Below, piece by piece: positions 1 through 64,000 of a stretch of DNA of 64,000 nucleotides. The stretch covers positions 250,501 through 314,500 of the forward strand of contig NC_012995.1 in assembly GCF_000026365.1 (NCBI RefSeq), in the 5' to 3' direction. This DNA comes from Zygosaccharomyces rouxii (Eukaryota > Ascomycota > Saccharomycetes > Saccharomycetales > Saccharomycetaceae). A program made the position numbers and the translations under genes. Every line of letters starts with the position of its first letter. Within the stretch, counting starts at the first letter, position 1. A model generated the notes under the pieces. It was not told the origin of the DNA. It saw nothing but the letters and a program-made list of their open reading frames with translations, and did not search any database.

Positions 1-2373
1 GCACGCAGATTACAATTTGCTCAAAAAGATACAGCTGCATGGAAAACGGATATATTAGAGAGGATCTATACACACCTAAATGTATCAGATGAAGAGATTA
101 TTATGATAGAACAATTATCAAACCATGGTGTTAGACTGGAAGATCTTTGTAAATGCCTGAAGACCCATCAGAAGGTGGAAAACCCATTTGAAGAACATGA
201 TGATAGTAAGAATGATGAAAATAATGAAGAAGAGAAGATAGAGAAGGAACAGAAATCTCCGAATGAAAAGGAATCGGACATTAGAGAAAGTTGCGAATCT
301 ACTACTTCTAGTGTAACAAAAAGAAACTTGGAAGATGAAGCAGAAGACAATAAAGAATCATACGGAATAAATATGCCCAATGAAGTGGTAAATCCAGATA
401 TGATCAAAGATAAGAGTCGAATAGACATTGATGTTGCCTGGACAGTAATATGTGATTTATTTTTATTACTCTTACAGGATGCCGCCTATGATGCTCGTTC
501 ACGTATTCTTCTACTCAGATTTGCCGAAGTTTTAAACGTTACAGGCTTAGAAGTGGCAGAATTCGAAAGGCGTATTACAGATTCTCTCGATATGGAACAA
601 TCGACAGAGGATCAAAATTGGGACGAAACTAAACTCATGAAGGATAGACGTAAAAGAAGAAGAAGAAAGAAGTTATGTTATGTTGGTTTGGCCATGGTTG
701 GTGGATCTTTGGTCTTAGGTTTAAGTGGTGGTCTACTGGCTCCCGTAATCGGTGCAGGTATAGCAGCTGGTTTGTCCACTGTAGGGATAACGGGTGCTAC
801 AGGTTTTTTAACTGGTGCAGGTGGAGCCACCGCAGTGGCAGTAACGAGTACAGCGATCGGTGGTAATATTGGGTTTAAAGGTATGAAAAGAAGAATGGGA
901 TCTGTGAGAACTTTTGAATTTTGCCCGCTACATAACAATCGTCGTGTCAACCTTTTAATCAGTGTTTCTGGTTGGATGATTGGTAATGTTGATGATGTTA
1001 GGCTTCCTTATTCAACGGTGGATCCTGTGGAAGGTGATCTTTACTCATTAAACTGGGAACCTGAAATGTTAAAATCTATCGGTGAAAGTATCACGATTAT
1101 TGCCAATGAACTTTTTGCCACTACCATTCAACAAGTTCTTGGTGCTACTGTTTTAACGGCGTTCATATCAGCTATCCAATGGCCGATGTGGCTTTCGAAA
1201 TTGAGTTACATTTTGGACAATCCTTGGAACGTCTCACTAGATAGAGCTTGGTCCGCTGGTAAAATTTTAGCTGATACCCTCATAGCGAAAAATTTGGGGC
1301 AAAGACCTACTACTTTAATGGGATTCTCCTTAGGTTCTAGAGTCATTTTCTCATGTCTCGTGGAGCTTTGCAAGAAAAAGGCATTTGGGTTGGTAGAAAA
1401 CGTCTACTTGTTTGGTACACCAGTTATAAAGAATAAGGAGCAATTGGTTATGGCACGTTCTGTGGTAAGTGGTAGATTCGTTAACGCCTATTCTGAGAAG
1501 GACTGGATGCTTGCATATCTATTCCGTGCAGCCGCCGGTGGATTCAGTACCGTCATGGGAATTACGCCAATTACAAATGTAGAGGGCATTGAGAATTTCG
1601 ATTGTACGGATGTTGTAGATGGTCATTTAGCATACCGTAAAAATATGCCAAAATTATTGAAAAGGTTGGGCATTTCAGTGGTAAGCGAACAATTCGTAGA
1701 GATTGAAGAGGACGTAGATTTTGGAGAGATTAAACGTAAAAGAAAGTTAGTTGAAGATGTGGACGCAGCACAAAAGAAGTTGTCAGAGAAAAAGAAGCAC
1801 AATAGTTGGGTACCCAAATGGTTGAAACCCAAAAAGTCTAAATGGCGCTCAATGGTGGAAGATACTGTAGAAGAAGGAAAGGAAATTGAAATTCCTGCTC
1901 AGGCGGCCAAAGAAGAAGATATGATAAGCGATTCTACTAGGGAGTCCATGAAGGAGCCTTCTACTAAAGCAGGTGCTGAAGAAGGAACTACTGAAAAAAA
2001 TGAAGAGGATGATGAGGCTGAAAACCCATCCAAAAAGGACCCCGTTTTGATCGATCATGGTGCCCTGATGAATGAGCTAAAATTAATAAAGCAAGCTATT
2101 CATGAAGAACAGAGGCACAAGAAGAAAGAAATGAAGGAGGATGAAGAAGAGGAGGATAAAGACGAGAGCGAAGGAAACACCGCAGATGAGACACCTAATG
2201 CATCAATCAGTGAAAAAAATAAATCTTCACGGCAGTCTTCTTATGGTGCACCACAGAGTCCAGGTAACTTCCAACTTTTAGGTGCCGGTAGGACGATTTT
2301 ACCGGAGGATGATGATATGTTTAAACAAAGGAATAAAAGTGGCATGACCTTTGAATTTCCAGATGATATTTGA
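1..2373 (+). CDS. MIL1: MIL1-like (YFL034W) alpha/beta-hydrolase/lipase-like protein, 5' end outside window
   Basis: The reading frame is open from base 1, so the 5' end lies outside the window; about 790 codons are visible, the first ATG in view (103) being internal. A Gly/Ala-rich hydrophobic hairpin is encoded at about 690-870. The nucleophile-elbow motif GFSLGS, typical of Ser hydrolases, is encoded at 1321-1338. The flanking region resembles the DUF726 family (TMCO4-like; yeast Mil1/YFL034W), membrane-associated putative lipases. The last 250 residues are highly charged (Glu/Lys-rich) and probably disordered. In S. cerevisiae YFL034W lies next to RIM15; here FRS1 sits between them, as expected for an unduplicated gene order. 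The family call is firm from the motif and synteny; the substrate is unknown. Confidence 0.85.
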   Translation, partial: ARRLQFAQKDTAAWKTDILERIYTHLNVSDEEIIMIEQLSNHGVRLEDLCKCLKTHQKVENPFEEHDDSKNDENNEEEKIEKEQKSPNEKESDIRESCESTTSSVTKRNLEDEAEDNKESYGINMPNEVVNPDMIKDKSRIDIDVAWTVICDLFLLLLQDAAYDARSRILLLRFAEVLNVTGLEVAEFERRITDSLDMEQSTEDQNWDETKLMKDRRKRRRRKKLCYVGLAMVGGSLVLGLSGGLLAPVIGAGIAAGLSTVGITGATGFLTGAGGATAVAVTSTAIGGNIGFKGMKRRMGSVRTFEFCPLHNNRRVNLLISVSGWMIGNVDDVRLPYSTVDPVEGDLYSLNWEPEMLKSIGESITIIANELFATTIQQVLGATVLTAFISAIQWPMWLSKLSYILDNPWNVSLDRAWSAGKILADTLIAKNLGQRPTTLMGFSLGSRVIFSCLVELCKKKAFGLVENVYLFGTPVIKNKEQLVMARSVVSGRFVNAYSEKDWMLAYLFRAAAGGFSTVMGITPITNVEGIENFDCTDVVDGHLAYRKNMPKLLKRLGISVVSEQFVEIEEDVDFGEIKRKRKLVEDVDAAQKKLSEKKKHNSWVPKWLKPKKSKWRSMVEDTVEEGKEIEIPAQAAKEEDMISDSTRESMKEPSTKAGAEEGTTEKNEEDDEAENPSKKDPVLIDHGALMNELKLIKQAIHEEQRHKKKEMKEDEEEEDKDESEGNTADETPNASISEKNKSSRQSSYGAPQSPGNFQLLGAGRTILPEDDDMFKQRNKSGMTFEFPDDI

Positions 2374-2604
2374 GCTCTTAACTGATTAACAATATAATCT
2401 TACAAAAGAACGTCAACTGGATTCTCCATCAGTCATAGATATATAGCAGTCATTCTGAAATCAGTTAACTGATCTTAAAAAATATCATGTATAGGATTAA
2501 CGCTCTAGTAAGGATAGATATTTTCACGAATCTGTGCATGAATGCAAAAAAAAAAGGTCGTGAATCCAAATTAAAATTTATCAGACTATTTACTTCTATT
2601 TAGT

Positions 2605-4389
2605 TTACAAAAACACTTCAGCATTCAATTCCACATAAGAGGCAGCATATGGGACATCGAAATTGATCATAACTTCAGGATGCAAAACACCCAAATGGCC
2701 AATCATTTTAGCGGTTTCACCTTCCTTTGATCTAAACATGACTCTGGCACCTCTACCTGGGAAATAAGTTGGTAGAGATTCGTCTTGTTCTATCCAATAA
2801 CCTCTACCATTTGAAGATGCACCGTAATCCGCAAGCCAATCAGTTCTGAAAGTTTGCATAATTTTACCCAATAAACCTTGGGTTAGTTCGAAACCAGAGG
2901 TTTTTCCAACATGAATAGCACCCCAATGACGTTCGTTAAATGCCTTTCTCTCTAATTTATCATTTTTTAAAACGATGTCACCGGTTTCAAAGACTTTGAT
3001 AGGTAAGGAGTGTTTTCTGTTCTCCTTTACAGTCTTTAAAATACCAGGTAACAACGTGGTTCTAACCACTTGATATTCAAGAGTCTTAGGGTTGGCTAAT
3101 TTGACGGCCTGGGTACCATCGTCTGTTAATCTTAGACATTTGAAGTTTTCATCGTGAGAACACAAAGTCAAGGGTAAGACTTCAGCCCATGAAGCCTGTG
3201 AAGATGCGATTCTAAAGATATCTGAGACTTTATTAATTGGTAATGGAGTAGCAATGAAATTTGCGTTGGACAATTTTTCACCCTTAGGTAAGTTATCGTA
3301 ACCATAACCAATAGCTGCATCTTCCATAATATCGCTTGGATGTAAGATATCTGATCTAGTAACAGGAATTAAAACACGTAAAGTCTTATCATTACCAGAG
3401 GAAATAACATCCAGAGACATCTTCTTCAAGCAAGCGGCAATTTCATTAGGGGCCAATTCTAAACCTAGACAGGAGTTGATGTAATCCACAGAAACGTCCA
3501 TTTCTTTTTCCTTCAAATTTGGTGTAATACGAGATTCCCCATTATGCTCAGATACAATCTCCACTGGTTCCACTGAGAATGGTTCCTTGCAGTAACGAGC
3601 AAACATGGTAACCAATTGTTCTAAGACAATTTCTGCCTTTGTCTTATCCACAGCAGTAATTTCAATGAAAATATTTTTGGTATCCAAAGAAATCTTGGAG
3701 TGGTCAGAATTAATCAAAGGTGGTAATGAGCAAACGGTACCATTATTATCCTTAATCACTGGGAAAATAGGAGAATTTTCGATGATGTGAACGAAACGAC
3801 CAATGTTGTTCTTTTGTTCTGGTTGCTTGTAAAATTCAATTAACTCATCACCGTAAAATTGCTTAGTTTGACCCAATGGTGCAAAATGAATTTCTCTTGG
3901 TGGTAGACCGTAGAAATGGAATGGACCCTGAATGCTATCGTAATCATGAGTACCCATAGCAATTAAAGTTCTATTTCTACCGATGTTAGAGTGTAGTTTA
4001 TCTTGTAGGGCAATGAACGATGCATAGGATAATTCATCAAATTGAATGTCCCTCAAGATGGCGGCTGCAGCGTAAGGTCTAACCTTTTCTGTAGATGGAT
4101 CTATAATCAATTTCGTGGTAGGCTTTGATAATTTGTATTTAGGAGCCTCAATCTTACCAATGTAAACGCTCAATGCCTGAGCAATACCTTCAATACAGAG
4201 TAAATCATGGCGGTTGGCACCAACTTCAATCTTTAGCTCAGGTTCTTCCCCTAGTTTCAGAGCTTCTTCAGTAGTATCTTCATCCAACTCAATACCAAAT
4301 TGGAAACAAAGCTCATCGAACTCTTCATTCGTATATTCTTTACCAAGCAACTGGAAGAGCTGCTTCTTATTAACGGAAACGGTAGGCAT
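2605..4389 (-). CDS. FRS1: Phenylalanyl-tRNA synthetase beta subunit, cytosolic (FRS1)
   Basis: The 594-residue product matches the usual length of the yeast cytosolic PheRS beta subunit (about 595). The N-terminal [13 protein letters not shown] segment, a central B3/B4-type domain and the C-terminal catalytic-like core are all present; [16 protein letters not shown] and the YFPGRGARV region are typical of the eukaryotic beta chain. It forms an alpha2-beta2 enzyme with Frs2, encoded here at 46.2-47.6 kb, and charges tRNA-Phe in the cytosol. The start is an ATG at 4389. It is convergent with MIL1. The 299-bp gap before the RIM15 3' end is its promoter and contains TGAAAAATTTT (4571-4581), an RRPE-type element of ribosome-biogenesis/translation genes. 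Confidence 0.96.
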
Positions 4390-4570
4390 TCTTAAAGGAA
4401 GAGGAAAACAAGAAAACTAATTGGATTTTACCAAACGGTTACGACTGAAACCTAAACTGCCCTCACAGATCCAGCTGAAGACTCTTTTAAACCCAATCTA
4501 TTCTTCGTTGGACGTACGTAGATAGTATTAACCCAGAATTGCAAGTCTTTACTTCAAGAGCTCTCGAAGC

Positions 4571-4581
4571 TGAAAAATTTT
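4571..4581 (+). promoter_or_regulatory. RRPE-like element upstream of FRS1
   Basis: TGAAAAATTTT matches the yeast rRNA-processing element and lies about 185 bp upstream of the FRS1 ATG. No PAC motif is seen beside it. The role is inferred from the motif only. Confidence 0.4.
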
Positions 4582-4688
4582 AAGTACGTCGTAATACGTG
4601 ACAAGTATACGGATCTGATGAAATATCCCATCAAAATTGTAAAACTAATCATATCATAAGATTGTATCGTTATAATTTCTTTAATTCG

Positions 4689-7600
4689 TTAGTCGTTATC
4701 GCTGAAGATTGTTTCCTCTTGTTGCTGACTCTTCTTGAGTGCATATTTGGCTACGATCTTGCGCAGACTGTCCGCAAGCACCGGTTTCTCGAGCACATCG
4801 TTGAACAAATTGAGGCTAACTGCCTCTTGATAGTAATTTGTGAGGGCAACCACTGGAGTAGTGGAGTTTGTACCGTTGGTATACTTTAAAAGTGATACTA
4901 TATCGGCAGCTCCTAGTTTCGGTAATTTCAATGCCGTCATAATAAGATCAAATTTAATTCCACTGGTGGCTCTACCGATCAATTCATCACCGGCTCCTAC
5001 AGCAATCACTGCACAACCTAGATCTTCCAACTCTCTGGTGACGCGGTATCTGTGAATGGAAATTGGCTCACACACGAGGACGTCCATGTAGTAACGAACA
5101 TCCTCAGTGTTAGAACTCTTCCTACCACTACGTCTTCTATAACGCATAGACTGAACTTTGGAAACCGCTTGTAGTCTATCGCTTTCGTTGTATTCATTCG
5201 AATTAGCTCTTTGAGACCCGCTCCTTGTAATAGCTTTGGTACGGTCTGAACCCATTGATGATGATGATGAGATTAAAGTTGGCAGAATACTACCGGATCC
5301 CGCCGCAACTATAGATGTATTAGGGGAAACGGGCGACTTGACTCTACTTGAACTAGGAGAATCTTCGGTAAACTGTAAATGGTAACCACCAGAAAAATTA
5401 TTCGAACTTTCTCCACTACCCTTTCTAGAATGTCCACCCATAAGATCAGTATTGATGCTGCGATCCGGCGAAGACGACCTGAAAGTTGGAGATCCTGCTC
5501 TTGTTATTGATGTCTTGCCTGCTAAATTCCCACCTGGTGAACCGCATACCGATGCTGAAACTTTACCAAGCTTAATTTTGGAACCTGAACTGTCAGAGGA
5601 GGAACTGAAATGAGATGCCGACGATGTTCTTCTATGCAAACCCGGGCTATCCGTCAAATGTTCATTCTTTAACCTATTGATTGCATCCTTATTGGCCTTA
5701 TCCAATGCTGATAGATTACGGTAATAAAAGGATCCGAATTCTGTTTGTGATTCATTCAGCTTACTGACTCTACGATCCCTCATATGAGGTGGAATAGCGA
5801 GTGGAATATGTTTCATAATCGGTGATGACAATGTACTATTATTATCATGAGATTCTGAATCTAGCGCAAAAGGACTCAATTTGTTCATGGGGGTCTGTAT
5901 TGTATTTTCTTGACCCGCCGCCGTAGCACCAGATGAACGCTTACTCGTATCAATAGAGGGTGATAAAGATGTCAACTGGCCTTCGTCTTCTCCCTCCTCC
6001 CCAACAGTCATCTCGCGACCATCATAATCTGGTCCAAAATCCTCGATAGCCGCACCTCGTAGATCAAAGTACTCAGTATCTTCTGGATCTTCCACTGACG
6101 GAACAAAGGATGGTTCTTCTTCATAGACACGGTCCCAATCTACATCGCTGAAATAAGGATGTTCCTTGATTTCTTGAGCTCCATTAGAACCTAGCCTTTT
6201 AGCAGGATCTAAGACAAGAAGCTTAGAAACGAGATCTCTCGCATAAGACGTTTCAAATTCCTTCTGATCCTCGGGTGAAGTAAACTCAGGCCATTCAATA
6301 TTACATGCTAAAATGTTTTTGAAGACTTCTTCGGGAGTTTTTTCATGGAAGGGAGGATATCCAAGCAGCATTTCGAATAAAATACAACCCACTGACCACC
6401 AATCACAAGCGTCACCTTCACCAGTCCCCTCTATAGTTTCCGGCGCTAGATAATCTGGCGTACCAAAGAAGTTTTTATCTTGTTTGGAGTCTTCTGGATG
6501 GAATAATGCTAAATCAATAGGATTTCCAGTATCCATCATTTTATCAGAAGTATTAGAACTCGTTCGCATATGCGAAGTATCAAATAGAGGAGGTGTTGGT
6601 GTGTTGGAACGAGAAATATTTGTAATAGAAAAGGAAACCTGAGAGTCGCTTCTCTTCAATGCAAATATATCACCATGAGAGTGTGCACTAGATTCGGAGT
6701 ATCTTCTCCCTCTCGTGGTAACTTCATCCGCAGAAGGACTTGAAGTTGAAGAGGATTCGGAAAATTCATGTTTCAACGAACTCTTTCTTTTATGATTGCT
6801 ACGTCCAGCACCAGAACCTAAAATGGGGCTAACGGGACTTTGACTGGAACTAATATTGCTGAAGCTAAAATGCTTAGACGTATGGACGTTTTTATGACGA
6901 CGAACAAGCCCTGCTCTCGATAATCCAAAATCTGTCAACTTAACATGGCCCCTACAATCAATGAGAAGATTCTCAGGTTTCAAATCATGATGGATAATGC
7001 CATTTTGATGCATATCATCTACTCCCATAATGACCTCGCTGATATACTGTTTAGTCCATTCTTCAGGCAAATAACCCATCATTCTAATCAAGGTAGCTAA
7101 ATCACCTCCCGGCAAATATTCCATTACTAGAAAGAGATTATCTCTGTTTTGGAAAGAAGCATATAGTGGAGCCACATAAGGTTTTTCACTTTGAACCATC
7201 ATAATTGCTCTTTCAGATTTAACATTGGTGACTTGATTCTTCGCAATCATATCAGACTTCCTCAATACCTTGATGGCAAAATATTCCCCGGTAAGTTTTT
7301 TCCTTGCCAAATAGACGCTACCATATGCACCTTTACTGATGGGTTTTAAAACGGTATAGTCTTTAATACTTGGTGCTGGACTCTTAATTTGATTCGTAGC
7401 TAAAAGCAAGGGCGAAAGTGGTTGCTTGGGCAAATTAGAACTATTAGGTTGTTGCTCTGGTGTCAAATAATCTCTTGAATTCGCATATGGTGAAGACATT
7501 CCTGAACTATCAGTACCACCTCTTGGCTGCGAACCACTATTTTTTCGTGAAACCTGACTATTCGTTAGAGCGGCCGGTAATGGAGAACATCTACCAGGGG

Positions 7601-9503
7601 TCAAAGATATAGTAGATTTTAACTTTGGGAGGTTAGCAGAACCTTTAGAGTCAATCCTTATAGGCCCTTGTGACGAGAATAAACCAGAATTATTATCAGG
7701 CTTATCATTTGAATTCAGTGTCCCGCTTGATGCAGTACGTAAAAACGAAAAAGGTTGATGTTGATCGTCATTCTTATGGTTTGGAGTGAATGATCTAGAT
7801 TGCGATTTGTTTGCACTTTGGGTAGCACTCGTGTTACTATTACTAGAGCTGCTACAGGGACAAACATCAGTTTCTCTCTTACCGGCTTCGGTGTCTAGTG
7901 GCGGCAACTCAGGATTAGGTAAATTGTCAGCCATTAAATATGAACGGGAAAATAAATCTGAACGAGGACGATGAGGTTGAGGTGATGCAATTTTGGGACT
8001 AAAAGTAGAGCGTGCAGAACTGGTGCCAGAATTTACAGTACTGTGTTGAGAACTACTGCCACAAGTTTGACTAGCACATCTACTAATGTTCCCACTACTA
8101 TTTCGATTAGTTTTAGCTGAAGAATTTTCACTCGGTATTATGCTACCTTCTGCCAATGCGGTGGAGGGTATTAATGCTTCTTGCCTTAGAGGTTGACTTG
8201 ATTGACTCTGCATACTAGTATCTGCAATTGGTGAATCTGCATATTCGGTGACCAGTCTTGAATTAGTTTTGTTATTTTCGATGCGTTGCGCTATCAGTTG
8301 TATTACCCAATTATTAACTTCATTCTTAATCCTTAAAGAATAAGTCATTGCATTGTCGAAACGCAAAAGAGCTTCTACCTTCTGTTTAGCCAAATCAATG
8401 GTTTCATGTACTAAAAGTGCCAATCCCTGATCCTGGTCAATTTCCTCCTTAAATGAAAGATGCCAATTCTTTACATTCTGAATATTCCATTTACTTCTTG
8501 GCGAAAAATCATAAAAACCTTCAATTCTTTCTTGAGTCAAACCAATCGGATTGATCAATAGATCTTCAGCAGTAGCAGATTTAACCGATCGTAGTTCACT
8601 TGGGTTAATATTTATAGAAATTTCGCATAATTCCTTTAAAGAAGCCATAATATTTTTAGATGCTAACGAATCCATGCTTACCGACAACCCCTTGTAACCA
8701 TTGCTTAATTCAGGGTCATTTTCCAACATGGCGGCTTGTTCCACTAAACTATCGTGCAAAAGATGAATCCATGAATCAATACGATGTTCACATACACAGC
8801 TCTGCGCATGCGTTTCAAGCCACCATGCAGGTACAAAGGTTTCGCAAACTCTGCATAATTCCATTTTGGGAGCTGGCAAGTCAGAACCATCTAGACAATG
8901 TTTATAATCCACCAGTCTCAGATATTCTGCAAATATAGTTGCACCAAACCCTAAACGTTTAACAAATTCTTCTGGTAAATCTGCCAATGTTTCTTCATGA
9001 TACCATTCTGGATCATATGGTTTAACCGTCCACATAGAATGTGTGGGTAGCTGAGTCTCATTATCGCGTATCAAAATACCACAAGCCTCTAACGTCATTA
9101 TTTGATTCATATCGCTAACATCTCCACATCCTTCTTCGCTCTCATCCTTACCTGTATTGTCATCATTATTATCCCCGGTGACCACATTAAAAGTAACCGT
9201 ATAACTAACACTATCATTAATCAACATCATTTCTATTGCCCTATGGAAGACATATTTGTCCTCAATAGAACCTACAATAAGGTCAGCAATCTGTGAACAA
9301 TCCCTTGGTCCTACAATTTTCTCCCAAAGATCCGAAAGGTACCTTATCGTCCCATCTTGGTCCAATTCTAAAAGCATAACAGGATTCTTCTCGGTAGCCA
9401 ATTGTAAGTATTTATCATAATTAGAAGAGGACTCTGAAGTTGATGATGCTATTGATTTGGACCGATTTGGTGTTACAATCCCTTCTTCACAATACTCACT
9501 CAT
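4689..9503 (-). CDS. RIM15: Rim15-like Greatwall-family protein kinase
   Basis: The product has 1604 residues (S. cerevisiae Rim15 about 1770). In order: a PAS-like region (about 30-120), a Cys/His zinc-finger-like stretch CRVCETFVPAW...H...C (about 215-245), long Ser/Thr/Asn-rich linkers, and a kinase domain from about residue 715 (SKGAYGSVYLARK, AIKVL). The kinase is split by about 150 residues between DFG (about 858) and GTPDYLAPETI (about 1016). A receiver-like domain ends the protein (about 1470-1600). Rim15 acts below PKA, TORC1 and Pho85 to drive quiescence through Igo1/2. The catalytic loop reads HHDLKPEN rather than HRD. In the receiver, the segment DLIMTALKLP has Ala where the phospho-acceptor Asp would be, so it is probably a pseudo-receiver. 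The start is an ATG at 9503. Confidence 0.95.
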   Translation of the reverse strand: MSEYCEEGIVTPNRSKSIASSTSESSSNYDKYLQLATEKNPVMLLELDQDGTIRYLSDLWEKIVGPRDCSQIADLIVGSIEDKYVFHRAIEMMLINDSVSYTVTFNVVTGDNNDDNTGKDESEEGCGDVSDMNQIMTLEACGILIRDNETQLPTHSMWTVKPYDPEWYHEETLADLPEEFVKRLGFGATIFAEYLRLVDYKHCLDGSDLPAPKMELCRVCETFVPAWWLETHAQSCVCEHRIDSWIHLLHDSLVEQAAMLENDPELSNGYKGLSVSMDSLASKNIMASLKELCEISININPSELRSVKSATAEDLLINPIGLTQERIEGFYDFSPRSKWNIQNVKNWHLSFKEEIDQDQGLALLVHETIDLAKQKVEALLRFDNAMTYSLRIKNEVNNWVIQLIAQRIENNKTNSRLVTEYADSPIADTSMQSQSSQPLRQEALIPSTALAEGSIIPSENSSAKTNRNSSGNISRCASQTCGSSSQHSTVNSGTSSARSTFSPKIASPQPHRPRSDLFSRSYLMADNLPNPELPPLDTEAGKRETDVCPCSSSSNSNTSATQSANKSQSRSFTPNHKNDDQHQPFSFLRTASSGTLNSNDKPDNNSGLFSSQGPIRIDSKGSANLPKLKSTISLTPGRCSPLPAALTNSQVSRKNSGSQPRGGTDSSGMSSPYANSRDYLTPEQQPNSSNLPKQPLSPLLLATNQIKSPAPSIKDYTVLKPISKGAYGSVYLARKKLTGEYFAIKVLRKSDMIAKNQVTNVKSERAIMMVQSEKPYVAPLYASFQNRDNLFLVMEYLPGGDLATLIRMMGYLPEEWTKQYISEVIMGVDDMHQNGIIHHDLKPENLLIDCRGHVKLTDFGLSRAGLVRRHKNVHTSKHFSFSNISSSQSPVSPILGSGAGRSNHKRKSSLKHEFSESSSTSSPSADEVTTRGRRYSESSAHSHGDIFALKRSDSQVSFSITNISRSNTPTPPLFDTSHMRTSSNTSDKMMDTGNPIDLALFHPEDSKQDKNFFGTPDYLAPETIEGTGEGDACDWWSVGCILFEMLLGYPPFHEKTPEEVFKNILACNIEWPEFTSPEDQKEFETSYARDLVSKLLVLDPAKRLGSNGAQEIKEHPYFSDVDWDRVYEEEPSFVPSVEDPEDTEYFDLRGAAIEDFGPDYDGREMTVGEEGEDEGQLTSLSPSIDTSKRSSGATAAGQENTIQTPMNKLSPFALDSESHDNNSTLSSPIMKHIPLAIPPHMRDRRVSKLNESQTEFGSFYYRNLSALDKANKDAINRLKNEHLTDSPGLHRRTSSASHFSSSSDSSGSKIKLGKVSASVCGSPGGNLAGKTSITRAGSPTFRSSSPDRSINTDLMGGHSRKGSGESSNNFSGGYHLQFTEDSPSSSRVKSPVSPNTSIVAAGSGSILPTLISSSSSMGSDRTKAITRSGSQRANSNEYNESDRLQAVSKVQSMRYRRRSGRKSSNTEDVRYYMDVLVCEPISIHRYRVTRELEDLGCAVIAVGAGDELIGRATSGIKFDLIMTALKLPKLGAADIVSLLKYTNGTNSTTPVVALTNYYQEAVSLNLFNDVLEKPVLADSLRKIVAKYALKKSQQQEETIFSDND

Positions 9504-10033
9504 GGGGGGTTAGAAAATAGTAAGAATGAGGAATAATGGATACCAACGTTAACAAAAAAATGAAAAAGAAGAGATAGATAGGATAACCAGTTGATAAATC
9601 TTTAACGAAAGATCAAATCCCCAATCACAACCTCGTTTCCCGTTCGTTAAACTGGGATATATTGGGTTGATGAATTGGTTTGTAGATAATGCTATCACTG
9701 TCTTTGGGATGGGGGAAGTCGATTGATTTTCGGGAGGTGAGAATATATGTGCCGAGTACAATGAAATTTTAGCAAACCAAAATCTCTTTTGAGAAGATTC
9801 GATCCAGACATAATCTATTTACATATTTACATGAACCGACCTTCAATCAATCGGAGGTAATCACTAGAACCAACACTAATATATTGATTTACTAGAACGC
9901 CTCGATCTTACTGTTGCCTACTATCTGTCATTGGATGAATTTTTCAGCACTCATCGCGAAAGGAAAAACATGAAAAAATTCAGCTCATCTCTTCTATAAT
10001 AGTTAAAAAGATTTATGTTGCCCTTGATAAATA
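9504..10033. promoter_or_regulatory. Divergent RIM15/REX2 intergenic region with RRPE and PAC motifs
   Basis: This 530-bp region separates the divergent RIM15 and REX2 starts. Near REX2 it carries an RRPE-like element (TGAATTTTTCA, 9936-9946), a PAC element on the minus strand (CTCATCGC, 9950-9957) and a second RRPE-like TGAAAAAATTCA (9971-9982). RRPE plus PAC is the standard signature of RNA-processing genes, which fits REX2. No ORF of substance is present. Confidence 0.6.
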
Positions 10034-10789
10034 ATGTTCAGCATCTTGTGTGGTGCAAGAACTGTCTCTAAACGTTACCTTGGATCATTATACCGACCTT
10101 TCAATCCTTACTTGAGCAAAATGTCTGAAAAACGGAGCATATGGAAGCCATTGGTGTGGGTAGACTGTGAAATGACAGGATTAGATCATAACAGTGATAG
10201 GATTATTGAAATATGTTGTATTATAACTGATGGTCACTTAAGCGTTGTTGACAATAATTGTTACGAAAGTGTAATCCACTGCGACAAATCCATTTTGGAC
10301 CAAATGGGCCCTTGGTGCGTGGAACACCATGGGTCTAGTGGGCTTACTCAAAAAGTTTTGGACAGTGACAAGACTAGAGAACAAGTAGAGGAGGAATTAC
10401 TGCAGTTTATTAGAAAATACGTTCCTGAACCTCGTACTGGTGTACTTTCAGGGAATTCTATACATATGGACAGATTGTTCATGCTTAAAGATTTTCCTCG
10501 AGTACTTGAGCATCTGCACTATAGGATTGTTGATGTTAGTACTATAATGGAAGTTTCATATAGACACAACCCCGGTCTTGCATCTCAGCAACCTAAAAAA
10601 TTAGGAGCCCACACCGCTAAGCAAGATATCTTGGAAAGCATTCAGCAGCTACGATGGTACATGGATAACTACTTCAAACCTCCAGAAGGGTCAGACACTT
10701 TGGACAAGAGAACAATTAGTGATGCAAATGGCGGAGATGGCAAGCAGTCAGAGGGCGAACCTGATTCCAAAAGAACTCGCCAGGAATAA
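10034..10789 (+). CDS. REX2: Mitochondrial oligoribonuclease/3'-5' exonuclease (REX2)
   Basis: This 251-residue DEDDh exonuclease matches yeast Rex2 (about 269) and bacterial oligoribonuclease. Motif I is WVDCEMTGLD (about residues 44-53); SGNSIHMDRLF and HTAKQDILESI supply the other acidic and His residues. A 29-residue Arg-, Ser- and Tyr-containing leader ahead of a second Met (MSEKRSIWKPLVWVD) looks like a mitochondrial presequence, so two starts (10034 and 10121) could give mitochondrial and cytosolic or nuclear forms. Rex2 degrades short RNAs and helps process U4, U5 and 5S/5.8S RNA ends. Neighbouring FRS1 is also its neighbour in S. cerevisiae (YLR060W/YLR059C). The C-terminal 40 residues are acidic and low-complexity. 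Confidence 0.93.
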   Translation: MFSILCGARTVSKRYLGSLYRPFNPYLSKMSEKRSIWKPLVWVDCEMTGLDHNSDRIIEICCIITDGHLSVVDNNCYESVIHCDKSILDQMGPWCVEHHGSSGLTQKVLDSDKTREQVEEELLQFIRKYVPEPRTGVLSGNSIHMDRLFMLKDFPRVLEHLHYRIVDVSTIMEVSYRHNPGLASQQPKKLGAHTAKQDILESIQQLRWYMDNYFKPPEGSDTLDKRTISDANGGDGKQSEGEPDSKRTRQE

Positions 10790-10966
10790 CTTGGCTTGTC
10801 ATTTTCTGTACATATATACATACCTTTATCTTTACTCTTATCGGTCCGTCGGTATTATCCTTTATCTTATCAGGATCGGCCGGTGGATGCATGTATATAT
10901 AAAGCGGAACCAACAGGAAACCAACCAAATTGAATATGCAACAAGAACTCATCAGGTACTCCAAGG

Positions 10967-11968
10967 ATGAAATTGAGTGTTGTTGATATTAGCAAGCCTG
11001 AAGAACAAATCTTAGAACCACTTTTAGAAGCCGCTACGAAGCAAGGGTTTCTTCTTATCGACGGGCATGCTTTTACACAATCAGAAGTTGATGAGTTGTT
11101 CACCATATCTGAAGGATTCTTTACCGGTACAGGTCAGAATGAAAAATTGAAGTATCCAATTGATCAAAGAAATTTTGGATATTCCGGCTTTAATGTAGAA
11201 AACTTGAATCCTAACAAGAGCGTTGATTACAAGGAAGGCTTTAATTTTAGTCAAATTAATTTTGCTGATGGAATTGTAAACCAAACACCTAATTACGAGT
11301 TGAACCAATTCGATTCTACCAACCCTTTACCACCGTTTTTCTCAGAACGTCTGGACTTTTTGAGCAAAATTATTATCAAACTGCATGCACAGGCAAGACG
11401 CATCATCCAACTCTTGAGCATGGCAATGGGTGTAGAAGATGTCAATTTCTTTCTGAAAAGGTTTGAACCTAGTAAACCATCACCAAGCACTTTTAGAATG
11501 TTACACTATCCTTTAGTGAGATCTAATTCCTCAGGTAAGGCTGATCCCCACGTTCGGGCGGGAGCTCACACCGATTACGGAGCATTAACGCTTCTTTTCC
11601 AAAGAAAAGGTGAACAAGGTTTACAGTTGCAGCTGGATGGATGCAGTTGGACTGATGTTGAGTTTGTACCTACTAAACATAAGGGCATGGCACCGCCACT
11701 AGTAATTAATTTTGGTGACATGATGTCTTACTGGACAAATGGTGTTTTGAAAAGTACTATGCATCGGGTGAGATTTGAACCGGGGCAAACAAGAGATTCA
11801 GATCGTTACTCAATGGTCTTCTTCTTTGAACCTACAGTAACTACGAAATTAATCCCAGTGCCATGTGAAATGGTGCAGACTCAAAAAGGACAGACAGTCG
11901 CTAGACCGGAAATGACTTCGCTGGAGTATTTGCAAAAGAAATTGGAGTCAACCTATAGCTATAGGTAA
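10967..11968 (+). CDS. Isopenicillin N synthase-like 2-oxoglutarate/Fe(II) dioxygenase, substrate unknown
   Basis: The 333-residue product has an N-terminal DIOX_N-type region and a C-terminal 2OG-Fe(II) oxygenase core. The iron triad is visible: His201 and Asp203 in AHTDYGALTLL, and His266 in STMHRVRF. Arg280-Tyr-Ser282 is the R-x-S 2-oxoglutarate-binding pair. All catalytic residues are present, so the enzyme should be active. A TATA box (10894-10903) lies 64 bp upstream of the ATG. I recall no S. cerevisiae gene at this position between REX2 and HAC1, and no member of this subfamily there. It could be an ancestral gene lost in S. cerevisiae or an acquired one; sequence inspection cannot decide. 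The substrate is not predictable. Confidence 0.88.
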   Translation: MKLSVVDISKPEEQILEPLLEAATKQGFLLIDGHAFTQSEVDELFTISEGFFTGTGQNEKLKYPIDQRNFGYSGFNVENLNPNKSVDYKEGFNFSQINFADGIVNQTPNYELNQFDSTNPLPPFFSERLDFLSKIIIKLHAQARRIIQLLSMAMGVEDVNFFLKRFEPSKPSPSTFRMLHYPLVRSNSSGKADPHVRAGAHTDYGALTLLFQRKGEQGLQLQLDGCSWTDVEFVPTKHKGMAPPLVINFGDMMSYWTNGVLKSTMHRVRFEPGQTRDSDRYSMVFFFEPTVTTKLIPVPCEMVQTQKGQTVARPEMTSLEYLQKKLESTYSYR

Positions 11969-11998
11969 CTGTTGCAAGGAAGAAATAAGATAGCAAAA

Positions 11999-12070
11999 AG
12001 GTCCTACCCGGATTCGAACCGGGGTTGTTCGGATCAGAACCGAAAGTGATAACCACTACACTATAAGACC
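11999..12070 (-). tRNA. tRNA-Gln(CUG)
   Basis: The 72-nt cloverleaf runs from GGTCTTATAG (5' end at 12070) to TAGGACC plus discriminator T (11999). The acceptor stem pairs at all seven positions (one G-U). The anticodon stem is TTCGG/CCGAA with loop TTCTGAT, giving anticodon CTG (12035-12037), and the T arm contains GGTTCGAATCC (B box). There is no intron. A TTTTT run starting at the discriminator base on the transcribed strand (11999-11995) serves as the Pol III terminator. It lies between the oxygenase and HAC1; no LTR or other transposon remnant is seen beside it. Confidence 0.97.
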
Positions 12071-12428
12071 AACGTGTGTTGGGACAAATGGGAATAGCAT
12101 CTAACCACATTCACCCAAACCCATCAGATGATACTAAGTGACTATACCCCAATTTAATGCAGTAAGTCACATTCCCATAAAAAATAGGCGCTCAGCTTGT
12201 TCCTCAGCTTCGTTACTCTGTGGCCTCCACTCGTCTCACCACTCTTTCATCTTCATATATTGGCGATCACGCAACGATTATTTTCAGGAGGCTTAGAGAG
12301 AATGTTGTGTCGTGTCGGTGGCAAAGAAACTAAAAAAGAAAAAGAAATTCGTGATATATAAAGGTGACAAATATTCGCCGCAACTACCTTAACTTTCGTA
12401 AGGAACTTTTTGAAATCCCCAAGGAGAA
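12071..12428 (+). promoter_or_regulatory. HAC1 upstream region and 5' UTR
   Basis: This 358-bp stretch between tRNA-Gln and the HAC1 ATG has no ORF. AT-rich sequence with GATATATAAAGG (12353-12364) could serve as a TATA element about 70 bp before the ATG. The last nucleotides before the ATG (12421-12428) belong to the segment that can pair with the HAC1 intron. Confidence 0.5.
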
Positions 12429-12439
12429 ATGAGTGAAGA
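12421..12439 (+). promoter_or_regulatory. HAC1: HAC1 start-codon segment complementary to the HAC1 intron
   Basis: Bases 12426-12437 (GAAATGAGTGAA, containing the ATG at 12429-12431) are a perfect 12-nt Watson-Crick complement of intron bases 13145-13156. A G-U and an A-U pair extend the helix to 12439/13143. Five more pairs (12421-12425) follow across a single intron bulge, up to 13162. The S. cerevisiae HAC1 intron is known to block translation by pairing with the 5' UTR. Here the helix would cover the initiator codon itself. Complementarity is read directly; function is inferred. Confidence 0.7.
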
Positions 12440-13229
12440 TCTAGTCATACCAAGTGATTTCAAATCCACATTACCACCAAGAAAGAGGGCTAGAACCCAG
12501 GAGGAGAAAGAACAGAGAAAAATTGAGAGAATTCTCAGAAACAGGAGGGCCGCCCATCAGAGTAGAGAGAAAAAAAGAGTTCACCTACAGAGATTAGAAC
12601 AGAAATGTAAATTGATGGAATCTCTGTTAGGTAGAATTGATGATTTGGACGGGTTGATCAGAGATAAAAAAGGCAAAGATTTGTTGAAACAATACAGATC
12701 TTTTGCCGCCTCTGACGACGAAGACGAATACGAGAACGAAAATCAAAACGGCTCTTGCGACAAGGAAGAAACACCATCTTCCGGTATCAGTAGCGAGAGT
12801 GTTAGTTCGGTAAAGTCTGAGTCTGAAGCAGGACTGGTTCAGCTTCAGACTCCTGAAAACTATAAGGTTGAAGAAGATACTGGTATCTCTGAATTTGCGG
12901 CCCCTACCGATTTGACTCCTGTGAGTTTCGTCAATGAAGATCCAAAAAGTTTCAATTTGGTTCTAACGAATAATGGCGACTCTGACACCTTGGCACCATC
13001 CCAACCACTACAACCAGTTTGGTTAGGAGTGGAGGACGACGACGACGGTTCATTTGAATTTGACGATTGGCGTAATCCAGCAGTGATTGCCGTATCGTAA
13101 AGATGCATTTCATCATTATTATTGCTATCACTTGGTATTGACTTTTCACTCATTTCTTCCTTCCATCTTGTTCTGTCCGAAGCGCAGTCAAGCTTGATGT
13201 CATTTGAACCAACGTCGTTCTTAACCTAA
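12429..13229 (+). CDS. HAC1: bZIP unfolded-protein-response factor Hac1, with non-spliceosomal intron (exons 12429-13080 and 13180-13229)
   Basis: Unspliced, the frame encodes 223 residues and stops at 13100 with tail ...NPAVIAVS. The basic region is RNRRAAHQSREKKR (about residues 38-51), followed by a leucine zipper. The exon 1 end, DWRNP, is the conserved Hac1 junction. Removing 13081-13179 joins CCAG to AAGCGCAGTC, so the split codon reads Glu and the tail becomes EAQSSLMSFEPTSFLT before TAA at 13227-13229 (233 residues). I recall the S. cerevisiae spliced tail as EAQSGLNSFELNDFFITS, a clear match. The protein activates ER-stress genes after Ire1 cleavage and tRNA-ligase joining. Neighbours are a tRNA upstream and AGX1 downstream (YFL031W/YFL030W in S. 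cerevisiae). Confidence 0.95.
13081..13179 (+). other. HAC1: HAC1 Ire1-type intron, 99 nt
   Basis: The 5' site lies in a hairpin: stem GTAATC (13072-13077) with GATTGC (13085-13090) around the 7-nt loop CAGCAGT, cut CAG|CAGT after 13080. The 3' site lies in hairpin CTGT (13173-13176)/GCAG (13184-13187) around loop CCGAAGC, cut CCG|AAGC after 13179. Both loops fit the Ire1 consensus. The S. cerevisiae intron is about 252 nt, so this one is much shorter. It is flanked by no spliceosomal GTATGT or TACTAAC signals. The intron holds the segment complementary to the start codon (13143-13162). Confidence 0.93.
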
Positions 13230-13231
13230 GT

Positions 13232-13280
13232 CACCATGGCGCGCCCAGTGCTGCGACAGGTCAGCGTTATTGTGATGGTG
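13232..13280 (+). promoter_or_regulatory. HAC1: HAC1 3' UTR hairpin, candidate bipartite targeting element
   Basis: Three bases after the spliced stop codon, CACCAT (13232-13237) can pair with ATGGTG (13275-13280). Inside it AGTGCTG (13247-13253) pairs with CAGCGTT (13262-13268), with two G-U pairs, around loop CGACAGGT. S. cerevisiae HAC1 mRNA has a stem-loop bipartite element in its 3' UTR that recruits it to Ire1 foci. Position and shape suggest the same function here; this is inference. Confidence 0.55.
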
Positions 13281-13658
13281 TAACGTGTATAGTAGTCGAA
13301 ATAAACGGTAAATAAGCTCTAAGAGCGTGGATTGGGAATTTATTGTATTCTGTTTCCCCGGGAGAGAGAGGGAGGAGAGGGAAGTGTATTATTGGCGGGT
13401 TGGTTGGTTGAAGGATCACTCGGGGATACGCGCGTGTTTAACAAGGCAGTGAGTTGCAACCATTTTCTACGATGATCTTAATAAGGATGGTTACTCATTG
13501 TAGGATGGGGTTGCTTGTAATTCCGCTCGGATATAGCAATAGCTTAGCCCTTATCCACCATCCCTAGTTGAGGTACGTTTAACTATAAAAGGGGGTTGAC
13601 ATCTGGCAGAGATCCTGAATGCCATGTCGAAGTAGGTAAGCAAGAGATAAAAGCTAGA
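13281..13658 (+). promoter_or_regulatory. HAC1 3' flank and AGX1 promoter with TATA box
   Basis: This region holds a purine-rich GA tract (about 13360-13385) and a TATA box TATAAAA (13584-13590). The TATA box lies 69 bp before the AGX1 ATG at 13659. A longer AGX1 frame beginning with TTG at 13596 would sit immediately after the TATA box, which argues against it. Confidence 0.6.
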
Positions 13659-14771
13659 ATGGTCGATACATTGTTGATTCCAGGACCTATTGTATTGAGT
13701 GCAAATGTGCAAAAGGCACTGGGTACTCCTTCACTAGCCCATACATCGCCAGAGTTCCTTACTGTCTTCTCAAGGGTTTTACAAAACACTAGAAAAGTGT
13801 TCAGAGCCGATCCTAAGAAAGGTCAGCCATATGTCCTACCAGGGTCTGGTACTCTGGGCTGGGATATTGCTGCATCAAATTTAATTTGCCCCAATGAAAA
13901 AGCATTGGTATTATCAACTGGGTTCTTTAGCGATTCATTTGCCGAGTGTTTGAAATTGTACGGTGCTGATGTGGATAAATTAGATGCACCTATTGGTGGT
14001 ATAGTAGATCCATCTGAAGTTGAATCTCACTTGCAAAAAAATAAGTACAGATTGATTACCATTACTCACGTGGATACTTCCACTGCGGTCTTGACCGACG
14101 TTAAGAAGATTACGGAAATTGTGCATCGTGTTTCTCCAGAAACCTTTATTATTGTCGATGGTGTTTGTTCTATCGGCTGCGAAGAATTCGAATTTGAAAA
14201 ATGGGGGATCGATTTTGCCCTAACTGCATCTCAAAAGGCTTTAGGTGCGCCACCAGGTTTGAGTGTATCTATGATCAGTCAAAGGGCCTTGGACTTTGCT
14301 CAACATCCTGAAACACCAACTAGATCGTTCTTTGGCAGCTTGAAAAGATGGTCACCAGTTATGCAGAATAACGAGTCCGGTAAGGCTGCCTATTTTGCAA
14401 CCCCTGCTGTACAATTGGTAAACAGTTTGGATGTTTCCTTAGATGAAATTTTACAAGATACCCTAGAGAAAAGATGGGAGCAACACAAGAAAACAAGCGA
14501 TTGGTTTAAAGGTAAATTGACCAATGAATTAAACCTCAAATTGGTCAGTGAGCCTCAGGCATCCGCAAGCGGTCTCACCGCGGTGTACGTCAACGAACCT
14601 CCAAAGGTTGTGTCCTATTTGAAGCAGAACGGGGTTGTCATTGCAGGTGGTATTCACAGTGAAATTGGTGGCAAGTACATTCGTGTAGGACACATGGGTG
14701 TTTCGGTAGTCGATCCAAAATTAGATCATATTCCAAGAGCATACGAGTTGATCAAGGAAGCAATGCATTAA
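13659..14771 (+). CDS. AGX1: Alanine:glyoxylate aminotransferase (AGX1)
   Basis: The 370-residue class V PLP aminotransferase converts alanine and glyoxylate to pyruvate and glycine. The N-terminal VDTLLIPGPIVLS, the GSGTLGWD phosphate-binding segment, the HVDTSTA motif, VDGVCSIGCEEF and the PLP-lysine motif TASQKALGAPPG all match yeast Agx1 (about 385 residues). The ATG at 13659 was chosen because the open frame further upstream begins with TTG and because homology starts at VDTLLIPG. It is followed in the same direction by SHM2, the other main source of cytosolic glycine; in S. cerevisiae the two are on different chromosomes. Confidence 0.95.
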   Translation: MVDTLLIPGPIVLSANVQKALGTPSLAHTSPEFLTVFSRVLQNTRKVFRADPKKGQPYVLPGSGTLGWDIAASNLICPNEKALVLSTGFFSDSFAECLKLYGADVDKLDAPIGGIVDPSEVESHLQKNKYRLITITHVDTSTAVLTDVKKITEIVHRVSPETFIIVDGVCSIGCEEFEFEKWGIDFALTASQKALGAPPGLSVSMISQRALDFAQHPETPTRSFFGSLKRWSPVMQNNESGKAAYFATPAVQLVNSLDVSLDEILQDTLEKRWEQHKKTSDWFKGKLTNELNLKLVSEPQASASGLTAVYVNEPPKVVSYLKQNGVVIAGGIHSEIGGKYIRVGHMGVSVVDPKLDHIPRAYELIKEAMH

Positions 14772-15226
14772 TATAACATTACATATATTCTAAGATTTTA
14801 TCATATTTATTATATTTTATTTTATTTTTCTATTTTATGCCTATTATTCTTGTCGGCGTCACACTGACACTGCTCTCATAATTCCACGTGATATTGCTGG
14901 GAAGAAAGGAGTCACATATTTAGGAGTCAGTTTCAATTTTTCCTTTTTTTTTCATTTCCTCGAGGAGTCATCGTGAAATTTTCCACCGGAGTCATTATTG
15001 AAATTTTTCAACCATCGCGATGAGCCTTCCAATTGAAAAATAATAGTACTGATATCAATTAATTATTGTCATTAAAGATATTGATTCTTTCATAGATTTT
15101 TTTTTTTTTCTTTGTTCCGAAGGTATATAATTGACCATTACTATTGCAAAAGGTTACAACCATCTTCCTTTAATCAGTTAGATTACCAAGCATCTTTCCA
15201 AGACAAATTAACTTATATCTATAAGA
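14772..15226 (+). promoter_or_regulatory. AGX1-SHM2 intergenic region: four GAGTCA sites plus RRPE/PAC
   Basis: GAGTCA (complement TGACTC, the core of Gcn4 and Bas1 sites) occurs at 14909-14914, 14924-14929, 14965-14970 and 14989-14994, all in the same orientation. Immediately downstream lie AAATTTTTCA (RRPE, 15001-15010) and GCGATGAG (PAC, 15017-15024). S. cerevisiae SHM2 is controlled by Bas1/Pho2 with purine genes and by Gcn4, so the sites fit. A CACGTG (14885-14890) precedes the array. A T-run (15100-15109) and GTATATAA (15123-15130) lie nearer the ATG. Confidence 0.7.
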
Positions 15227-16636
15227 ATGCCATACGCCCTATCAGAATCTCACAAGAAACTTGTCTCCTCTCATTTGAGTGAAACTGATCCTGAAGTGGA
15301 ACAAATCATTAAGGATGAAATCGAAAGACAAAAGCACTCCGTGGTTTTGATTGCCTCTGAAAACTTTACCTCCACATCAGTCTTCGATGCATTGGGAACC
15401 CCAATGTGTAACAAATACTCTGAAGGTTACCCAGGTGCTAGATACTACGGTGGTAATGAGCAAATTGATAAGATGGAAATTCTATGTCAAAACAGAGCTT
15501 TGGAGGCTTTCCATTTGACTTCCGATAAATGGGGTGTCAATGTGCAAACCCTTTCTGGTTCACCTGCAAACTTGCAAGTTTACCAAGCTTTGATGAAACC
15601 TCATGAAAGATTAATGGGTCTATACCTACCAGATGGTGGTCACTTGTCTCACGGTTATGCTACTGAAAACAGAAAAATCTCAGCAGTCTCTACTTATTTC
15701 GAATCTTTCCCTTACAGAGTTGATCAAACTACCGGTATTATCGATTACGATACTTTAGAGAAGAACGCAATCCTTTACAGACCAAAGATCTTGGTCGCAG
15801 GTACTTCTGCTTACTGTCGTTTGATCGACTACAAGAGAATGAGAGAAATCGCTGACAAGTGTGGTGCCTACTTGATGGTCGATATGGCTCACATTTCTGG
15901 TTTGATTTCAGCTGGTGTCATCCCATCTCCATTCGAATACGCTGACATCGTTACTACCACTACCCACAAGTCTCTAAGAGGTCCTCGTGGTGCTATGATC
16001 TTCTTCAGAAGAGGTGTCAGAAACATTAACCCAAAGACCGGTAACGAAGTCCTATACGATTTGGAAAATCCAATTAACTTCTCAGTTTTCCCAGGTCACC
16101 AAGGTGGTCCTCACAACCATACCATTTCTGCTCTAGCGACTGCCCTAAAGCAAGCTACCACTCCAGAATTCAAAGAATATCAAGTTCAAGTTTTGAAGAA
16201 CGCCAAGGCTCTAGAAAATGAATTCAGAAAATTGGGTTACAGATTAGTGTCTGATGGTACTGATTCTCACATGGTTCTTGTTGCCATTAAGGAAAAGGGT
16301 GTTGATGGTGCTCGTCTAGAATACGTTTGTGAAAACATTAACATTGCCTTGAACAAGAACTCTATTCCAGGTGATAAGTCTGCTCTTGTACCAGGTGGTG
16401 TTCGTATCGGTTCTCCTGCTATGACTACCAGAGGTATGGGAGAAGAAGATTTCGCCAAGATTGCCGACTACATTCACAGAGCATTCAACATCGCTCTTGC
16501 CACTCAAAAATCTTTGCCAAAGGAAGCTAACAGATTGAAAGATTTCAAGGCTAAGATTAATGAAGGCTCTGATGAAATCACCGCCCTAAGGAAGGACATC
16601 TACGACTGGGCCGGTGAATTTCCATTGCCAGTGTAA
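15227..16636 (+). CDS. SHM2: Cytosolic serine hydroxymethyltransferase (SHM2)
   Basis: The 469-residue enzyme matches Shm2 in length. It interconverts serine plus tetrahydrofolate with glycine plus 5,10-methylene-THF. SENFTS, the [10 protein letters not shown] loop, the VDMAHISGL segment and the PLP-lysine motif [13 protein letters not shown] are intact. There is no N-terminal mitochondrial presequence, so it is the cytosolic isozyme. Codon usage is visibly biased to highly expressed yeast codons (AAG, GGT, GCT, AGA), unlike most neighbours. The promoter carries Gcn4/Bas1-type sites. A TTA/ATT repeat lies just 3' of the stop. Confidence 0.98.
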
Positions 16637-16716
16637 TGATCAACGCAAGGGAAAACGACAGCATTTTCAACAAATAATTTAATTCCTTCCATCTGTTTAG
16701 TATTATTATTTGTATA

Positions 16717-16752
<36 letters not shown>
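16717..16752. repeat. (ATT)n microsatellite in the SHM2-MNL2 3' intergenic
   Basis: Twelve consecutive ATT units sit between the convergent SHM2 and MNL2 3' ends, followed by degenerate TATTAG copies to about 16780. It is noncoding and probably length-polymorphic. Confidence 0.9.
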
Positions 16753-16862
16753 GGTATTATTAGTATTATTAGTTTTATTAGTTTTACTCCGAATAACGAA
16801 CACATAAAGATGTAAGTTAGATATACATTCTTTTCTCATCATTACATTAATTATTATCAATA

Positions 16863-19349
16863 TTATTGTTGAAGGTTGGATTTATTCCTAGGATCTCTCT
16901 TCATCAAGTGGCCACCTGATGTGAAGAGGTATCTGTCTAAAGTATAATCTGATGTATCTGAGAACAATAGATAATAATATTTCAGTGTTTGAGAAAACCA
17001 AGAGCTTGGGATGGAAGAATCTTCATCATCTTCGAATTCCCGTACACTCCAAACACCTTTAGCTCCAGAATGATACTTCTGCAAATTTTCAATTGTCATC
17101 TTTAAGAGTTCAGCTCCCATTTTCCTCCATTGTGATTCACCCGTAATCCTGTACATGTAGAATATTGATTCAATGACGTTTGGGGATAAAAGATGCCTTT
17201 TCCCTATTTTATTAACCCAAAATGGTCTATCTGGATCATGCTTCCATTTACCTAATTTCCTATCGATATCTTGAACCCCGTAATTAAATTCACCAATGCC
17301 TTGCGTCAAACCAAACATTAAGATTTTACGCATACCCCCACTTGCCTTCTGCGTCTGTAAGCTATCGAGCTCAACTTTGGCATCACCAACAGTAAGGGCG
17401 TCTTGATTAGTGTATTGCCCGTCTAATATACTTTGGATCTTCTCGTTTTTGTCAAAAAGACAGGTTTCTTTCTCACAGGGATCCAAGTAAAGTTCTTCTG
17501 GGAAAATCCCTCCAAATAATTTAATCATTTCATAGTAACTATGGGTCAATTTTTTAGCAAGCCTCAAGTACTCGGTATTATTAAATAAACCAGATGCTAA
17601 TCCCAAAGTAGTAGCCAGAGAACATCCTTCATGATTCATATCAAATAATCTTTTAATTTCAACCTGAAGTTCGTCTGTTGAAGGTGAAATACGAGTCTTT
17701 GTCCTGAATGAAGAGATTAACGTCAAATTATGATCTGCAACAGGACTCAAAGGTCTGTAAAGCATCAAGTGACGAATTTTACGCATGGCGATCGAAAATA
17801 ACTGCTTCGAACTGTGCATTTGAAGTTTTTCAGAAGAATCTGGATGTTCTGCTTCCTCATCCTTCATATCATCCGCTGTGTTTTTACCAATATTTTCCAC
17901 TTCTTCCCCGCTATCCATTGGGTGATAAGTCTTTGAAATGGTCAAAATATCGTGTCCATTCAAAAGATGGTATATTTTTACCAAATTAGAGTAAACAGAT
18001 TGATGTTGATAGTCCATTTTAAACAATTGTTCTTTCTTTTCCCAATCTCGAGGTGAGATTAAAAATTTACCAGTTTGGTGACAATGTATAAATTCTAGGT
18101 TTTGATCGATACTCTTCATGACTTTTGGGTTGCGCAAATGATGGCCAGTAGAAACTTCCTTGGGAGTTAATATTCTACAACCGGAACCATCAACAGTTGT
18201 AGGGAACATGTGCTCAATGGCAAACTCGTCCAGAGAAAGCGCGATTGTTCCAAATATCTTTTGAATCGCATCAAAATAACTATTTGAATGTGTGATTTGG
18301 GCCAATCTGGTGAATTCTAAAGCCACATTTGTCAGTGAACCAACGTTCATATACTGATAAGGGAATCGATTACCATACTCAGTTTTCCAAAAATACTGTA
18401 AAATGGGGATTCTGTTTGGTGTATCAAATGCTCTTAGAATAAAATTGGCCAAATCCTTAGCCTTGGCCAAAAGCACGGGTTCTTCAGAAAGTTCGTAGGC
18501 CGAAATTAATCCTCCTAATGCTCTAGTTGATACATCTGGAATATCAACGGAATTCTCTGTTATTGGCGGTATTGTAAAGTCCACTGTCGAAATCAAATGC
18601 ACCGCATCGTCAAATTTAGACATTTGACCCATAATATACAGAGTATCAAGAGAATCAATCAACGACAACGGCCACGGTTCAGCAGCCAAATCTGGTCTCG
18701 AAAGTTCTTCTTGGTCCCAGGATTTCACGAACAACTGGCGCACTTGCTGTAATAATTGGTTCTGTTGATGGCCACCATCCTCGAAACTACTAGCTTGAAC
18801 ATTGGGGTAATCCTTGGGAACTTGCTGAAAATTCAATGGCAAGGAAACTTCGTTCAATACTGCATGTCTATCCTTATGGCTCGACAAATCGTCGATTTCT
18901 GGATTTATCCATCTGTCTTGAAACTTTGTAGAACCTCTCCAAGGCGAAGATAGTAACAGTGGAAAGTATTTATTCTTCTCTTTTAATACCTTTGGATCTC
19001 GTAAATCAATAATTATTGGTTCTGCAGGTGAATGATCTACAGGAGCCTGAGGAGTTACCGGTGCAGCAGGGACTGTGGAAGCTACATCGACCTCAGCCGA
19101 AGGTTTGGAGCTCGGAAGACCTTGAGCACTATCAGAAACTGGTTTCACAGCCGTATCCACTTGTGAATTTATTTCATGATTCGTCAAAGCACCATTGATA
19201 GGTGGCATGTACTCATTTTCAGCATATGAGTTTAACATATCAATCTCATTTTCAAAAGTGTAGTAGAAGAGCAAACTAATAGTAACACCTAGTAGTAAAA
19301 AGGACTGTACTCTCTTCACCCATATGTGTATTAGTTTCAGTAGGGTCAT
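16863..19349 (-). CDS. MNL2: GH47 alpha-mannosidase-like ER quality-control protein (MNL2)
   Basis: This is an 828-residue type II membrane protein. The N-terminus is MTLLKLIHIWVKRVQ followed by one hydrophobic segment (SFLLLGVTISLLFYYTF), then a Pro/Ala/Ser-rich stalk and a glycosyl-hydrolase family 47 domain (SLIDSLDTLYIMG, VSTRALGGLISAYEL, YRITGESQWR and the terminal FTSGGHLMKR). It matches Mnl2 (YLR057W), a putative ER mannosidase marking misfolded glycoproteins. The ATG at 19349 is the first in frame; the frame stays open upstream to the stop codon at 19449-19451 without an ATG. The gene is convergent with SHM2, as the S. cerevisiae orthologues are. Confidence 0.92.
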   Translation of the reverse strand: MTLLKLIHIWVKRVQSFLLLGVTISLLFYYTFENEIDMLNSYAENEYMPPINGALTNHEINSQVDTAVKPVSDSAQGLPSSKPSAEVDVASTVPAAPVTPQAPVDHSPAEPIIIDLRDPKVLKEKNKYFPLLLSSPWRGSTKFQDRWINPEIDDLSSHKDRHAVLNEVSLPLNFQQVPKDYPNVQASSFEDGGHQQNQLLQQVRQLFVKSWDQEELSRPDLAAEPWPLSLIDSLDTLYIMGQMSKFDDAVHLISTVDFTIPPITENSVDIPDVSTRALGGLISAYELSEEPVLLAKAKDLANFILRAFDTPNRIPILQYFWKTEYGNRFPYQYMNVGSLTNVALEFTRLAQITHSNSYFDAIQKIFGTIALSLDEFAIEHMFPTTVDGSGCRILTPKEVSTGHHLRNPKVMKSIDQNLEFIHCHQTGKFLISPRDWEKKEQLFKMDYQHQSVYSNLVKIYHLLNGHDILTISKTYHPMDSGEEVENIGKNTADDMKDEEAEHPDSSEKLQMHSSKQLFSIAMRKIRHLMLYRPLSPVADHNLTLISSFRTKTRISPSTDELQVEIKRLFDMNHEGCSLATTLGLASGLFNNTEYLRLAKKLTHSYYEMIKLFGGIFPEELYLDPCEKETCLFDKNEKIQSILDGQYTNQDALTVGDAKVELDSLQTQKASGGMRKILMFGLTQGIGEFNYGVQDIDRKLGKWKHDPDRPFWVNKIGKRHLLSPNVIESIFYMYRITGESQWRKMGAELLKMTIENLQKYHSGAKGVWSVREFEDDEDSSIPSSWFSQTLKYYYLLFSDTSDYTLDRYLFTSGGHLMKRDPRNKSNLQQ

Positions 19350-19529
19350 GCCACCTTCGAACAGTTTTTCCTGTACAAATTTCTTGAACTTCAAATGTTT
19401 ACGATTGGAAGCTTTGTGTATACAAGCAAACTTGAACGCGGTGAACTCTTACTACTACTACTATTACTACTACAAGCAGGTCACCGAGAGAAAAGAACCT
19501 TAGGGGTCGATACATCCTTGCTGTAAGAC

Positions 19530-19757
19530 ATGAATGAATCTAAGAAAAGATCGCTCACTTTGACTCCAAGTTCTGGTATTCAAATGGTTGGCAAGAAGCG
19601 TATATTGGATGATGGTTCACCTCACAAGTCAAAAGGTCCATTTGGGAACTCTGAAGTGGAGGACTGGCAGAAGCAGTTTCTGTTACAAGCTAGAGAAGTT
19701 AGACGTTTGCAAAAAATCAATGAATTCTTAGAGTTGGAAAGGGACTGTGGTGCATAA
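19530..19757 (+). CDS. Small unrecognised protein, 75 residues
   Basis: The ORF starts with ATG, diverges from MNL2 (181 bp between starts) and stops only 4 bp before the CAK1 stop on the opposite strand. The product is basic at the start, with LTPSS and GSPHK, two possible proline-directed phosphorylation sites. It then has a helix-forming stretch (DWQKQFLLQAREVRRLQKI) that could be a short coiled coil. I do not recognise it in S. cerevisiae. Position, ATG start and amino-acid composition favour a real gene, but conservation was not tested. Confidence 0.5.
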   Translation: MNESKKRSLTLTPSSGIQMVGKKRILDDGSPHKSKGPFGNSEVEDWQKQFLLQAREVRRLQKINEFLELERDCGA

Positions 19758-19761
19758 AATA

Positions 19762-20871
19762 TTATAAATTTAACTTTGTCAATTCATGGACGATTCGTTT
19801 GCTACTCCATCTTTGACAGGATTCAAATGATATAATGCCTAAAATACAATTCTCGATGAGCCTTTTAGTTGCTTCATCTTGAATCTCTTTTAATCGTGGC
19901 ATTAACTTATGAATCGTTTGCAATTGATCATCTCGGGTCTTATTCAATAGATAGTTACCATCACCATCAGAACCGAACATTCCCTGGAATGCCTCTGAAG
20001 ATCCATATTTTTCAACCTCGGTCCATTGAGCTATTGCAGGAATACCTAGGTTGCTGAATATTGAAAAGATGAGTCTAATATCACTACCGGCTTCACCATC
20101 TTCCAATTGACCGCTACCGTCATCAACCATAGCAGGTAAAGTCGTTGACGACAAATTAGCCTCGGTTTGAAACCATTGTGAAATAATTATTAGCAAGGCC
20201 CAAACGTCTACAGCAAATTTATAGTTCTTCACACCGAATAGTAGTTCCGGTGCCTTATATATGGAAGTCGATACGTCTGTAATTTTTGCATTTGGATCTT
20301 CCCTTTGCAGTTGGATAGGGTCTTCAGTATCATAGGAAATCCCGAAATCCGTCAGTACCAGCTGAGGGTTTTCTACTCTGTTAAGCAGCACGTTTTGTGG
20401 TTTTAAATCTCTATGAATTATACCATGAGAGTGGATAAATTGTAACGCACTGGATAGTTGTAGAAAAAAGTCATAAGCGTAACGATCAACATCTAATTGA
20501 TTCTCGCAAACTTGTGGTTGATCATCCACAGTTTGGGCTCCTGTAAATGATAGATATGGGTTAAATTTCTTTGAATTCTTCTTGGGCGGCCTGTAACAAG
20601 AACGCATGTATTCACCAAGATCCATATCGTAGAGAGGTAAAAGTAATTTCAAATACTCTTCATCGCATTCGTAACCCAGCAGTTTCACAATGTGCCCCTC
20701 ATCGCCTTGGTTTAACTTCTTTAAAATAGCCAGTTCTGAACGAGAATCATGAGGTGGGACTGTTATATCTGTACAGATAGATTTAACCACGTAGGAACCA
20801 TTGCTTGATATCGTGGCAAATCTGGTGTGTTTCAAATTATGAAATTCCTCCGGATTGTTTGAATCAACCAT
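19762..20871 (-). CDS. CAK1: CDK-activating kinase (CAK1)
   Basis: The 369-residue monomeric kinase matches Cak1 (368). Catalytic-loop HRDLKPQNVLL, DFGISYDTED in place of a standard activation loop, and SIYKAPELLFG are present. The usual Gly-rich loop GxGxxG is absent, as is characteristic of Cak1. It phosphorylates the T-loop of Cdc28 and other kinases and is essential in S. cerevisiae (YFL029C). The start is an ATG at 20871. It is followed upstream by an A-run (21001-21021) and the ERG3 3' end. Confidence 0.92.
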   Translation of the reverse strand: MVDSNNPEEFHNLKHTRFATISSNGSYVVKSICTDITVPPHDSRSELAILKKLNQGDEGHIVKLLGYECDEEYLKLLLPLYDMDLGEYMRSCYRPPKKNSKKFNPYLSFTGAQTVDDQPQVCENQLDVDRYAYDFFLQLSSALQFIHSHGIIHRDLKPQNVLLNRVENPQLVLTDFGISYDTEDPIQLQREDPNAKITDVSTSIYKAPELLFGVKNYKFAVDVWALLIIISQWFQTEANLSSTTLPAMVDDGSGQLEDGEAGSDIRLIFSIFSNLGIPAIAQWTEVEKYGSSEAFQGMFGSDGDGNYLLNKTRDDQLQTIHKLMPRLKEIQDEATKRLIENCILGIISFESCQRWSSKRIVHELTKLNL

Positions 20872-21061
20872 CGCTACTTATGTGTCTGTTCCTTCGAACT
20901 TTGGTAGATACACCGGCTTCGAGCTCAATGTCGGCTTCTTTCCCTTCAAATTCAATACATATTGTTCAATTCAGTCTATATAAAAGGGCTATATATTAAT
21001 AAAAAAAAAAAAAAAAAAAAAGAATTCCGAATAATTTTAATATTGTCATTAAATCAATTCA

Positions 21062-21101
21062 ATTCAGTCTATCCTAGTCTACTCTAGTCTAGCTTAGTCT
21101 A
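21062..21101 (-). repeat. Four 10-nt tandem repeats starting at the ERG3 stop codon
   Basis: On the minus strand, four exact 10-nt steps each begin TAGACT: 21101, 21091, 21081 and 21071. The first TAG is the ERG3 stop codon. Because the period is 10, the successive TAGs fall in all three reading frames. See the finding. Confidence 0.85.
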
Positions 21102-22199
21102 ATTAACTTTCTTGAGTTTTTCCTCCGTTCCATAAACTCTGTAAGATCCATCTTCACCATCAACCTCTTTGATATAACTTTCAATTTCATTAATCTGTCT
21201 CTTTAAAGTCTCTTCGTCCTTCAATTTTGGATCAAATAATTCATCCTCAGGTCTACGGTAAGATCCACCAATTCTGTCCCACAAAGTGGTAAATTGACCA
21301 TAGTTGTAGTTGAAATACAAATGGTGAACCGTATGGCACGCGGTACCGTTAACCACAGCGCTGTTGGCCATATGATTACCATCATGGATCATAACGGTCC
21401 AACAGTTGACAAAAGTGAATAATAGCAAATAGGAAACCTTGTTTAATGGCATAAGCATAGGGTAGATATGGTATGGCAATGATTGAATGTAACCGTCAAC
21501 AGGATGGAAGGCGTGCGATGCAAATGGCGTACACACCAGCCATTTGTGATGAGGCTTATGAAGCCTCTTGTAAACTGGTGGAAAGTGCAAAAATCTATGG
21601 CCAAAGTAAACACCACAATCAGTAAAGAATATGAAAGACAGGAATTCTAACAGTATGTTACGAAGACCGTGATTCTCGAAATCCGCATAAAAGTACAGTT
21701 TGGAATAACCGTGCAATTCCAGTGCAAACCACGGCACTGTCAATAATGACATCCATGGAATTGCGCTCATTGCCAATTTAATTTCCAATGCCATTTGGTT
21801 TTTCAAATAACGTGGATGGTTAAAGATGCTCTTATCGAATACAAAAACATAGCTGAGACTTGCGGATATCAAATATAACAACCAACCAAACACTGTAACG
21901 ACCGCCCAAAGCGAAAGGATCTGTCTCACAAGGTTAGTACGTCCGAGCAGTGATCCGAACGTATCTTTTGTCATCGCAAGTAAAAATGGTGTCTGACCAT
22001 AAACTTCTTTGTTTACTCGAGGCAAATTGTTCAGGTGGAACAACGAATCCTGTAGAAGGGTTTGGTTATTAACACCAGCATTCAATACCAATTTCTGCTG
22101 CCATTTTGGTGGAATTCCAGCTGCCAGTGATGCTGGTAAGACTGTTGAATATAATTTGTCGAAAAGAAATGTATCACAAACCTCCAGGACTAAATCCAT
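21099..22199 (-). CDS. ERG3: Sterol C-5 desaturase (ERG3)
   Basis: The 366-residue ER membrane enzyme matches Erg3 (365). The three histidine clusters of the fatty-acid-hydroxylase family are intact (GHRFLH, HKPHH, HTVHH) and bind the di-iron centre. Several hydrophobic segments precede and separate them. It introduces the C5-C6 double bond in ergosterol synthesis. The start is an ATG at 22199. A TCGTATA sterol-response element lies 70 bp upstream. In S. cerevisiae MNL2 and ERG3 are adjacent; here CAK1 from the chromosome VI track sits between them. Confidence 0.97.
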   Translation of the reverse strand: MDLVLEVCDTFLFDKLYSTVLPASLAAGIPPKWQQKLVLNAGVNNQTLLQDSLFHLNNLPRVNKEVYGQTPFLLAMTKDTFGSLLGRTNLVRQILSLWAVVTVFGWLLYLISASLSYVFVFDKSIFNHPRYLKNQMALEIKLAMSAIPWMSLLTVPWFALELHGYSKLYFYADFENHGLRNILLEFLSFIFFTDCGVYFGHRFLHFPPVYKRLHKPHHKWLVCTPFASHAFHPVDGYIQSLPYHIYPMLMPLNKVSYLLLFTFVNCWTVMIHDGNHMANSAVVNGTACHTVHHLYFNYNYGQFTTLWDRIGGSYRRPEDELFDPKLKDEETLKRQINEIESYIKEVDGEDGSYRVYGTEEKLKKVN

Positions 22200-23241
22200 T
22201 TTGACGGACCTGGTTAAACTACTTTCCCGCGATGCCTAAAGCCAAGTGAAGCTATGAGATACCTTCCTTCGTATATTGGATCCGATTTGTATATTTCATC
22301 AAGGTCTGTATTTATATATTATTGCATTGAAAAAAAATTGAGACCCCATCGCATACTTTTACGAAGGTTGCTCGTTTACGTTGAACGAGCGAGATCTCTA
22401 AACGACGACACCTTTTTCCTTTCGGTAAATTCCCTAAGCCGTGCACGTGACATTATCAGTATCGGTTACGCCTTATAATGCTTGCCTGAGCTCCACCAAT
22501 ACGTAGTAAGCATTGATTTTAAATTCGAAAAATCCGCAATTTCTAATCAATGGTTCGAGATCTATTTTACGAGTGCGAAACATCCGCTTTGGTAATTTCG
22601 CATTTTAGTTTCTACGTCACGTGATAGAAACATACATAATACCCTCCATGCCTGCTAATAGGCAAGAGGGGCCCTACTTTCTCTCAGCATAGTCTCAGCG
22701 GATGTCAAGACTAGGTTTCTCCGTCCAAGAATTGATGTATATATGCCAGCCTAATTCAAAATAGTTGGCTGTCACTTCGCTCACAGCTCTACCAAGCAAT
22801 GTTCAGAACACTTACGATAGTATTAATTTTGGTCGTCGTACTATGCACACTCTGATATTTGATATGGTCCAATGGATTTTCATTATTGAGCTGATTTTGT
22901 TGCAAATGGTTTTTGCATTCGGATACCCATTAAGAAATCCACATTTACTAATACGAGCAACTATAAACTAGAGCAAAGGCCGAGAAATGAAAATCGATCG
23001 CTGATTAATAATGCCGCTTCTTTCTTTATATCTATATACTTTAATTATCTGGGTGTTAGTTAAACGGTTAGCAGAAGGGTCTTTCTTTGTAATAGTGGGC
23101 ATGGCTGCATGTATTACCAAATGTTCATTCTCCATTTATCTATCTATTATTATTTATTTCACTCTGGGCATTTCCGCGCCAGGCTGTCACCGCTTTCCTA
23201 ATTCGGCAACGCTGACGCTGACATTAAACTTTTTGGTTGAG
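22200..23241 (-). promoter_or_regulatory. ERG3 promoter / ERG3-CAF16 intergenic region (1.04 kb)
   Basis: TCGTATA (22269-22275) is the core Upc2/Ecm22 sterol regulatory element, 70 bp before the ERG3 ATG. Two E-boxes are present: CACGTG inside GCACGTGAC (22442-22450) and inside GTCACGTGAT (about 22615-22624). Short open frames in the distal half (22765-22971 and 23011-23328) show no recognisable protein features, and the latter overlaps CAF16. I see no gene here. Confidence 0.6.
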
Positions 23242-24069
23242 CTATACATGGGTCTCTTCAGTTTCTTGTGGATCTTTGACCAACCATTTCATCGCCAACG
23301 GGTACAGACTGCCCACTTTAGGCACTGACACTGCAACACTGTTGTCGTCTTGACGCTTTATATCCAGCTTTTCTTCATCGCCCTCAATAAACGAAAGGTT
23401 CTTGTCGCAGTCCAGCCTGTCTACAATACGCCCCATGCGCATGTGTATCAATTGGTTAGGCCACTGTGCCAATCCGTCGAAGATATGCGTTGCATAAACC
23501 ACCGAGCATTTTCTTGTCCTGGTCTCGTACTCTAAAAATTTCAATAATCTCTGTCTGGCCACTACGTCTAGATCTACAGTCACCTCGTCTATCAACAGCA
23601 CTTTGCATGGTCTTAGTAATCCCATTGCCAACTGCACACGTCTTTTCTGCCCATCACTTAATTTGAACATTCGCCAGTGCACATCGATATCCAAAATGTT
23701 GCATAGGAGTTCACCACGCTCTTTGTAATGTTGTAATCCGATACTCTCTAGCAATTCCAAAACCCCAATATCTCTATTGATAATACTCATGTGGCACCAT
23801 TCTGTGCCTAAATAGTTGGTGAGTAGTTCGCCATCTTCAGAAGTACTCTGGGGACTAAAGGGGTCAACGCCATTTACGTGTACACTGCCATCTAGACACA
23901 AATGTTTCCCGCTCAAAACTTTGAGCAATGTAGATTTACCTGCACCGTTAGCACCGACTACAAGTGTTCTTGTATTCCATGGAATCCGTAAATTTATATC
24001 CACCAAAGAAGGTTCATCAGTAGCGGAGAACTTGTAGGTCAAACCGTTAACCTCGAGGGCAAGACTCAT
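23242..24069 (-). CDS. CAF16: ABC-ATPase, Ccr4-Not-associated (CAF16)
   Basis: This is a 275-residue single-domain ABC ATPase without membrane segments (Caf16 about 289). Walker A is GANGAGKSTLLK (about residues 38-49), the signature reads LSDGQKRRVQLAMGLL and Walker B reads VLLIDEVTVDLD. In S. cerevisiae Caf16 (YFL028C) associates with the Ccr4-Not and Srb complexes. The signature LSDGQ replaces the more usual LSGGQ, as often seen in this non-transporter clade. The start is an ATG at 24069. It is divergent from SPT8 with 258 bp between starts. Confidence 0.94.
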   Translation of the reverse strand: MSLALEVNGLTYKFSATDEPSLVDINLRIPWNTRTLVVGANGAGKSTLLKVLSGKHLCLDGSVHVNGVDPFSPQSTSEDGELLTNYLGTEWCHMSIINRDIGVLELLESIGLQHYKERGELLCNILDIDVHWRMFKLSDGQKRRVQLAMGLLRPCKVLLIDEVTVDLDVVARQRLLKFLEYETRTRKCSVVYATHIFDGLAQWPNQLIHMRMGRIVDRLDCDKNLSFIEGDEEKLDIKRQDDNSVAVSVPKVGSLYPLAMKWLVKDPQETEETHV

Positions 24070-24327
24070 TGGTATTAGAAGTGATATGTATATATACTTC
24101 TGGGTAGAAAGGGCATTTGGATGATGAGAAGCCCATTTCCACCTCGAAGTATTGAAATTTCAACACACACGTGACAATGTCCTTAGTACTAGAACGAGGA
24201 ACTTATAGATGCATGGACTCAGTTCGAATGATGAAGTGTTAACATTACAATCGTAAGGGGATTAGTCGATCTGTATCCACTCAATTGAGCTTGCTTCGGT
24301 ACCAGTAGATTGACTTTGAATATCAGG

Positions 24328-24463
24328 ATGGATGATGTTGATGATATTTTGAACAACGGTAGAGCTGCTGAAGATGACATGGCAGACGAAGACGACATGG
24401 CAGATGAAGATGAAGAAGGTGAAAAGGAAGAGGAAGAGGTAGATGCTGAGCAAAACGATGAAG

Positions 24464-24500
<37 letters not shown>

Positions 24501-26307
24501 TGGGTTGGGGCTCAAAAGTGGTGCTAGTGAAACTGGGAATCAAGACGACGACGACAATGATAATGAAGATGAGGATGACGATGACGAGGATGATGAGGAT
24601 GACGATGACAGTGAAGGGGGTAGTGACGATGGGAATGATCTAAACAGTGAAAACTTGAGTCAGCAAACGGGACCCGGAAACTCCAAGGGCCAAGAAATAG
24701 AAAGAGAAAGAGAAAGAGAAGAGGATCGATCCAAGAATGATGCCAGGCAGAGAGAAGATGAGAGAGAGGATATGAGAGACTCTCAACGTTTCCAGGGAGC
24801 TTTTAACGGCACACCAGAAACTGCCAATGGTGAACAGTCAGATCAACAGGATCAAGACGTAGAAATGAAAGATGCCAACGGGGATGGAGAGAATGGAGGA
24901 GAACCTGTTGGAGAAGAGACGTCAGCTGCATCTAAATTCGATAACCTTTACAATTACTATACCCAAATGCTTCGATCGGCAAAAATTTCCGATACCTATA
25001 ACATCTATCCGACCGCCGCCATACCTATACAAACGGATGTCAATGCCCTGGCAATGTCGAAGGGACTCAAATACCTTTTCCTTGGTGGAAGCGACGGCTT
25101 TATTAGGAAATACGATTTTCTGAATACTATGGATGGTAAATTGGCATTAACCATTTTGCAGAAACACTCTCTAGCGGAGTCTATACAAAATGCAGGTATA
25201 CTGGTATCGTACTGGGAGAATGAGATTCCACAAAAGAAATCAGAGGTTAAATTTTTAAAGAATAACAAAGAATACGAGCCCAAGGTAAGTCCCGTGTACT
25301 CTCTGGAGGTTCAAAGTGAATGCCTGTTCCTCCTAAGTGGATTAGATAACGGTGGAATTACTTTACAAGGTGTAAGATATATGGAAGGTTCTATCGGCCA
25401 TTATTTCAAAGGCAGAGACGGTCACAACAGTATAGTAAACTTGTTGAAGTTAAACGGATCAGAGGATAGATTTTATAGTGGTTCCTGGGATAAGCGTCTA
25501 TTGGAGTGGGATTTACAAACCGGGGGTATCCTAAATGAGTTCAAAGGTGGTACTTCTGAATATTCAGCAATTGAAATGAGACCTCAGTTCTCTTCAGTGA
25601 ATATTAGTGAGGTGGCGACTAACTTAAAGGCATCCTCTGGACAGGATCAAGATGAGGACGATGATATGGGATCTTTATTCGGTGACGATGAAGAGGAGGA
25701 TCCTAATGTCAAGCCGGATGCAGAAGATGAAAAACCTGCACAGAATCCAGCTTCTGCTTTGGAAGAAATCTCGAGGACGACTTTGAATGTGGTCTACGAT
25801 GAATCAGTTTTCATGACGTCTGGTTTAAATGGATCTGTCCACATATGGGATAGACGCACGACTAATGCACCTGTACTCAAATTAGAAAGGGGTCCTAAAG
25901 TACCGCCATGGTGTCAATCCGCTTGTTGGTCCATGGATGGTGACCACGTCTACGTTGGTAGAAGAAATGCAGTTGTAGAAGAATTCGATTTAAAGAATCC
26001 GACACAGCCAAGTAATACTCTAAAACTACCGGGGATCTCTGGTCCCGTTTCATGTGTCAAGGCTATGCCCAATAATAGACAGATTCTGTGTGCATCTAAG
26101 GATAACATTAGAATTTACGATACAAAAGCTGATTTCTCTAAGGGCTCAACTATACCGTTCCTTATCGTACCTGGTCATCATGGTGGATCCATTTCTAACC
26201 TTTATGTGGATCCCACATGTCGATTCCTAGTGAGTACTAGTGGTAGCCGTGGTTGGCAGGGGAATTCTACGGATACGACGTTCATATATGAGATAGACTT
26301 AGAATAA
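24328..26307 (+). CDS. SPT8: SAGA subunit Spt8, WD40 protein
   Basis: The 659-residue product starts at ATG 24328 (MDDVDDILNN, matching the S. cerevisiae start MDEVDDILIN); a longer frame opens with TTG. Residues 15-110 are nearly all Asp/Glu, encoded by GAC/GAT runs (24460-24620). The WD40 part contains PTAAIPIQT, YLFLGGSDGFIRKYD, GSWDKRLLEWDLQTG and ends GNSTDTTFIYEIDLE, closely matching Spt8. It bridges SAGA to TBP. At 659 residues it exceeds the S. cerevisiae protein (602), mostly through a longer acidic and charged N-terminus. Confidence 0.97.
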
Positions 26308-26431
26308 GCTATATAATTTGTTATTTTCTTTGTAAAAGTACATTCGCATCACAACTAGAACACCTCATTTGCATGTATACTGTCAAAAGAAACACCTTAT
26401 ACGTAAGACAAATTCCTGTCCGGGATTGTTA

Positions 26432-28102
26432 TTAATTATTTACAACGAAAGATGAGTTCATCGAAGAAACAGGAGTTGCCATGGTTTGAAGTAGGCCATG
26501 TAGTGGATCCAGCCATACGTATTTTGACTCCTGGTACAACCCTGCTAATGAAGATGAACGCAAGTTGCCGATGTATAGTTTGATCTGAGGAATGAATTGT
26601 TTAATTGAACCATCACGATGAAATTTAATCAGTAATGCCATAAGACCTATGAAGATGGAAATTTTGTAAATGAATGACGATGAACATGTAAGCGAAGAAA
26701 GACGGTGCAAAAGCGCAAAACTCGAACTCTTTTCACTTTTCCTCTGATTGTTAAGTGATTTCCTGTTAGTGTTCAATTGAATCTCATTAGTCAAAAGATT
26801 CTCCACATAATTAAGATCGTAACGAGTTTGTGAATCTCTTTGAGATGTAAATGTTGCCTTACCAGCGGCAGTTGTCACTAAAACACTAAATTTGTTGACT
26901 AATTTTTTATAACTAAAATCCACACTTTTCACACTGGTTCTCATCTTTTGCAAAATTTTGTCCCATAGCTTCTCATCATGAGAAACTCCTAATAATACCT
27001 TTTGCATGACCCCATGAACTAAATCGATGAAATTTTCAAAATTGTTTAAATTGGCATCGTATTCCTCAAGGAGTCTTTGTTTATTTTCCACCACCAAATT
27101 TGCATACATCAGTAGTGGTACTGACATTGATTGCGTGGAGATGATATAGTCAAAAATGCAAAAGATTGTTGAGAGTTCTTTATCCTCTGTGGGTTTCATC
27201 TCGTGAGAGAATACGGTCAAGATAGATGAAACTGCAAAAAACGGTTCCACTTTATCCAGTTGTAATTTTTTGTAAAGACTCGTATCAATACTTTTGATCA
27301 ACCTGGGTATAATTCTCAATTGATCAATAGGGAAATCTAATGAATCCATCATGAAATCTCTTAGGTACAACAATGTAAAGGCTTCCACGCATCTAAACAA
27401 TTTCTCTTCATCCACAAGAAACCCTTTCTTTGCATCATAATCCTCATTTTCAAATACCTGGGTTGATGTAGAACTTGTACTGTTACTCACATCCTCTGTG
27501 GATAAGGAAATGTCCTCATTGTCCCTGTTTGTCATATCGCTAAAGCACAAAACATCTTCTTGTACCCCACCCTGTGGGTAGTATTCTTTACCTTGAGCAA
27601 ATACAATGATAAATACACTTACCACATCATGATAGCCCTGGTAATAGTTTAGTTGACGATGTTTACGCAAGATATGAATAATAACATTTTCTAGCAATTT
27701 TCTCAGTTTTTCCTTGCGTTGTGGATCCCTAATACCCGAAAATGACCTATTGACGTCTAACTGAACTTGGTTCTCATCCCTATGTCTAAATTCGTTGTCA
27801 GCCTCATTCTTAGGTTCTTCTGGTAATACCAGCTGTTCACTTAGCAGCAAATACCAACTTTCCTTTCTTAAATCTGTAGTAACGAACCCGAAATTACTAA
27901 CACCAAGTTTTAATAGTGCAGTAATATCTCTATTCTCTAACGAGTTAGCAATTAATCTGCTCTTGAAATCTTTCTGCTCCTGGTGAGTAAAGAAAGTAGC
28001 TATGGATTTTTCATCGAATAATGATTCTGCTAATAGTTCGCAATGATGTAAACTTTGATCTGTTGTGAAAGATGGCTGTCTAATTACTGTTGGTGGTCTC
28101 AT
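26432..28102 (-). CDS. GYP8: TBC-domain Rab GTPase-activating protein (GYP8)
   Basis: The 556-residue product is a TBC-domain protein (S. cerevisiae Gyp8, 497). The motif NYYQGYHDVV includes the Gln finger; the Arg-finger motif of the TBC domain is less obvious here. A hydrophobic segment near residue 485 (KISIFIGLMALLIKF) would anchor it in a membrane by its tail. Gyp8 stimulates GTP hydrolysis by Ypt1/Ypt8-type Rabs. The start is an ATG at 28102, divergent from STE2. An Asp/Ser-rich insert around residues 185-220 accounts for part of the extra length. Confidence 0.9.
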   Translation of the reverse strand: MRPPTVIRQPSFTTDQSLHHCELLAESLFDEKSIATFFTHQEQKDFKSRLIANSLENRDITALLKLGVSNFGFVTTDLRKESWYLLLSEQLVLPEEPKNEADNEFRHRDENQVQLDVNRSFSGIRDPQRKEKLRKLLENVIIHILRKHRQLNYYQGYHDVVSVFIIVFAQGKEYYPQGGVQEDVLCFSDMTNRDNEDISLSTEDVSNSTSSTSTQVFENEDYDAKKGFLVDEEKLFRCVEAFTLLYLRDFMMDSLDFPIDQLRIIPRLIKSIDTSLYKKLQLDKVEPFFAVSSILTVFSHEMKPTEDKELSTIFCIFDYIISTQSMSVPLLMYANLVVENKQRLLEEYDANLNNFENFIDLVHGVMQKVLLGVSHDEKLWDKILQKMRTSVKSVDFSYKKLVNKFSVLVTTAAGKATFTSQRDSQTRYDLNYVENLLTNEIQLNTNRKSLNNQRKSEKSSSFALLHRLSSLTCSSSFIYKISIFIGLMALLIKFHRDGSIKQFIPQIKLYIGNLRSSSLAGLYQESKYVWLDPLHGLLQTMATPVSSMNSSFVVNN

Positions 28103-28251
28103 GCCGATGCAAGTTGGAGTTTCCTTCTGAACCGTATTTATACATCGGATTCAGGGTCTCAATGTTTGTATTGAAGGTAGGATTTAAGGTTCATCAACTT
28201 TTTTCCCCTTTGCGCGAGATGAGAACTGCGTTATGGGCATTCGGATATTGC

Positions 28252-28301
28252 GTATTGCAATACTGCAGTATTGAAAATTGTCTTCCTGATACTTGAGTAT
28301 C
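28252..28301. repeat. Cluster of overlapping palindromes upstream of GYP8
   Basis: GTATTGCAATAC (28252-28263) is a perfect 12-bp palindrome. It overlaps the perfect 16-bp palindrome CAATACTGCAGTATTG (28258-28273). Fourteen bases on lies GATACTTGAGTATC (28288-28301), a palindrome except at its central two bases. Confidence 0.85.
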
Positions 28302-28531
28302 GTCCCAGCATTGATGCTCTTGTTAGGATTTAGGACTTTTGGCATTGTCACGATCTTTTCCAGCGATGTCAATATGGAAACATTAATGTAAGTAGCTTCT
28401 CCATAACATGGCAAAATCGTGTTTCCCACAGAGCTCCCTAGGACATCTCTTGGAAATAGAATTGAATGCATAGTATCTACGAATCCGCATGAATCATACC
28501 TGATACTGATACTGTTACAGACATAGGATGC

Positions 28532-28562
28532 CATGTAATTAAATCCTCATAGCGATTTACAT
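28532..28562. promoter_or_regulatory. Candidate distal alpha2-Mcm1 a-specific operator
   Basis: CATGTAATT at the left and ATTTACAT at the right are alpha2 half-sites in inverted orientation, spanning 31 bp as in S. cerevisiae operators. The centre (CCTCATAGCG) is only a partial Mcm1 box. It lies 408 bp upstream of STE2. Confidence 0.5.
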
Positions 28563-28726
28563 TACATACACCTAAGCAGTTACAGTGCCTCAATCCTGTG
28601 TCAACCTCAATAATGCTAAGACACTACTGTTACCTGTATTACCATCACTTTTACTATTAGTATTGTTATTAGTGCCAAAGGTATTTCTATTGTTCTTTGA
28701 TGAGTATTCAAAACTCCGAGAATGAT

Positions 28727-28755
28727 TGTAATTACTCGTTATGGTAAATTACATG
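28727..28755. promoter_or_regulatory. Candidate proximal alpha2-Mcm1 operator of STE2, overlapping a PRE
   Basis: TGTAATTAC (28727-28735) and AAATTACATG (28746-28755) flank an imperfect Mcm1-like centre (TTAC, 8 bp, GTAA). Length and half-site placement match the S. cerevisiae STE2 operator, and the position (215 bp before the ATG) is similar. TGAAAC, the Ste12 pheromone response element, starts at 28754 and overlaps the right half-site. Confidence 0.7.
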
Positions 28756-28969
28756 AAACCCCACCATGACATAATTAAAGTGAACTTTAGCTAAAATGAT
28801 AGCTACTTACTATGCGATGGACAGAAGATGAGATACTATTATGATGGTTGAGGCACAGTTATGATGTAGATGCGGATGCAGTATAAAAGAGGAGCATTGG
28901 TGAGTCGAGAGTTTTAATCCGTTTGCAGATCGTATTAAGGTAATCCAGCAGGTTTGAGAATATATCGAG

Positions 28970-30301
28970 ATGAGTGAGATTAACAATTCTACCTACAATC
29001 CAATGAATGCATATGTAACGTTTACATCAATATATGGTGATGATACTATGGTACGTTTCAAAGATGTGGAATTGGTAGTTAACAAAAGGGTTACAGAAGC
29101 CATTATGTTCGGCGTCAAAGTTGGTGCAGCTTCGTTGACACTCATCATCATGTGGATGATCTCTAAGAAAAGAACAACACCGATATTTATCATAAATCAG
29201 TCTTCGCTTGTATTTACCATAATACATGCTTCGCTTTATTTTGGGTACCTTTTGTCAGGATTTGGTAGTATAGTTTACAATATGACATCGTTCCCGCAGT
29301 TAATAAGCTCCAATGACGTTCGTGTGTACGCAGCTACAAATATTTTTGAGGTCCTGTTGGTAGCATCTATCGAAATCTCTCTGGTTTTTCAGGTCAAAGT
29401 TATGTTTGCCAACAATAATGGTCGAAGATGGACTTGGTGTTTGATGGTAGTTTCCATAGGGATGGCACTAGCTACTGTAGGACTTTATTTTGCCACTGCC
29501 GTTGAGTTGATCAGAGCTGCTTACAGCAATGATACTGTTAGCCGCCATGTTTTTTACAATGTTTCTCTGATCTTACTAGCGTCATCTGTCAATCTAATGA
29601 CACTAATGCTAGTGGTAAAATTAGTATTAGCGATCAGATCAAGAAGATTTTTGGGGTTGAAACAGTTTGACAGTTTCCACATATTACTTATAATGTCTTG
29701 CCAGACTCTAATAGCACCTTCCATTCTATTCATTTTGGGTTGGACCTTAGACCCTCATACTGGTAATGAGGTTTTAATTACAGTTGGTCAATTGCTAATA
29801 GTACTGTCATTACCGCTGTCATCTATGTGGGCTACAACCGCTAACAATACCAGTTCATCTAGTAGTTCGGTGTCCTGTAATGACAGCTCTTTTGGTAATG
29901 ACAATCTCTGTTCCAAGAGTTCGCAATTTAGAAGAACTTTTATGAATAGATTCCGTCCCAAGTCGGTTAATGGTGACGGTAATTCTGAAAATACCTTTGT
30001 TACAATTGATGATTTGGAAAAAAGCGTTTTTCAAGAATTATCAACACCTGTTAGCGGAGAATCAAAGATAGATCATGATCATGCAAGTAGTATTTCATGT
30101 CAAAAGACATGTAATCATGTTCATGCTTCGACAGTGAATTCAGATAAGGGATCTTGGTCCTCTGATGGTAGTTGTGGCAGTTCTCCGTTAAGAAAGACTT
30201 CCACCGTTAATTCTGAAGATTTACCTCCACATATATTGAGCGCCTACGATGACGATCGAGGTATAGTAGAAAGTAAAAAAATTATCCTAAAGAAATTATG
30301 A
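28970..30301 (+). CDS. STE2: Alpha-factor pheromone receptor (STE2)
   Basis: The 443-residue class D GPCR matches Ste2 (431). An N-terminal extracellular tail with an N-glycosylation site (NNST) is followed by seven hydrophobic segments between about residues 45 and 290 (for example VGAASLTLIIMWMI, HILLIMSCQTLIAPSILFIL and VGQLLIVLSLPLSSMWA, with the conserved Pro in the LPLSSMWA segment). A Ser/Thr-rich cytoplasmic tail of about 150 residues follows, for phosphorylation and endocytosis. It is expressed in a cells. The upstream operators and TATA box support this start and mating-type control. Confidence 0.96.
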   Translation: MSEINNSTYNPMNAYVTFTSIYGDDTMVRFKDVELVVNKRVTEAIMFGVKVGAASLTLIIMWMISKKRTTPIFIINQSSLVFTIIHASLYFGYLLSGFGSIVYNMTSFPQLISSNDVRVYAATNIFEVLLVASIEISLVFQVKVMFANNNGRRWTWCLMVVSIGMALATVGLYFATAVELIRAAYSNDTVSRHVFYNVSLILLASSVNLMTLMLVVKLVLAIRSRRFLGLKQFDSFHILLIMSCQTLIAPSILFILGWTLDPHTGNEVLITVGQLLIVLSLPLSSMWATTANNTSSSSSSVSCNDSSFGNDNLCSKSSQFRRTFMNRFRPKSVNGDGNSENTFVTIDDLEKSVFQELSTPVSGESKIDHDHASSISCQKTCNHVHASTVNSDKGSWSSDGSCGSSPLRKTSTVNSEDLPPHILSAYDDDRGIVESKKIILKKL

Positions 30302-30416
30302 ATAAATTGAAGGGCTGGTCCTGTTTTAGTTTTTTCCGTCAAATAAATAAGTAACAACTCTATCAAATCGTTAATGTTATAATATATTGGTGAAAGTGAA
30401 GAGACTTTTCAAAAGT

Positions 30417-33400
30417 TCAAGTTTGTCCTATTATCTGTTTCATCCCATAAAGTAACCATGCGCAAGTAATGTTACAGAGGTGATGCGTCCAGTAAAGATT
30501 TCTGGTACCATAAATCAAACTGAAAAATCCCATATAACTCAATAAGCCAAGGATAATAATACCGTCAAATTTACTATACTGAGGTATGTTCAATCTGGAG
30601 TTCATGCCCACTAATAGTATCATGGGGGCTACAGCCACGAAATTATGATGTGACTTGAAGGGTGTTTCCCATCTTATTGCAATGTTGTGAAGGAAAACAA
30701 TGATAATGGGGGAATCTACCGCAACGATGAGCGTCAGCAGCAAAAATACGCAAAAGTTGTAATTTTTCAAGTTAAGGTATTCTCTCGTTCTATTGTTTTC
30801 CGAAATAAAGGTGATTCTGAGACAAGTGCCAATTTGAATCACTAGACAAATTGCCGCCGCCAACTGGTATGGAATGTAAAGGACTACCGCTAAAATTAAG
30901 AGTAACGATGTGGATAAACGGGTAAGTCCCAAGAGTTGGGATTCGGGCATAGATGTGTCCACTTTTGGTGAGGGAAAAAGCCCAATTTTTTTCAACTTGT
31001 GAATTATTTGATCCAGAAATCGACTTAAGTGGGAAATGAACACTAAAACACCAATGGTCATCAATGTAAAGAAAACACCGAGTCCCAACATATAATTATT
31101 CCTGATCCCCAAAAAATAGAGGTTTGCATGCATGTGGATATTTCCTAATAAAAATGGTCTGTTAAAACCTATGGGGTCTAGTGTGAAGAGTAATTTTTGT
31201 ACAATTTCGGAATTGACGATGGGTGATAATGCAATTAGAAAAATAGTGATTGAAATCCAGTATTTGTATAAGATCAAACTCAAAGCATCTTCGAAATTCA
31301 AAAAATTAGAGGTTTTATTATACCAAAAGAACTGGTATGCCATGACAATTGAAACAACACTAATGGGGAGAGCTAAAAATGACAATCTGTACCTTAGGAA
31401 AAGCATTTGCAAAGTCATTTTCCAATTTATTTTCATCCTCAGACGTAAATTGGAATTAGGTGGTTGGAAAACTTTCAATTTGAGAGCCTTATCGTGTGTT
31501 TCCTCCAGTGGGACGAAAGGAGCAACGTTGTGCATGAATATGTCAGTCTTTTTTTGTGCTACGTTAACATGCCACTTAGTTTCACCAGGATCATGGTTCC
31601 ATTGTCTGATAAATGGCTCGAAAATGGGGTTTCCTCCAGTGTGATCCATTTTTACATCGAGTTCATAAGCGATTAAAGATTCCCACAAATTGGGGAGACT
31701 AACTTCGTGCCAAGAAAATTGTGAATTTAGTTCAATTTCAAACCCATAGAGAGCAACTTCGAGAGGTGTTACGGGGCTAATTGTCATATTAATACCTGAG
31801 GTAACGCCGGCAATCATAAAATCTTCATTTGTAATGTCAGCCAGATTGGGGCTCTTCAACAATACAAAATCGTAATGAGAAAGCACTCTACCATCCAATT
31901 CCAAAAACTTGAATGGTTCTGAACTCCCATCCATTCCTGAGTCACCGGGAGACTCTGTATATTCAGACGATGCAGGGATATGCAAAAGATTTGGTTCAGC
32001 ATCCACACATTCTAGTATGCTACCTTTCTTCTCATTAATAAATTTACCCTCTTTGCAAAAATGCATGGAAGTAGATGACATTGATGTAAGAAAATAAAAC
32101 ATGGCAGTCGGATCACTGTCAGGTAAAATGAATTTAGTATATTTGGCTGAAACATCGACATTGTCTGGTGACACAGTAAATCTTTCGTCAAGTTTAACAA
32201 CTTCAGCACCTTCGAAATCTTTAGCTTCATAATTTTTAAAATGGTGCTGTGGATCAGCCAAATCAAAATCCCGAGACGCATATTCCTCAAGTCCTGAAAG
32301 AAGAAGCTTTCTCGAAATTGACATTCTCTCCTTCAATGGTAGCACTTTCTCCGTACTATTGGTATTAACTGTTTCCAGTAAAAGCCTTCCGATGACCTCT
32401 CTTAATTGATTGCACCATACAATAGCTAAATGGTCAATGGGAGTCCAAACATCGGGGATTCCTGTGGAAAAGGTGGTGAAGCCGTTTTCTAATGGTATAA
32501 TGTTCTCTATAGCTGTATAGTCAGCTGGTAAAGTAGAATCTAATATCCCGCCTGTTATTGATATCAACGATACGTTTTTGGACATGAATGAATCTCTGTC
32601 TTGAAATTGAGAACTCCAGAAGTCATTTGTCTGCTGATAAATTTTCAGGATATCACCATCAAAAGTGACAGGTGATGCGGCATGAGGTGAAGAGAGTGTA
32701 ATGATAGATTGAATGGAATCTGGTACATGATTTTGTAATGTAGGTAGGATACGCGCGACCAATCCTCCCATTGAATGACCTAAAATTATTACAGATGTGG
32801 GTATAGGGCCTTCATACGAATAATTCTGCCCATAGAGTGATAAGATGTATCTGATTGCGTCGTTCAAGTATTCTGCCTGATCAAGCATAGTCCTTCCATG
32901 GAATGCTGTAAAATCTTCATTGAAGTCGGCGGCAAAAAAGTCCAGATTTCTCCTGTAGGGATTTTTTATTTCGCCTTCACTGGCAAAATATAATTCTGAA
33001 CATATAGCTGCAATCGATCTAACTTGTTTAAAACTTCCTGCATTACCAGGAATGAATAAAACTGGAATCCCATCTAACTGAATTGAATTATCTTCCATCG
33101 GTTCTGTATCTAATCCTTGTTCTCTATAAAGATACAGGTGGTATTTTTGAGCCAATGAAGTAAATTTAGAATCAAATCCATCAATTTTGGCGTATGATGG
33201 GTACATGTAAACAGAGTGACATTTGGGTGAATCAGCACCATGGAAGGTACCAAATACGGTAAAATATGCAGTCACCAATGCCAATATCATACCGATAGCT
33301 GCGATAACTTTCATTCTACATCGGCATTTTCGAGTTTGTTGTTGATTTAGGTCTATTAAAGTTAAATCTGCTCCATAATCTTCAGGTTTAGCTTCATCTT

Positions 33401-33539
33401 GATCGCAACCGCCAACTCTTGAGATTTTTCTAGTCGAATCTGAATTATCTTGGAAGATTGAATTTATCAATGGCAGAGGTGAAGCATTATAACCCCTTCT
33501 AGCCAATGAACTCAGGACTCTTCGAACCCCCATTACCAT
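30417..33539 (-). CDS. BST1: GPI inositol deacylase (BST1)
   Basis: The 1040-residue ER membrane protein matches Bst1 (1029). An N-terminal hydrophobic segment (VIAAIGMILALVTAYFTVF) precedes a luminal lipase domain whose nucleophile motif is ILGHSMGGLVAR (Ser near residue 255); the oxyanion-side motif VLFIPGNAGSFKQVRS is also present. At least eight hydrophobic segments occupy the C-terminal 350 residues. The enzyme removes the inositol acyl chain from GPI anchors, allowing ER exit, and is linked to ER quality control. The start is ATG 33539, with another Met two codons later. Confidence 0.95.
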   Translation of the reverse strand: MVMGVRRVLSSLARRGYNASPLPLINSIFQDNSDSTRKISRVGGCDQDEAKPEDYGADLTLIDLNQQQTRKCRCRMKVIAAIGMILALVTAYFTVFGTFHGADSPKCHSVYMYPSYAKIDGFDSKFTSLAQKYHLYLYREQGLDTEPMEDNSIQLDGIPVLFIPGNAGSFKQVRSIAAICSELYFASEGEIKNPYRRNLDFFAADFNEDFTAFHGRTMLDQAEYLNDAIRYILSLYGQNYSYEGPIPTSVIILGHSMGGLVARILPTLQNHVPDSIQSIITLSSPHAASPVTFDGDILKIYQQTNDFWSSQFQDRDSFMSKNVSLISITGGILDSTLPADYTAIENIIPLENGFTTFSTGIPDVWTPIDHLAIVWCNQLREVIGRLLLETVNTNSTEKVLPLKERMSISRKLLLSGLEEYASRDFDLADPQHHFKNYEAKDFEGAEVVKLDERFTVSPDNVDVSAKYTKFILPDSDPTAMFYFLTSMSSTSMHFCKEGKFINEKKGSILECVDAEPNLLHIPASSEYTESPGDSGMDGSSEPFKFLELDGRVLSHYDFVLLKSPNLADITNEDFMIAGVTSGINMTISPVTPLEVALYGFEIELNSQFSWHEVSLPNLWESLIAYELDVKMDHTGGNPIFEPFIRQWNHDPGETKWHVNVAQKKTDIFMHNVAPFVPLEETHDKALKLKVFQPPNSNLRLRMKINWKMTLQMLFLRYRLSFLALPISVVSIVMAYQFFWYNKTSNFLNFEDALSLILYKYWISITIFLIALSPIVNSEIVQKLLFTLDPIGFNRPFLLGNIHMHANLYFLGIRNNYMLGLGVFFTLMTIGVLVFISHLSRFLDQIIHKLKKIGLFPSPKVDTSMPESQLLGLTRLSTSLLLILAVVLYIPYQLAAAICLVIQIGTCLRITFISENNRTREYLNLKNYNFCVFLLLTLIVAVDSPIIIVFLHNIAIRWETPFKSHHNFVAVAPMILLVGMNSRLNIPQYSKFDGIIILGLLSYMGFFSLIYGTRNLYWTHHLCNITCAWLLYGMKQIIGQT

Positions 33540-34035
33540 TTATTGGCGACTCAACTCGAGGAAATTGTTGCAGAAAGTGGTAATCAAAACCTTAGCAGTA
33601 GCAGCACGTTATGCAGTCAGGTGGAGGGCTTCAAAAGGTTCCAATTCAGTTATTAGCCATCAATTTATTTGGTTTTGACGAACTTGATATTTTGCAAAAC
33701 AGTGCGTTTTCCATTCTGCTTCGGAACAAAATTATGGCCGTTAAGAAGGAAGCAAATATAAGACAAAAAATCCTACATGAAGATAATTATGTGTATAAAA
33801 GATTAAACCTCAGTATCGTTTTTTGTTTCTAATACTTGAAATCAAATAGAGAATTAGAAGGCAAAATAAATAAATAAAAAAAAAAAAAAATATGCAATTG
33901 TCTACTTAACTTGTCGTCTCTATGGTCGTCACTATAGTAATTTAATAATAATACAACTTTCTGCCAATTCCGGCTAATGAGAATTGAATTGAATGTAGTT
34001 ATTTCCACAAATGTTCATGCAAAATAATCTTGAGA
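33540..34035. other. BST1-EPL1 intergenic region
   Basis: BST1 starts leftward at 33539 and EPL1 ends at 34036, so this 496-bp region is the BST1 promoter plus the EPL1 3' flank. It contains one small ATG frame (33611-33832, listed separately) and an A-run (33878-33890). No regulatory motif stands out. Confidence 0.5.
33611..33832 (+). CDS. Possible small ORF, 73 residues, unrecognised
   Basis: This ATG-initiated frame diverges from BST1 with only 71 bp between starts. The product begins with polar residues, then has mixed hydrophobic and charged helices (PIQLLAINLFGFDELDIL; NKIMAVKKEANIRQKIL). Composition looks protein-like, but I recognise no family and know no S. cerevisiae gene between BST1 and EPL1. 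It may be spurious. Confidence 0.25.
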   Translation: MQSGGGLQKVPIQLLAINLFGFDELDILQNSAFSILLRNKIMAVKKEANIRQKILHEDNYVYKRLNLSIVFCF

Positions 34036-36738
34036 TCAAGACGATTTTTTTTGAGTCACTGGAACCCCCTGATGTGGTTTAGTGTGATGTTGGTTTGAAA
34101 TACCATTAACCTTCTTCGGCATCGCTGGTGATGATTCCATCTTCGATGAAGGTTGGGACAGCGAAGATGTCGCCGATAAAGAGGGGGATCTGGCATGCTG
34201 TGATTGCTGTTGCTGTTCTTGTTCTTGCTGTTGCAGCTCTTGTTCTTGTTCTTGTTCTTGCTGTATCTGCTGCTGCTGTTGTTGCTGCAATTGCAGTTGT
34301 TTCTGATTCAATTTTTGTTGTCTCATCCTTGCCACGTATTCTTGACGATATTTTATTGTTACGTCACGTAATTGTTCGTAGGACTTACTACCAAGCATTG
34401 TGCCAAACCTGATCACTTGAGTTTCATTAGAAATTTGGTTTAATCTGGAAGGTTCCTCCAAGACTTTGAGACCGTATTCATTTCTTGGTGAATCGTGTTG
34501 CCACTTATCGTAAAGTCTTGAAAATTCATCCCATTTGGAATCATAAACGTTAATCGTCTCTTGTGGATTTTGTTCTTGAGATTCAATCGCGTCAAAATCC
34601 AGAAATTGGTTTAGAACGGAATCTACCGATTTTTCCATATGATTCGGTTTACGATCGATGTACTGAATTCCACAACGTCCAACACGTTTTCTAAATTTAA
34701 CTGGGTATTCCTTCGAATGAATTTCATTATTGGTCTGGAAAGGATCATAAACTTCTAATTTTTTAACCTTAAAATTATTTGATGGTAACTTTTCACCTTC
34801 ATGATTATAAGCTGTAATATCATCAGTATTACCATTGAGATATGCAGGTAAATTACCACAGTAGTAAGATCTATTGATTTCATATTTGGATGAGGCAATT
34901 GACGAAAACGGTGAATTATTTGGCAAAACATCTTTGGGCAACGTAATGTCAAACACTGGATTATATGGATCATCCGTTAAGTTGAAAAGATCTTTGTCCT
35001 CTAACTTACGTTTTTCCATTCTATCGTGAACAAATTTACGTGCATTTCTCTCCTTGTTAGTCAACAGGTGATCTACATCGTCGAGAGTAATATCAGGAAC
35101 TTTAGAAGAAGGTAACCTGACATAAACATGGGATTGAATAGATTGTCCTTGTTGTGCCTGTTGTGATTGCTGTACCTGTGGTTGTTCTTGCTGCTGTTGT
35201 TGCTGGGCCTGCTGGGCTTGTTGTGCTTGTAGTGCTTGTTGAGCCTGTTGAGCCTGTTGAACTTGTTGTGCATGCATATGTCCTGCATGTTTCCCTGATG
35301 CAATAGCCAAGTTTTGAGCCTGTAATTGTTGTAACTGCTGTTTGGTAAGTTTTTGGCCAGATTTGGCCAAGTGTTCCAAATTTTTCTTCAGTATTCTTCC
35401 CTTTAATCCTCTCTTTACAGATGAATCTGACGTAGTGACGGCATTGGTAGAAGATGAAGCAGGTGAGGATACAGCGGCTTCCGCTGCACCTGCTGCACCG
35501 GCGTTTTGCTTCATTTGACTTTGAGCCACCACATTGAGACGCTTTCTCTTGTGATTAACCAAATCTTCATCTTCGCCTCTAATACCTAGAGATCTCTTTA
35601 GACGTTTGACATTGGATCTTTGATCAAATATACGCATATTTTGTTCCAATAGGTCCAATGTAACTTTTTCACGCCTCGCAACTAGTAATGCCATATCTTT
35701 TGCATGTTCTAGTTCTTGATGTAGCAACCGCAATTTTTGACTGTTCAAAATATCTACACGTCTAGTCTTTCTAGGTTGTCTTACATCACGCCTGCGGAAG
35801 CACACGTATGGGTTTGAATCATCTTTTTCATCTGGTCTTTCAAACCTTAATTGAGGGAAAATTTCGGTATTGGAAGAGTTTATTTTTCTTTGTTTCCAAT
35901 ATTCATAAACTTGAACACCGAATTTTTCAATAACTTGTGATAAGGGTCTAATACCTGACTGGCAATCAATAGACTCCAATTGGGTAGTAAAAATTTGATC
36001 TTCTTTGTACCCAATTTCTTTGCCCAACTGCTGTTTTAGTTGTTGGTTAAGCAAATCCGCCTTTAAAAGGGTTGGTTTCAGTTCTTCAAACGATAAGATC
36101 GTTTCTGGATCCATACTTAAAAATGGTTGTCTCTCGTGAATGGCAGACTCGAAACTTGAACAAAGGATTTCAAACTCATCCTCTGACAATTTTTCATCTT
36201 CTTTTTCTTTACCAGCATTTATTTTGCCTTCTAAAAACTCTTCATCTTTTTCATCCATACTGTATGGAGCTCCACAACATTCTTCCAAAGTAGCTGAAAA
36301 CTTTATATAACTTGAAGGTTCCTTGAAACGACCTTGATAAAATTTATCGAAATCGGTCCATGTAGCCGTTGCCTTTGGAGTTGGGATATATTCTCTTTTC
36401 CTTGATTCATCTGATAGATTTGCACCTTTCTGTAAGATTCTATTCAAATGCACTTCTTTCTCTTCATTTTTTTCCATACCCGTCTCAATCTCCATCATCT
36501 CCCTCTCTTGTAACTCGTTTTGATTCAAGCTTTTAAGGTCATTCGGCCTGTATATCTTTAGTCGCTGTTTCACGGAGATTTTACGATGTCTGAACCTTGA
36601 AGCATTAGCGGCTATTTCTGCAGAAGAGCCAGCTGAACCAGCAGCAGCAACATTCGGGGTAGTAGCAGGGGAACCAGGGGAATGATCTTTAATCCTATTT
36701 TTAGTACCATTACTGCTGCTATTAGTAGGGGTAGGCAT
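34036..36738 (-). CDS. EPL1: NuA4 histone acetyltransferase subunit, enhancer of polycomb-like (EPL1)
   Basis: The 900-residue product matches Epl1 (832). The EPcA domain spans the N-terminal region: RFRHRKISVKQRLKIYR, then YIPTPKATATWTDFDKFY and the R-rich NPYVCFRRRDVRQPRKTRR. This part organises the Esa1-Yng2-Eaf6 catalytic module. Two glutamine-rich tracts follow, one at about residues 490-530 (QAQQAQQAQQ type) and one at about 810-850. They are encoded by interrupted CAA/CAG mixes, which should limit expansion. In S. cerevisiae BST1 and EPL1 are also neighbours (YFL025C/YFL024C). Confidence 0.96.
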   Translation of the reverse strand: MPTPTNSSSNGTKNRIKDHSPGSPATTPNVAAAGSAGSSAEIAANASRFRHRKISVKQRLKIYRPNDLKSLNQNELQEREMMEIETGMEKNEEKEVHLNRILQKGANLSDESRKREYIPTPKATATWTDFDKFYQGRFKEPSSYIKFSATLEECCGAPYSMDEKDEEFLEGKINAGKEKEDEKLSEDEFEILCSSFESAIHERQPFLSMDPETILSFEELKPTLLKADLLNQQLKQQLGKEIGYKEDQIFTTQLESIDCQSGIRPLSQVIEKFGVQVYEYWKQRKINSSNTEIFPQLRFERPDEKDDSNPYVCFRRRDVRQPRKTRRVDILNSQKLRLLHQELEHAKDMALLVARREKVTLDLLEQNMRIFDQRSNVKRLKRSLGIRGEDEDLVNHKRKRLNVVAQSQMKQNAGAAGAAEAAVSSPASSSTNAVTTSDSSVKRGLKGRILKKNLEHLAKSGQKLTKQQLQQLQAQNLAIASGKHAGHMHAQQVQQAQQAQQALQAQQAQQAQQQQQQEQPQVQQSQQAQQGQSIQSHVYVRLPSSKVPDITLDDVDHLLTNKERNARKFVHDRMEKRKLEDKDLFNLTDDPYNPVFDITLPKDVLPNNSPFSSIASSKYEINRSYYCGNLPAYLNGNTDDITAYNHEGEKLPSNNFKVKKLEVYDPFQTNNEIHSKEYPVKFRKRVGRCGIQYIDRKPNHMEKSVDSVLNQFLDFDAIESQEQNPQETINVYDSKWDEFSRLYDKWQHDSPRNEYGLKVLEEPSRLNQISNETQVIRFGTMLGSKSYEQLRDVTIKYRQEYVARMRQQKLNQKQLQLQQQQQQQIQQEQEQEQELQQQEQEQQQQSQHARSPSLSATSSLSQPSSKMESSPAMPKKVNGISNQHHTKPHQGVPVTQKKSS

Positions 36739-37770
36739 ACTGCAAGTAATATTATTGTTGTTATTATTGTCACTACTATAGTTTATTGTCGTTGACAGGT
36801 GTCGGCGGCTAATGCCACGTGACCTCGTCCGAAATTATCAGGCGACAAAATTCTGAGCGAACTGTCCGGACAGGGGGACAAAAAAATTTTTTCTTCCTTT
36901 GTATTCCACCGCCTTAAACTGGGAGGAGAAAGAAAAAGAGCCGAAAAACTAAGAGTGTCTAAGCACTGTAAGAGAGCCACGGAATGGGGGATATACCGAT
37001 AGTTCTTTTAACTCTTGGTGTTTTTCTCTCTGCTTTTTTCTTGCACAAACAGTAGAGTCTAAAGAACTTTCAAGGCTCCTTCTCAGGCAGACTCTAGTCT
37101 TGTGTTACTGTAGCCTGTTGTTTATTTGCTTAGGTATCGGTGGCGTCTTTGTAAGCCCACCTTACACTCCTTGTGGTTGGTTGATTAGTTAAGAGAGAAA
37201 AAAGGAGTTAGCAAAGGCGAAAAGTTTCCACGGCGCGAAAACGGACAGTATTTTGACCGGACAATTTTTTTTCTTTTATGACTCATTATCGTTGTATACG
37301 GAACATGTGAATATCACGTGTTTGATCTAGTTAGGTTTCTTTCTTTTCAGAGGCTCAGGAAGAAGTTTATTTGTAGGCTAACCTTGCCCTACAGTACCTT
37401 GTCTATTCTTACTGGTTAAGTAGTGTTTCTTTCGCGCTGTAGTATAGAGAAGTCACGTGGTGTGTGATTTGCTAAAAAAGTCTTGGCCGCAATATTTAGA
37501 AGTAACTCCACACATATGGCTACTACTGTGGGGTCAGTTTTCGAAAGCATAAAAAAAGCCCGTAGTAACATCATACGAGCAATCTCTGAAATGGTGTCCG
37601 GGCATACAGGGAGTGCACCGGACATCGCATGTGATTTTCATTACAAATGTAAACTATGCTGCCATCATCATTTCTGATGAGATGAGCTTGAGATGAGATG
37701 AGGTTAGTATTGTGGTAACTGATCAAAAAATACATCAAATGAAGGCAAAGACTGTATCAGGATTCTCAGC
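36739..37770. promoter_or_regulatory. EPL1-BUD27 divergent intergenic region with CACGTG and CCGGACA motifs
   Basis: This is a 1.03-kb region between divergent genes. It contains three CACGTG E-boxes (36817-36822, 37315-37320, 37453-37458), the perfect palindrome CTGTCCGGACAG (36862-36873), CCGGACA (37257-37263), and an inverted pair TGTCCGG (37595-37601) with CCGGACA (37618-37624). No convincing ORF is present; the frame at 37483 begins with TTG. Confidence 0.6.
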
Positions 37771-40365
37771 ATGAATAATTTAAACGTTCTAGGTGATTCA
37801 GTAAGAGGTACTTTGGGTAGGTTGCGAGATAAACATGCTTTTCTACACCAGCAAAAGAGATATTATTTAGATGTAAGAAGTCGGCTATTGGAATTGAATA
37901 CGAGGAAAAATGGAGAGGATGACGACGACGACGATGATGATAATCATGATAATACGGAGGAAAAAATTGCGGAGACGGGACTCGAATTCAACGATATAAT
38001 TATATCGACGAAACGGAGAATTTTCATTAGTATTGGATACGAATATTTTGTGGAAAGGAATGAAGAGGAAGCAGTTGCATTTGCAGACGATAAGTTAAGT
38101 TTAATTTCAGAAGCCATAGTTCAATTCGATGATAAGATTCAAGAAGCGGAATTGACGGAAAGACGTATTAAAGAATTAGCTGAGAAAGGTGACGATTTTG
38201 AAGATGAATTTCAAGGCGATGAGGAGGAAGGTTTACCCGCCATGGATATTAGAGAAGAATTAGATGAGGACGGTAATGTCATAAGTAGTAGTGTGACGCC
38301 AAGTGCCAACCAAAAGACTAGAAAGGAACTAGAAAAAACCTTACTTGGTGAACAGCATGAGAATAATGAACAAAATGGATTAAGCGATTTTGAAAAGAAT
38401 CTAAAGGGTAAACTGGTTAAAAAAGAAGAGGAGAAGAAGAAGAAAGAAAGACAAGAGATTGAGAAACGAGAACGGGAAGAGCGTGAGAAACGAGAGCAAG
38501 AAGAGCGTGAGAAACGAGAACAAGAAGAGCGCCAGAGAGAATATGATTCACGCCCTCCAATAGATATGGATATGGAAAATATGTATACTTTTGAAGACTT
38601 AGTCAGAGAGATGGACGAAAGGGATGAACTGGAAGACCAATTAGGTGAAGACGAGTATTTACAATCGGAAGATGAAGATGATGAGGATGAGGACGAAGAT
38701 GATGCTTTCGGCTATTCGGTGATTCCTGGTTCCATGGCACAAAGTTCATTTATGGAGCAGATCAAAAAATTACGTAGAGATCGTTTACCGCCACCCAAGT
38801 CAATTCTTAAATCGCGAAGTAAAGATTCTAAACCCAAGAAATCTGTTGGGTTTGCTGAAAATGCGGACGTTCATGAAGTGGAAAATCTAAAAGACGCTAA
38901 CAAAGGTAATCATCACAATCCATTGTTACAAATTGACGATGACGGTACGGTTCTGAGCAGCGAAGAATTTGATAGTGATCTTTTTGCAAAATTGATTGGT
39001 GTACAGGGACCAGATGAAATCCACGAAAGGTATAAGGAAGAGGTTGAGACCAAGGAAAGACAAGAAGAAGAGAGGGCCCATTCGAAGAAGCGTGTTTCGA
39101 GATTTAAATTGGAAAGAACCTCGAAGGAAGAGAATCATGTGGAAAGGGAACCCGCCGAGAATGGCTCCGATGCTGCAGTTTCTGATGTAGTCGAGAAGGA
39201 AGATCCTGTTGCAGAAGATCCCGCCTCAATTGAACCTCGTTTCCAAAGGTCTGAGAGGAGTGGAGTCGTTTCCGATATAGTCGAGAAAGAAGATCCTGTT
39301 ACAGAAGAGCCTGCTTATACTGATCCTCGTTTCCAAAGGTCTGGAAGAAATGAAGCAGTTTCCGATATAGTCGAGAAAGAAGATCCTGTTACAGAAAAGC
39401 CCACCTCAATTGATCCTCTTTTTCAAAGATCTGGAAGAAATGAAGCAGTTTCTGATATAGTCGAGAAGGAAGACCCTGTAGCAGAAAAGCCCGCCTCAAT
39501 TGATCCTCTTTTCCAAAGGTCTAGAAGAAATGAAGCAGTTTCTGATATAGTGGAAAATGACGTTGACGATGAGGGCCCCGTTTTTGAGAGGAAGCTTGAT
39601 ATCGATCACGATCTCGAACTTGAACTTGATCCGCCACACCATCAAAAGAAGTTCATTCTGAGAAAGCCTCTAAGGTCCCTGCATAAGCCCAAGAGGAAAC
39701 CGCAACAGAGACCTAAAATTGAGCAGTTAGATAGCGACGAGGAGGATGACAAGGAAATTGATGAAGCTAAACCTTTACCAAATGAGAATAATGATGATTC
39801 ATCCACAGATTTTCCACCTGAAGTCCAAAAAGCCGCTAGGGGACCACAGAAACCTGTAGTTATACCTAATGTTGACTATAAATCGTTGGGCGAAAATTTA
39901 GACGATATGGCCAGGGCATACGCTTTGGGCGTCTATGACGATGATTTACACGATGATCCCGGAACTCTAGTAGAAAAGTTGGATGATTTCAAAAACTACA
40001 ACAAACAAGTCGAACAGCTGGAAGATGATATCAAAGAATTTCGCCTAAATAATCCGGCCCAAGAGGAAGTAAATGAAGACGACGACGATGATGATAATGG
40101 GCCTCTGATGACAGATGTGGTGGAAAAGGATTTACCCTCCAATTACGACGAGCAATATGATGAAGATGAAGATTTATCCCTGCATCCAGACAAGCTGAGC
40201 GAGTCTGTTGCCATAGACTATCTCCGCTTCAAAGAATCTCTAATGAAAGACAGATTCGCTGAATATAGAACTGATGAAGAGAAACAACTGGAACCCATTG
40301 ACGAGTGGGGGAACCCAGTCAAGCGTAGTAGGTTCAAGTCACAGAGATTTGGACTCGGCAACTAG
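37771..40365 (+). CDS. BUD27: URI-type unconventional prefoldin (BUD27)
   Basis: The 864-residue product matches Bud27/URI (796). The N-terminal prefoldin-like coiled coil (LRDKHAFLHQQKRYYLDVRSRL) is split by an acidic insert; VGFAENADVHEVENL is a conserved middle motif. Coiled-coil Glu/Arg repeats (about residues 215-250) and a block of four 30-residue repeats (residues 469-588) lengthen the protein. The C-terminal 150 residues (VVIPNVDYKSLGENLDDMARAYALG and following) resemble the Bud27 tail. It helps assemble RNA polymerases and links TOR to translation initiation. Confidence 0.9.
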   Translation: MNNLNVLGDSVRGTLGRLRDKHAFLHQQKRYYLDVRSRLLELNTRKNGEDDDDDDDDNHDNTEEKIAETGLEFNDIIISTKRRIFISIGYEYFVERNEEEAVAFADDKLSLISEAIVQFDDKIQEAELTERRIKELAEKGDDFEDEFQGDEEEGLPAMDIREELDEDGNVISSSVTPSANQKTRKELEKTLLGEQHENNEQNGLSDFEKNLKGKLVKKEEEKKKKERQEIEKREREEREKREQEEREKREQEERQREYDSRPPIDMDMENMYTFEDLVREMDERDELEDQLGEDEYLQSEDEDDEDEDEDDAFGYSVIPGSMAQSSFMEQIKKLRRDRLPPPKSILKSRSKDSKPKKSVGFAENADVHEVENLKDANKGNHHNPLLQIDDDGTVLSSEEFDSDLFAKLIGVQGPDEIHERYKEEVETKERQEEERAHSKKRVSRFKLERTSKEENHVEREPAENGSDAAVSDVVEKEDPVAEDPASIEPRFQRSERSGVVSDIVEKEDPVTEEPAYTDPRFQRSGRNEAVSDIVEKEDPVTEKPTSIDPLFQRSGRNEAVSDIVEKEDPVAEKPASIDPLFQRSRRNEAVSDIVENDVDDEGPVFERKLDIDHDLELELDPPHHQKKFILRKPLRSLHKPKRKPQQRPKIEQLDSDEEDDKEIDEAKPLPNENNDDSSTDFPPEVQKAARGPQKPVVIPNVDYKSLGENLDDMARAYALGVYDDDLHDDPGTLVEKLDDFKNYNKQVEQLEDDIKEFRLNNPAQEEVNEDDDDDDNGPLMTDVVEKDLPSNYDEQYDEDEDLSLHPDKLSESVAIDYLRFKESLMKDRFAEYRTDEEKQLEPIDEWGNPVKRSRFKSQRFGLGN
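39175..39534 (+). repeat. Four tandem 90-bp repeats within BUD27
   Basis: Units start at 39175, 39265, 39355 and 39445, each 90 bp, encoding AVSDIVEKEDPVTEKPxSID-type 30-residue units. A truncated fifth copy starts at 39535 (AVSDIVEN). Units 3 and 4 are the most alike. Confidence 0.93.
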
Positions 40366-40738
40366 AGTGTAAATATAAATATTTAATAAATTCTGTGTAA
40401 TTTTTGTTACCCGGTACTACTTTACCGCCTATAGTACTCTGATATCGAACATCACGTGAGATTTCATCAGGGGATTATCAATGTCTTTCGGAGTCCTCGA
40501 TAAAGAAAACGTTGTGGTTCTCAATAAAATCACAACATAGCAGCAAATTCAGCTCTAACAACACAGTTAAAAGAACCTAACAAGTATCAATATGATTTTT
40601 TTCTCTTCTTAACATGCCAAGGATTTAAATTTGACGAGTGTATTTATCTGAGGTGAAATCAGGAGATAAGTTCAAAATAGTCCATCACCGTTTCCTTTCT
40701 TTATCGCTTACAGATAAGGCCTAACATCTCGAACCAGG
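40366..40738 (+). promoter_or_regulatory. Promoter of the GCR1_C gene with Reb1 site
   Basis: TTACCCG (40407-40413) is a Reb1 site shortly after the BUD27 stop, suited to insulating tandem genes or making a nucleosome-free region. CACGTG occurs at 40453-40458. The rest is AT-rich without other clear motifs. Confidence 0.5.
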
Positions 40739-41941
40739 ATGAAAAGTACGGCTGTCGAAGAGAAGATGGATTCAAGTCCCACCTCATCGAGTAGGTCACG
40801 TAAAAATGGATTCGAGGAACTGGTGAGAAGTATGCATGAGAGCAGTAATGAAGTTAATTTAAAGGAAGCTGATCTTACATCACAGGAGTATATTCAAAAA
40901 TTGGTTGGTGATTCGTTAAGGACAGATTTTGTATCGCCATTTGATAAAGTTGCAGATGACAGTGAATTCCATTATACCTCGTCATTTAAGGCCAGGCCGC
41001 AAGCTGAGTACTTTGATTTTGATGAAAAGTATATGTATAGGCCTGAGAAGAGACAGGAAAGGAATGATGATCATGATGAGTTCGAGACACAATATCACGA
41101 GAGCGAATACGAGGACGAAGATGTAGATATGGAAGAAGTAGCTGAAGAGGTTGGAGATGAAGTCGGAGACGAGGCGGATTTGCAAAGTGTCATTGATGCG
41201 GTTTCGTTATGCAAGACAATTTTTGGTGATATGATTGGTAAAATTGATAAAGTCGCATTGACATCTATGACCTATAAGACTACCAAGATGGGCGTTTCCC
41301 ACATGGATAGAGAAATGTCAGATATTCTAGATACCGTTAGAGATTTAGTACCTCATTCAGAAAGTACACTGTCGAGTACGGCGACTCAGCAGTTACAACA
41401 GGATCACGTGGAAATCCAACCTTCTTCGCATTCGGCGCTGGGCGCTCATAGTAACGTATTTCAAGGTCCTTATAATGCAATAAGATCTGATCCCTGTGCA
41501 CGTTTACCGAACTTTGGTGTCATTTTAATTAAATCACCTGCATCAGTTTCACAACTCTGGGATGAATATACAAAGATACCAGCAGAATGGCCAGTTAAAG
41601 ATTTGTTCACATTCACTCTTTTACAACAAGGTGGTCCCAATAATGTGAGCGATATTGAATTAATAACGAAGCGTCGCACATCAATTAAACAATTAGAGGA
41701 AAACTTGGGGTCTTCTTGGCGTAATGCCGAAAAAAATTTCTCTAGACAGATTAACAGACGTAAAAAAATATGGAAACCAATTGAAGAGGGGCTATCAGAT
41801 GGTTTGCCGTTGCAAGTTTGCTTTAGCATCTTGGAAAACTACGCTAAAAATAAGGGTAAGGGCCTTTCGTGGTATTACAATGGGGTTCCTTTCAAATTAT
41901 CAGATGTTTATGAGAAGCTACCTGCAAGTAAAAAGAAATAA
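40739..41941 (+). CDS. GCR1_C-domain DNA-binding protein (Msn1/Hot1/Gcr1 family)
   Basis: The 400-residue product is acidic in the middle (residues 110-150). Its C-terminus aligns with the GCR1_C DNA-binding domain of Msn1/Hot1: IKSPASVSQLWDEYT, then SIKQLEENLGSSWR, SRQINRRKKIWKPIEEGL and a hydrophobic closing helix. Between the WDEYT and SIKQLEE parts about 38 residues are inserted where Msn1 has only a few. In Msn1/Hot1 this domain binds DNA to control osmostress and carbon genes. I know of no such gene between BUD27 and OSW2 in S. cerevisiae. It could be a relocated MSN1/HOT1 relative or a lost paralogue. Confidence 0.78.
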   Translation: MKSTAVEEKMDSSPTSSSRSRKNGFEELVRSMHESSNEVNLKEADLTSQEYIQKLVGDSLRTDFVSPFDKVADDSEFHYTSSFKARPQAEYFDFDEKYMYRPEKRQERNDDHDEFETQYHESEYEDEDVDMEEVAEEVGDEVGDEADLQSVIDAVSLCKTIFGDMIGKIDKVALTSMTYKTTKMGVSHMDREMSDILDTVRDLVPHSESTLSSTATQQLQQDHVEIQPSSHSALGAHSNVFQGPYNAIRSDPCARLPNFGVILIKSPASVSQLWDEYTKIPAEWPVKDLFTFTLLQQGGPNNVSDIELITKRRTSIKQLEENLGSSWRNAEKNFSRQINRRKKIWKPIEEGLSDGLPLQVCFSILENYAKNKGKGLSWYYNGVPFKLSDVYEKLPASKKK

Positions 41942-42451
41942 TTCGAAGGTTTTATTCAATTCTCTGTACAGCGACATTTTTTTCTTCTTCTTCTTCTTCT
42001 TCTAATACTAATGATAATAGTAATAATAATAAACATTTATGTCGGGGTTATTTATTTATTTAGTTACTTATTGTTTATCGGTCGTGCCAGGTTTTAGTGA
42101 CGCGCGCCAATATGAAATTCACACTAAGTACGTAATTTCGTTTTTGCGTCGCTGATTTACGGCACTGACGCTGACCTTCTGATTTCTCCAGCTGAAATGC
42201 TGTTAGAATAAAAAATAATAAAAATTTAAACAAAAATTGAATAAAACACGGGCAGTTTGAAGTCAAAGACGAGCTGACTGGAATTTTTGGATTTGCCTCA
42301 ACAGTTTGCAATTGTACGGTTCACTACTGGTGTGGATTAGCCTGCCTAGTAGTAAACAATTTGTCGATAGAGTTTGAATTGAAAAAATAGAGAAAATAAA
42401 AGAATAAAAGAATAAAATACGATAAAATACATATATATATATTGAAGGAGA
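41942..42451. other. Intergenic region upstream of the OSW2-like gene
   Basis: It contains a TTC microsatellite (about 41981-42003) and AT-rich sequence ending in an ATATAT run (42431-42440) 12 bp before the next ATG. Reverse-strand frames at 42075-42508 have no protein features. No other element is recognised. Confidence 0.5.
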
Positions 42452-44980
42452 ATGCAAGGGCAAGGGCAAATTTCCTGTATCATTGTGGGTGAAACTCCAG
42501 ATATCCAATTTTTGGGATGGAGATTAAGTTTAGGAAGTGCATTTATTGTGCTCGTCTCACAATATGTGTCGAGCGATGGTTTAGTGGGTTGGAAATCAAG
42601 TAGGTTAGGTGCCAATTTTTATACACCTAATGTGTTCGCCAAAGAGGTTGGAGAATTATCTCCAAAGCTTTTAAATCCGGATAATGGGAAATGTAAGTAT
42701 CCAATTGATGTCATTATTATTAGTGGGATTTCCATTGGACAATTTGCAGAAAATTGTAAAGCAGTATCGAGATTCGCAAATCCACAGACAACGGTATTGG
42801 TTAATGCATCCTTCGGTTGTGAGTTAGAAGAAGTGGCGCTAAATGTTTTTGATAAAAATTGTAAATGCGTCATGTCCATTGCATGCGATATAGAATGTCG
42901 TCAATTGTCATTAGGTTCATATGCATTGGTAAACGATAATAATTGTAAAGTTTATTTGGGATTAACATATACTTCACAAAATGATAGTGATAAGGCCCTG
43001 TTGTCAAAGAATGAAGCCAGTGTTAGAGAGGAATTGGATATTCAAACTGACACCAACACAAATAAATTAATCAAACAGCTAACCGTTACCAAATGGGTTA
43101 AAGTACAATCTTATAAAAATCCACAAGAGATGGCAGTCAAGATTTGGGAAATGATTATCCCCAAAATTTCATTAAACATTTTATCAGTAATTTATGAACA
43201 ATTCGATTACGACACTTTACTCAAGAACAAATCAAATGAGATTGTATTTAGGGATTTGGTAAAGGAATTGTTTGATATCTGCTATGCCCAATGTAATGCT
43301 AAAGTGGAAACGTTTATGTCTGAAACCAATACTAGCATTTCTTCTAATAAAAGTACTGGTGCCATTGATTTTAATAAGATTGTCGACCATTGTAAATCCA
43401 AGAGGAAAGAATTAATTAAGACAACTGTTAACGAGTATCCAGAATATTTATCATTGCCATTTGAATCTTATTGTTTTTATCATAGATTTGAATATCCCGC
43501 TCATATTCTTTTGTACCAACCAATTCTTTTGGCTAAAAAATACAATGCCCAGTGTTCCAATTTAAACTTCCTATACGGATTTTATTCAAGATTATTATCA
43601 TTAAGTGGATTATCCATATACGGTGGCAGAAGTGAATCGCATATTTCTGTATTTGATAAAAGAGTTGCAGAAGCTTCGAATAACTCTAATAATAGCGGTA
43701 ATGGTCATAAGAGGAAGACAAAAAAGAGTTCTAATAGAAAGAAGGATAAAAGTAAGCAAGTCAAGAAGGAAAAAAATCAAGCATTGGTAAAGGTAGCAAA
43801 ACCACATCCATTATGGTCAGGCTGTAGATCAAATAACGAATTAGGTCTTTGGGCGGTAGCGCCACCTTCAGGTAATGAATTATTACTACCTGATGATTTG
43901 GGAAATCTTTACCTTGCTGCAGAGAATTTAAATGGTCCATCGTCTGCATCAGTTTTATCACGCTCATCAAACGGAAATAATGGTTATTCGATTGGTAAAC
44001 CCAAGAGTATGGACTCCGATGATCATTATTCTACAGCAGAATCTAATGATGGAGGAGTAGTCGTTGGAATTGATAGCGATGATGAAAGGTTGAAAACTCG
44101 CAATAGTGGCCGTAATAGCGGCAGCGGCGGCAAGCGAGGTGGTTATTTAGACGGCAGTAGCGGAAGTATGGATGTGGATGATGACGAAGCCGAAACTGGG
44201 AGTTATTATGACCAAAGGGCAGCTAGTACTGGGACTCCTAGCGTTAACGATAGTGATGACGACTACGAGGAAGACGATGACGATGATTATGATTATCAGG
44301 AAGACGATGACGATGCATTAGAAATTAAGATGTCATCCCGTAGTGGTAAATTTAAAAATCGTGAGCTTATCAATAAGATTAGGAAGAAAAAAGGTGGTGC
44401 CTTGGAGAATATGGGGGTTATTGCTGTGCCACATTTTATTAAGAGATTTTCGCCCAAGACCCCAAACAACTCCAACACGTCTCTAGCAGTATTCGATCCT
44501 GCTACCGCAAATGATCCCTCACATGCTATCAAGAGACCTTACACTACCACGAGTTTAGAATTACAGTTGAGAACGGGAGAGCATTTAATCGCTAAGGAAT
44601 ATGACGATTTACATCAACAACTGACTGGACCTGAAACTGATCCAAGCCAAGTCAGACAAGCTCACGACAACAGGCGCAGAACTTTTGCTAATGTAGAGAA
44701 ACAGTTCTGGAAATTACAAAGGCGTCACAATATGTACAACAGAAACATCTCAAGGCCAAAGACTGGTCCATATGAAGATCTACTCGACCACATGGACATA
44801 CTGAGAAGAAGTAATGCCAACGAAATTCTCGATTTCACCACTTCAAGATATGGCAATGCAGAATCGTGTGCCAAAATGCAAAACGACAAAAACCTCATTT
44901 TGTCTCTCCATGAAAGTAAACTACGTGCTAGCAATAAAAATAAGCGTAAACTAAGAATCGGGGCAAGCAGCACAAGCTGA
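42452..44980 (+). CDS. OSW2: Osw2-like spore-wall protein with ketopantoate-reductase-like fold
   Basis: The 842-residue product begins GQISCIIVGETPDIQFLGWRLSLGSAFIVLVS, a Rossmann-like start, and its first 400 residues resemble the PanE/ApbA dehydrogenase-like Osw2 family (YLR054C, about 724). It lacks an obvious GxGxxG. The middle (about residues 405-640) is low-complexity: a basic KRKTKKSSNRKKDKSK stretch, then Ser/Gly- and Asp/Glu-rich runs. The C-terminal 200 residues are basic and helical (VEKQFWKLQRRHNMYNRNIS). Placement after SPT8 on the chromosome XII track, next to the YLR053C-position ORF, supports the name. Its function in spore-wall assembly is taken from S. cerevisiae. Confidence 0.75.
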   Translation: MQGQGQISCIIVGETPDIQFLGWRLSLGSAFIVLVSQYVSSDGLVGWKSSRLGANFYTPNVFAKEVGELSPKLLNPDNGKCKYPIDVIIISGISIGQFAENCKAVSRFANPQTTVLVNASFGCELEEVALNVFDKNCKCVMSIACDIECRQLSLGSYALVNDNNCKVYLGLTYTSQNDSDKALLSKNEASVREELDIQTDTNTNKLIKQLTVTKWVKVQSYKNPQEMAVKIWEMIIPKISLNILSVIYEQFDYDTLLKNKSNEIVFRDLVKELFDICYAQCNAKVETFMSETNTSISSNKSTGAIDFNKIVDHCKSKRKELIKTTVNEYPEYLSLPFESYCFYHRFEYPAHILLYQPILLAKKYNAQCSNLNFLYGFYSRLLSLSGLSIYGGRSESHISVFDKRVAEASNNSNNSGNGHKRKTKKSSNRKKDKSKQVKKEKNQALVKVAKPHPLWSGCRSNNELGLWAVAPPSGNELLLPDDLGNLYLAAENLNGPSSASVLSRSSNGNNGYSIGKPKSMDSDDHYSTAESNDGGVVVGIDSDDERLKTRNSGRNSGSGGKRGGYLDGSSGSMDVDDDEAETGSYYDQRAASTGTPSVNDSDDDYEEDDDDDYDYQEDDDDALEIKMSSRSGKFKNRELINKIRKKKGGALENMGVIAVPHFIKRFSPKTPNNSNTSLAVFDPATANDPSHAIKRPYTTTSLELQLRTGEHLIAKEYDDLHQQLTGPETDPSQVRQAHDNRRRTFANVEKQFWKLQRRHNMYNRNISRPKTGPYEDLLDHMDILRRSNANEILDFTTSRYGNAESCAKMQNDKNLILSLHESKLRASNKNKRKLRIGASSTS

Positions 44981-45517
44981 AGGGTCTCGAGCATTATATA
45001 ATACTGACTACCTATTACCTACTACTTACAACTATAGAGCAGTTATAACTGACTTCCTTACTTACTTACTTACTTTACTTAGTATGGTGCATTTTCTTAT
45101 CCTGCGACGCGCTCAACTTATTCGCGTAGATCAACTACTTGGAGCGGTATAGAACTTCCGTTCGAAACTATGGCAACTCGCCTGCAAAGGTTAAAGGGAC
45201 AAAAGGTCACAAAATGAGCCCTTTTAACAACCACCAGTACCACTGCAACCACGGTCAGTTAGTTTTACTAATGTGGACAATTGATCACAAAAATGCGCAA
45301 GAAACTTCCTCCTACTGCGAAAAGGAAATTAATCGGTATTTGAGAGATCCGAACTCACGCATAGAGAATGCCTCTACATGAATAGTTTTTTCCAATTAGA
45401 AACCTCATATGATCAATATTTTTAACGATCCAGTTATTTAAGCAAAATAGTGTTAATTTAGTGCTGATCCGTATATTCTCACTCCAACGAGTTGCATGCG
45501 AAGGGAGAAGAGTATTG
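44981..45517. other. Intergenic region upstream of the YLR053C-position ORF
   Basis: A TTAC tetranucleotide run (about 45056-45076) lies near its left end. The open frame at 45139-45381 begins with TTG and shows no protein signature. No gene is seen. Confidence 0.4.
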
Positions 45518-46012
45518 ATGATGTCTGTTATGTCGGCAACGGAGAGCAATGCAGGTAGGTTGGCCTATGATGATCAATTTGATGAGATGCACAACTTGGG
45601 GGGTCTCTTCACCCCCCAGGAGCTACCACTCGATGATTCGTTCGAACAAGATTTCGATCACCTTTCAGGATTTCTTGATCTACATGGGTTACAGGGTGCT
45701 GGTGGCACTGGTGACAACGGTACCCCCAATACACAGGCTTCTACTCCTATCCCCAGCAGTGAGAAGAGACCACCATTGGCGAGAAGGGCTAGATCAAATC
45801 CGTTCTACTGCCCATCACGACAAATCATGAATTTAGTACAAAAGAAAAAGATTTCAAAGAAAATCAAGAAGGAAAATTCAGATGCTTTCATATCGATGCT
45901 CTCATTATCACAATCCGACTCTCAGTCTCAACAGGTAATGCCACGAGAATTTGAAGAGAAGGTTAAAGATGCCGGTTCATCTTACAATACCCAAACTGAG
46001 GGTTCTCCGTAA
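45518..46012 (+). CDS. Unrecognised 164-residue protein at the YLR053C/NRS1 position
   Basis: The first ATG is at 45518 (others at 45521 and 45530); the upstream open frame begins with GTG. The N-terminal half is acidic (DDSFEQDFDHLSGFLDL, resembling an acidic activation region). It is followed by a Pro/Ser/Thr linker and a basic core (RARSNPFYCPSRQIMNLVQKK, KKIKKE), then a Ser/Gln tail. Its position downstream of OSW2 on the same strand, opposite IES3, matches S. cerevisiae YLR053C (NRS1, a short SBF-associated protein). Sequence homology is not established. Confidence 0.6.
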   Translation: MMSVMSATESNAGRLAYDDQFDEMHNLGGLFTPQELPLDDSFEQDFDHLSGFLDLHGLQGAGGTGDNGTPNTQASTPIPSSEKRPPLARRARSNPFYCPSRQIMNLVQKKKISKKIKKENSDAFISMLSLSQSDSQSQQVMPREFEEKVKDAGSSYNTQTEGSP

Positions 46013-46157
46013 GATATGTTGTTCGATTGACTCTTATTTTTAACGTTTTACATTCTTGCTGTTAGGTTCTTTTCACGTTTACATACATTTGATATAAATT
46101 ATTTTAGAATTTATGATCATTATTATTATTATTTATGGTTTGCTATCATTGTGCTCT

Positions 46158-47645
46158 CTAATACAATTCTTCATCTAATCTAGCGGCAGGGTTAGATTCA
46201 ATAAAGTCTAGAGAGACCTTATGACCCAATAATTCTCTAATGTTTTGGACCTTGTATTTAATCATTGTTGGTCTCTCTAATGATAATCCCCAACCAAGAA
46301 CTCTCAAGTCACGTGGAAGACCCATTGGTTCCAACATTTCAGCTCTGAACATACCTGAGTTACCAATTTCGACCCACTTCTTCAAACCTTCGTGCCATGA
46401 GAAGATTTCCATCGATGGTTCAGTGTATGGATTGTAAGTTGGTTTGAATCTTAGACCTGTAACACCCATTTTGGCGAAAAAGTCTTCCATAAATTTAATT
46501 AGATCACCCAATGTAATGTTATAATCGGCCAAAACACCTTCCACTTGATGAAATTCAGCTAAATGAGTTACATCAACAGCTTCGTTACGGAAAACACGAT
46601 CGATGGAAAATAATCTGGCAGGACCTGGGTTTGCTGCTAACTTGTGCAACATATTAGCGGAAGTTGGAGTTGTGTGAGTTCTTAGCACCAATCTTTGACA
46701 TTCTTGTTCCTTCCAAGTGTAGCGGTAACCAACTGAGTCAAATTTACCGTTCTCGTGAACAGCTTTCACATCATTTAAATATGCCTTATCAGATGGGAGA
46801 TCACTAGTCAATGGATCTTTGATGTAGAAAGTATCCTGTAAATCACGAGCAGGATGTTGTTGTGGCACGTAAAGAGCATCGAAATTCCAGAACCCTGTTT
46901 CCACATATTGATTACTTGGCATTTCTGTAAAACCCATACCGAAGAAAATTTGTCTGAATTCTTCTCTAACTTTACTCAATGGATGCAACGAACCACAATT
47001 GACTGTAATACCTTGAGAGTTGAAATTGTAAGGTTTGAAATCCGCATTCTTATAAGATCCACTAACGATCATGTCCGCAGTAATATCGGTCTCAGGTTTA
47101 GCGACTTCCAAAGAGAAATCAGCACCTTTAGAAACAGAAAAATCGGTCTGCTTCTTTGGGGTAATCAATTTTCTCTTTTTCAAATCTGTTACTACTTTAT
47201 CGTCCACCTTTTCACCATTAACAGCTTTAGTAATGGCCAGCTGAGTTTCGTCAGCAGGTAATTGGCCCTTAACCTTCTCGCTTGGTTCCAATTCGTTTTC
47301 CTTTGTCTTGACGATCCAGCCATTCTTGAATGCTCTGGCTTGTCCCACCTTACCGGTAGAACCTAATTTAGCTGGGACGTCTTTGATTTGCAATTTACCC
47401 AATTCGTTGATCAGTTGTAAAAGTTTTATTTCGTGGGATCCATGTGCGACGATCTCTTTACCTTCATCGGTAGCAGTGTAAAGAATTGAATCGTATCTTT
47501 TGAATTCTAATTTCCCATGTGCTTTCAAAGAGTTGAGCGCTGATAAAACGTCTTGTGGGTCTACGTCAGGGAAAACTTGAAGCGTAGAGGGAATCTCACC
47601 CAAATCACCAAGTTTGCGAAGAATTTGTAACTGGAAATCAGACAT
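46158..47645 (-). CDS. FRS2: Phenylalanyl-tRNA synthetase alpha subunit, cytosolic (FRS2)
   Basis: The 495-residue class II synthetase chain matches Frs2 (503). An N-terminal DNA-binding-like winged helix region (residues 1-100) is followed by the catalytic core: GSLHPLSKVREEFRQIF, QDTFYIKDP, the TSANMLH motif, FHQVEGVL (motif 2) and GWGLSLERPTMIKY (motif 3). It pairs with Frs1, encoded 42 kb to the left. It diverges from no gene; IES3 ends 145 bp upstream on the same strand, and it is convergent with the YLR053C-position ORF. Confidence 0.97.
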   Translation of the reverse strand: MSDFQLQILRKLGDLGEIPSTLQVFPDVDPQDVLSALNSLKAHGKLEFKRYDSILYTATDEGKEIVAHGSHEIKLLQLINELGKLQIKDVPAKLGSTGKVGQARAFKNGWIVKTKENELEPSEKVKGQLPADETQLAITKAVNGEKVDDKVVTDLKKRKLITPKKQTDFSVSKGADFSLEVAKPETDITADMIVSGSYKNADFKPYNFNSQGITVNCGSLHPLSKVREEFRQIFFGMGFTEMPSNQYVETGFWNFDALYVPQQHPARDLQDTFYIKDPLTSDLPSDKAYLNDVKAVHENGKFDSVGYRYTWKEQECQRLVLRTHTTPTSANMLHKLAANPGPARLFSIDRVFRNEAVDVTHLAEFHQVEGVLADYNITLGDLIKFMEDFFAKMGVTGLRFKPTYNPYTEPSMEIFSWHEGLKKWVEIGNSGMFRAEMLEPMGLPRDLRVLGWGLSLERPTMIKYKVQNIRELLGHKVSLDFIESNPAARLDEELY

Positions 47646-47790
47646 CCTGCCTCGTTATCGTATCAATAGCTGCTATGAAATGGTTGTAGACCGTCTTTCT
47701 CGAACTTGTTCAGTGAATTTTTTCACCTTCCATGTTGAAAAAAAAGTTGAGAAAAAACAAATGACCCGGCCAATGATCGACGCAATGGCT

Positions 47791-48546
47791 CTACAAGATA
47801 TCATCCGGCCTGCTACCATGAGCCTTTTGTCTTTTTGGTCTGTTGAATACGAGTGCATTAGCATTAGCATTCGGAGGAACGGTCGTAGCTCCCAGTTTAA
47901 TGGTTTTCTTACGTTCTTCCTGTGTGCTGAAAAGATCTAGTTCAGCATTGGCATCCAGTAAAATTTCCTTTAGGATGAACCACTTGCGCTCAGTATTTAG
48001 TAGGTCTTCATAGTCCCCGATTAGATTGCGTTGTATTTGTGAGAGAAGATTGACTTGGTCTTGCAACGGTAGTAGTGGTGGTTCTGATGATTTTTCCTCT
48101 GTGGGCATACGATGACTGATAATCTCCAAGAAATCGTCATTTAAATCGTATAACCGATTTTTGTATAGTTTTGTCTTGAGTCCACTAATCTCGCCATCCG
48201 AATTGTTAGATTTAGGATCCAGTTTCTCATCAATATCTGGTAGATTCCCCGGGGTATTCTTTATCATTTCGTAGTTAATCTTGGAAATATCGTCTACGTT
48301 TACAATATGGCGTTTATTATTCCCGGCATTCAATTGAGATTGTGCATTGGCATTTGCAGCAGTGCCTGCGGTAGATGCAGGTGTTGTTGAAGTCGATCCC
48401 TGCGGTGTAGATGAAGGTGTTGGTCTTCTATTATGGCTATCCTTTTCCAAAAATTCTGGGACTTTCTCGCTATGGTAGTGTCTTACAGCTTGTAAAGCAT
48501 ATTGTAACTGCTTATCCTGAGCTAACAATTCCTCGAAAGTAGACAT
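47791..48546 (-). CDS. IES3: INO80 chromatin-remodelling subunit Ies3
   Basis: The 251-residue product matches Ies3 (250). It opens MSTFEELLAQDKQLQYALQAVRHYHSEKVP and carries an Ala/Thr/Ser-rich linker. The conserved segment NRLYDLNDDFLEIISHRMPTEE is followed by a helical region ending in a basic tail (FNRPKRQKAHGSRP). Ies3 sits in the Nhp10 module of INO80. Another INO80 subunit, IES1, is 12 kb to the right. It diverges from FCF2, sharing about 200 bp. Confidence 0.9.
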   Translation of the reverse strand: MSTFEELLAQDKQLQYALQAVRHYHSEKVPEFLEKDSHNRRPTPSSTPQGSTSTTPASTAGTAANANAQSQLNAGNNKRHIVNVDDISKINYEMIKNTPGNLPDIDEKLDPKSNNSDGEISGLKTKLYKNRLYDLNDDFLEIISHRMPTEEKSSEPPLLPLQDQVNLLSQIQRNLIGDYEDLLNTERKWFILKEILLDANAELDLFSTQEERKKTIKLGATTVPPNANANALVFNRPKRQKAHGSRPDDIL

Positions 48547-48670
48547 TTGGGGGGCGGGGGAGCTGATACCGATGTTCCTTATTGTATTATTGGTGTAATC
48601 AACCGTTAAAGGTTAATGGTTCAATTTGATATTCGTGGGTTATGATTTTTCAATCAGAGACATACAACGC

Positions 48671-48697
48671 TGAAAAATTTCAGCTTATCGCGATGAG
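48671..48697 (+). promoter_or_regulatory. RRPE and PAC elements upstream of FCF2
   Basis: TGAAAAATTTCA (48671-48682) and GCGATGAG (48690-48697) lie 50-80 bp before the FCF2 ATG. This RRPE-PAC pair is the classic promoter signature of ribosome-biogenesis genes, and FCF2 is one. Confidence 0.8.
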
Positions 48698-48748
48698 CAT
48701 CGACTTGATTGTGATGAAATAGCTAAATAGATACAATAACTCAGCAAA

Positions 48749-49366
48749 ATGGATGAAGTTGAATCACTGTTTCGTCAATTAGAACAGGTCAACGCCAGAC
48801 CTGAGTCTAATCCTAGTGCTAAAGAAAACGGATTACAAGAAAACCAAGATTTGGTCAAGTTAGACGATGAGCATGCCCACGATGGGTTTGAAAGTATAGA
48901 GAAGAGTTTAAAACAGTTGCCAAAACTACAGAATGGGTTTGATAAATTGGATGCTCCAAAAGCTGTGGAATCAAAGTCCTATGCTGTAGGGAAGGAGAAG
49001 AAAAACCAACACGAGGGCCCTACAAATGAAGAATGGTTTACGCTACCTACACCAACCGGTGAATTTGCGCATAGAGTACAGAGAGATTTGCAATTGATAA
49101 AGCATAGAGCTTCATTAGATCCAAAACGTCATTATAAGAAGGAAAAATGGAATGCGCCTGAGAGATTTGCAGTGGGGACAATTATTGAAGATAAGTCGGA
49201 GTATTTCAGCGGGCGTCTGCCGCGTAGACAAAGAGGTGAAACAATGCTATCGACGTTGTTAAAAGATGTGGATTCGAGGAGCTATTTAAAGAGAAAGTAC
49301 GGTGAAATTCAGACTGAAAAGAGAGGTAAGAGATTTGGTAAGAATAAGAAGAAGGGGAAACGTTAG
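48749..49366 (+). CDS. FCF2: 18S rRNA processing factor Fcf2
   Basis: The 205-residue product matches Fcf2 (217). The conserved domain runs from EEWFTLPTPTGEFAHRVQRD through LDPKRHYKK, the P-rich FAVGTIIEDKSEYFSGRL, RKQRG-like PRRQRGETMLSTLLKD and a basic C-terminus. The N-terminal 80 residues are charged and variable. It acts in early 35S pre-rRNA cleavage with Fcf1. The start is ATG 48749. Confidence 0.94.
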   Translation: MDEVESLFRQLEQVNARPESNPSAKENGLQENQDLVKLDDEHAHDGFESIEKSLKQLPKLQNGFDKLDAPKAVESKSYAVGKEKKNQHEGPTNEEWFTLPTPTGEFAHRVQRDLQLIKHRASLDPKRHYKKEKWNAPERFAVGTIIEDKSEYFSGRLPRRQRGETMLSTLLKDVDSRSYLKRKYGEIQTEKRGKRFGKNKKKGKR

Positions 49367-49850
49367 GCAGGTTTAAAGTTGTAGTTGTTGTTTTTTTTTT
49401 ATTTGTAGAGATATAATAATGAAACGAGGTTGAAACAATGTTGAAACGATGTTGAGACAGGGCTGGAACAGATCCGTATCTAGTGATATCAATTGTACAC
49501 CCAAACACCCTCTAGAAAGCGGTACCGCTTGTCCGGATATTAGGGGTTCCAAAATTCTTTCCGGTTGCACATTTTCTCCTTCCCTTAACGCCCGGACAAT
49601 TTTACTGATAAGAAATGTTGGTAAAAAATTAAGACCCAATTAATTTCCAATTAGAAGGCCATCTGAGTCGCGTTGGATTAATCAAAAGAGATATTACAAG
49701 AATTCCCGAAGATGTTCACAACATAGTTTATTTCTTTCTTCTTCTTCTTCTTCTCTTCCTCCTTTTTTAACCTCTGAATAGGTGATGTATTTTCGCCATT
49801 GACTATTGTTTCAGGCTGATGATTGATTGATTTATTAAATTGAGAAAAGA
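49367..49850 (+). promoter_or_regulatory. GAT1 promoter region with GATAAG and CCGGACA motifs
   Basis: GATAAG (49607-49612) is a GATA-factor site, fitting GAT1 cross- or autoregulation. TGTCCGG (49530-49536) and CCGGACA (49592-49598) form an inverted pair 55 bp apart, like the one near BUD27. A TTC-rich run (about 49738-49755) lies 100 bp before the ATG. Frames here lack protein features. Confidence 0.55.
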
Positions 49851-50834
49851 ATGGATTATAGAATTAAATTGATGGAGACTATTGATGATTCATCAACAGA
49901 GGCAATATGGAAAATGTATTCTGTAGCGAAGGCTTCTTTGCCCTATAAGGATAGAATGAGTAATTTGACCTGGAGAATGCTTGGTATGCGAATGGCTAAA
50001 GAAAGAAATAAAGTAGAAAGTACAAGTTCAATATCAGTACCAAATTCTTATTCTAATTCGAACGACGATGAATCGTTCTCTTTAGTAAATGTACTTGAGC
50101 AAGATCGTGAACTAGATCACGAACAAGAACATGAACAAGAACATGGACAAGAACAAGAACAATTGCATCCACAGAAGCAGGTTGATTTTGACGGAGATGT
50201 TGATATTTGGGACCCTGAAATCTTGTTTAAAGATATGGATATAGAGGGAACGTCACCGACGATTCAGTCTGAGACCAGCGATCTTCTAGTTAATCCGTTA
50301 TTTGACGTGACCATGCTGCCACAGGAACCTCCCTTGACAGGAGGTGATTCACAGACGTTTTTAGGACAATTTCTACCCCCGCCGACGCCGTCACAAGATC
50401 TTCTAATATCGAATGTTGATAATGATAGTAGTCGGCGGAGAAAAGCACCTCCAGCTCCAGCAGCGGTTCGACAGAGAAGATCCTCGGGTGTGCAGAAGAA
50501 GAAACCTGTGCCGGTGCGTAATAATTCTACTACTTCACTTATGTCGATGGATGAAAAAATGGATTCACCGCCGAAGGATACAAAATGTACACATTGCCAT
50601 ACGAGGACAACACCGTTGTGGAGAAGAGATCCGATGGGGAATCCTCTGTGTAACGCGTGTGGGTTGTTTTTGAAATTGCATGGTGTGGTGAGGCCGTTGA
50701 GTTTGAAGACCGATGTAATAAAGAAAAGGCAGAGAAATACAAATGGCAATAAAGTTAAAGGTGTTAATCGAGTAAGAAGGCAAGAGAAAGAAGGTGAAGA
50801 GGCAAATTGGGAATGGTTGAGTTTAAGTCTGTGA
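49851..50834 (+). CDS. GAT1: GATA-type nitrogen-regulation activator (GAT1)
   Basis: The 327-residue product is shorter than S. cerevisiae Gat1 (510). The N-terminal motif [13 protein letters not shown] is the conserved segment shared by Gat1 and Gln3. A single zinc finger, CTHC...CNAC with 17 residues between Cys pairs, starts near residue 246 and includes [32 protein letters not shown] follows as the DNA-binding basic tail. A Glu/Gln/His repeat (about residues 86-105) consists of degenerate EQEHEQ units. It activates nitrogen-catabolite-repressed genes on poor nitrogen. Order FRS2-GAT1-LPD1 follows chromosome VI. Confidence 0.9.
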
Positions 50835-51143
50835 CCATACGAACATTTATTTTGAATGGAAATTTTTTTATAAAAATGATAGATTGGGCTACCTTTTCTC
50901 AAAAGAAGAGAGATTGTGTTAATATTGATTTTTTTTCAAGGTTTCGCTAGTTCGAAACCTTAGGTGTATTTGAGAAAACACATTGGATTACAATTCGAGA
51001 CAAATAACAATAATAATAATAGTAATAATGATGATAATAATAATAATAATAATAAGCTATTGGTGATTTCTCAAACGTTGCAAGAATTTATTATAGACGA
51101 CTTAAATATACATAGGCATACGTTTAGTCAAGTGAAGTTAAAC
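50835..51143. other. GAT1-LPD1 convergent 3' intergenic region with (AAT)n
   Basis: It contains an AAT/AATAAT-rich run (about 51006-51053) and a T-run (50930-50937). No gene or signal other than AT-rich 3' flank is seen. Confidence 0.5.
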
Positions 51144-52628
51144 TTAGAAATTCAATGGCTTGTCAAAGGCAGCCAAGTTAGCTTCTTTGAAAGCTTCAGA
51201 CAAAGTTGGGTGAGCATGGCACACACGTGCGATATCTTCAGCGGAAGCACCATATTCAAGAGCTAAACCAGCTTCGGCAATCATTTCACCAGCATTAGGA
51301 CCAATGATGTGGGCACCCAACAAACGTTCAGTTTCAGAGTCGATCAAGACCTTCACAAAACCTTCGGTGTCCAAATTGGTTTTAGCTCTGGAGTTTGCAA
51401 TAAATGGGAACTTACCAACCTTGTAGTTAATGCCAGCTTCTTTCAATTGCTCTTCAGTCTTACCAACCCAAGCGACCTCTGGATGAGAGTACATAACGGA
51501 TGGAATGTTGTTGTAGTTAACGTGACCAACACCTTCCTTGATGTATTCAACAGCGGCAATACCTTCTTCTTCAGCCTTATGAGCCAACATAGGACCGAAA
51601 GTGACGTCACCAATGACTTTAATGTGTGGGAATTTAGAGCTGAATTGGTCATCGATAACCAAACGACCTCTCTTGTCGACTTCCAAGCCAATTTTCTCAG
51701 CTTCTAGACCTTGGATGTATGGTCTTCTACCAACAGCCACTAAGAAGGCATCTGCTTCCAGTTTGTCTTGCTTACCAGATTTAACGTCTTCAACAACGAT
51801 GTTAACAACATCGCCGTTTCTTTCAGCAGAAACAACCTTGGTACCCAATTTGAAATCAAGACCTTGTTTCTTCAAGAATTTCTGAGTAGTGGAAGCAACT
51901 TCGTTATCCATAGAGGCACCAATTTGTGGTTGGAATTCTACAACAGTGACCTTAGAACCCAAACGGCTGTAAACAGAACCCATTTCAAGACCAATGATAC
52001 CACCACCTAGAATGACAAATCTCTTTGGAATTTCTTTCAAAGAAAGCGCACCAGTAGAGGAGACAATTCTTTCTTCATCGATTTTAATACCAGGGAAAGG
52101 TGTAACTTCGGAACCGGTAGCAACAATGATATTTTTGGCTTCCAAAATAGTTTCTTCGTTAACACTACCTTCTAATCCTTCGACGGGCTTAACTTTAATG
52201 CTGTTTTCATTTTCAAATGTACCTAAACCCTTGTAGTAGGCAACTTTGTTCTTTTTAAACAACATTTCAATACCACCAGTCAACTGCTTAACAACAGTGT
52301 CCTTGGCCTTTTGGAATTGTTCCACATTGAGGGCAACTTCACCCTTGATATCGATACCACGGTTCTTGGAATCGGTCTTCATTTGATGGTACATTTGAGA
52401 GTTGTTCAAAAGAGCCTTTGATGGGATACATCCAACGTTCAAACAAGTACCACCCAATCTACCTCTTTTCTCAACACAAGCAGTGTCTAGTCCCAATTGA
52501 GCGGCCTTGATGGCAGCAATGTAACCACCTGGACCACCACCGACAACTACCACGTCGTGTTGCTTCTTGGCAGCTAACCAAACCGCAGATGAACTGAAAG
52601 TACGCTTTGTGACAAAGGATCTGAGCAT
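51144..52628 (-). CDS. LPD1: Dihydrolipoamide dehydrogenase (LPD1)
   Basis: The 494-residue flavoprotein matches Lpd1 (499). [16 protein letters not shown] is a mitochondrial presequence; the FAD motif is [13 protein letters not shown], the redox disulfide is [16 protein letters not shown] and the C-terminal active-site His-Glu motif is [10 protein letters not shown]. It is the E3 of pyruvate, 2-oxoglutarate and branched-chain dehydrogenases and of the glycine cleavage system. The ATG at 52628 was chosen because the longer frame starts with TTG and homology begins here. Codon usage is strongly biased. A CCAAT-type Hap site lies upstream. Confidence 0.97.
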
Positions 52629-53567
52629 AATTCGATACAATGTGATATTTCTTGACCAAAACCCTCGATATTTTGTGAAAAACAAATAGTGTATAGTGTA
52701 GTTTAGTACCTAAACTTTCAGATTCTTATGGTTTTCCTTCGGTGTTCTTGTTGGATGGAAGAAAATTCGCTGATTGGTCAAGAAACTATTAAAATTTTAA
52801 AAATGCGACAAGATGGATAAACGGTTTGATTCCAACTGCAATGGTATTTGAAATAGCTCTGGGATGCTATGAAGATTGTTGTGCACCAAAAGAAAGCACG
52901 AAAAACGCCTTAGTGACGGTCTCAAACGGTGGAGTTATCGTTTCTGGAGTTGAATTCTATTCAGGTGGGCTTCCAATGGTCTATGGATAATTTCATAGCG
53001 TTCTTGTGGCATATGAACTAGTGTAAACCCGTTATTAGGTCATTTGCAATGCATCTGGCTGAGTTATATCCGGTTTTTAGTAATTTTCCACCTTAATATG
53101 GGTGCTTGGGAGGTATAATATGAAATTTAACTCTTGCAATGTAATCTCGACTACTCTTTAGGTAGAATACCAACTTGATGGCCAGTAGAATGTCAAAATG
53201 GTATGGACACACACATAAGCATACGAATTAGCTCGATTCAATCGTAAATGCGCTAGCGCCGCATGCTTCTCGATCTGCATCAGATAACTGGTCTCTTAAT
53301 TCATTGGGTTGGCACTCAAATATGAATAGTTCTATACTTGCAATAACCTCCAGTAGATCCTCGAGTGTTTTAGCTAGTGATCTCGTATTCACCATTCCAC
53401 TCTACTTAACTCTTCTCTCATCACCGAACCAACAAATTGAACGAAAACATTGGTATTTTGTTCATCGAACGTTACGAGTTAACTGCATATATTCGGTTTG
53501 ATTCCCTAGAGTGTCTGACTATCCAAATCCATTACTCCCTCTCTCCTTTTACTCTTCCTTTTTCCCC
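52629..53567. other. LPD1-SMX2 divergent intergenic region (0.94 kb)
   Basis: It separates the divergent LPD1 and SMX2 starts. TGATTGGT (52771-52778) is the only motif I can name. Short frames at 53304-53501 and 53437-53625 have no protein signature. I see no RNA gene but could not fold the region. Confidence 0.4.
52771..52778 (-). promoter_or_regulatory. Hap2/3/4/5 (CCAAT) site upstream of LPD1
   Basis: TGATTGGT is the reverse complement of ACCAATCA, an exact fit to the ACCAATNA consensus, about 145 bp upstream of the LPD1 ATG. LPD1 is a known respiratory Hap target in S. cerevisiae. Confidence 0.7.
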
Positions 53568-53798
53568 ATGGTTTCTACACCTGAGCTTAAAAGGTACGTT
53601 GATAAGAAAGTGTTACTACAACTAAATGGTGCTCGTAAAGTAGCAGGAGTTCTACGAGGCTATGATCTTTTCCTTAATGTTGTCCTAGATGATGCTGTTG
53701 AAGTGGGCAAGGACGGATCTCATCACAATCTGGGATCTCAGAGTGTTGTCAGAGGTAATTCTATAGTATCATTAGAGGCTCTTGATACTGTTATGTAA
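53568..53798 (+). CDS. SMX2: Sm protein G (SMX2)
   Basis: The 76-residue product matches SmG (77). It begins MVSTPELKRYVDKKVLLQLNG, and has Sm motif 1 (VAGVLRGYDLFLNVVLDDAVE) and Sm motif 2 (VVRGNSIVSLEAL). The ATG at 53568 is chosen over an upstream in-frame ATG (53511) because homology starts here. It is a core subunit of spliceosomal U1, U2, U4 and U5 snRNPs and of telomerase RNA. It is convergent with GNA1 (YFL017W-A/YFL017C in S. cerevisiae). Confidence 0.95.
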   Translation: MVSTPELKRYVDKKVLLQLNGARKVAGVLRGYDLFLNVVLDDAVEVGKDGSHHNLGSQSVVRGNSIVSLEALDTVM

Positions 53799-53863
53799 TA
53801 TATAAAAAAAATGATAATAATACGTAAATATGTACGTATATGATGAAATCTATTCTAATTTAT

Positions 53864-54316
53864 CTATCGATGTTGCATCTCAACGCCAGCTCTTGAATAG
53901 CCACACTTCTCGTAGAATTTAACGTTACTGTCGTCACAATCCAATATGACTTTATAGCAGTGTTTTAATCCCAGGTCTGTCAAATGGTCAATAAGAGCAC
54001 GTCCCAATTGCTTTCCCTGATGGTGTGGTGAAACCGCAATATCTTCAATATGTCCCACTAATCCACATTCATGAATTAGTTTACGTTCTATGAACATCAT
54101 ACCTGTAGCGGCAACTTCCTCACCATGAAGAATTACATAAGGATGGTACTGTAGAAGATCTGGTCCTGATGATACTTTCACATTGTTCCAATGATTCACT
54201 GTTTCTTCGAATTGTGCTTTTGACACTGAGCCAACGGTAGTCAAGGCATTCAACGCCTGTAGGACACCTTCGTAGTCTTGCTTCTCTACTCTTCTAATTG
54301 AATATCCTGGAACCAT
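53864..54316 (-). CDS. GNA1: Glucosamine-6-phosphate N-acetyltransferase (GNA1)
   Basis: The 150-residue GNAT enzyme matches Gna1 (159). The acetyl-CoA loop HHQGKQLGRALIDHL and the terminal FYEKCGYSRAGVEM are intact, as is GLVGHIEDIAVS. It makes GlcNAc-6-phosphate for UDP-GlcNAc, hence chitin, N-glycans and GPI anchors. The start is ATG 54316. Confidence 0.95.
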   Translation of the reverse strand: MVPGYSIRRVEKQDYEGVLQALNALTTVGSVSKAQFEETVNHWNNVKVSSGPDLLQYHPYVILHGEEVAATGMMFIERKLIHECGLVGHIEDIAVSPHHQGKQLGRALIDHLTDLGLKHCYKVILDCDDSNVKFYEKCGYSRAGVEMQHR

Positions 54317-54439
54317 TGATTAATCTTTGAATGATGAGTTAAGTGTGTTTTGAACTGTTTTCTTTCCTATAAGGAAGATCATCAATTGAATTGAATCAAT
54401 CAAGGGTTTCTTCCTTTTAATAGAAACCAAGGTACATCA

Positions 54440-55486
54440 TCACGTGGGGAGAGGTCTAACAGGTTGTAAAGAATCAGCTTTCGTCTGACGCATTGATTCC
54501 AGCAATTCTATCAAGTCGAATTTTATTTCAACCACTTGTCTCCTAACTTGTGCGGATTCATCACCAAAGAACTTATGATGGGTTTGCGCGAGTACATTCA
54601 TGAGAAAATCGTCCAGTAGTACTGTATCCAATTCTTGGTGAGGCATTGACAGCACCAGAATGTCTAGTAATTCTAGAGCCACACCGTCGGCTGCATGTTG
54701 TTCGAGAGCATGGCATAGTGAATGGAATATTAGTGGTTTGATGAAATCTTCAAATACATTCAATTTTAGAGTGTTTTGTAAGTGGAAATGCAATCCAGGG
54801 AATTTTGACTGGATCTTGGCGTTGGGAATTGCCGCATGGGACGATAGAGACTGTCTATTTTGTAGGTTGGCAAAGACTTGTAGTGCCAATGGTTCATTCG
54901 GTACACAATCCTTCAGAGCATTGAGAAACCGATCAGGTGCTGGCACAGGAACGTCGTCGAGACAACACTCGTAGATGTGTATTCTTAAATCTGAAGGTAA
55001 TCCAAACCAATATAACCCATCTCTTTTTGCTTCCATGAGCAAATAAGGTGAGAACCTTATCTGATTCCAGCGTGCATCAAGTAAATCTCTACGTCTTAAC
55101 AAACTCCGGTTTTCCTCCTTGAGCCTTTGTAACTCATGTTTAGCTCTAGATCTACCACCACCACTTTGTTTCAATAGAGATAACGCTTCTTCCTCTCGTA
55201 ATATTTTTTTCTTATTATCTTGAATCACATATTCTATACTTAAGTTGTCTTGCATTCGACTATAAACATCCATAATACTAGAGTCACCAGAAAGATCTGA
55301 AAAGATGGAGGAAGTATCACTTTCAGAGCTTGATCCTGTGCGTCTACGGCTGCCGATTAGCGGTACGCCGTAAAGCCCATAATCAACATCCACATCTAAT
55401 AACTGATCCCAATCTTCAACTAAATCTTTCCTAGTAACCTTGTGTCTTGCGTTAAACAATCTCTGACTGGGGGGAATATACTGCAT
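54440..55486 (-). CDS. YLR049C-like protein of unknown function
   Basis: The 348-residue product begins MQYIPPSQRLFNARHKVTRKDLVEDWD, with a Ser-rich segment (residues 45-75). A Gln/Lys/Glu/Arg coiled coil follows (HELQRLKEENRSLLRRRDLLD, about 115-140), then a C-terminal helical domain (LNALKDCVPNEPLALQVFANL; LDILVLSMPHQELDTVLLDDFL). Order on the chromosome XII track (FCF2, YLR050C, YLR049C) points to YLR049C, whose function is unknown. There is no catalytic motif or membrane segment. Confidence 0.65.
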   Translation of the reverse strand: MQYIPPSQRLFNARHKVTRKDLVEDWDQLLDVDVDYGLYGVPLIGSRRRTGSSSESDTSSIFSDLSGDSSIMDVYSRMQDNLSIEYVIQDNKKKILREEEALSLLKQSGGGRSRAKHELQRLKEENRSLLRRRDLLDARWNQIRFSPYLLMEAKRDGLYWFGLPSDLRIHIYECCLDDVPVPAPDRFLNALKDCVPNEPLALQVFANLQNRQSLSSHAAIPNAKIQSKFPGLHFHLQNTLKLNVFEDFIKPLIFHSLCHALEQHAADGVALELLDILVLSMPHQELDTVLLDDFLMNVLAQTHHKFFGDESAQVRRQVVEIKFDLIELLESMRQTKADSLQPVRPLPT

Positions 55487-55572
55487 TTTATCTAGATAGC
55501 TTTCAATCGTTTAAGACCATAGGAAATTTTCAAAGAGCCTGGAATCTCTAATTTCTGGTTTCATTATATATT

Positions 55573-56022
55573 TCAAAGCAGTACCAATCTAAATGGGATA
55601 ATGAAGGTAGGGAAGTAAATGCCAACCAGCTTGAATTTGTCTGCAGCACTTAGAGGCACGATAGTCCCGGGATAGTGACCTTCTAAAATTGCCCCAATGC
55701 ATACCAGCGTTGTGGTTGATGCTAAAACGCCGTAAAGCCTCAATGAACCGCTATCAACTTGATTTTGACGCAATTGCTTGGCAAATTGAAAGAAAAGAGG
55801 TAGCTGTACAACCAATTCCAAGGTGACGAAGGCTTGTAACCATAGTGGTTTGTCCCATAGTAAGAAGTCGTTATTATCTTCTATCTGCTTCGATAATAGC
55901 CAACCAGCTACGTGAAATTTCGGTGGAAGAACTACTGCTGAATCGATCAGCAACGTAATGGGAATGTGTAATAGAAAATAGTAGTAAAAAAAATTGATTT
56001 GAAAGCTTGAAAGACCAGCCAT
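55573..56022 (-). CDS. EMA19: EXPERA/TMEM97-family membrane protein (YLR050C, EMA19)
   Basis: The 149-residue protein has four hydrophobic segments: FFYYYFLLHIPITLLIDSAVV, LQAFVTLELVVQLPLFF, YGVLASTTTLVCIGAIL and a terminal IYFPTFIIPFRLVLL. This is the layout of the TMEM97/sigma-2-receptor EXPERA family, which includes YLR050C. Pairs of acidic residues (LLID, LELVVQ) are at the family positions. The ATG at 56022 is used because the longer frame starts with GTG. In S. cerevisiae Ema19 has a role in clearing unimported mitochondrial precursors at the ER. Confidence 0.83.
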   Translation of the reverse strand: MAGLSSFQINFFYYYFLLHIPITLLIDSAVVLPPKFHVAGWLLSKQIEDNNDFLLWDKPLWLQAFVTLELVVQLPLFFQFAKQLRQNQVDSGSLRLYGVLASTTTLVCIGAILEGHYPGTIVPLSAADKFKLVGIYFPTFIIPFRLVLL

Positions 56023-56191
56023 TGTGCTTTTCACTCCTTACTTCTGTCCTTATTTAGTTTTCTTAAGCATTACATTCTTTTTTTTTTTTTTTTAGATGAG
56101 CTTACCTTTACCTTGCTGGGTCGGAAGATGAAAAAATTAATGTTGCTGGTATATACATGAATATGTACAAGTGTATGAGACTAGAGTGCAT

Positions 56192-57580
56192 CTATTCGCC
56201 CTTAATCTTTTTGAAAGTGTTTGAAATGAAATTTTCTAAACGTCCCAATGCCGAAGGATTATCTGGGTTTGTCGTTGCGGCTTCAGTAGCTTTTTCAGTA
56301 GCTTCTAAATTCTCAGTGCGCTTTGCATTAGAATCATTGGTAATGTTGGCCAATGCTTCCCATAGACAACGCTCGGCCTTGGATTGAGGTTTCTTCACTT
56401 GAATCTTGTACTGAACTTTCATGGAACCACGGGTACCGGCAACACGAGGAACACCCATGTTAGGGATAGAAATGATTTGATCGTGTTGAGTTCCTGGTTG
56501 CACTCTTAGACGTACATGAGAGCCATCAACTGTAGGAACCTGAACCGTACCACCCAATGCTGCTGTAGTAATTGGAATGTCTTGGATAAACCAGATATCC
56601 CATTTATCTCTAATTGAAAATCTTGGATCCTTATCCACACGTATACGCACAAGCACATCACCTCTGCGTAGTCTAATACTACTTTTCATCTCTGGTGGAA
56701 CAGCCATGTTAGGATAAGAACCTTGGCCAGGTACTCTAACGACATCACCATCTTGTAAACCTTGTGGTAAATCTACACGGACGCTCTTATCTTTAGTCCA
56801 TTCAACACCATCACCATGACACGAACCACATAGATCTTCACGTTTAGTAGTAGTACCTTCACCACCACACTGCTGACAAGTAGTAGCCATTTGGAAACCT
56901 GCACGTACGTGGACAGTAGTACCAGTACCGTGACAGCTGGGACAGCTTTGGGGTTTAGCACCTGTTTTCATACCAGATCCGTCACAGGTATGACATGGAT
57001 CTAACGCTCTAAACTTCAAATTCACATCTTTGGCACCGAATACAGCGTCTTTAAATGGCATACGGTAAGAAACTTCGATAGGATCACCTCTATATTCTCT
57101 GAACATGGAGCTCCCAAATGGTGACCCACGAGAGCTTCTTCCTCCACCACCGCCAAAGGCAGCACCAAATAGATCTTCAAAATTGATTCCACCAAAATTA
57201 CCAAATCCTGAGAAATCGCTAAATCCACCATATCCTGCACCTGGACCGCCTGGACCACCCCCGGCACCACCTTGGCCAAAGGCAGCAGCACCAAACTGAT
57301 CATATTGACTTTTCTTATCGGCATCAGACAAAATTTCATAAGCATTTTGTAAATCGTGGAACTTGTCACCAGCGCCCTGCTCCTTATTTATATCTGGATG
57401 GTATTTCTTGGCTAATTTGTAATATGCCTTTTTAATCTCTGATGGAGAGGCACTCTTGCCAACACCAAGAGTATCATATGGATCCTTGAACTCTTGTAAA
57501 ATACGTCTTGTAGTGTGGAACTGACGGTAAATCGAAGGTTGGACACCTAAACGACTAGCATTTTTCAACGCCTGAAACAT
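56192..57580 (-). CDS. MDJ1: Mitochondrial DnaJ-type co-chaperone (MDJ1)
   Basis: The 462-residue type I J-protein matches Mdj1 (511). A mitochondrial leader ([20 protein letters not shown]) precedes a J domain with HPD (KYHPDINK). A Gly/Phe-rich region and four zinc-binding CxxCxGxG repeats ([32 protein letters not shown]) follow, then the substrate-binding C-terminal domains. It stimulates mitochondrial Hsp70 Ssc1 in folding and mtDNA maintenance. The ATG at 57580 is used; the longer frame starts with TTG. The upstream 670 bp carry an Abf1 site. Confidence 0.95.
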
Positions 57581-58252
57581 GATGTCAGTGATGACAGCGA
57601 CTGGCAATTAACGAGATCTACAATGAGTTATCTACAGTAGCTTCTTTAATATGAATGTTGAACTACATCTTCCCTTGATGTTCAAATATTGGGCTAAAGT
57701 TTCCAGTTCCTTCTTTTCAATTCTCATGTCACTTTATACGTAGCGGTTAATGACAGAATGGAATAAATAATTTTATCGTTCTTTTTTTTTTTTTTTCACA
57801 GTAGTAAAATTAGCCGCTGAATTTACCTGCAAGGTATCTCAAGTTACTCTTGTAAATCGTAGTTATTTTTTACAATTTTTTTGAAATTTTTTTGACGGTT
57901 TCTTGCAGAGTTAGAAATTATAGCATTGAAAGGTGTAAAATACTTTACAGATAGTACTATTCAAGGGTAGCAGAGTTGGGGAACCAGAGTCAAGAGTTCG
58001 AAGGTATTTAGGACACCTTGTGAAGGTATCATTGATTTTTATTTTTGCTCCGAGACGACTTGTTCGAACAGCACCCAAATGACAAGTTCCGCTTGGAGAC
58101 CAAAACGTTAATAATAGTAAACATTACATCTGAAATAATGTCAAGTACCACTTGCTAAACCCTCCAGTGCTGTTACCGTCCAATAAATTTATACAGCCTA
58201 TTTTTCTTTTCTCTAGTTATATACCCTACCTTACCTTGCCTTACCTTACCCA
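57581..58252 (-). promoter_or_regulatory. MDJ1 promoter region
   Basis: GTCACTTTATACG (57728-57740) fits the Abf1 consensus RTCRYYNNNNACG, about 150 bp upstream of MDJ1. A T-run (57782-57796) lies beyond it, a typical Abf1 plus poly-dT arrangement. At the far end the plus strand shows degenerate CCTTA repeats (58226-58250), the 3' flank of the next gene. No ORF of substance is present. Confidence 0.6.
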
Positions 58253-58831
58253 TCAAGCTTGAGTAGCATTACGTTGCTCCTGTACCAATGCAGTTAAAGA
58301 TTCAAATGCAAGCCAATGATTCTCATACGGTTCCAGCCCATCAATTGTAATACAAGCCACCGGTGGCCCTATTAAACTTGTTAAAAAAATTGGAATTGAA
58401 CCTGCCATTGCATCATTTTCGCCCATATCATAAGCGATTTTATGCCTCTCAAGACTCTCTTGTGTCGCATCTCCTGCAGGAGACCTTTCAAACGGGAAAT
58501 AAATATGTTGAACCTGCATGCTCGAACAACCAAACTTCATCGCAGTCTTTCTCTTCCTCTCAACACTCAATTGACTGAACGGGGTAGTTACATCGTTTAC
58601 CACACAGTGGAATAGACACTGACCATCTGCCAAAGTAATATCAATTATCGCACATTTATCTTTAAAATACCCCACAGCCATCTGTCTTGCCAAAGAACCC
58701 AATATGAAGGCTTCACAGCTGTTGAAACTCGCTAGATACACCTTCCTGAAGCAACTGTAATTAGTGAAACCAAGGTGATTACAGTAATGCAGTTTGTAAG
58801 CCTGCAAGTTATCAATGAGTTGCTGCTTCAT
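58253..58831 (-). CDS. UPF0303/HbpS-like protein, YBR137W family
   Basis: The 192-residue product matches the UPF0303 family (S. cerevisiae YBR137W, 179). The core includes IIDITLADGQCLFHCVV, VERKRKTAMKFGCSS, an acidic GENDAMAGSIPI segment and PVACITIDGLEPYENHWLAFESL. The fold is the heme-degrading/HbpS-type domain. Yeast YBR137W binds Sgt2/Get-pathway factors, but a precise biochemical role is not clear. It has no counterpart between MDJ1 and HSP12 in S. cerevisiae, so it is either a relocated orthologue or an additional paralogue. Confidence 0.85.
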   Translation of the reverse strand: MKQQLIDNLQAYKLHYCNHLGFTNYSCFRKVYLASFNSCEAFILGSLARQMAVGYFKDKCAIIDITLADGQCLFHCVVNDVTTPFSQLSVERKRKTAMKFGCSSMQVQHIYFPFERSPAGDATQESLERHKIAYDMGENDAMAGSIPIFLTSLIGPPVACITIDGLEPYENHWLAFESLTALVQEQRNATQA

Positions 58832-59600
58832 ATTAACGGGTCCAGTCTAACTAAGCACCTTCATTTCCTTGATTGGCATCGTCTGGTGAAAATTCGCCGA
58901 CTCTTCACCCCACTAAATACAATTAGAAGGGTGGCAGAAGCTGTAAGGGTCCGTCATCACCCATTATTTGAGCCCTTTACCACCCATCCTCCGAATAACA
59001 CGTCAGTGTCTTGAACCTAAATTCTCAATTTTCAATTCTCGATTCTCGATGCAATTGAATTGGAACTGTTCCATCATTTCTAGACGTTCCTGCCAATTAT
59101 CAACTGTATTTTTCACCATGGCAATCGAACTCAATTTGGATACGGAGGCTTGAACATTACCATACTCTCTCATGGATATTTCCCATCTTGCAACTTTTGC
59201 CGTTCTGATCTACGCCTGCCTGTTACAAGAAGGTTTTTCGTAGTACCCCTTGTATCCTTAACCTTAGTCAAAAGCAAGAAGAAGGAAACAACTTGTTAGC
59301 AATGATTCAAGGAGACTTATGGTTATAGGTTTATTGCCAAAAAGGAACCAGCGGAAGTAAATACCCCAGAATATCGATTGCTAGTTAACTACTGTGGGGT
59401 CGTGGAATCCTCTGGAAGCTGTAAATAGTTTGCTCTCCTTGGTAAATTTCATTGCCACATTACCTTGACGCAACCCTCCCTCTCCATAGTTGATATATAA
59501 AGGACACTAGATTCTAGTGTAAGACCAATTCCTGTTCTTTAGGGGTCCAGATTTTGAAGATAGGCCATCATCATAACTAAGAATCAAGCACTAATACACA
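58832..59600 (+). promoter_or_regulatory. HSP12 promoter / divergent intergenic region
   Basis: Stress-response elements: CCCCT (59246-59250) and AGGGG (59541-59545). A TATA box (TATATAAA, 59495-59502) lies 99 bp before the HSP12 ATG. The region is shared with the divergent UPF0303 gene. Frames at 58968-59153 have no protein features. Confidence 0.6.
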
Positions 59601-59939
59601 ATGTCCGACCCAACTAGAAAAGGTTTCACTGAGAAGGTTTCTGAAAATGTCAAGCCTCAAGAACAAAAGAGCTACTTAGAGCAAGGTAAGGAATACTTGA
59701 CAGATAGTGCCGACAAGGTTCAATCCAAAATTCATCCAGAGCAAGACAAGTCTGCTACCCAAAAAGTAGGTGATACTCTTGAAGGTAAGTCTGGGGGTAA
59801 GCAAGAATCATGGAGCGAAACTGCTCAACGTTACGGTGAACATGCAAAGGAATACGCTGAGCAGGCAAGAGAAAAGATTAACGACACCATCAACTCTCAC
59901 ACTGGTGGATCATCTGGTGGTACCCATGGTCCTAAATAA
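59601..59939 (+). CDS. HSP12: Small stress protein Hsp12
   Basis: The 112-residue protein matches Hsp12 (109). It starts MSDPTRKGFTEKVSENVKPQ and is nearly free of aromatic residues (Phe9, Tyr22, Tyr29, Trp74, Tyr80, Tyr88). It is rich in Lys, Glu, Gln and Gly and is intrinsically disordered until it binds membranes as amphipathic helices. It is induced by heat, osmotic shock and stationary phase through Msn2/4. The stop is followed 46 bp later by the CTF19 ATG. Confidence 0.96.
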   Translation: MSDPTRKGFTEKVSENVKPQEQKSYLEQGKEYLTDSADKVQSKIHPEQDKSATQKVGDTLEGKSGGKQESWSETAQRYGEHAKEYAEQAREKINDTINSHTGGSSGGTHGPK

Positions 59940-59985
59940 AGTAAATAGGTAAGTTTGTTGTTTAACGTAGTTTTAACGAAAAGAC

Positions 59986-60867
59986 ATGGATTTTACGTCT
60001 GATTCTAGAGTTGGTAGCCAGTCCGGTGTTGTTCAGGAGGATGCTGCAAGTAGCAGCAGCAGTAGCGAGTTGAATCCTGAACATGAACGACTGCTACGAC
60101 TGCAGGACGTTAAAGATTCACTATTAGCTAAGCGTAATGCCCTGGTTAAGGAAATGGAAACGCTTCAATCCAAGGAACCTCCCGTTGAATTCAAGAGGAC
60201 GGCTTTATTGGATCTAGCAGAACTGGTACCGACTTCTGGTAAGGAAATCAAGAGTTCAGTAGGTTTTCAAGATGGGTCTACTGCTGTACCAGACGAATTA
60301 AGATATAAGCATGACTGCCTACCGCTTCTCAATATGGACCTAAGACTTTCATATTTGCGAGACACGTACCCGTATGCTTCATTGATGCTAATAGATTCGT
60401 CTAATCTGCACGTCGAATTCACCAGAAGACCAAATGATTATTTTCAATTAGATTTACAACTGCCTCAGGGACCTGCACTGCTTTCCACGAACGTTCGCTG
60501 GCCATTGAGAAAGTTAGAAAACTGTTCTAACCCAACTGCAATATTACAAGGCTGCTATGAATTCGATAGACTACGATGCAGAAGAGATGAAATTTTCCAA
60601 CAAATTTGGTCATCTTTACAATCTAAAGGCGTCTTCCATCGCATAAGCGGATCGCTCTTATCGCTGTCGAGAAACGATCTGCTTTTACAACTGAGACTTG
60701 AAATCGAAATCAAAGATTTATTTCCTCAGACGCATTTGAACGTTCGTTTGTTCAAAAATGAAATACCGTTGTCGTCTCCAGATGTACAGGACATCTTACA
60801 GGGTCTTATGCAAGAGTACGGTGTCATGAGGGGTGTATTAGAATTATGTAAATCCTGCTTTATTTAG
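59986..60867 (+). CDS. CTF19: Kinetochore COMA subunit Ctf19 (CENP-P)
   Basis: The 293-residue product aligns with Ctf19 (369): MDFTSDS at the N-terminus (MDFTSDT in S. cerevisiae), a coiled coil LRLQDVKDSLLAKRNALVKE, then the diagnostic HDCLPLLNMDLRLSYLRDTY, and the C-terminal LMQEYGVMRGVLELCKSC. It is shorter mainly in linkers. Ctf19 binds Mcm21, Okp1 and Ame1 and links centromeric nucleosomes and Ndc80/cohesin loading. In S. cerevisiae it is YPL018W, next to IRC15 (YPL017C), a relative of LPD1, which fits its presence here. It is convergent with IES1, the stops 10 bp apart. Confidence 0.92.
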   Translation: MDFTSDSRVGSQSGVVQEDAASSSSSSELNPEHERLLRLQDVKDSLLAKRNALVKEMETLQSKEPPVEFKRTALLDLAELVPTSGKEIKSSVGFQDGSTAVPDELRYKHDCLPLLNMDLRLSYLRDTYPYASLMLIDSSNLHVEFTRRPNDYFQLDLQLPQGPALLSTNVRWPLRKLENCSNPTAILQGCYEFDRLRCRRDEIFQQIWSSLQSKGVFHRISGSLLSLSRNDLLLQLRLEIEIKDLFPQTHLNVRLFKNEIPLSSPDVQDILQGLMQEYGVMRGVLELCKSCFI

Positions 60868-60877
60868 TCGTAGGTAA

Positions 60878-62845
60878 TTAAAGATGGAATGGTTCGAATA
60901 GATAGTTCTTTGGATCCTTGTGCAACATGATTTTTTTAGCAGCTGCAAAATTTCGTAAATAATCCGTCTCAAAACCAAGCATACCGTCTCTAAACTTCCT
61001 ACGTTTCTTACCTCTAATGCCTATTACTGAAGCCATCGGTATATCTTCATATTCGCTAAAGATTTTGACTAAACCTAAATCATGTCTTTTGTTGGCTACT
61101 GGCATATGTGCATTGCGTAAATCAGTAATAAATTGATCCTGTGTTTTCGATTCTCCATTAGGTATACCAACCAATTTAGCTTTATCTGCTGATATCATTT
61201 GATCTATACGATCTTCCGACTCTGGTTGGTCGTTATGATTTCGACGATCTTCTGGTGGTTCTGTCTTCCGTCTTTTAGGGGCTGGTGCCTTGGATTCTTT
61301 CTTGACGTTAGAAGCACTATTGGGACGCTTACGTGGGCGTGGCTTTCGACGTTTAGTAGTGTCCTGCTTAGTATCACTCGTATTATTGGGTGCTGTGTTC
61401 TCATCAGAAGGATCTTGAGTAGGTTCTTGTAGTTCTCCTTGAGCATCTTGGACTTCAGTGGATGCAGCCGTTTCTGGCAACTGTGATTCTGACTTAACAG
61501 TTTCCATAGTTGGTGATTTCAAATCCCTTTGCTGCTTTTTGGATGATGCTTGTGCATGAGTTTGTGCATGAGTTTGTGACTGTGTCTGTTGTGATTCCTG
61601 TTCACCCTGTTCATGTCCCTCTTGTTGTAATGGCATTTCACCAGATCTAATCCTTTGTAAAAACACCTTTCTTTTAGCCTTTTGATCTAATCCGAATTGG
61701 TATTCATCTTGTGGATCCTCATCGTAATCCTTGTCTGTAGGTTCTAATGGTATACGTTCATTTGGTGTAAAAACTTTGACTGCATTTGCCACTGACTCCT
61801 CTGACATATCAGTCTCCAAATGGATGTAAATTAACCAGAGTATTACATTACAACGATCCTTAGGTTCGTAACCGGGGCAATCAAGGATATTAAACAGAGA
61901 AATTGGCTCACCTCTCGTTTCGACCCACCTGTGAATAAGCTTTAAATTGACCAAAGTAACATTGTCACACATTGTGAATAGAAGGTTAACCAGATTTAAG
62001 GGATCTTCTACAGTTTTAGAGGCTTCTGGTGTCTCATACATTCGTGAAAGATCCAATGGTTTGTTACCTACCGGTAAACTCTTAAGAATGGATTTCAGCC
62101 TAGGTGTATCTTGTAATGATTTGGAATCAGTGCTATGGTACTGTAGACAAGGAACACTGTGGAAAGTTCTCAATTGAGATGTCATTTCCAAATAGAAATT
62201 AATGGTAGTGTTTAGTCTACCGATATTAACCAAAATACCCAATATGCAAGTGGAAAATGCGACTTGTTGGTCAAACAATAATTTGTCTCTGAGCACTTTA
62301 GAACATTTGGTAGAGCTAGCTAACGTCAAAACGTATAGCTGTGAGAAGGTCAAATGATCATCAAATACAAACGTCTTGGCATCGTATTCTGGATCTGTTA
62401 CATTTAATGTCTTACCGGGAATAGGTGGAGGCACAGGTACAATCGATTTGGCAAATACATCTTTATAGATGTTTCGGAACAGCTTTCTTTCATCTGCTAA
62501 CAGTTCTCTGAGGAAACAGAATTGTAAATCACCCCTACTGAAGAACTCACCGTCAGGTTTCTTTAGATGTCGATTGTACTTGCTCGATTCTTTCATCTTC
62601 TTTTTATTAGTTGTCACCGAAGGTACCATTGACGGTCCAAAATTTGACAGTATGTTGGTATTATCCTCACTTTCAGTACTGTCATCACCAGATTCCGCAT
62701 TTACTTCTTCACCAACGATTCTACCATCACTTACGTTACCACCTGCCGCAGGTGCCTTTGAATCAGAATCTTCCAAACCAGGCTTCATATCTGCATCCGC
62801 TTGATCTTGAAAGACGTCGTGGACGGGATCATACACCTTGCCCAT
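60878..62845 (-). CDS. IES1: INO80 chromatin-remodelling subunit Ies1
   Basis: The 655-residue product matches Ies1 (692). The start is the ATG at 62845, giving MGKVYDPVHDVFQ, which matches the S. cerevisiae start MGKRVYDPIHD; the longer frame begins with GTG. TNILSNFGPSMVP, RGDLQFCFLRELLADERKLF and the central helical domain are followed by a charged, Gln/Thr/His-rich linker (about 410-560). The C-terminus is DLGLVKIFSEYEDIPMASVIGIRGKKRRKFRDG. Ies1 is fungal-specific and anchors the Nhp10 module of INO80 with Ies3 (present 12 kb away). Confidence 0.9.
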   Translation of the reverse strand: MGKVYDPVHDVFQDQADADMKPGLEDSDSKAPAAGGNVSDGRIVGEEVNAESGDDSTESEDNTNILSNFGPSMVPSVTTNKKKMKESSKYNRHLKKPDGEFFSRGDLQFCFLRELLADERKLFRNIYKDVFAKSIVPVPPPIPGKTLNVTDPEYDAKTFVFDDHLTFSQLYVLTLASSTKCSKVLRDKLLFDQQVAFSTCILGILVNIGRLNTTINFYLEMTSQLRTFHSVPCLQYHSTDSKSLQDTPRLKSILKSLPVGNKPLDLSRMYETPEASKTVEDPLNLVNLLFTMCDNVTLVNLKLIHRWVETRGEPISLFNILDCPGYEPKDRCNVILWLIYIHLETDMSEESVANAVKVFTPNERIPLEPTDKDYDEDPQDEYQFGLDQKAKRKVFLQRIRSGEMPLQQEGHEQGEQESQQTQSQTHAQTHAQASSKKQQRDLKSPTMETVKSESQLPETAASTEVQDAQGELQEPTQDPSDENTAPNNTSDTKQDTTKRRKPRPRKRPNSASNVKKESKAPAPKRRKTEPPEDRRNHNDQPESEDRIDQMISADKAKLVGIPNGESKTQDQFITDLRNAHMPVANKRHDLGLVKIFSEYEDIPMASVIGIRGKKRRKFRDGMLGFETDYLRNFAAAKKIMLHKDPKNYLFEPFHL

Positions 62846-62999
62846 CGTCATTGCCTTCGAATCGCAGTCCTTTGCGATGTGGTTATTACTTGTGCAAGTG
62901 TACCCGTCTTGGATGAGAGCCTTTATCATAAAACTAATACTAACAAAACTACATAACACAGACGGCCGTATACGTAAAAATAGATAAATTAAGTTCTAC

Positions 63000-63677
63000 T
63001 CAGAAATCACCACCACCGTCATCGAAACCACCACCGTCATCATAGCCTTGGTCAAAACCTTGGTCGTAACCTTGATCCATACCTTGATCGTAAATACGGT
63101 CGTCGTGATGTTCTATCATATCCCCTAGCATTAGACCACCTAGGACACCAGCACCGGCACCAAGCATACCGTTACGCATACCGTGCGACTTCTTTTGAGG
63201 CTGTTGTGCATACATTGGTTGACCCATGGGGGCACCGCCGAAACGGGAACCACCACCGTAAGCTCCCATAGGAGGTACATCGTAGCCACCCATTGGAGGA
63301 GCGCCATAACCACCCATTGGAGGAGCGCCGTAACCACCCATTGGAGGAGCACCATAACCACCCATTGGAGGAGCGCCACCGTAGCCACCACCGTAGCCAC
63401 CACCGTAGCCAGCTTGAGGATACTGTTGTTGTGGTTGGGAACCATAGCTAGCATGTTGAGGCGCTGGAGATGCACCGTAACCACGACTTCCTGTAGCGGG
63501 AGGGGATGCAGCCGGACGTTGTGCTTTATGATCGCTAGGGAAAGTAGTACCTGCTGGTGGTTCCCATTGTGATTTATTGGTTCCTAAGTCAACATAGAAC
63601 CAGGTCTTATACTCCTCGTCAAAGACCGCCTTCCAACCTTTAGGAACCTCTGGGACGTTGTTCCTACTTTGAGGCAT
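63000..63677 (-). CDS. WWM1: WW-domain protein Wwm1
   Basis: The 225-residue product matches Wwm1 (211). The WW domain runs from PKGWKAVFDEEYKTWFYVD to SQWEPP, with both signature Trp residues. A Gly/Tyr/Pro-rich repeat region (five GGYGAPPM-type units), an Ala/Gly hydrophobic stretch (GMLGAGAGVLGGLMLGDMIEHHDD) and an Asp/Gly/Tyr-rich tail follow. Wwm1 interacts with metacaspase Mca1, and its overexpression is toxic in S. cerevisiae. The start is ATG 63677. Confidence 0.93.
   Translation of the reverse strand: MPQSRNNVPEVPKGWKAVFDEEYKTWFYVDLGTNKSQWEPPAGTTFPSDHKAQRPAASPPATGSRGYGASPAPQHASYGSQPQQQYPQAGYGGGYGGGYGGAPPMGGYGAPPMGGYGAPPMGGYGAPPMGGYDVPPMGAYGGGSRFGGAPMGQPMYAQQPQKKSHGMRNGMLGAGAGVLGGLMLGDMIEHHDDRIYDQGMDQGYDQGFDQGYDDGGGFDDGGGDF
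63265..63384 (-). repeat. 24-bp minisatellite in WWM1
   Basis: Five 24-bp units begin at 63265, 63289, 63313, 63337 and 63361. Plus-strand units 2-5 start CCCATTGGAGGA; the first unit is diverged (CCCATAGGAGGT). They encode PPMGGYGA repeats. Confidence 0.92.
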
Positions 63678-64000
63678 CTTGAAAGAGCTCTTAAAGTCAA
63701 AAGTGAATCTATCTAACCGTTCTCTGTTGTTAGTAGTCTAAGGTTTAGAGTCAAAGATCCGACCTCCTTTTATAAGCTGGATCGCGAACCAGTTGCTCGA
63801 GGGCACGTGAATATGTGATTGGTTCTCCAAGTTTTGACCATAGTACGAGACCTGAGCAGTTTAAGTAGTATTCGATGGTTACTTGTGTGTCGATTATTCT
63901 CTACTTTTCCTTCGTATGTATTCTGTGAGTTTGCAATGCAATATAGCGTTCCTAACAAATTCTGAAGCTCTTGAGATTTTTATAACGCTAAAATCCAAGG
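63678..64000 (-). promoter_or_regulatory. WWM1 upstream region to the window edge
   Basis: This 323-bp stretch contains CACGTG (63804-63809) about 130 bp before WWM1. No start of a rightward gene is visible before the window ends. Confidence 0.4.

Follow-up and report, generated by a model that had tools for sequence, protein, structure and literature searches.

Predicted pairing of the HAC1 intron with the start region of its own mRNA in Zygosaccharomyces rouxii suggests a HAC1 translational lock that masks the start codon

In Z. rouxii, the 99-nt intron of the HAC1 gene carries an almost perfect antisense copy of the start region of the same gene, and the two segments form a predicted 34-bp helix covering the AUG and the first ten codons. 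The sequence, the helix, its significance, its position and its compatibility with the splice hairpins were established by computation, on a window (the whole stretch of DNA analyzed) of 64,000 nt. As the best reading of these results, we propose that unspliced HAC1 mRNA is very likely under a form of translational lock that masks the start codon itself.

A predicted long-range helix between the start codon and the intron

The 5' arm of the helix (12421..12458, forward strand) spans -8 to +30 and contains the AUG and codons 1-10, and the 3' arm (13127..13162, forward strand), 668 nt apart from it, lies within the intron; both were delimited by complement search, alignment and RNAduplex. Two collinear perfect cores were found: i) a 13-nt run at 12425..12437 (forward strand), pairing with 13145-13157, and ii) a 12-nt run at 12447..12458 (forward strand), pairing with 13127-13138. 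The initial annotation had reported a 12-nt perfect complement between 12426-12437 (GAAATGAGTGAA) and 13145-13156; this match is exact, and with one more nucleotide the full Watson-Crick run is 13 nt. It had also proposed that the intron pairs over the initiator ATG, which agrees with the span of the helix (-8 to +30, AUG included). The helix of ~19 pairs that it described does exist, but the estimate of its size was too low, the second collinear 12-nt run having been missed.

RNAduplex on 12421-12458 and 13127-13162 returned 34 bp (33 Watson-Crick pairs and one G-U, 12438-13144) at -43.2 kcal/mol, with a 4-nt bulge in the mRNA (12439-12442) and two 1-nt bulges in the intron (13139 and 13158). 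The two halves are of similar strength when computed separately: -23.3 kcal/mol for the half seen earlier and -20.7 kcal/mol for the second. When 12421-12458 was set against the reverse-complemented intron, the alignment had 34 identical columns, six gap columns and no mismatch; in the blastn version of the alignment, 33 of 40 columns were identical, with six gap columns and one mismatch.

Between the intron and positions 12301-13420, perfect complements of at least 8 nt numbered three, namely the 13-mer, the 12-mer (12447-12458) and a 10-mer (12762-12771), and none of them started upstream of 12425. The 10-mer lies in exon 1 and is perfectly complementary to intron positions 13153-13162; it is possibly a weak competitor for the helix. 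A further segment just 3' of the preceding ORF (11973-11989) complements intron positions 13149-13165 over 17 nt at 88%.

The initial annotation had called for folding of the unspliced transcript. In computed equilibrium folds (seven transcript starts from -60 to -10, each with three ends), the predicted probability of AUG-intron pairing was 0.998-1.0 in all 21, and forbidding the helix cost 42.9 and 43.5 kcal/mol of ensemble energy for the two transcript starts so treated. The mean unpaired probability over -8..+19 was 0.16-0.21 in the 21 unspliced folds versus 0.42-0.54 in three spliced folds, in which the AUG bases were still partly paired (0.10-0.40 unpaired). As for the two hairpins at which Ire1 would cut, forcing both of them cost 3.3 kcal/mol and kept 32 long-range pairs (one transcript start); in the unforced fold another intron hairpin supplants the 5' splice hairpin, whose pair probability was 0.04-0.05. 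Within this folding model, the splice hairpins are shown to be compatible with a closed helix.

The HAC1 gene, its start codon and its Ire1-type intron

The unspliced ORF (12429..13100, forward strand) encodes Hac1u, a bZIP protein of 223 aa, as identified from the reading frame, Pfam and homologues. Pfam bZIP_1 matched residues 26-65 with an E-value of 1.8e-5 and 25.2 bits, below the curated cut-off of 27.6, and a second Pfam bZIP model gave 21 bits with a curated cut-off of 22.3. Despite these sub-cut-off scores, full-length homologue matches make orthology to HAC1 clear at the level of sequence: among those listed, the best named matches were a Z. rouxii protein (95% identity) and Z. parabailii HAC1 (60% and 58% identity). 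The protein search retained 516 of 858 candidates, and the comparison drew on 120 of the 516, of which 27 were inspected and 11 aligned. Being proteins, these homologues are uninformative on the non-coding arm of the helix. A pattern search for HAC1 DNA of relatives confirmed none of 18 stretches in viral contigs and none of 59 in genome contigs.

From the reading frame, the start codon at 12429 is assigned with confidence, because an in-frame TGA (12411-12413) lies 5' of the ATG and the second in-frame ATG, codon 63, falls inside the bZIP match. The nearest relatives P0002, P0005, P0006 and P0007 share a start of the form MS(E/Q)D. Two other relatives have different predicted starts: P0003 (216 aa, 78% identity, source tag lgn) begins MVIPSDF, and P0004 begins at codon 63. 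Both may be truncations; P0003 is either truncated or a protein without the MSED start. Over the first ten residues, the other Z. rouxii protein shows a single difference, L5I, which requires a change in codon 5 (12441-12443), whose first two bases are in the helix bulge and whose third pairs with 13143. The position of L5I is compatible with the helix, and we claim nothing beyond compatibility for it. In HAC1 proteins of the Z. bailii type, residues 3 and 9, both within the helix span, differ from those of Z. rouxii, with Q3 and A9 in place of E3 and S9. These differences require base changes at 12435, which pairs with 13147, and at 12453-12454, which pair with 13132 and 13131.

A TATA-box-like sequence, TATATAAA (12355..12362, forward strand), stands 74 nt 5' of the ATG. 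In yeast, the distance from TATA box to transcription start is usually 40-120 nt, and this spacing therefore suggests that the HAC1 leader is short, roughly 35 nt or less. Such a leader would leave little room for an upstream lock, and thus a lock placed at the AUG would also be cap-proximal.

Directly 5' of HAC1, a divergent tRNA-Gln(CTG) gene (11999-12070, reverse strand) bounds the HAC1 promoter; it was the only Rfam match between 11000 and 14000. On the reverse strand, an open frame of 97 aa (13153-12860) runs antisense to the HAC1 coding sequence and starts at the reverse ATG of the intron. Its first residues, MSEKSIPSD, echo the MSEDLVIPSD of HAC1: the intron arm repeats the start in inverted orientation, with a net difference of three bases. 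As an antisense gene, this frame, known as an open frame from sequence alone, was set aside.

The intron itself (13081..13179, forward strand) is bounded by two hairpins of the Ire1 type. The consensus, taken from an excerpt of PMC549064, consists of a 7-nt loop with C1, G3 and G6, a 3' leg beginning with G, and a cut after G3. At the 5' splice site, the hairpin (13072..13090, forward strand) has a 6-bp stem and the 7-nt loop CAG/CAGU, with the cut after 13080; at the 3' splice site, the hairpin (13173..13187, forward strand) has a 4-bp stem and the 7-nt loop CCG/AAGC, with the cut after 13179. Both of them agree with the consensus in loop length, C1, G3, G6 and the G of the 3' leg, bearing out the intron length of 99 nt given in the initial annotation. 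Z. rouxii splice sites are credited to Hooks and Griffiths-Jones 2011 in the excerpted text of PMC8002603.

The cut sites delimit a coding part of exon 1 at 12429..13080 and of exon 2 at 13180..13229 (both forward strand), the latter closing with a TAA stop (13227-13229). The last six residues of Hac1u, AVIAVS, are encoded by the intron, the first of the six codons being split by the junction. Predicted splicing exchanges this tail for that of exon 2, and the predicted spliced protein ends in EAQSSLMSFEPTSFLT, a C-terminus identical to that of the Z. parabailii HAC1 entries P0005 and P0007. The 3' arm of the helix (13127-13162) falls wholly within the intron, in line with the earlier proposal that splicing would remove the blocking strand.

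A domain search of the genome (9.76 Mb, 7 contigs) found one match each to the IRE1-type RNase and the Trl1-type ligase, both above cut-off. The linker of Ire1 (L029:421-459), translated by eye, encodes a basic RGG stretch, KKKRKRGTRGGKK, which resembles the [+]-box of S. cerevisiae, and the [+]-box docks HAC1 mRNA in that yeast (PMC4279078, in excerpt). Downstream of the stop, the HAC1 3' UTR (13229-13420) folds as an extended branched stem (-47.6 kcal/mol, computed), which may hold a candidate 3' BE (bipartite element).

A putative lock at the start codon and the attenuators known from other yeasts

HAC1 attenuation by the intron is best described in S. cerevisiae. There, the intron forms 15 bp (-25.15 kcal/mol by IntaRNA) with 19 bases, -20 to -38, of a 68-nt leader, at a distance of ~30 nt from the cap. 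For repression, a leader-intron duplex of 11 bp is enough, and 24 nt added between cap and duplex relieve it (PMC8881652, available excerpt). With compensatory mutations the block is regained (PMC5114014, in part). In K. lactis, -52 to -28 are predicted to pair with +909 to +936, the intron being 297 nt long (PMC6116095, in part). Excerpts of PMC6116095, PMC8002603 and PMC6627864 link attenuation to long introns or to close relatives of S. cerevisiae.

The Z. rouxii arrangement resembles that of S. cerevisiae: the HAC1 intron is predicted to pair with the 5' end of its own mRNA and would be taken out by Ire1 splicing, and the 34 bp exceed the S. cerevisiae minimum of 11 bp. It differs in three respects: i) the S. 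cerevisiae intron is 252 nt long and its type of attenuator is characterized by a long intron (over 100 nt), whereas that of Z. rouxii has 99 nt; ii) the S. cerevisiae helix lies within the 5' UTR, whereas that of Z. rouxii runs from -8 to +30, including the AUG and only 8 nt upstream of it; iii) the S. cerevisiae helix has 15 bp at -25.15 kcal/mol (IntaRNA) and the Z. rouxii helix 34 bp at -43.2 kcal/mol (RNAduplex), energies that are roughly comparable, the programs being different. With K. lactis it shares a predicted long-range pairing of intron and 5' end, but there the intron has 297 nt and the helix is upstream of the AUG. Outside the yeasts, in bacterial hok-type mRNAs a 3' segment folds back and prevents initiation close to the 5' end until RNA processing takes it away. 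HAC1 of Z. rouxii would be alike in a fold-back block released by RNA processing, while the hok-type mRNAs are prokaryotic, are trimmed at the 3' end and have no intron.

The initial annotation had seen in this pairing a HAC1 lock of a distinct form. The description fits, since both the helix of S. cerevisiae and the one predicted for K. lactis sit 5' of the AUG; the functional step is one that we infer. Within the literature covered by our search (most subscription papers lay outside it, and the sources were seen as excerpts), neither a HAC1 intron that pairs across the start codon nor HAC1 intron pairing in any Zygosaccharomyces was described, and for this species the search found no experiment on a HAC1 lock.

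In the start-codon lock that we propose, the intron of unspliced HAC1 mRNA would fold back over 668 nt and form the 34-bp helix at -8 to +30. With the AUG and the first ten codons double-stranded, the 43S complex would be unable to settle on the AUG and, given a short 5' UTR, its loading would be hampered as well. Ire1 would then cleave at the two flanking hairpins, which could form with the helix closed, and Trl1 would ligate the exons, so that the blocking strand would no longer be part of HAC1 mRNA. Here it is the repression, the release, the removal of the intron and the length of the leader that we infer.

Since the helix has over twice as many pairs as the S. cerevisiae duplex, the excised intron probably needs to be stripped off or degraded before translation begins. 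Di Santo et al. considered that a stabler pairing might fail to dissociate after splicing (PMC5114014, excerpt), and Cherry et al. propose that in S. cerevisiae translation of spliced HAC1 requires decay of the excised intron by the Trl1 kinase and Xrn1 (PMC6456296, excerpt). A 34-bp helix should strengthen the need for decay of the excised intron; on the other hand, so stable a helix might resist release after splicing, a point that counts against the lock. In a more specific version, the lock would have been gained in one step: an inverted copy of the start in the intron replaced an ancestral 5'-UTR lock, and the excised 99-nt intron, strongly antisense to its own mRNA, stays on or re-binds the spliced message, so that the timing of Hac1 production would be set by the breakdown or unwinding of the intron and not by the splicing step. 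We regard this version as possible but rather doubtful.

The pairing might also serve chiefly to silence unspliced mRNA for docking at Ire1 clusters, with silence as the means and with Hac1u mostly disposed of via its intron-encoded tail. This matches S. cerevisiae, where the 3' BE targets the mRNA to Ire1 clusters while it is translationally repressed (PMC4279078, excerpt) and the tail of Hac1u is a degron (PMC5114014, excerpt), and the basic RGG stretch of the Ire1 linker, translated by eye, is similar to the [+]-box. The Z. rouxii tail, however, has just three residues in common with the S. cerevisiae degron (PMC8002603, excerpt). Moreover, docking would still require the helix to block initiation and is more a complement than a rival to the start-codon lock; as the main purpose of the pairing, we consider it improbable.

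Origin of the helix and the likelihood of a chance match

The helix was perhaps produced by inverted duplication of the start region. Such copying is favored because the arms differ by indels only in the best alignment and the duplex holds a single G-U; a helix selected pair by pair should carry internal mismatches and wobbles, and the Z. rouxii arms therefore point to copying, as judged from one sequence.

A copied arm could also be a scar of mutation without any role in regulation, left for instance when template switching placed a copy of the start, inverted, in the intron. The arms indeed look copied rather than built pair by pair, with no substitution over 34 identical and six gap columns, and a comparable inverted repeat (score 37 versus 36) exists between two other genes within 264 kb. 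Yet a scar would have had to fall in the one gene, and in the one segment of it, for which pairing with the 5' end was to be expected from S. cerevisiae and K. lactis, and to cover the AUG while leaving both Ire1 hairpins usable. Furthermore, no perfect complement of at least 8 nt starts upstream of 12425 (within 12301-13420), and thus the intron without this helix would have no obvious block. A scar devoid of function therefore seems to us unlikely, and the start-codon lock is the reading that we keep.

As for chance, the initial annotation had put the 12-nt match at well under 1 in 1000. Against -20..+21, runs of at least 12 nt arose in 120 of 100,000 dinucleotide-shuffled introns and 194 of 100,000 shuffled starts, and runs of at least 13 nt in 32 and 51 of 100,000 respectively; the match is improbable as stated, although the figure was slightly optimistic for the 12-mer alone. 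The full gapped alignment scored 23, with maxima of 19 among 40,000 shuffled introns and 17.5 among 40,000 shuffled starts. A Gumbel fit extrapolates to p = 1.2e-7 (shuffled introns) and 1.7e-7 (shuffled starts) for this score, values that serve as a guide only because the gapped scoring was adopted once the second run had been noticed.

Real sequences served as further controls, in the form of 129 other ORFs of at least 150 aa from the window and 200 kb of another contig. The highest score was 14.5 when the start of each of these genes was compared with tiles of its own transcript (4334 tiles), 11 when the 129 other starts were compared with the HAC1 intron, and 21.5 among 30,000 random cross pairs, all below the 23 of HAC1. 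In the genome, the 13-mer occurs at four places and the 12-mer of the second core, ATACCAAGTGAT, at six, two of which are in each case the helix arms.

Plain RNAduplex energy was a poor discriminator. Over -60..+21, 29 of the 129 own-gene controls were at least as stable as HAC1, and so were 2226 of 10,000 cross pairs. Over -20..+21, the same held for one of the 129 own-gene controls, for two of the 129 other starts when paired with this intron, and for 128 of 10,000 cross pairs. The energy discriminates poorly because such windows cut the helix and long duplexes gather weak pairs. An ungapped search of the window for inverted repeats (25 of 40 pairs listed) contained only the second half of the helix, as I16. 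Among the 1271 inverted-repeat pairs less than 2 kb apart that blastn found in 264 kb, the HAC1 pair ranked second, with a score of 36 behind a top score of 37. The top pair (36445-36476 and 38051-38083, 28 of 33 positions identical) joins an EPL1-like gene and its DUF3835/prefoldin-like neighbor.

Chance complementarity of a start rich in purines and an intron rich in pyrimidines was rejected on the strength of the shuffles, the real-gene tiles and the genome word counts and is extremely improbable: the bias in composition does exist (a 10-nt complement at 12762-12771, a 17-nt, 88% one at 11973-11989) and a lone 13-nt run does arise in 32-51 of 100,000 shuffles, but the second collinear 12-mer is not purine-only, and a score of 23 was reached in none of the 80,000 shuffles, 4334 real tiles and 30,000 cross pairs.

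A HAC1 intron lock as such is already known; the predicted Z. rouxii form differs in its position at the start codon and in a helix with more than twice the pairs of that of S. cerevisiae. The papers covered associate the HAC1 attenuator with long introns, with the 5' UTR and with species closely related to S. cerevisiae. If the start-codon lock holds true, the lock would be re-inventable: its blocking function would have been kept while its site moved to the start codon, and this in an intron of 99 nt. Moreover, the predicted stability of the helix turns the release of the excised intron into a real mechanistic question.
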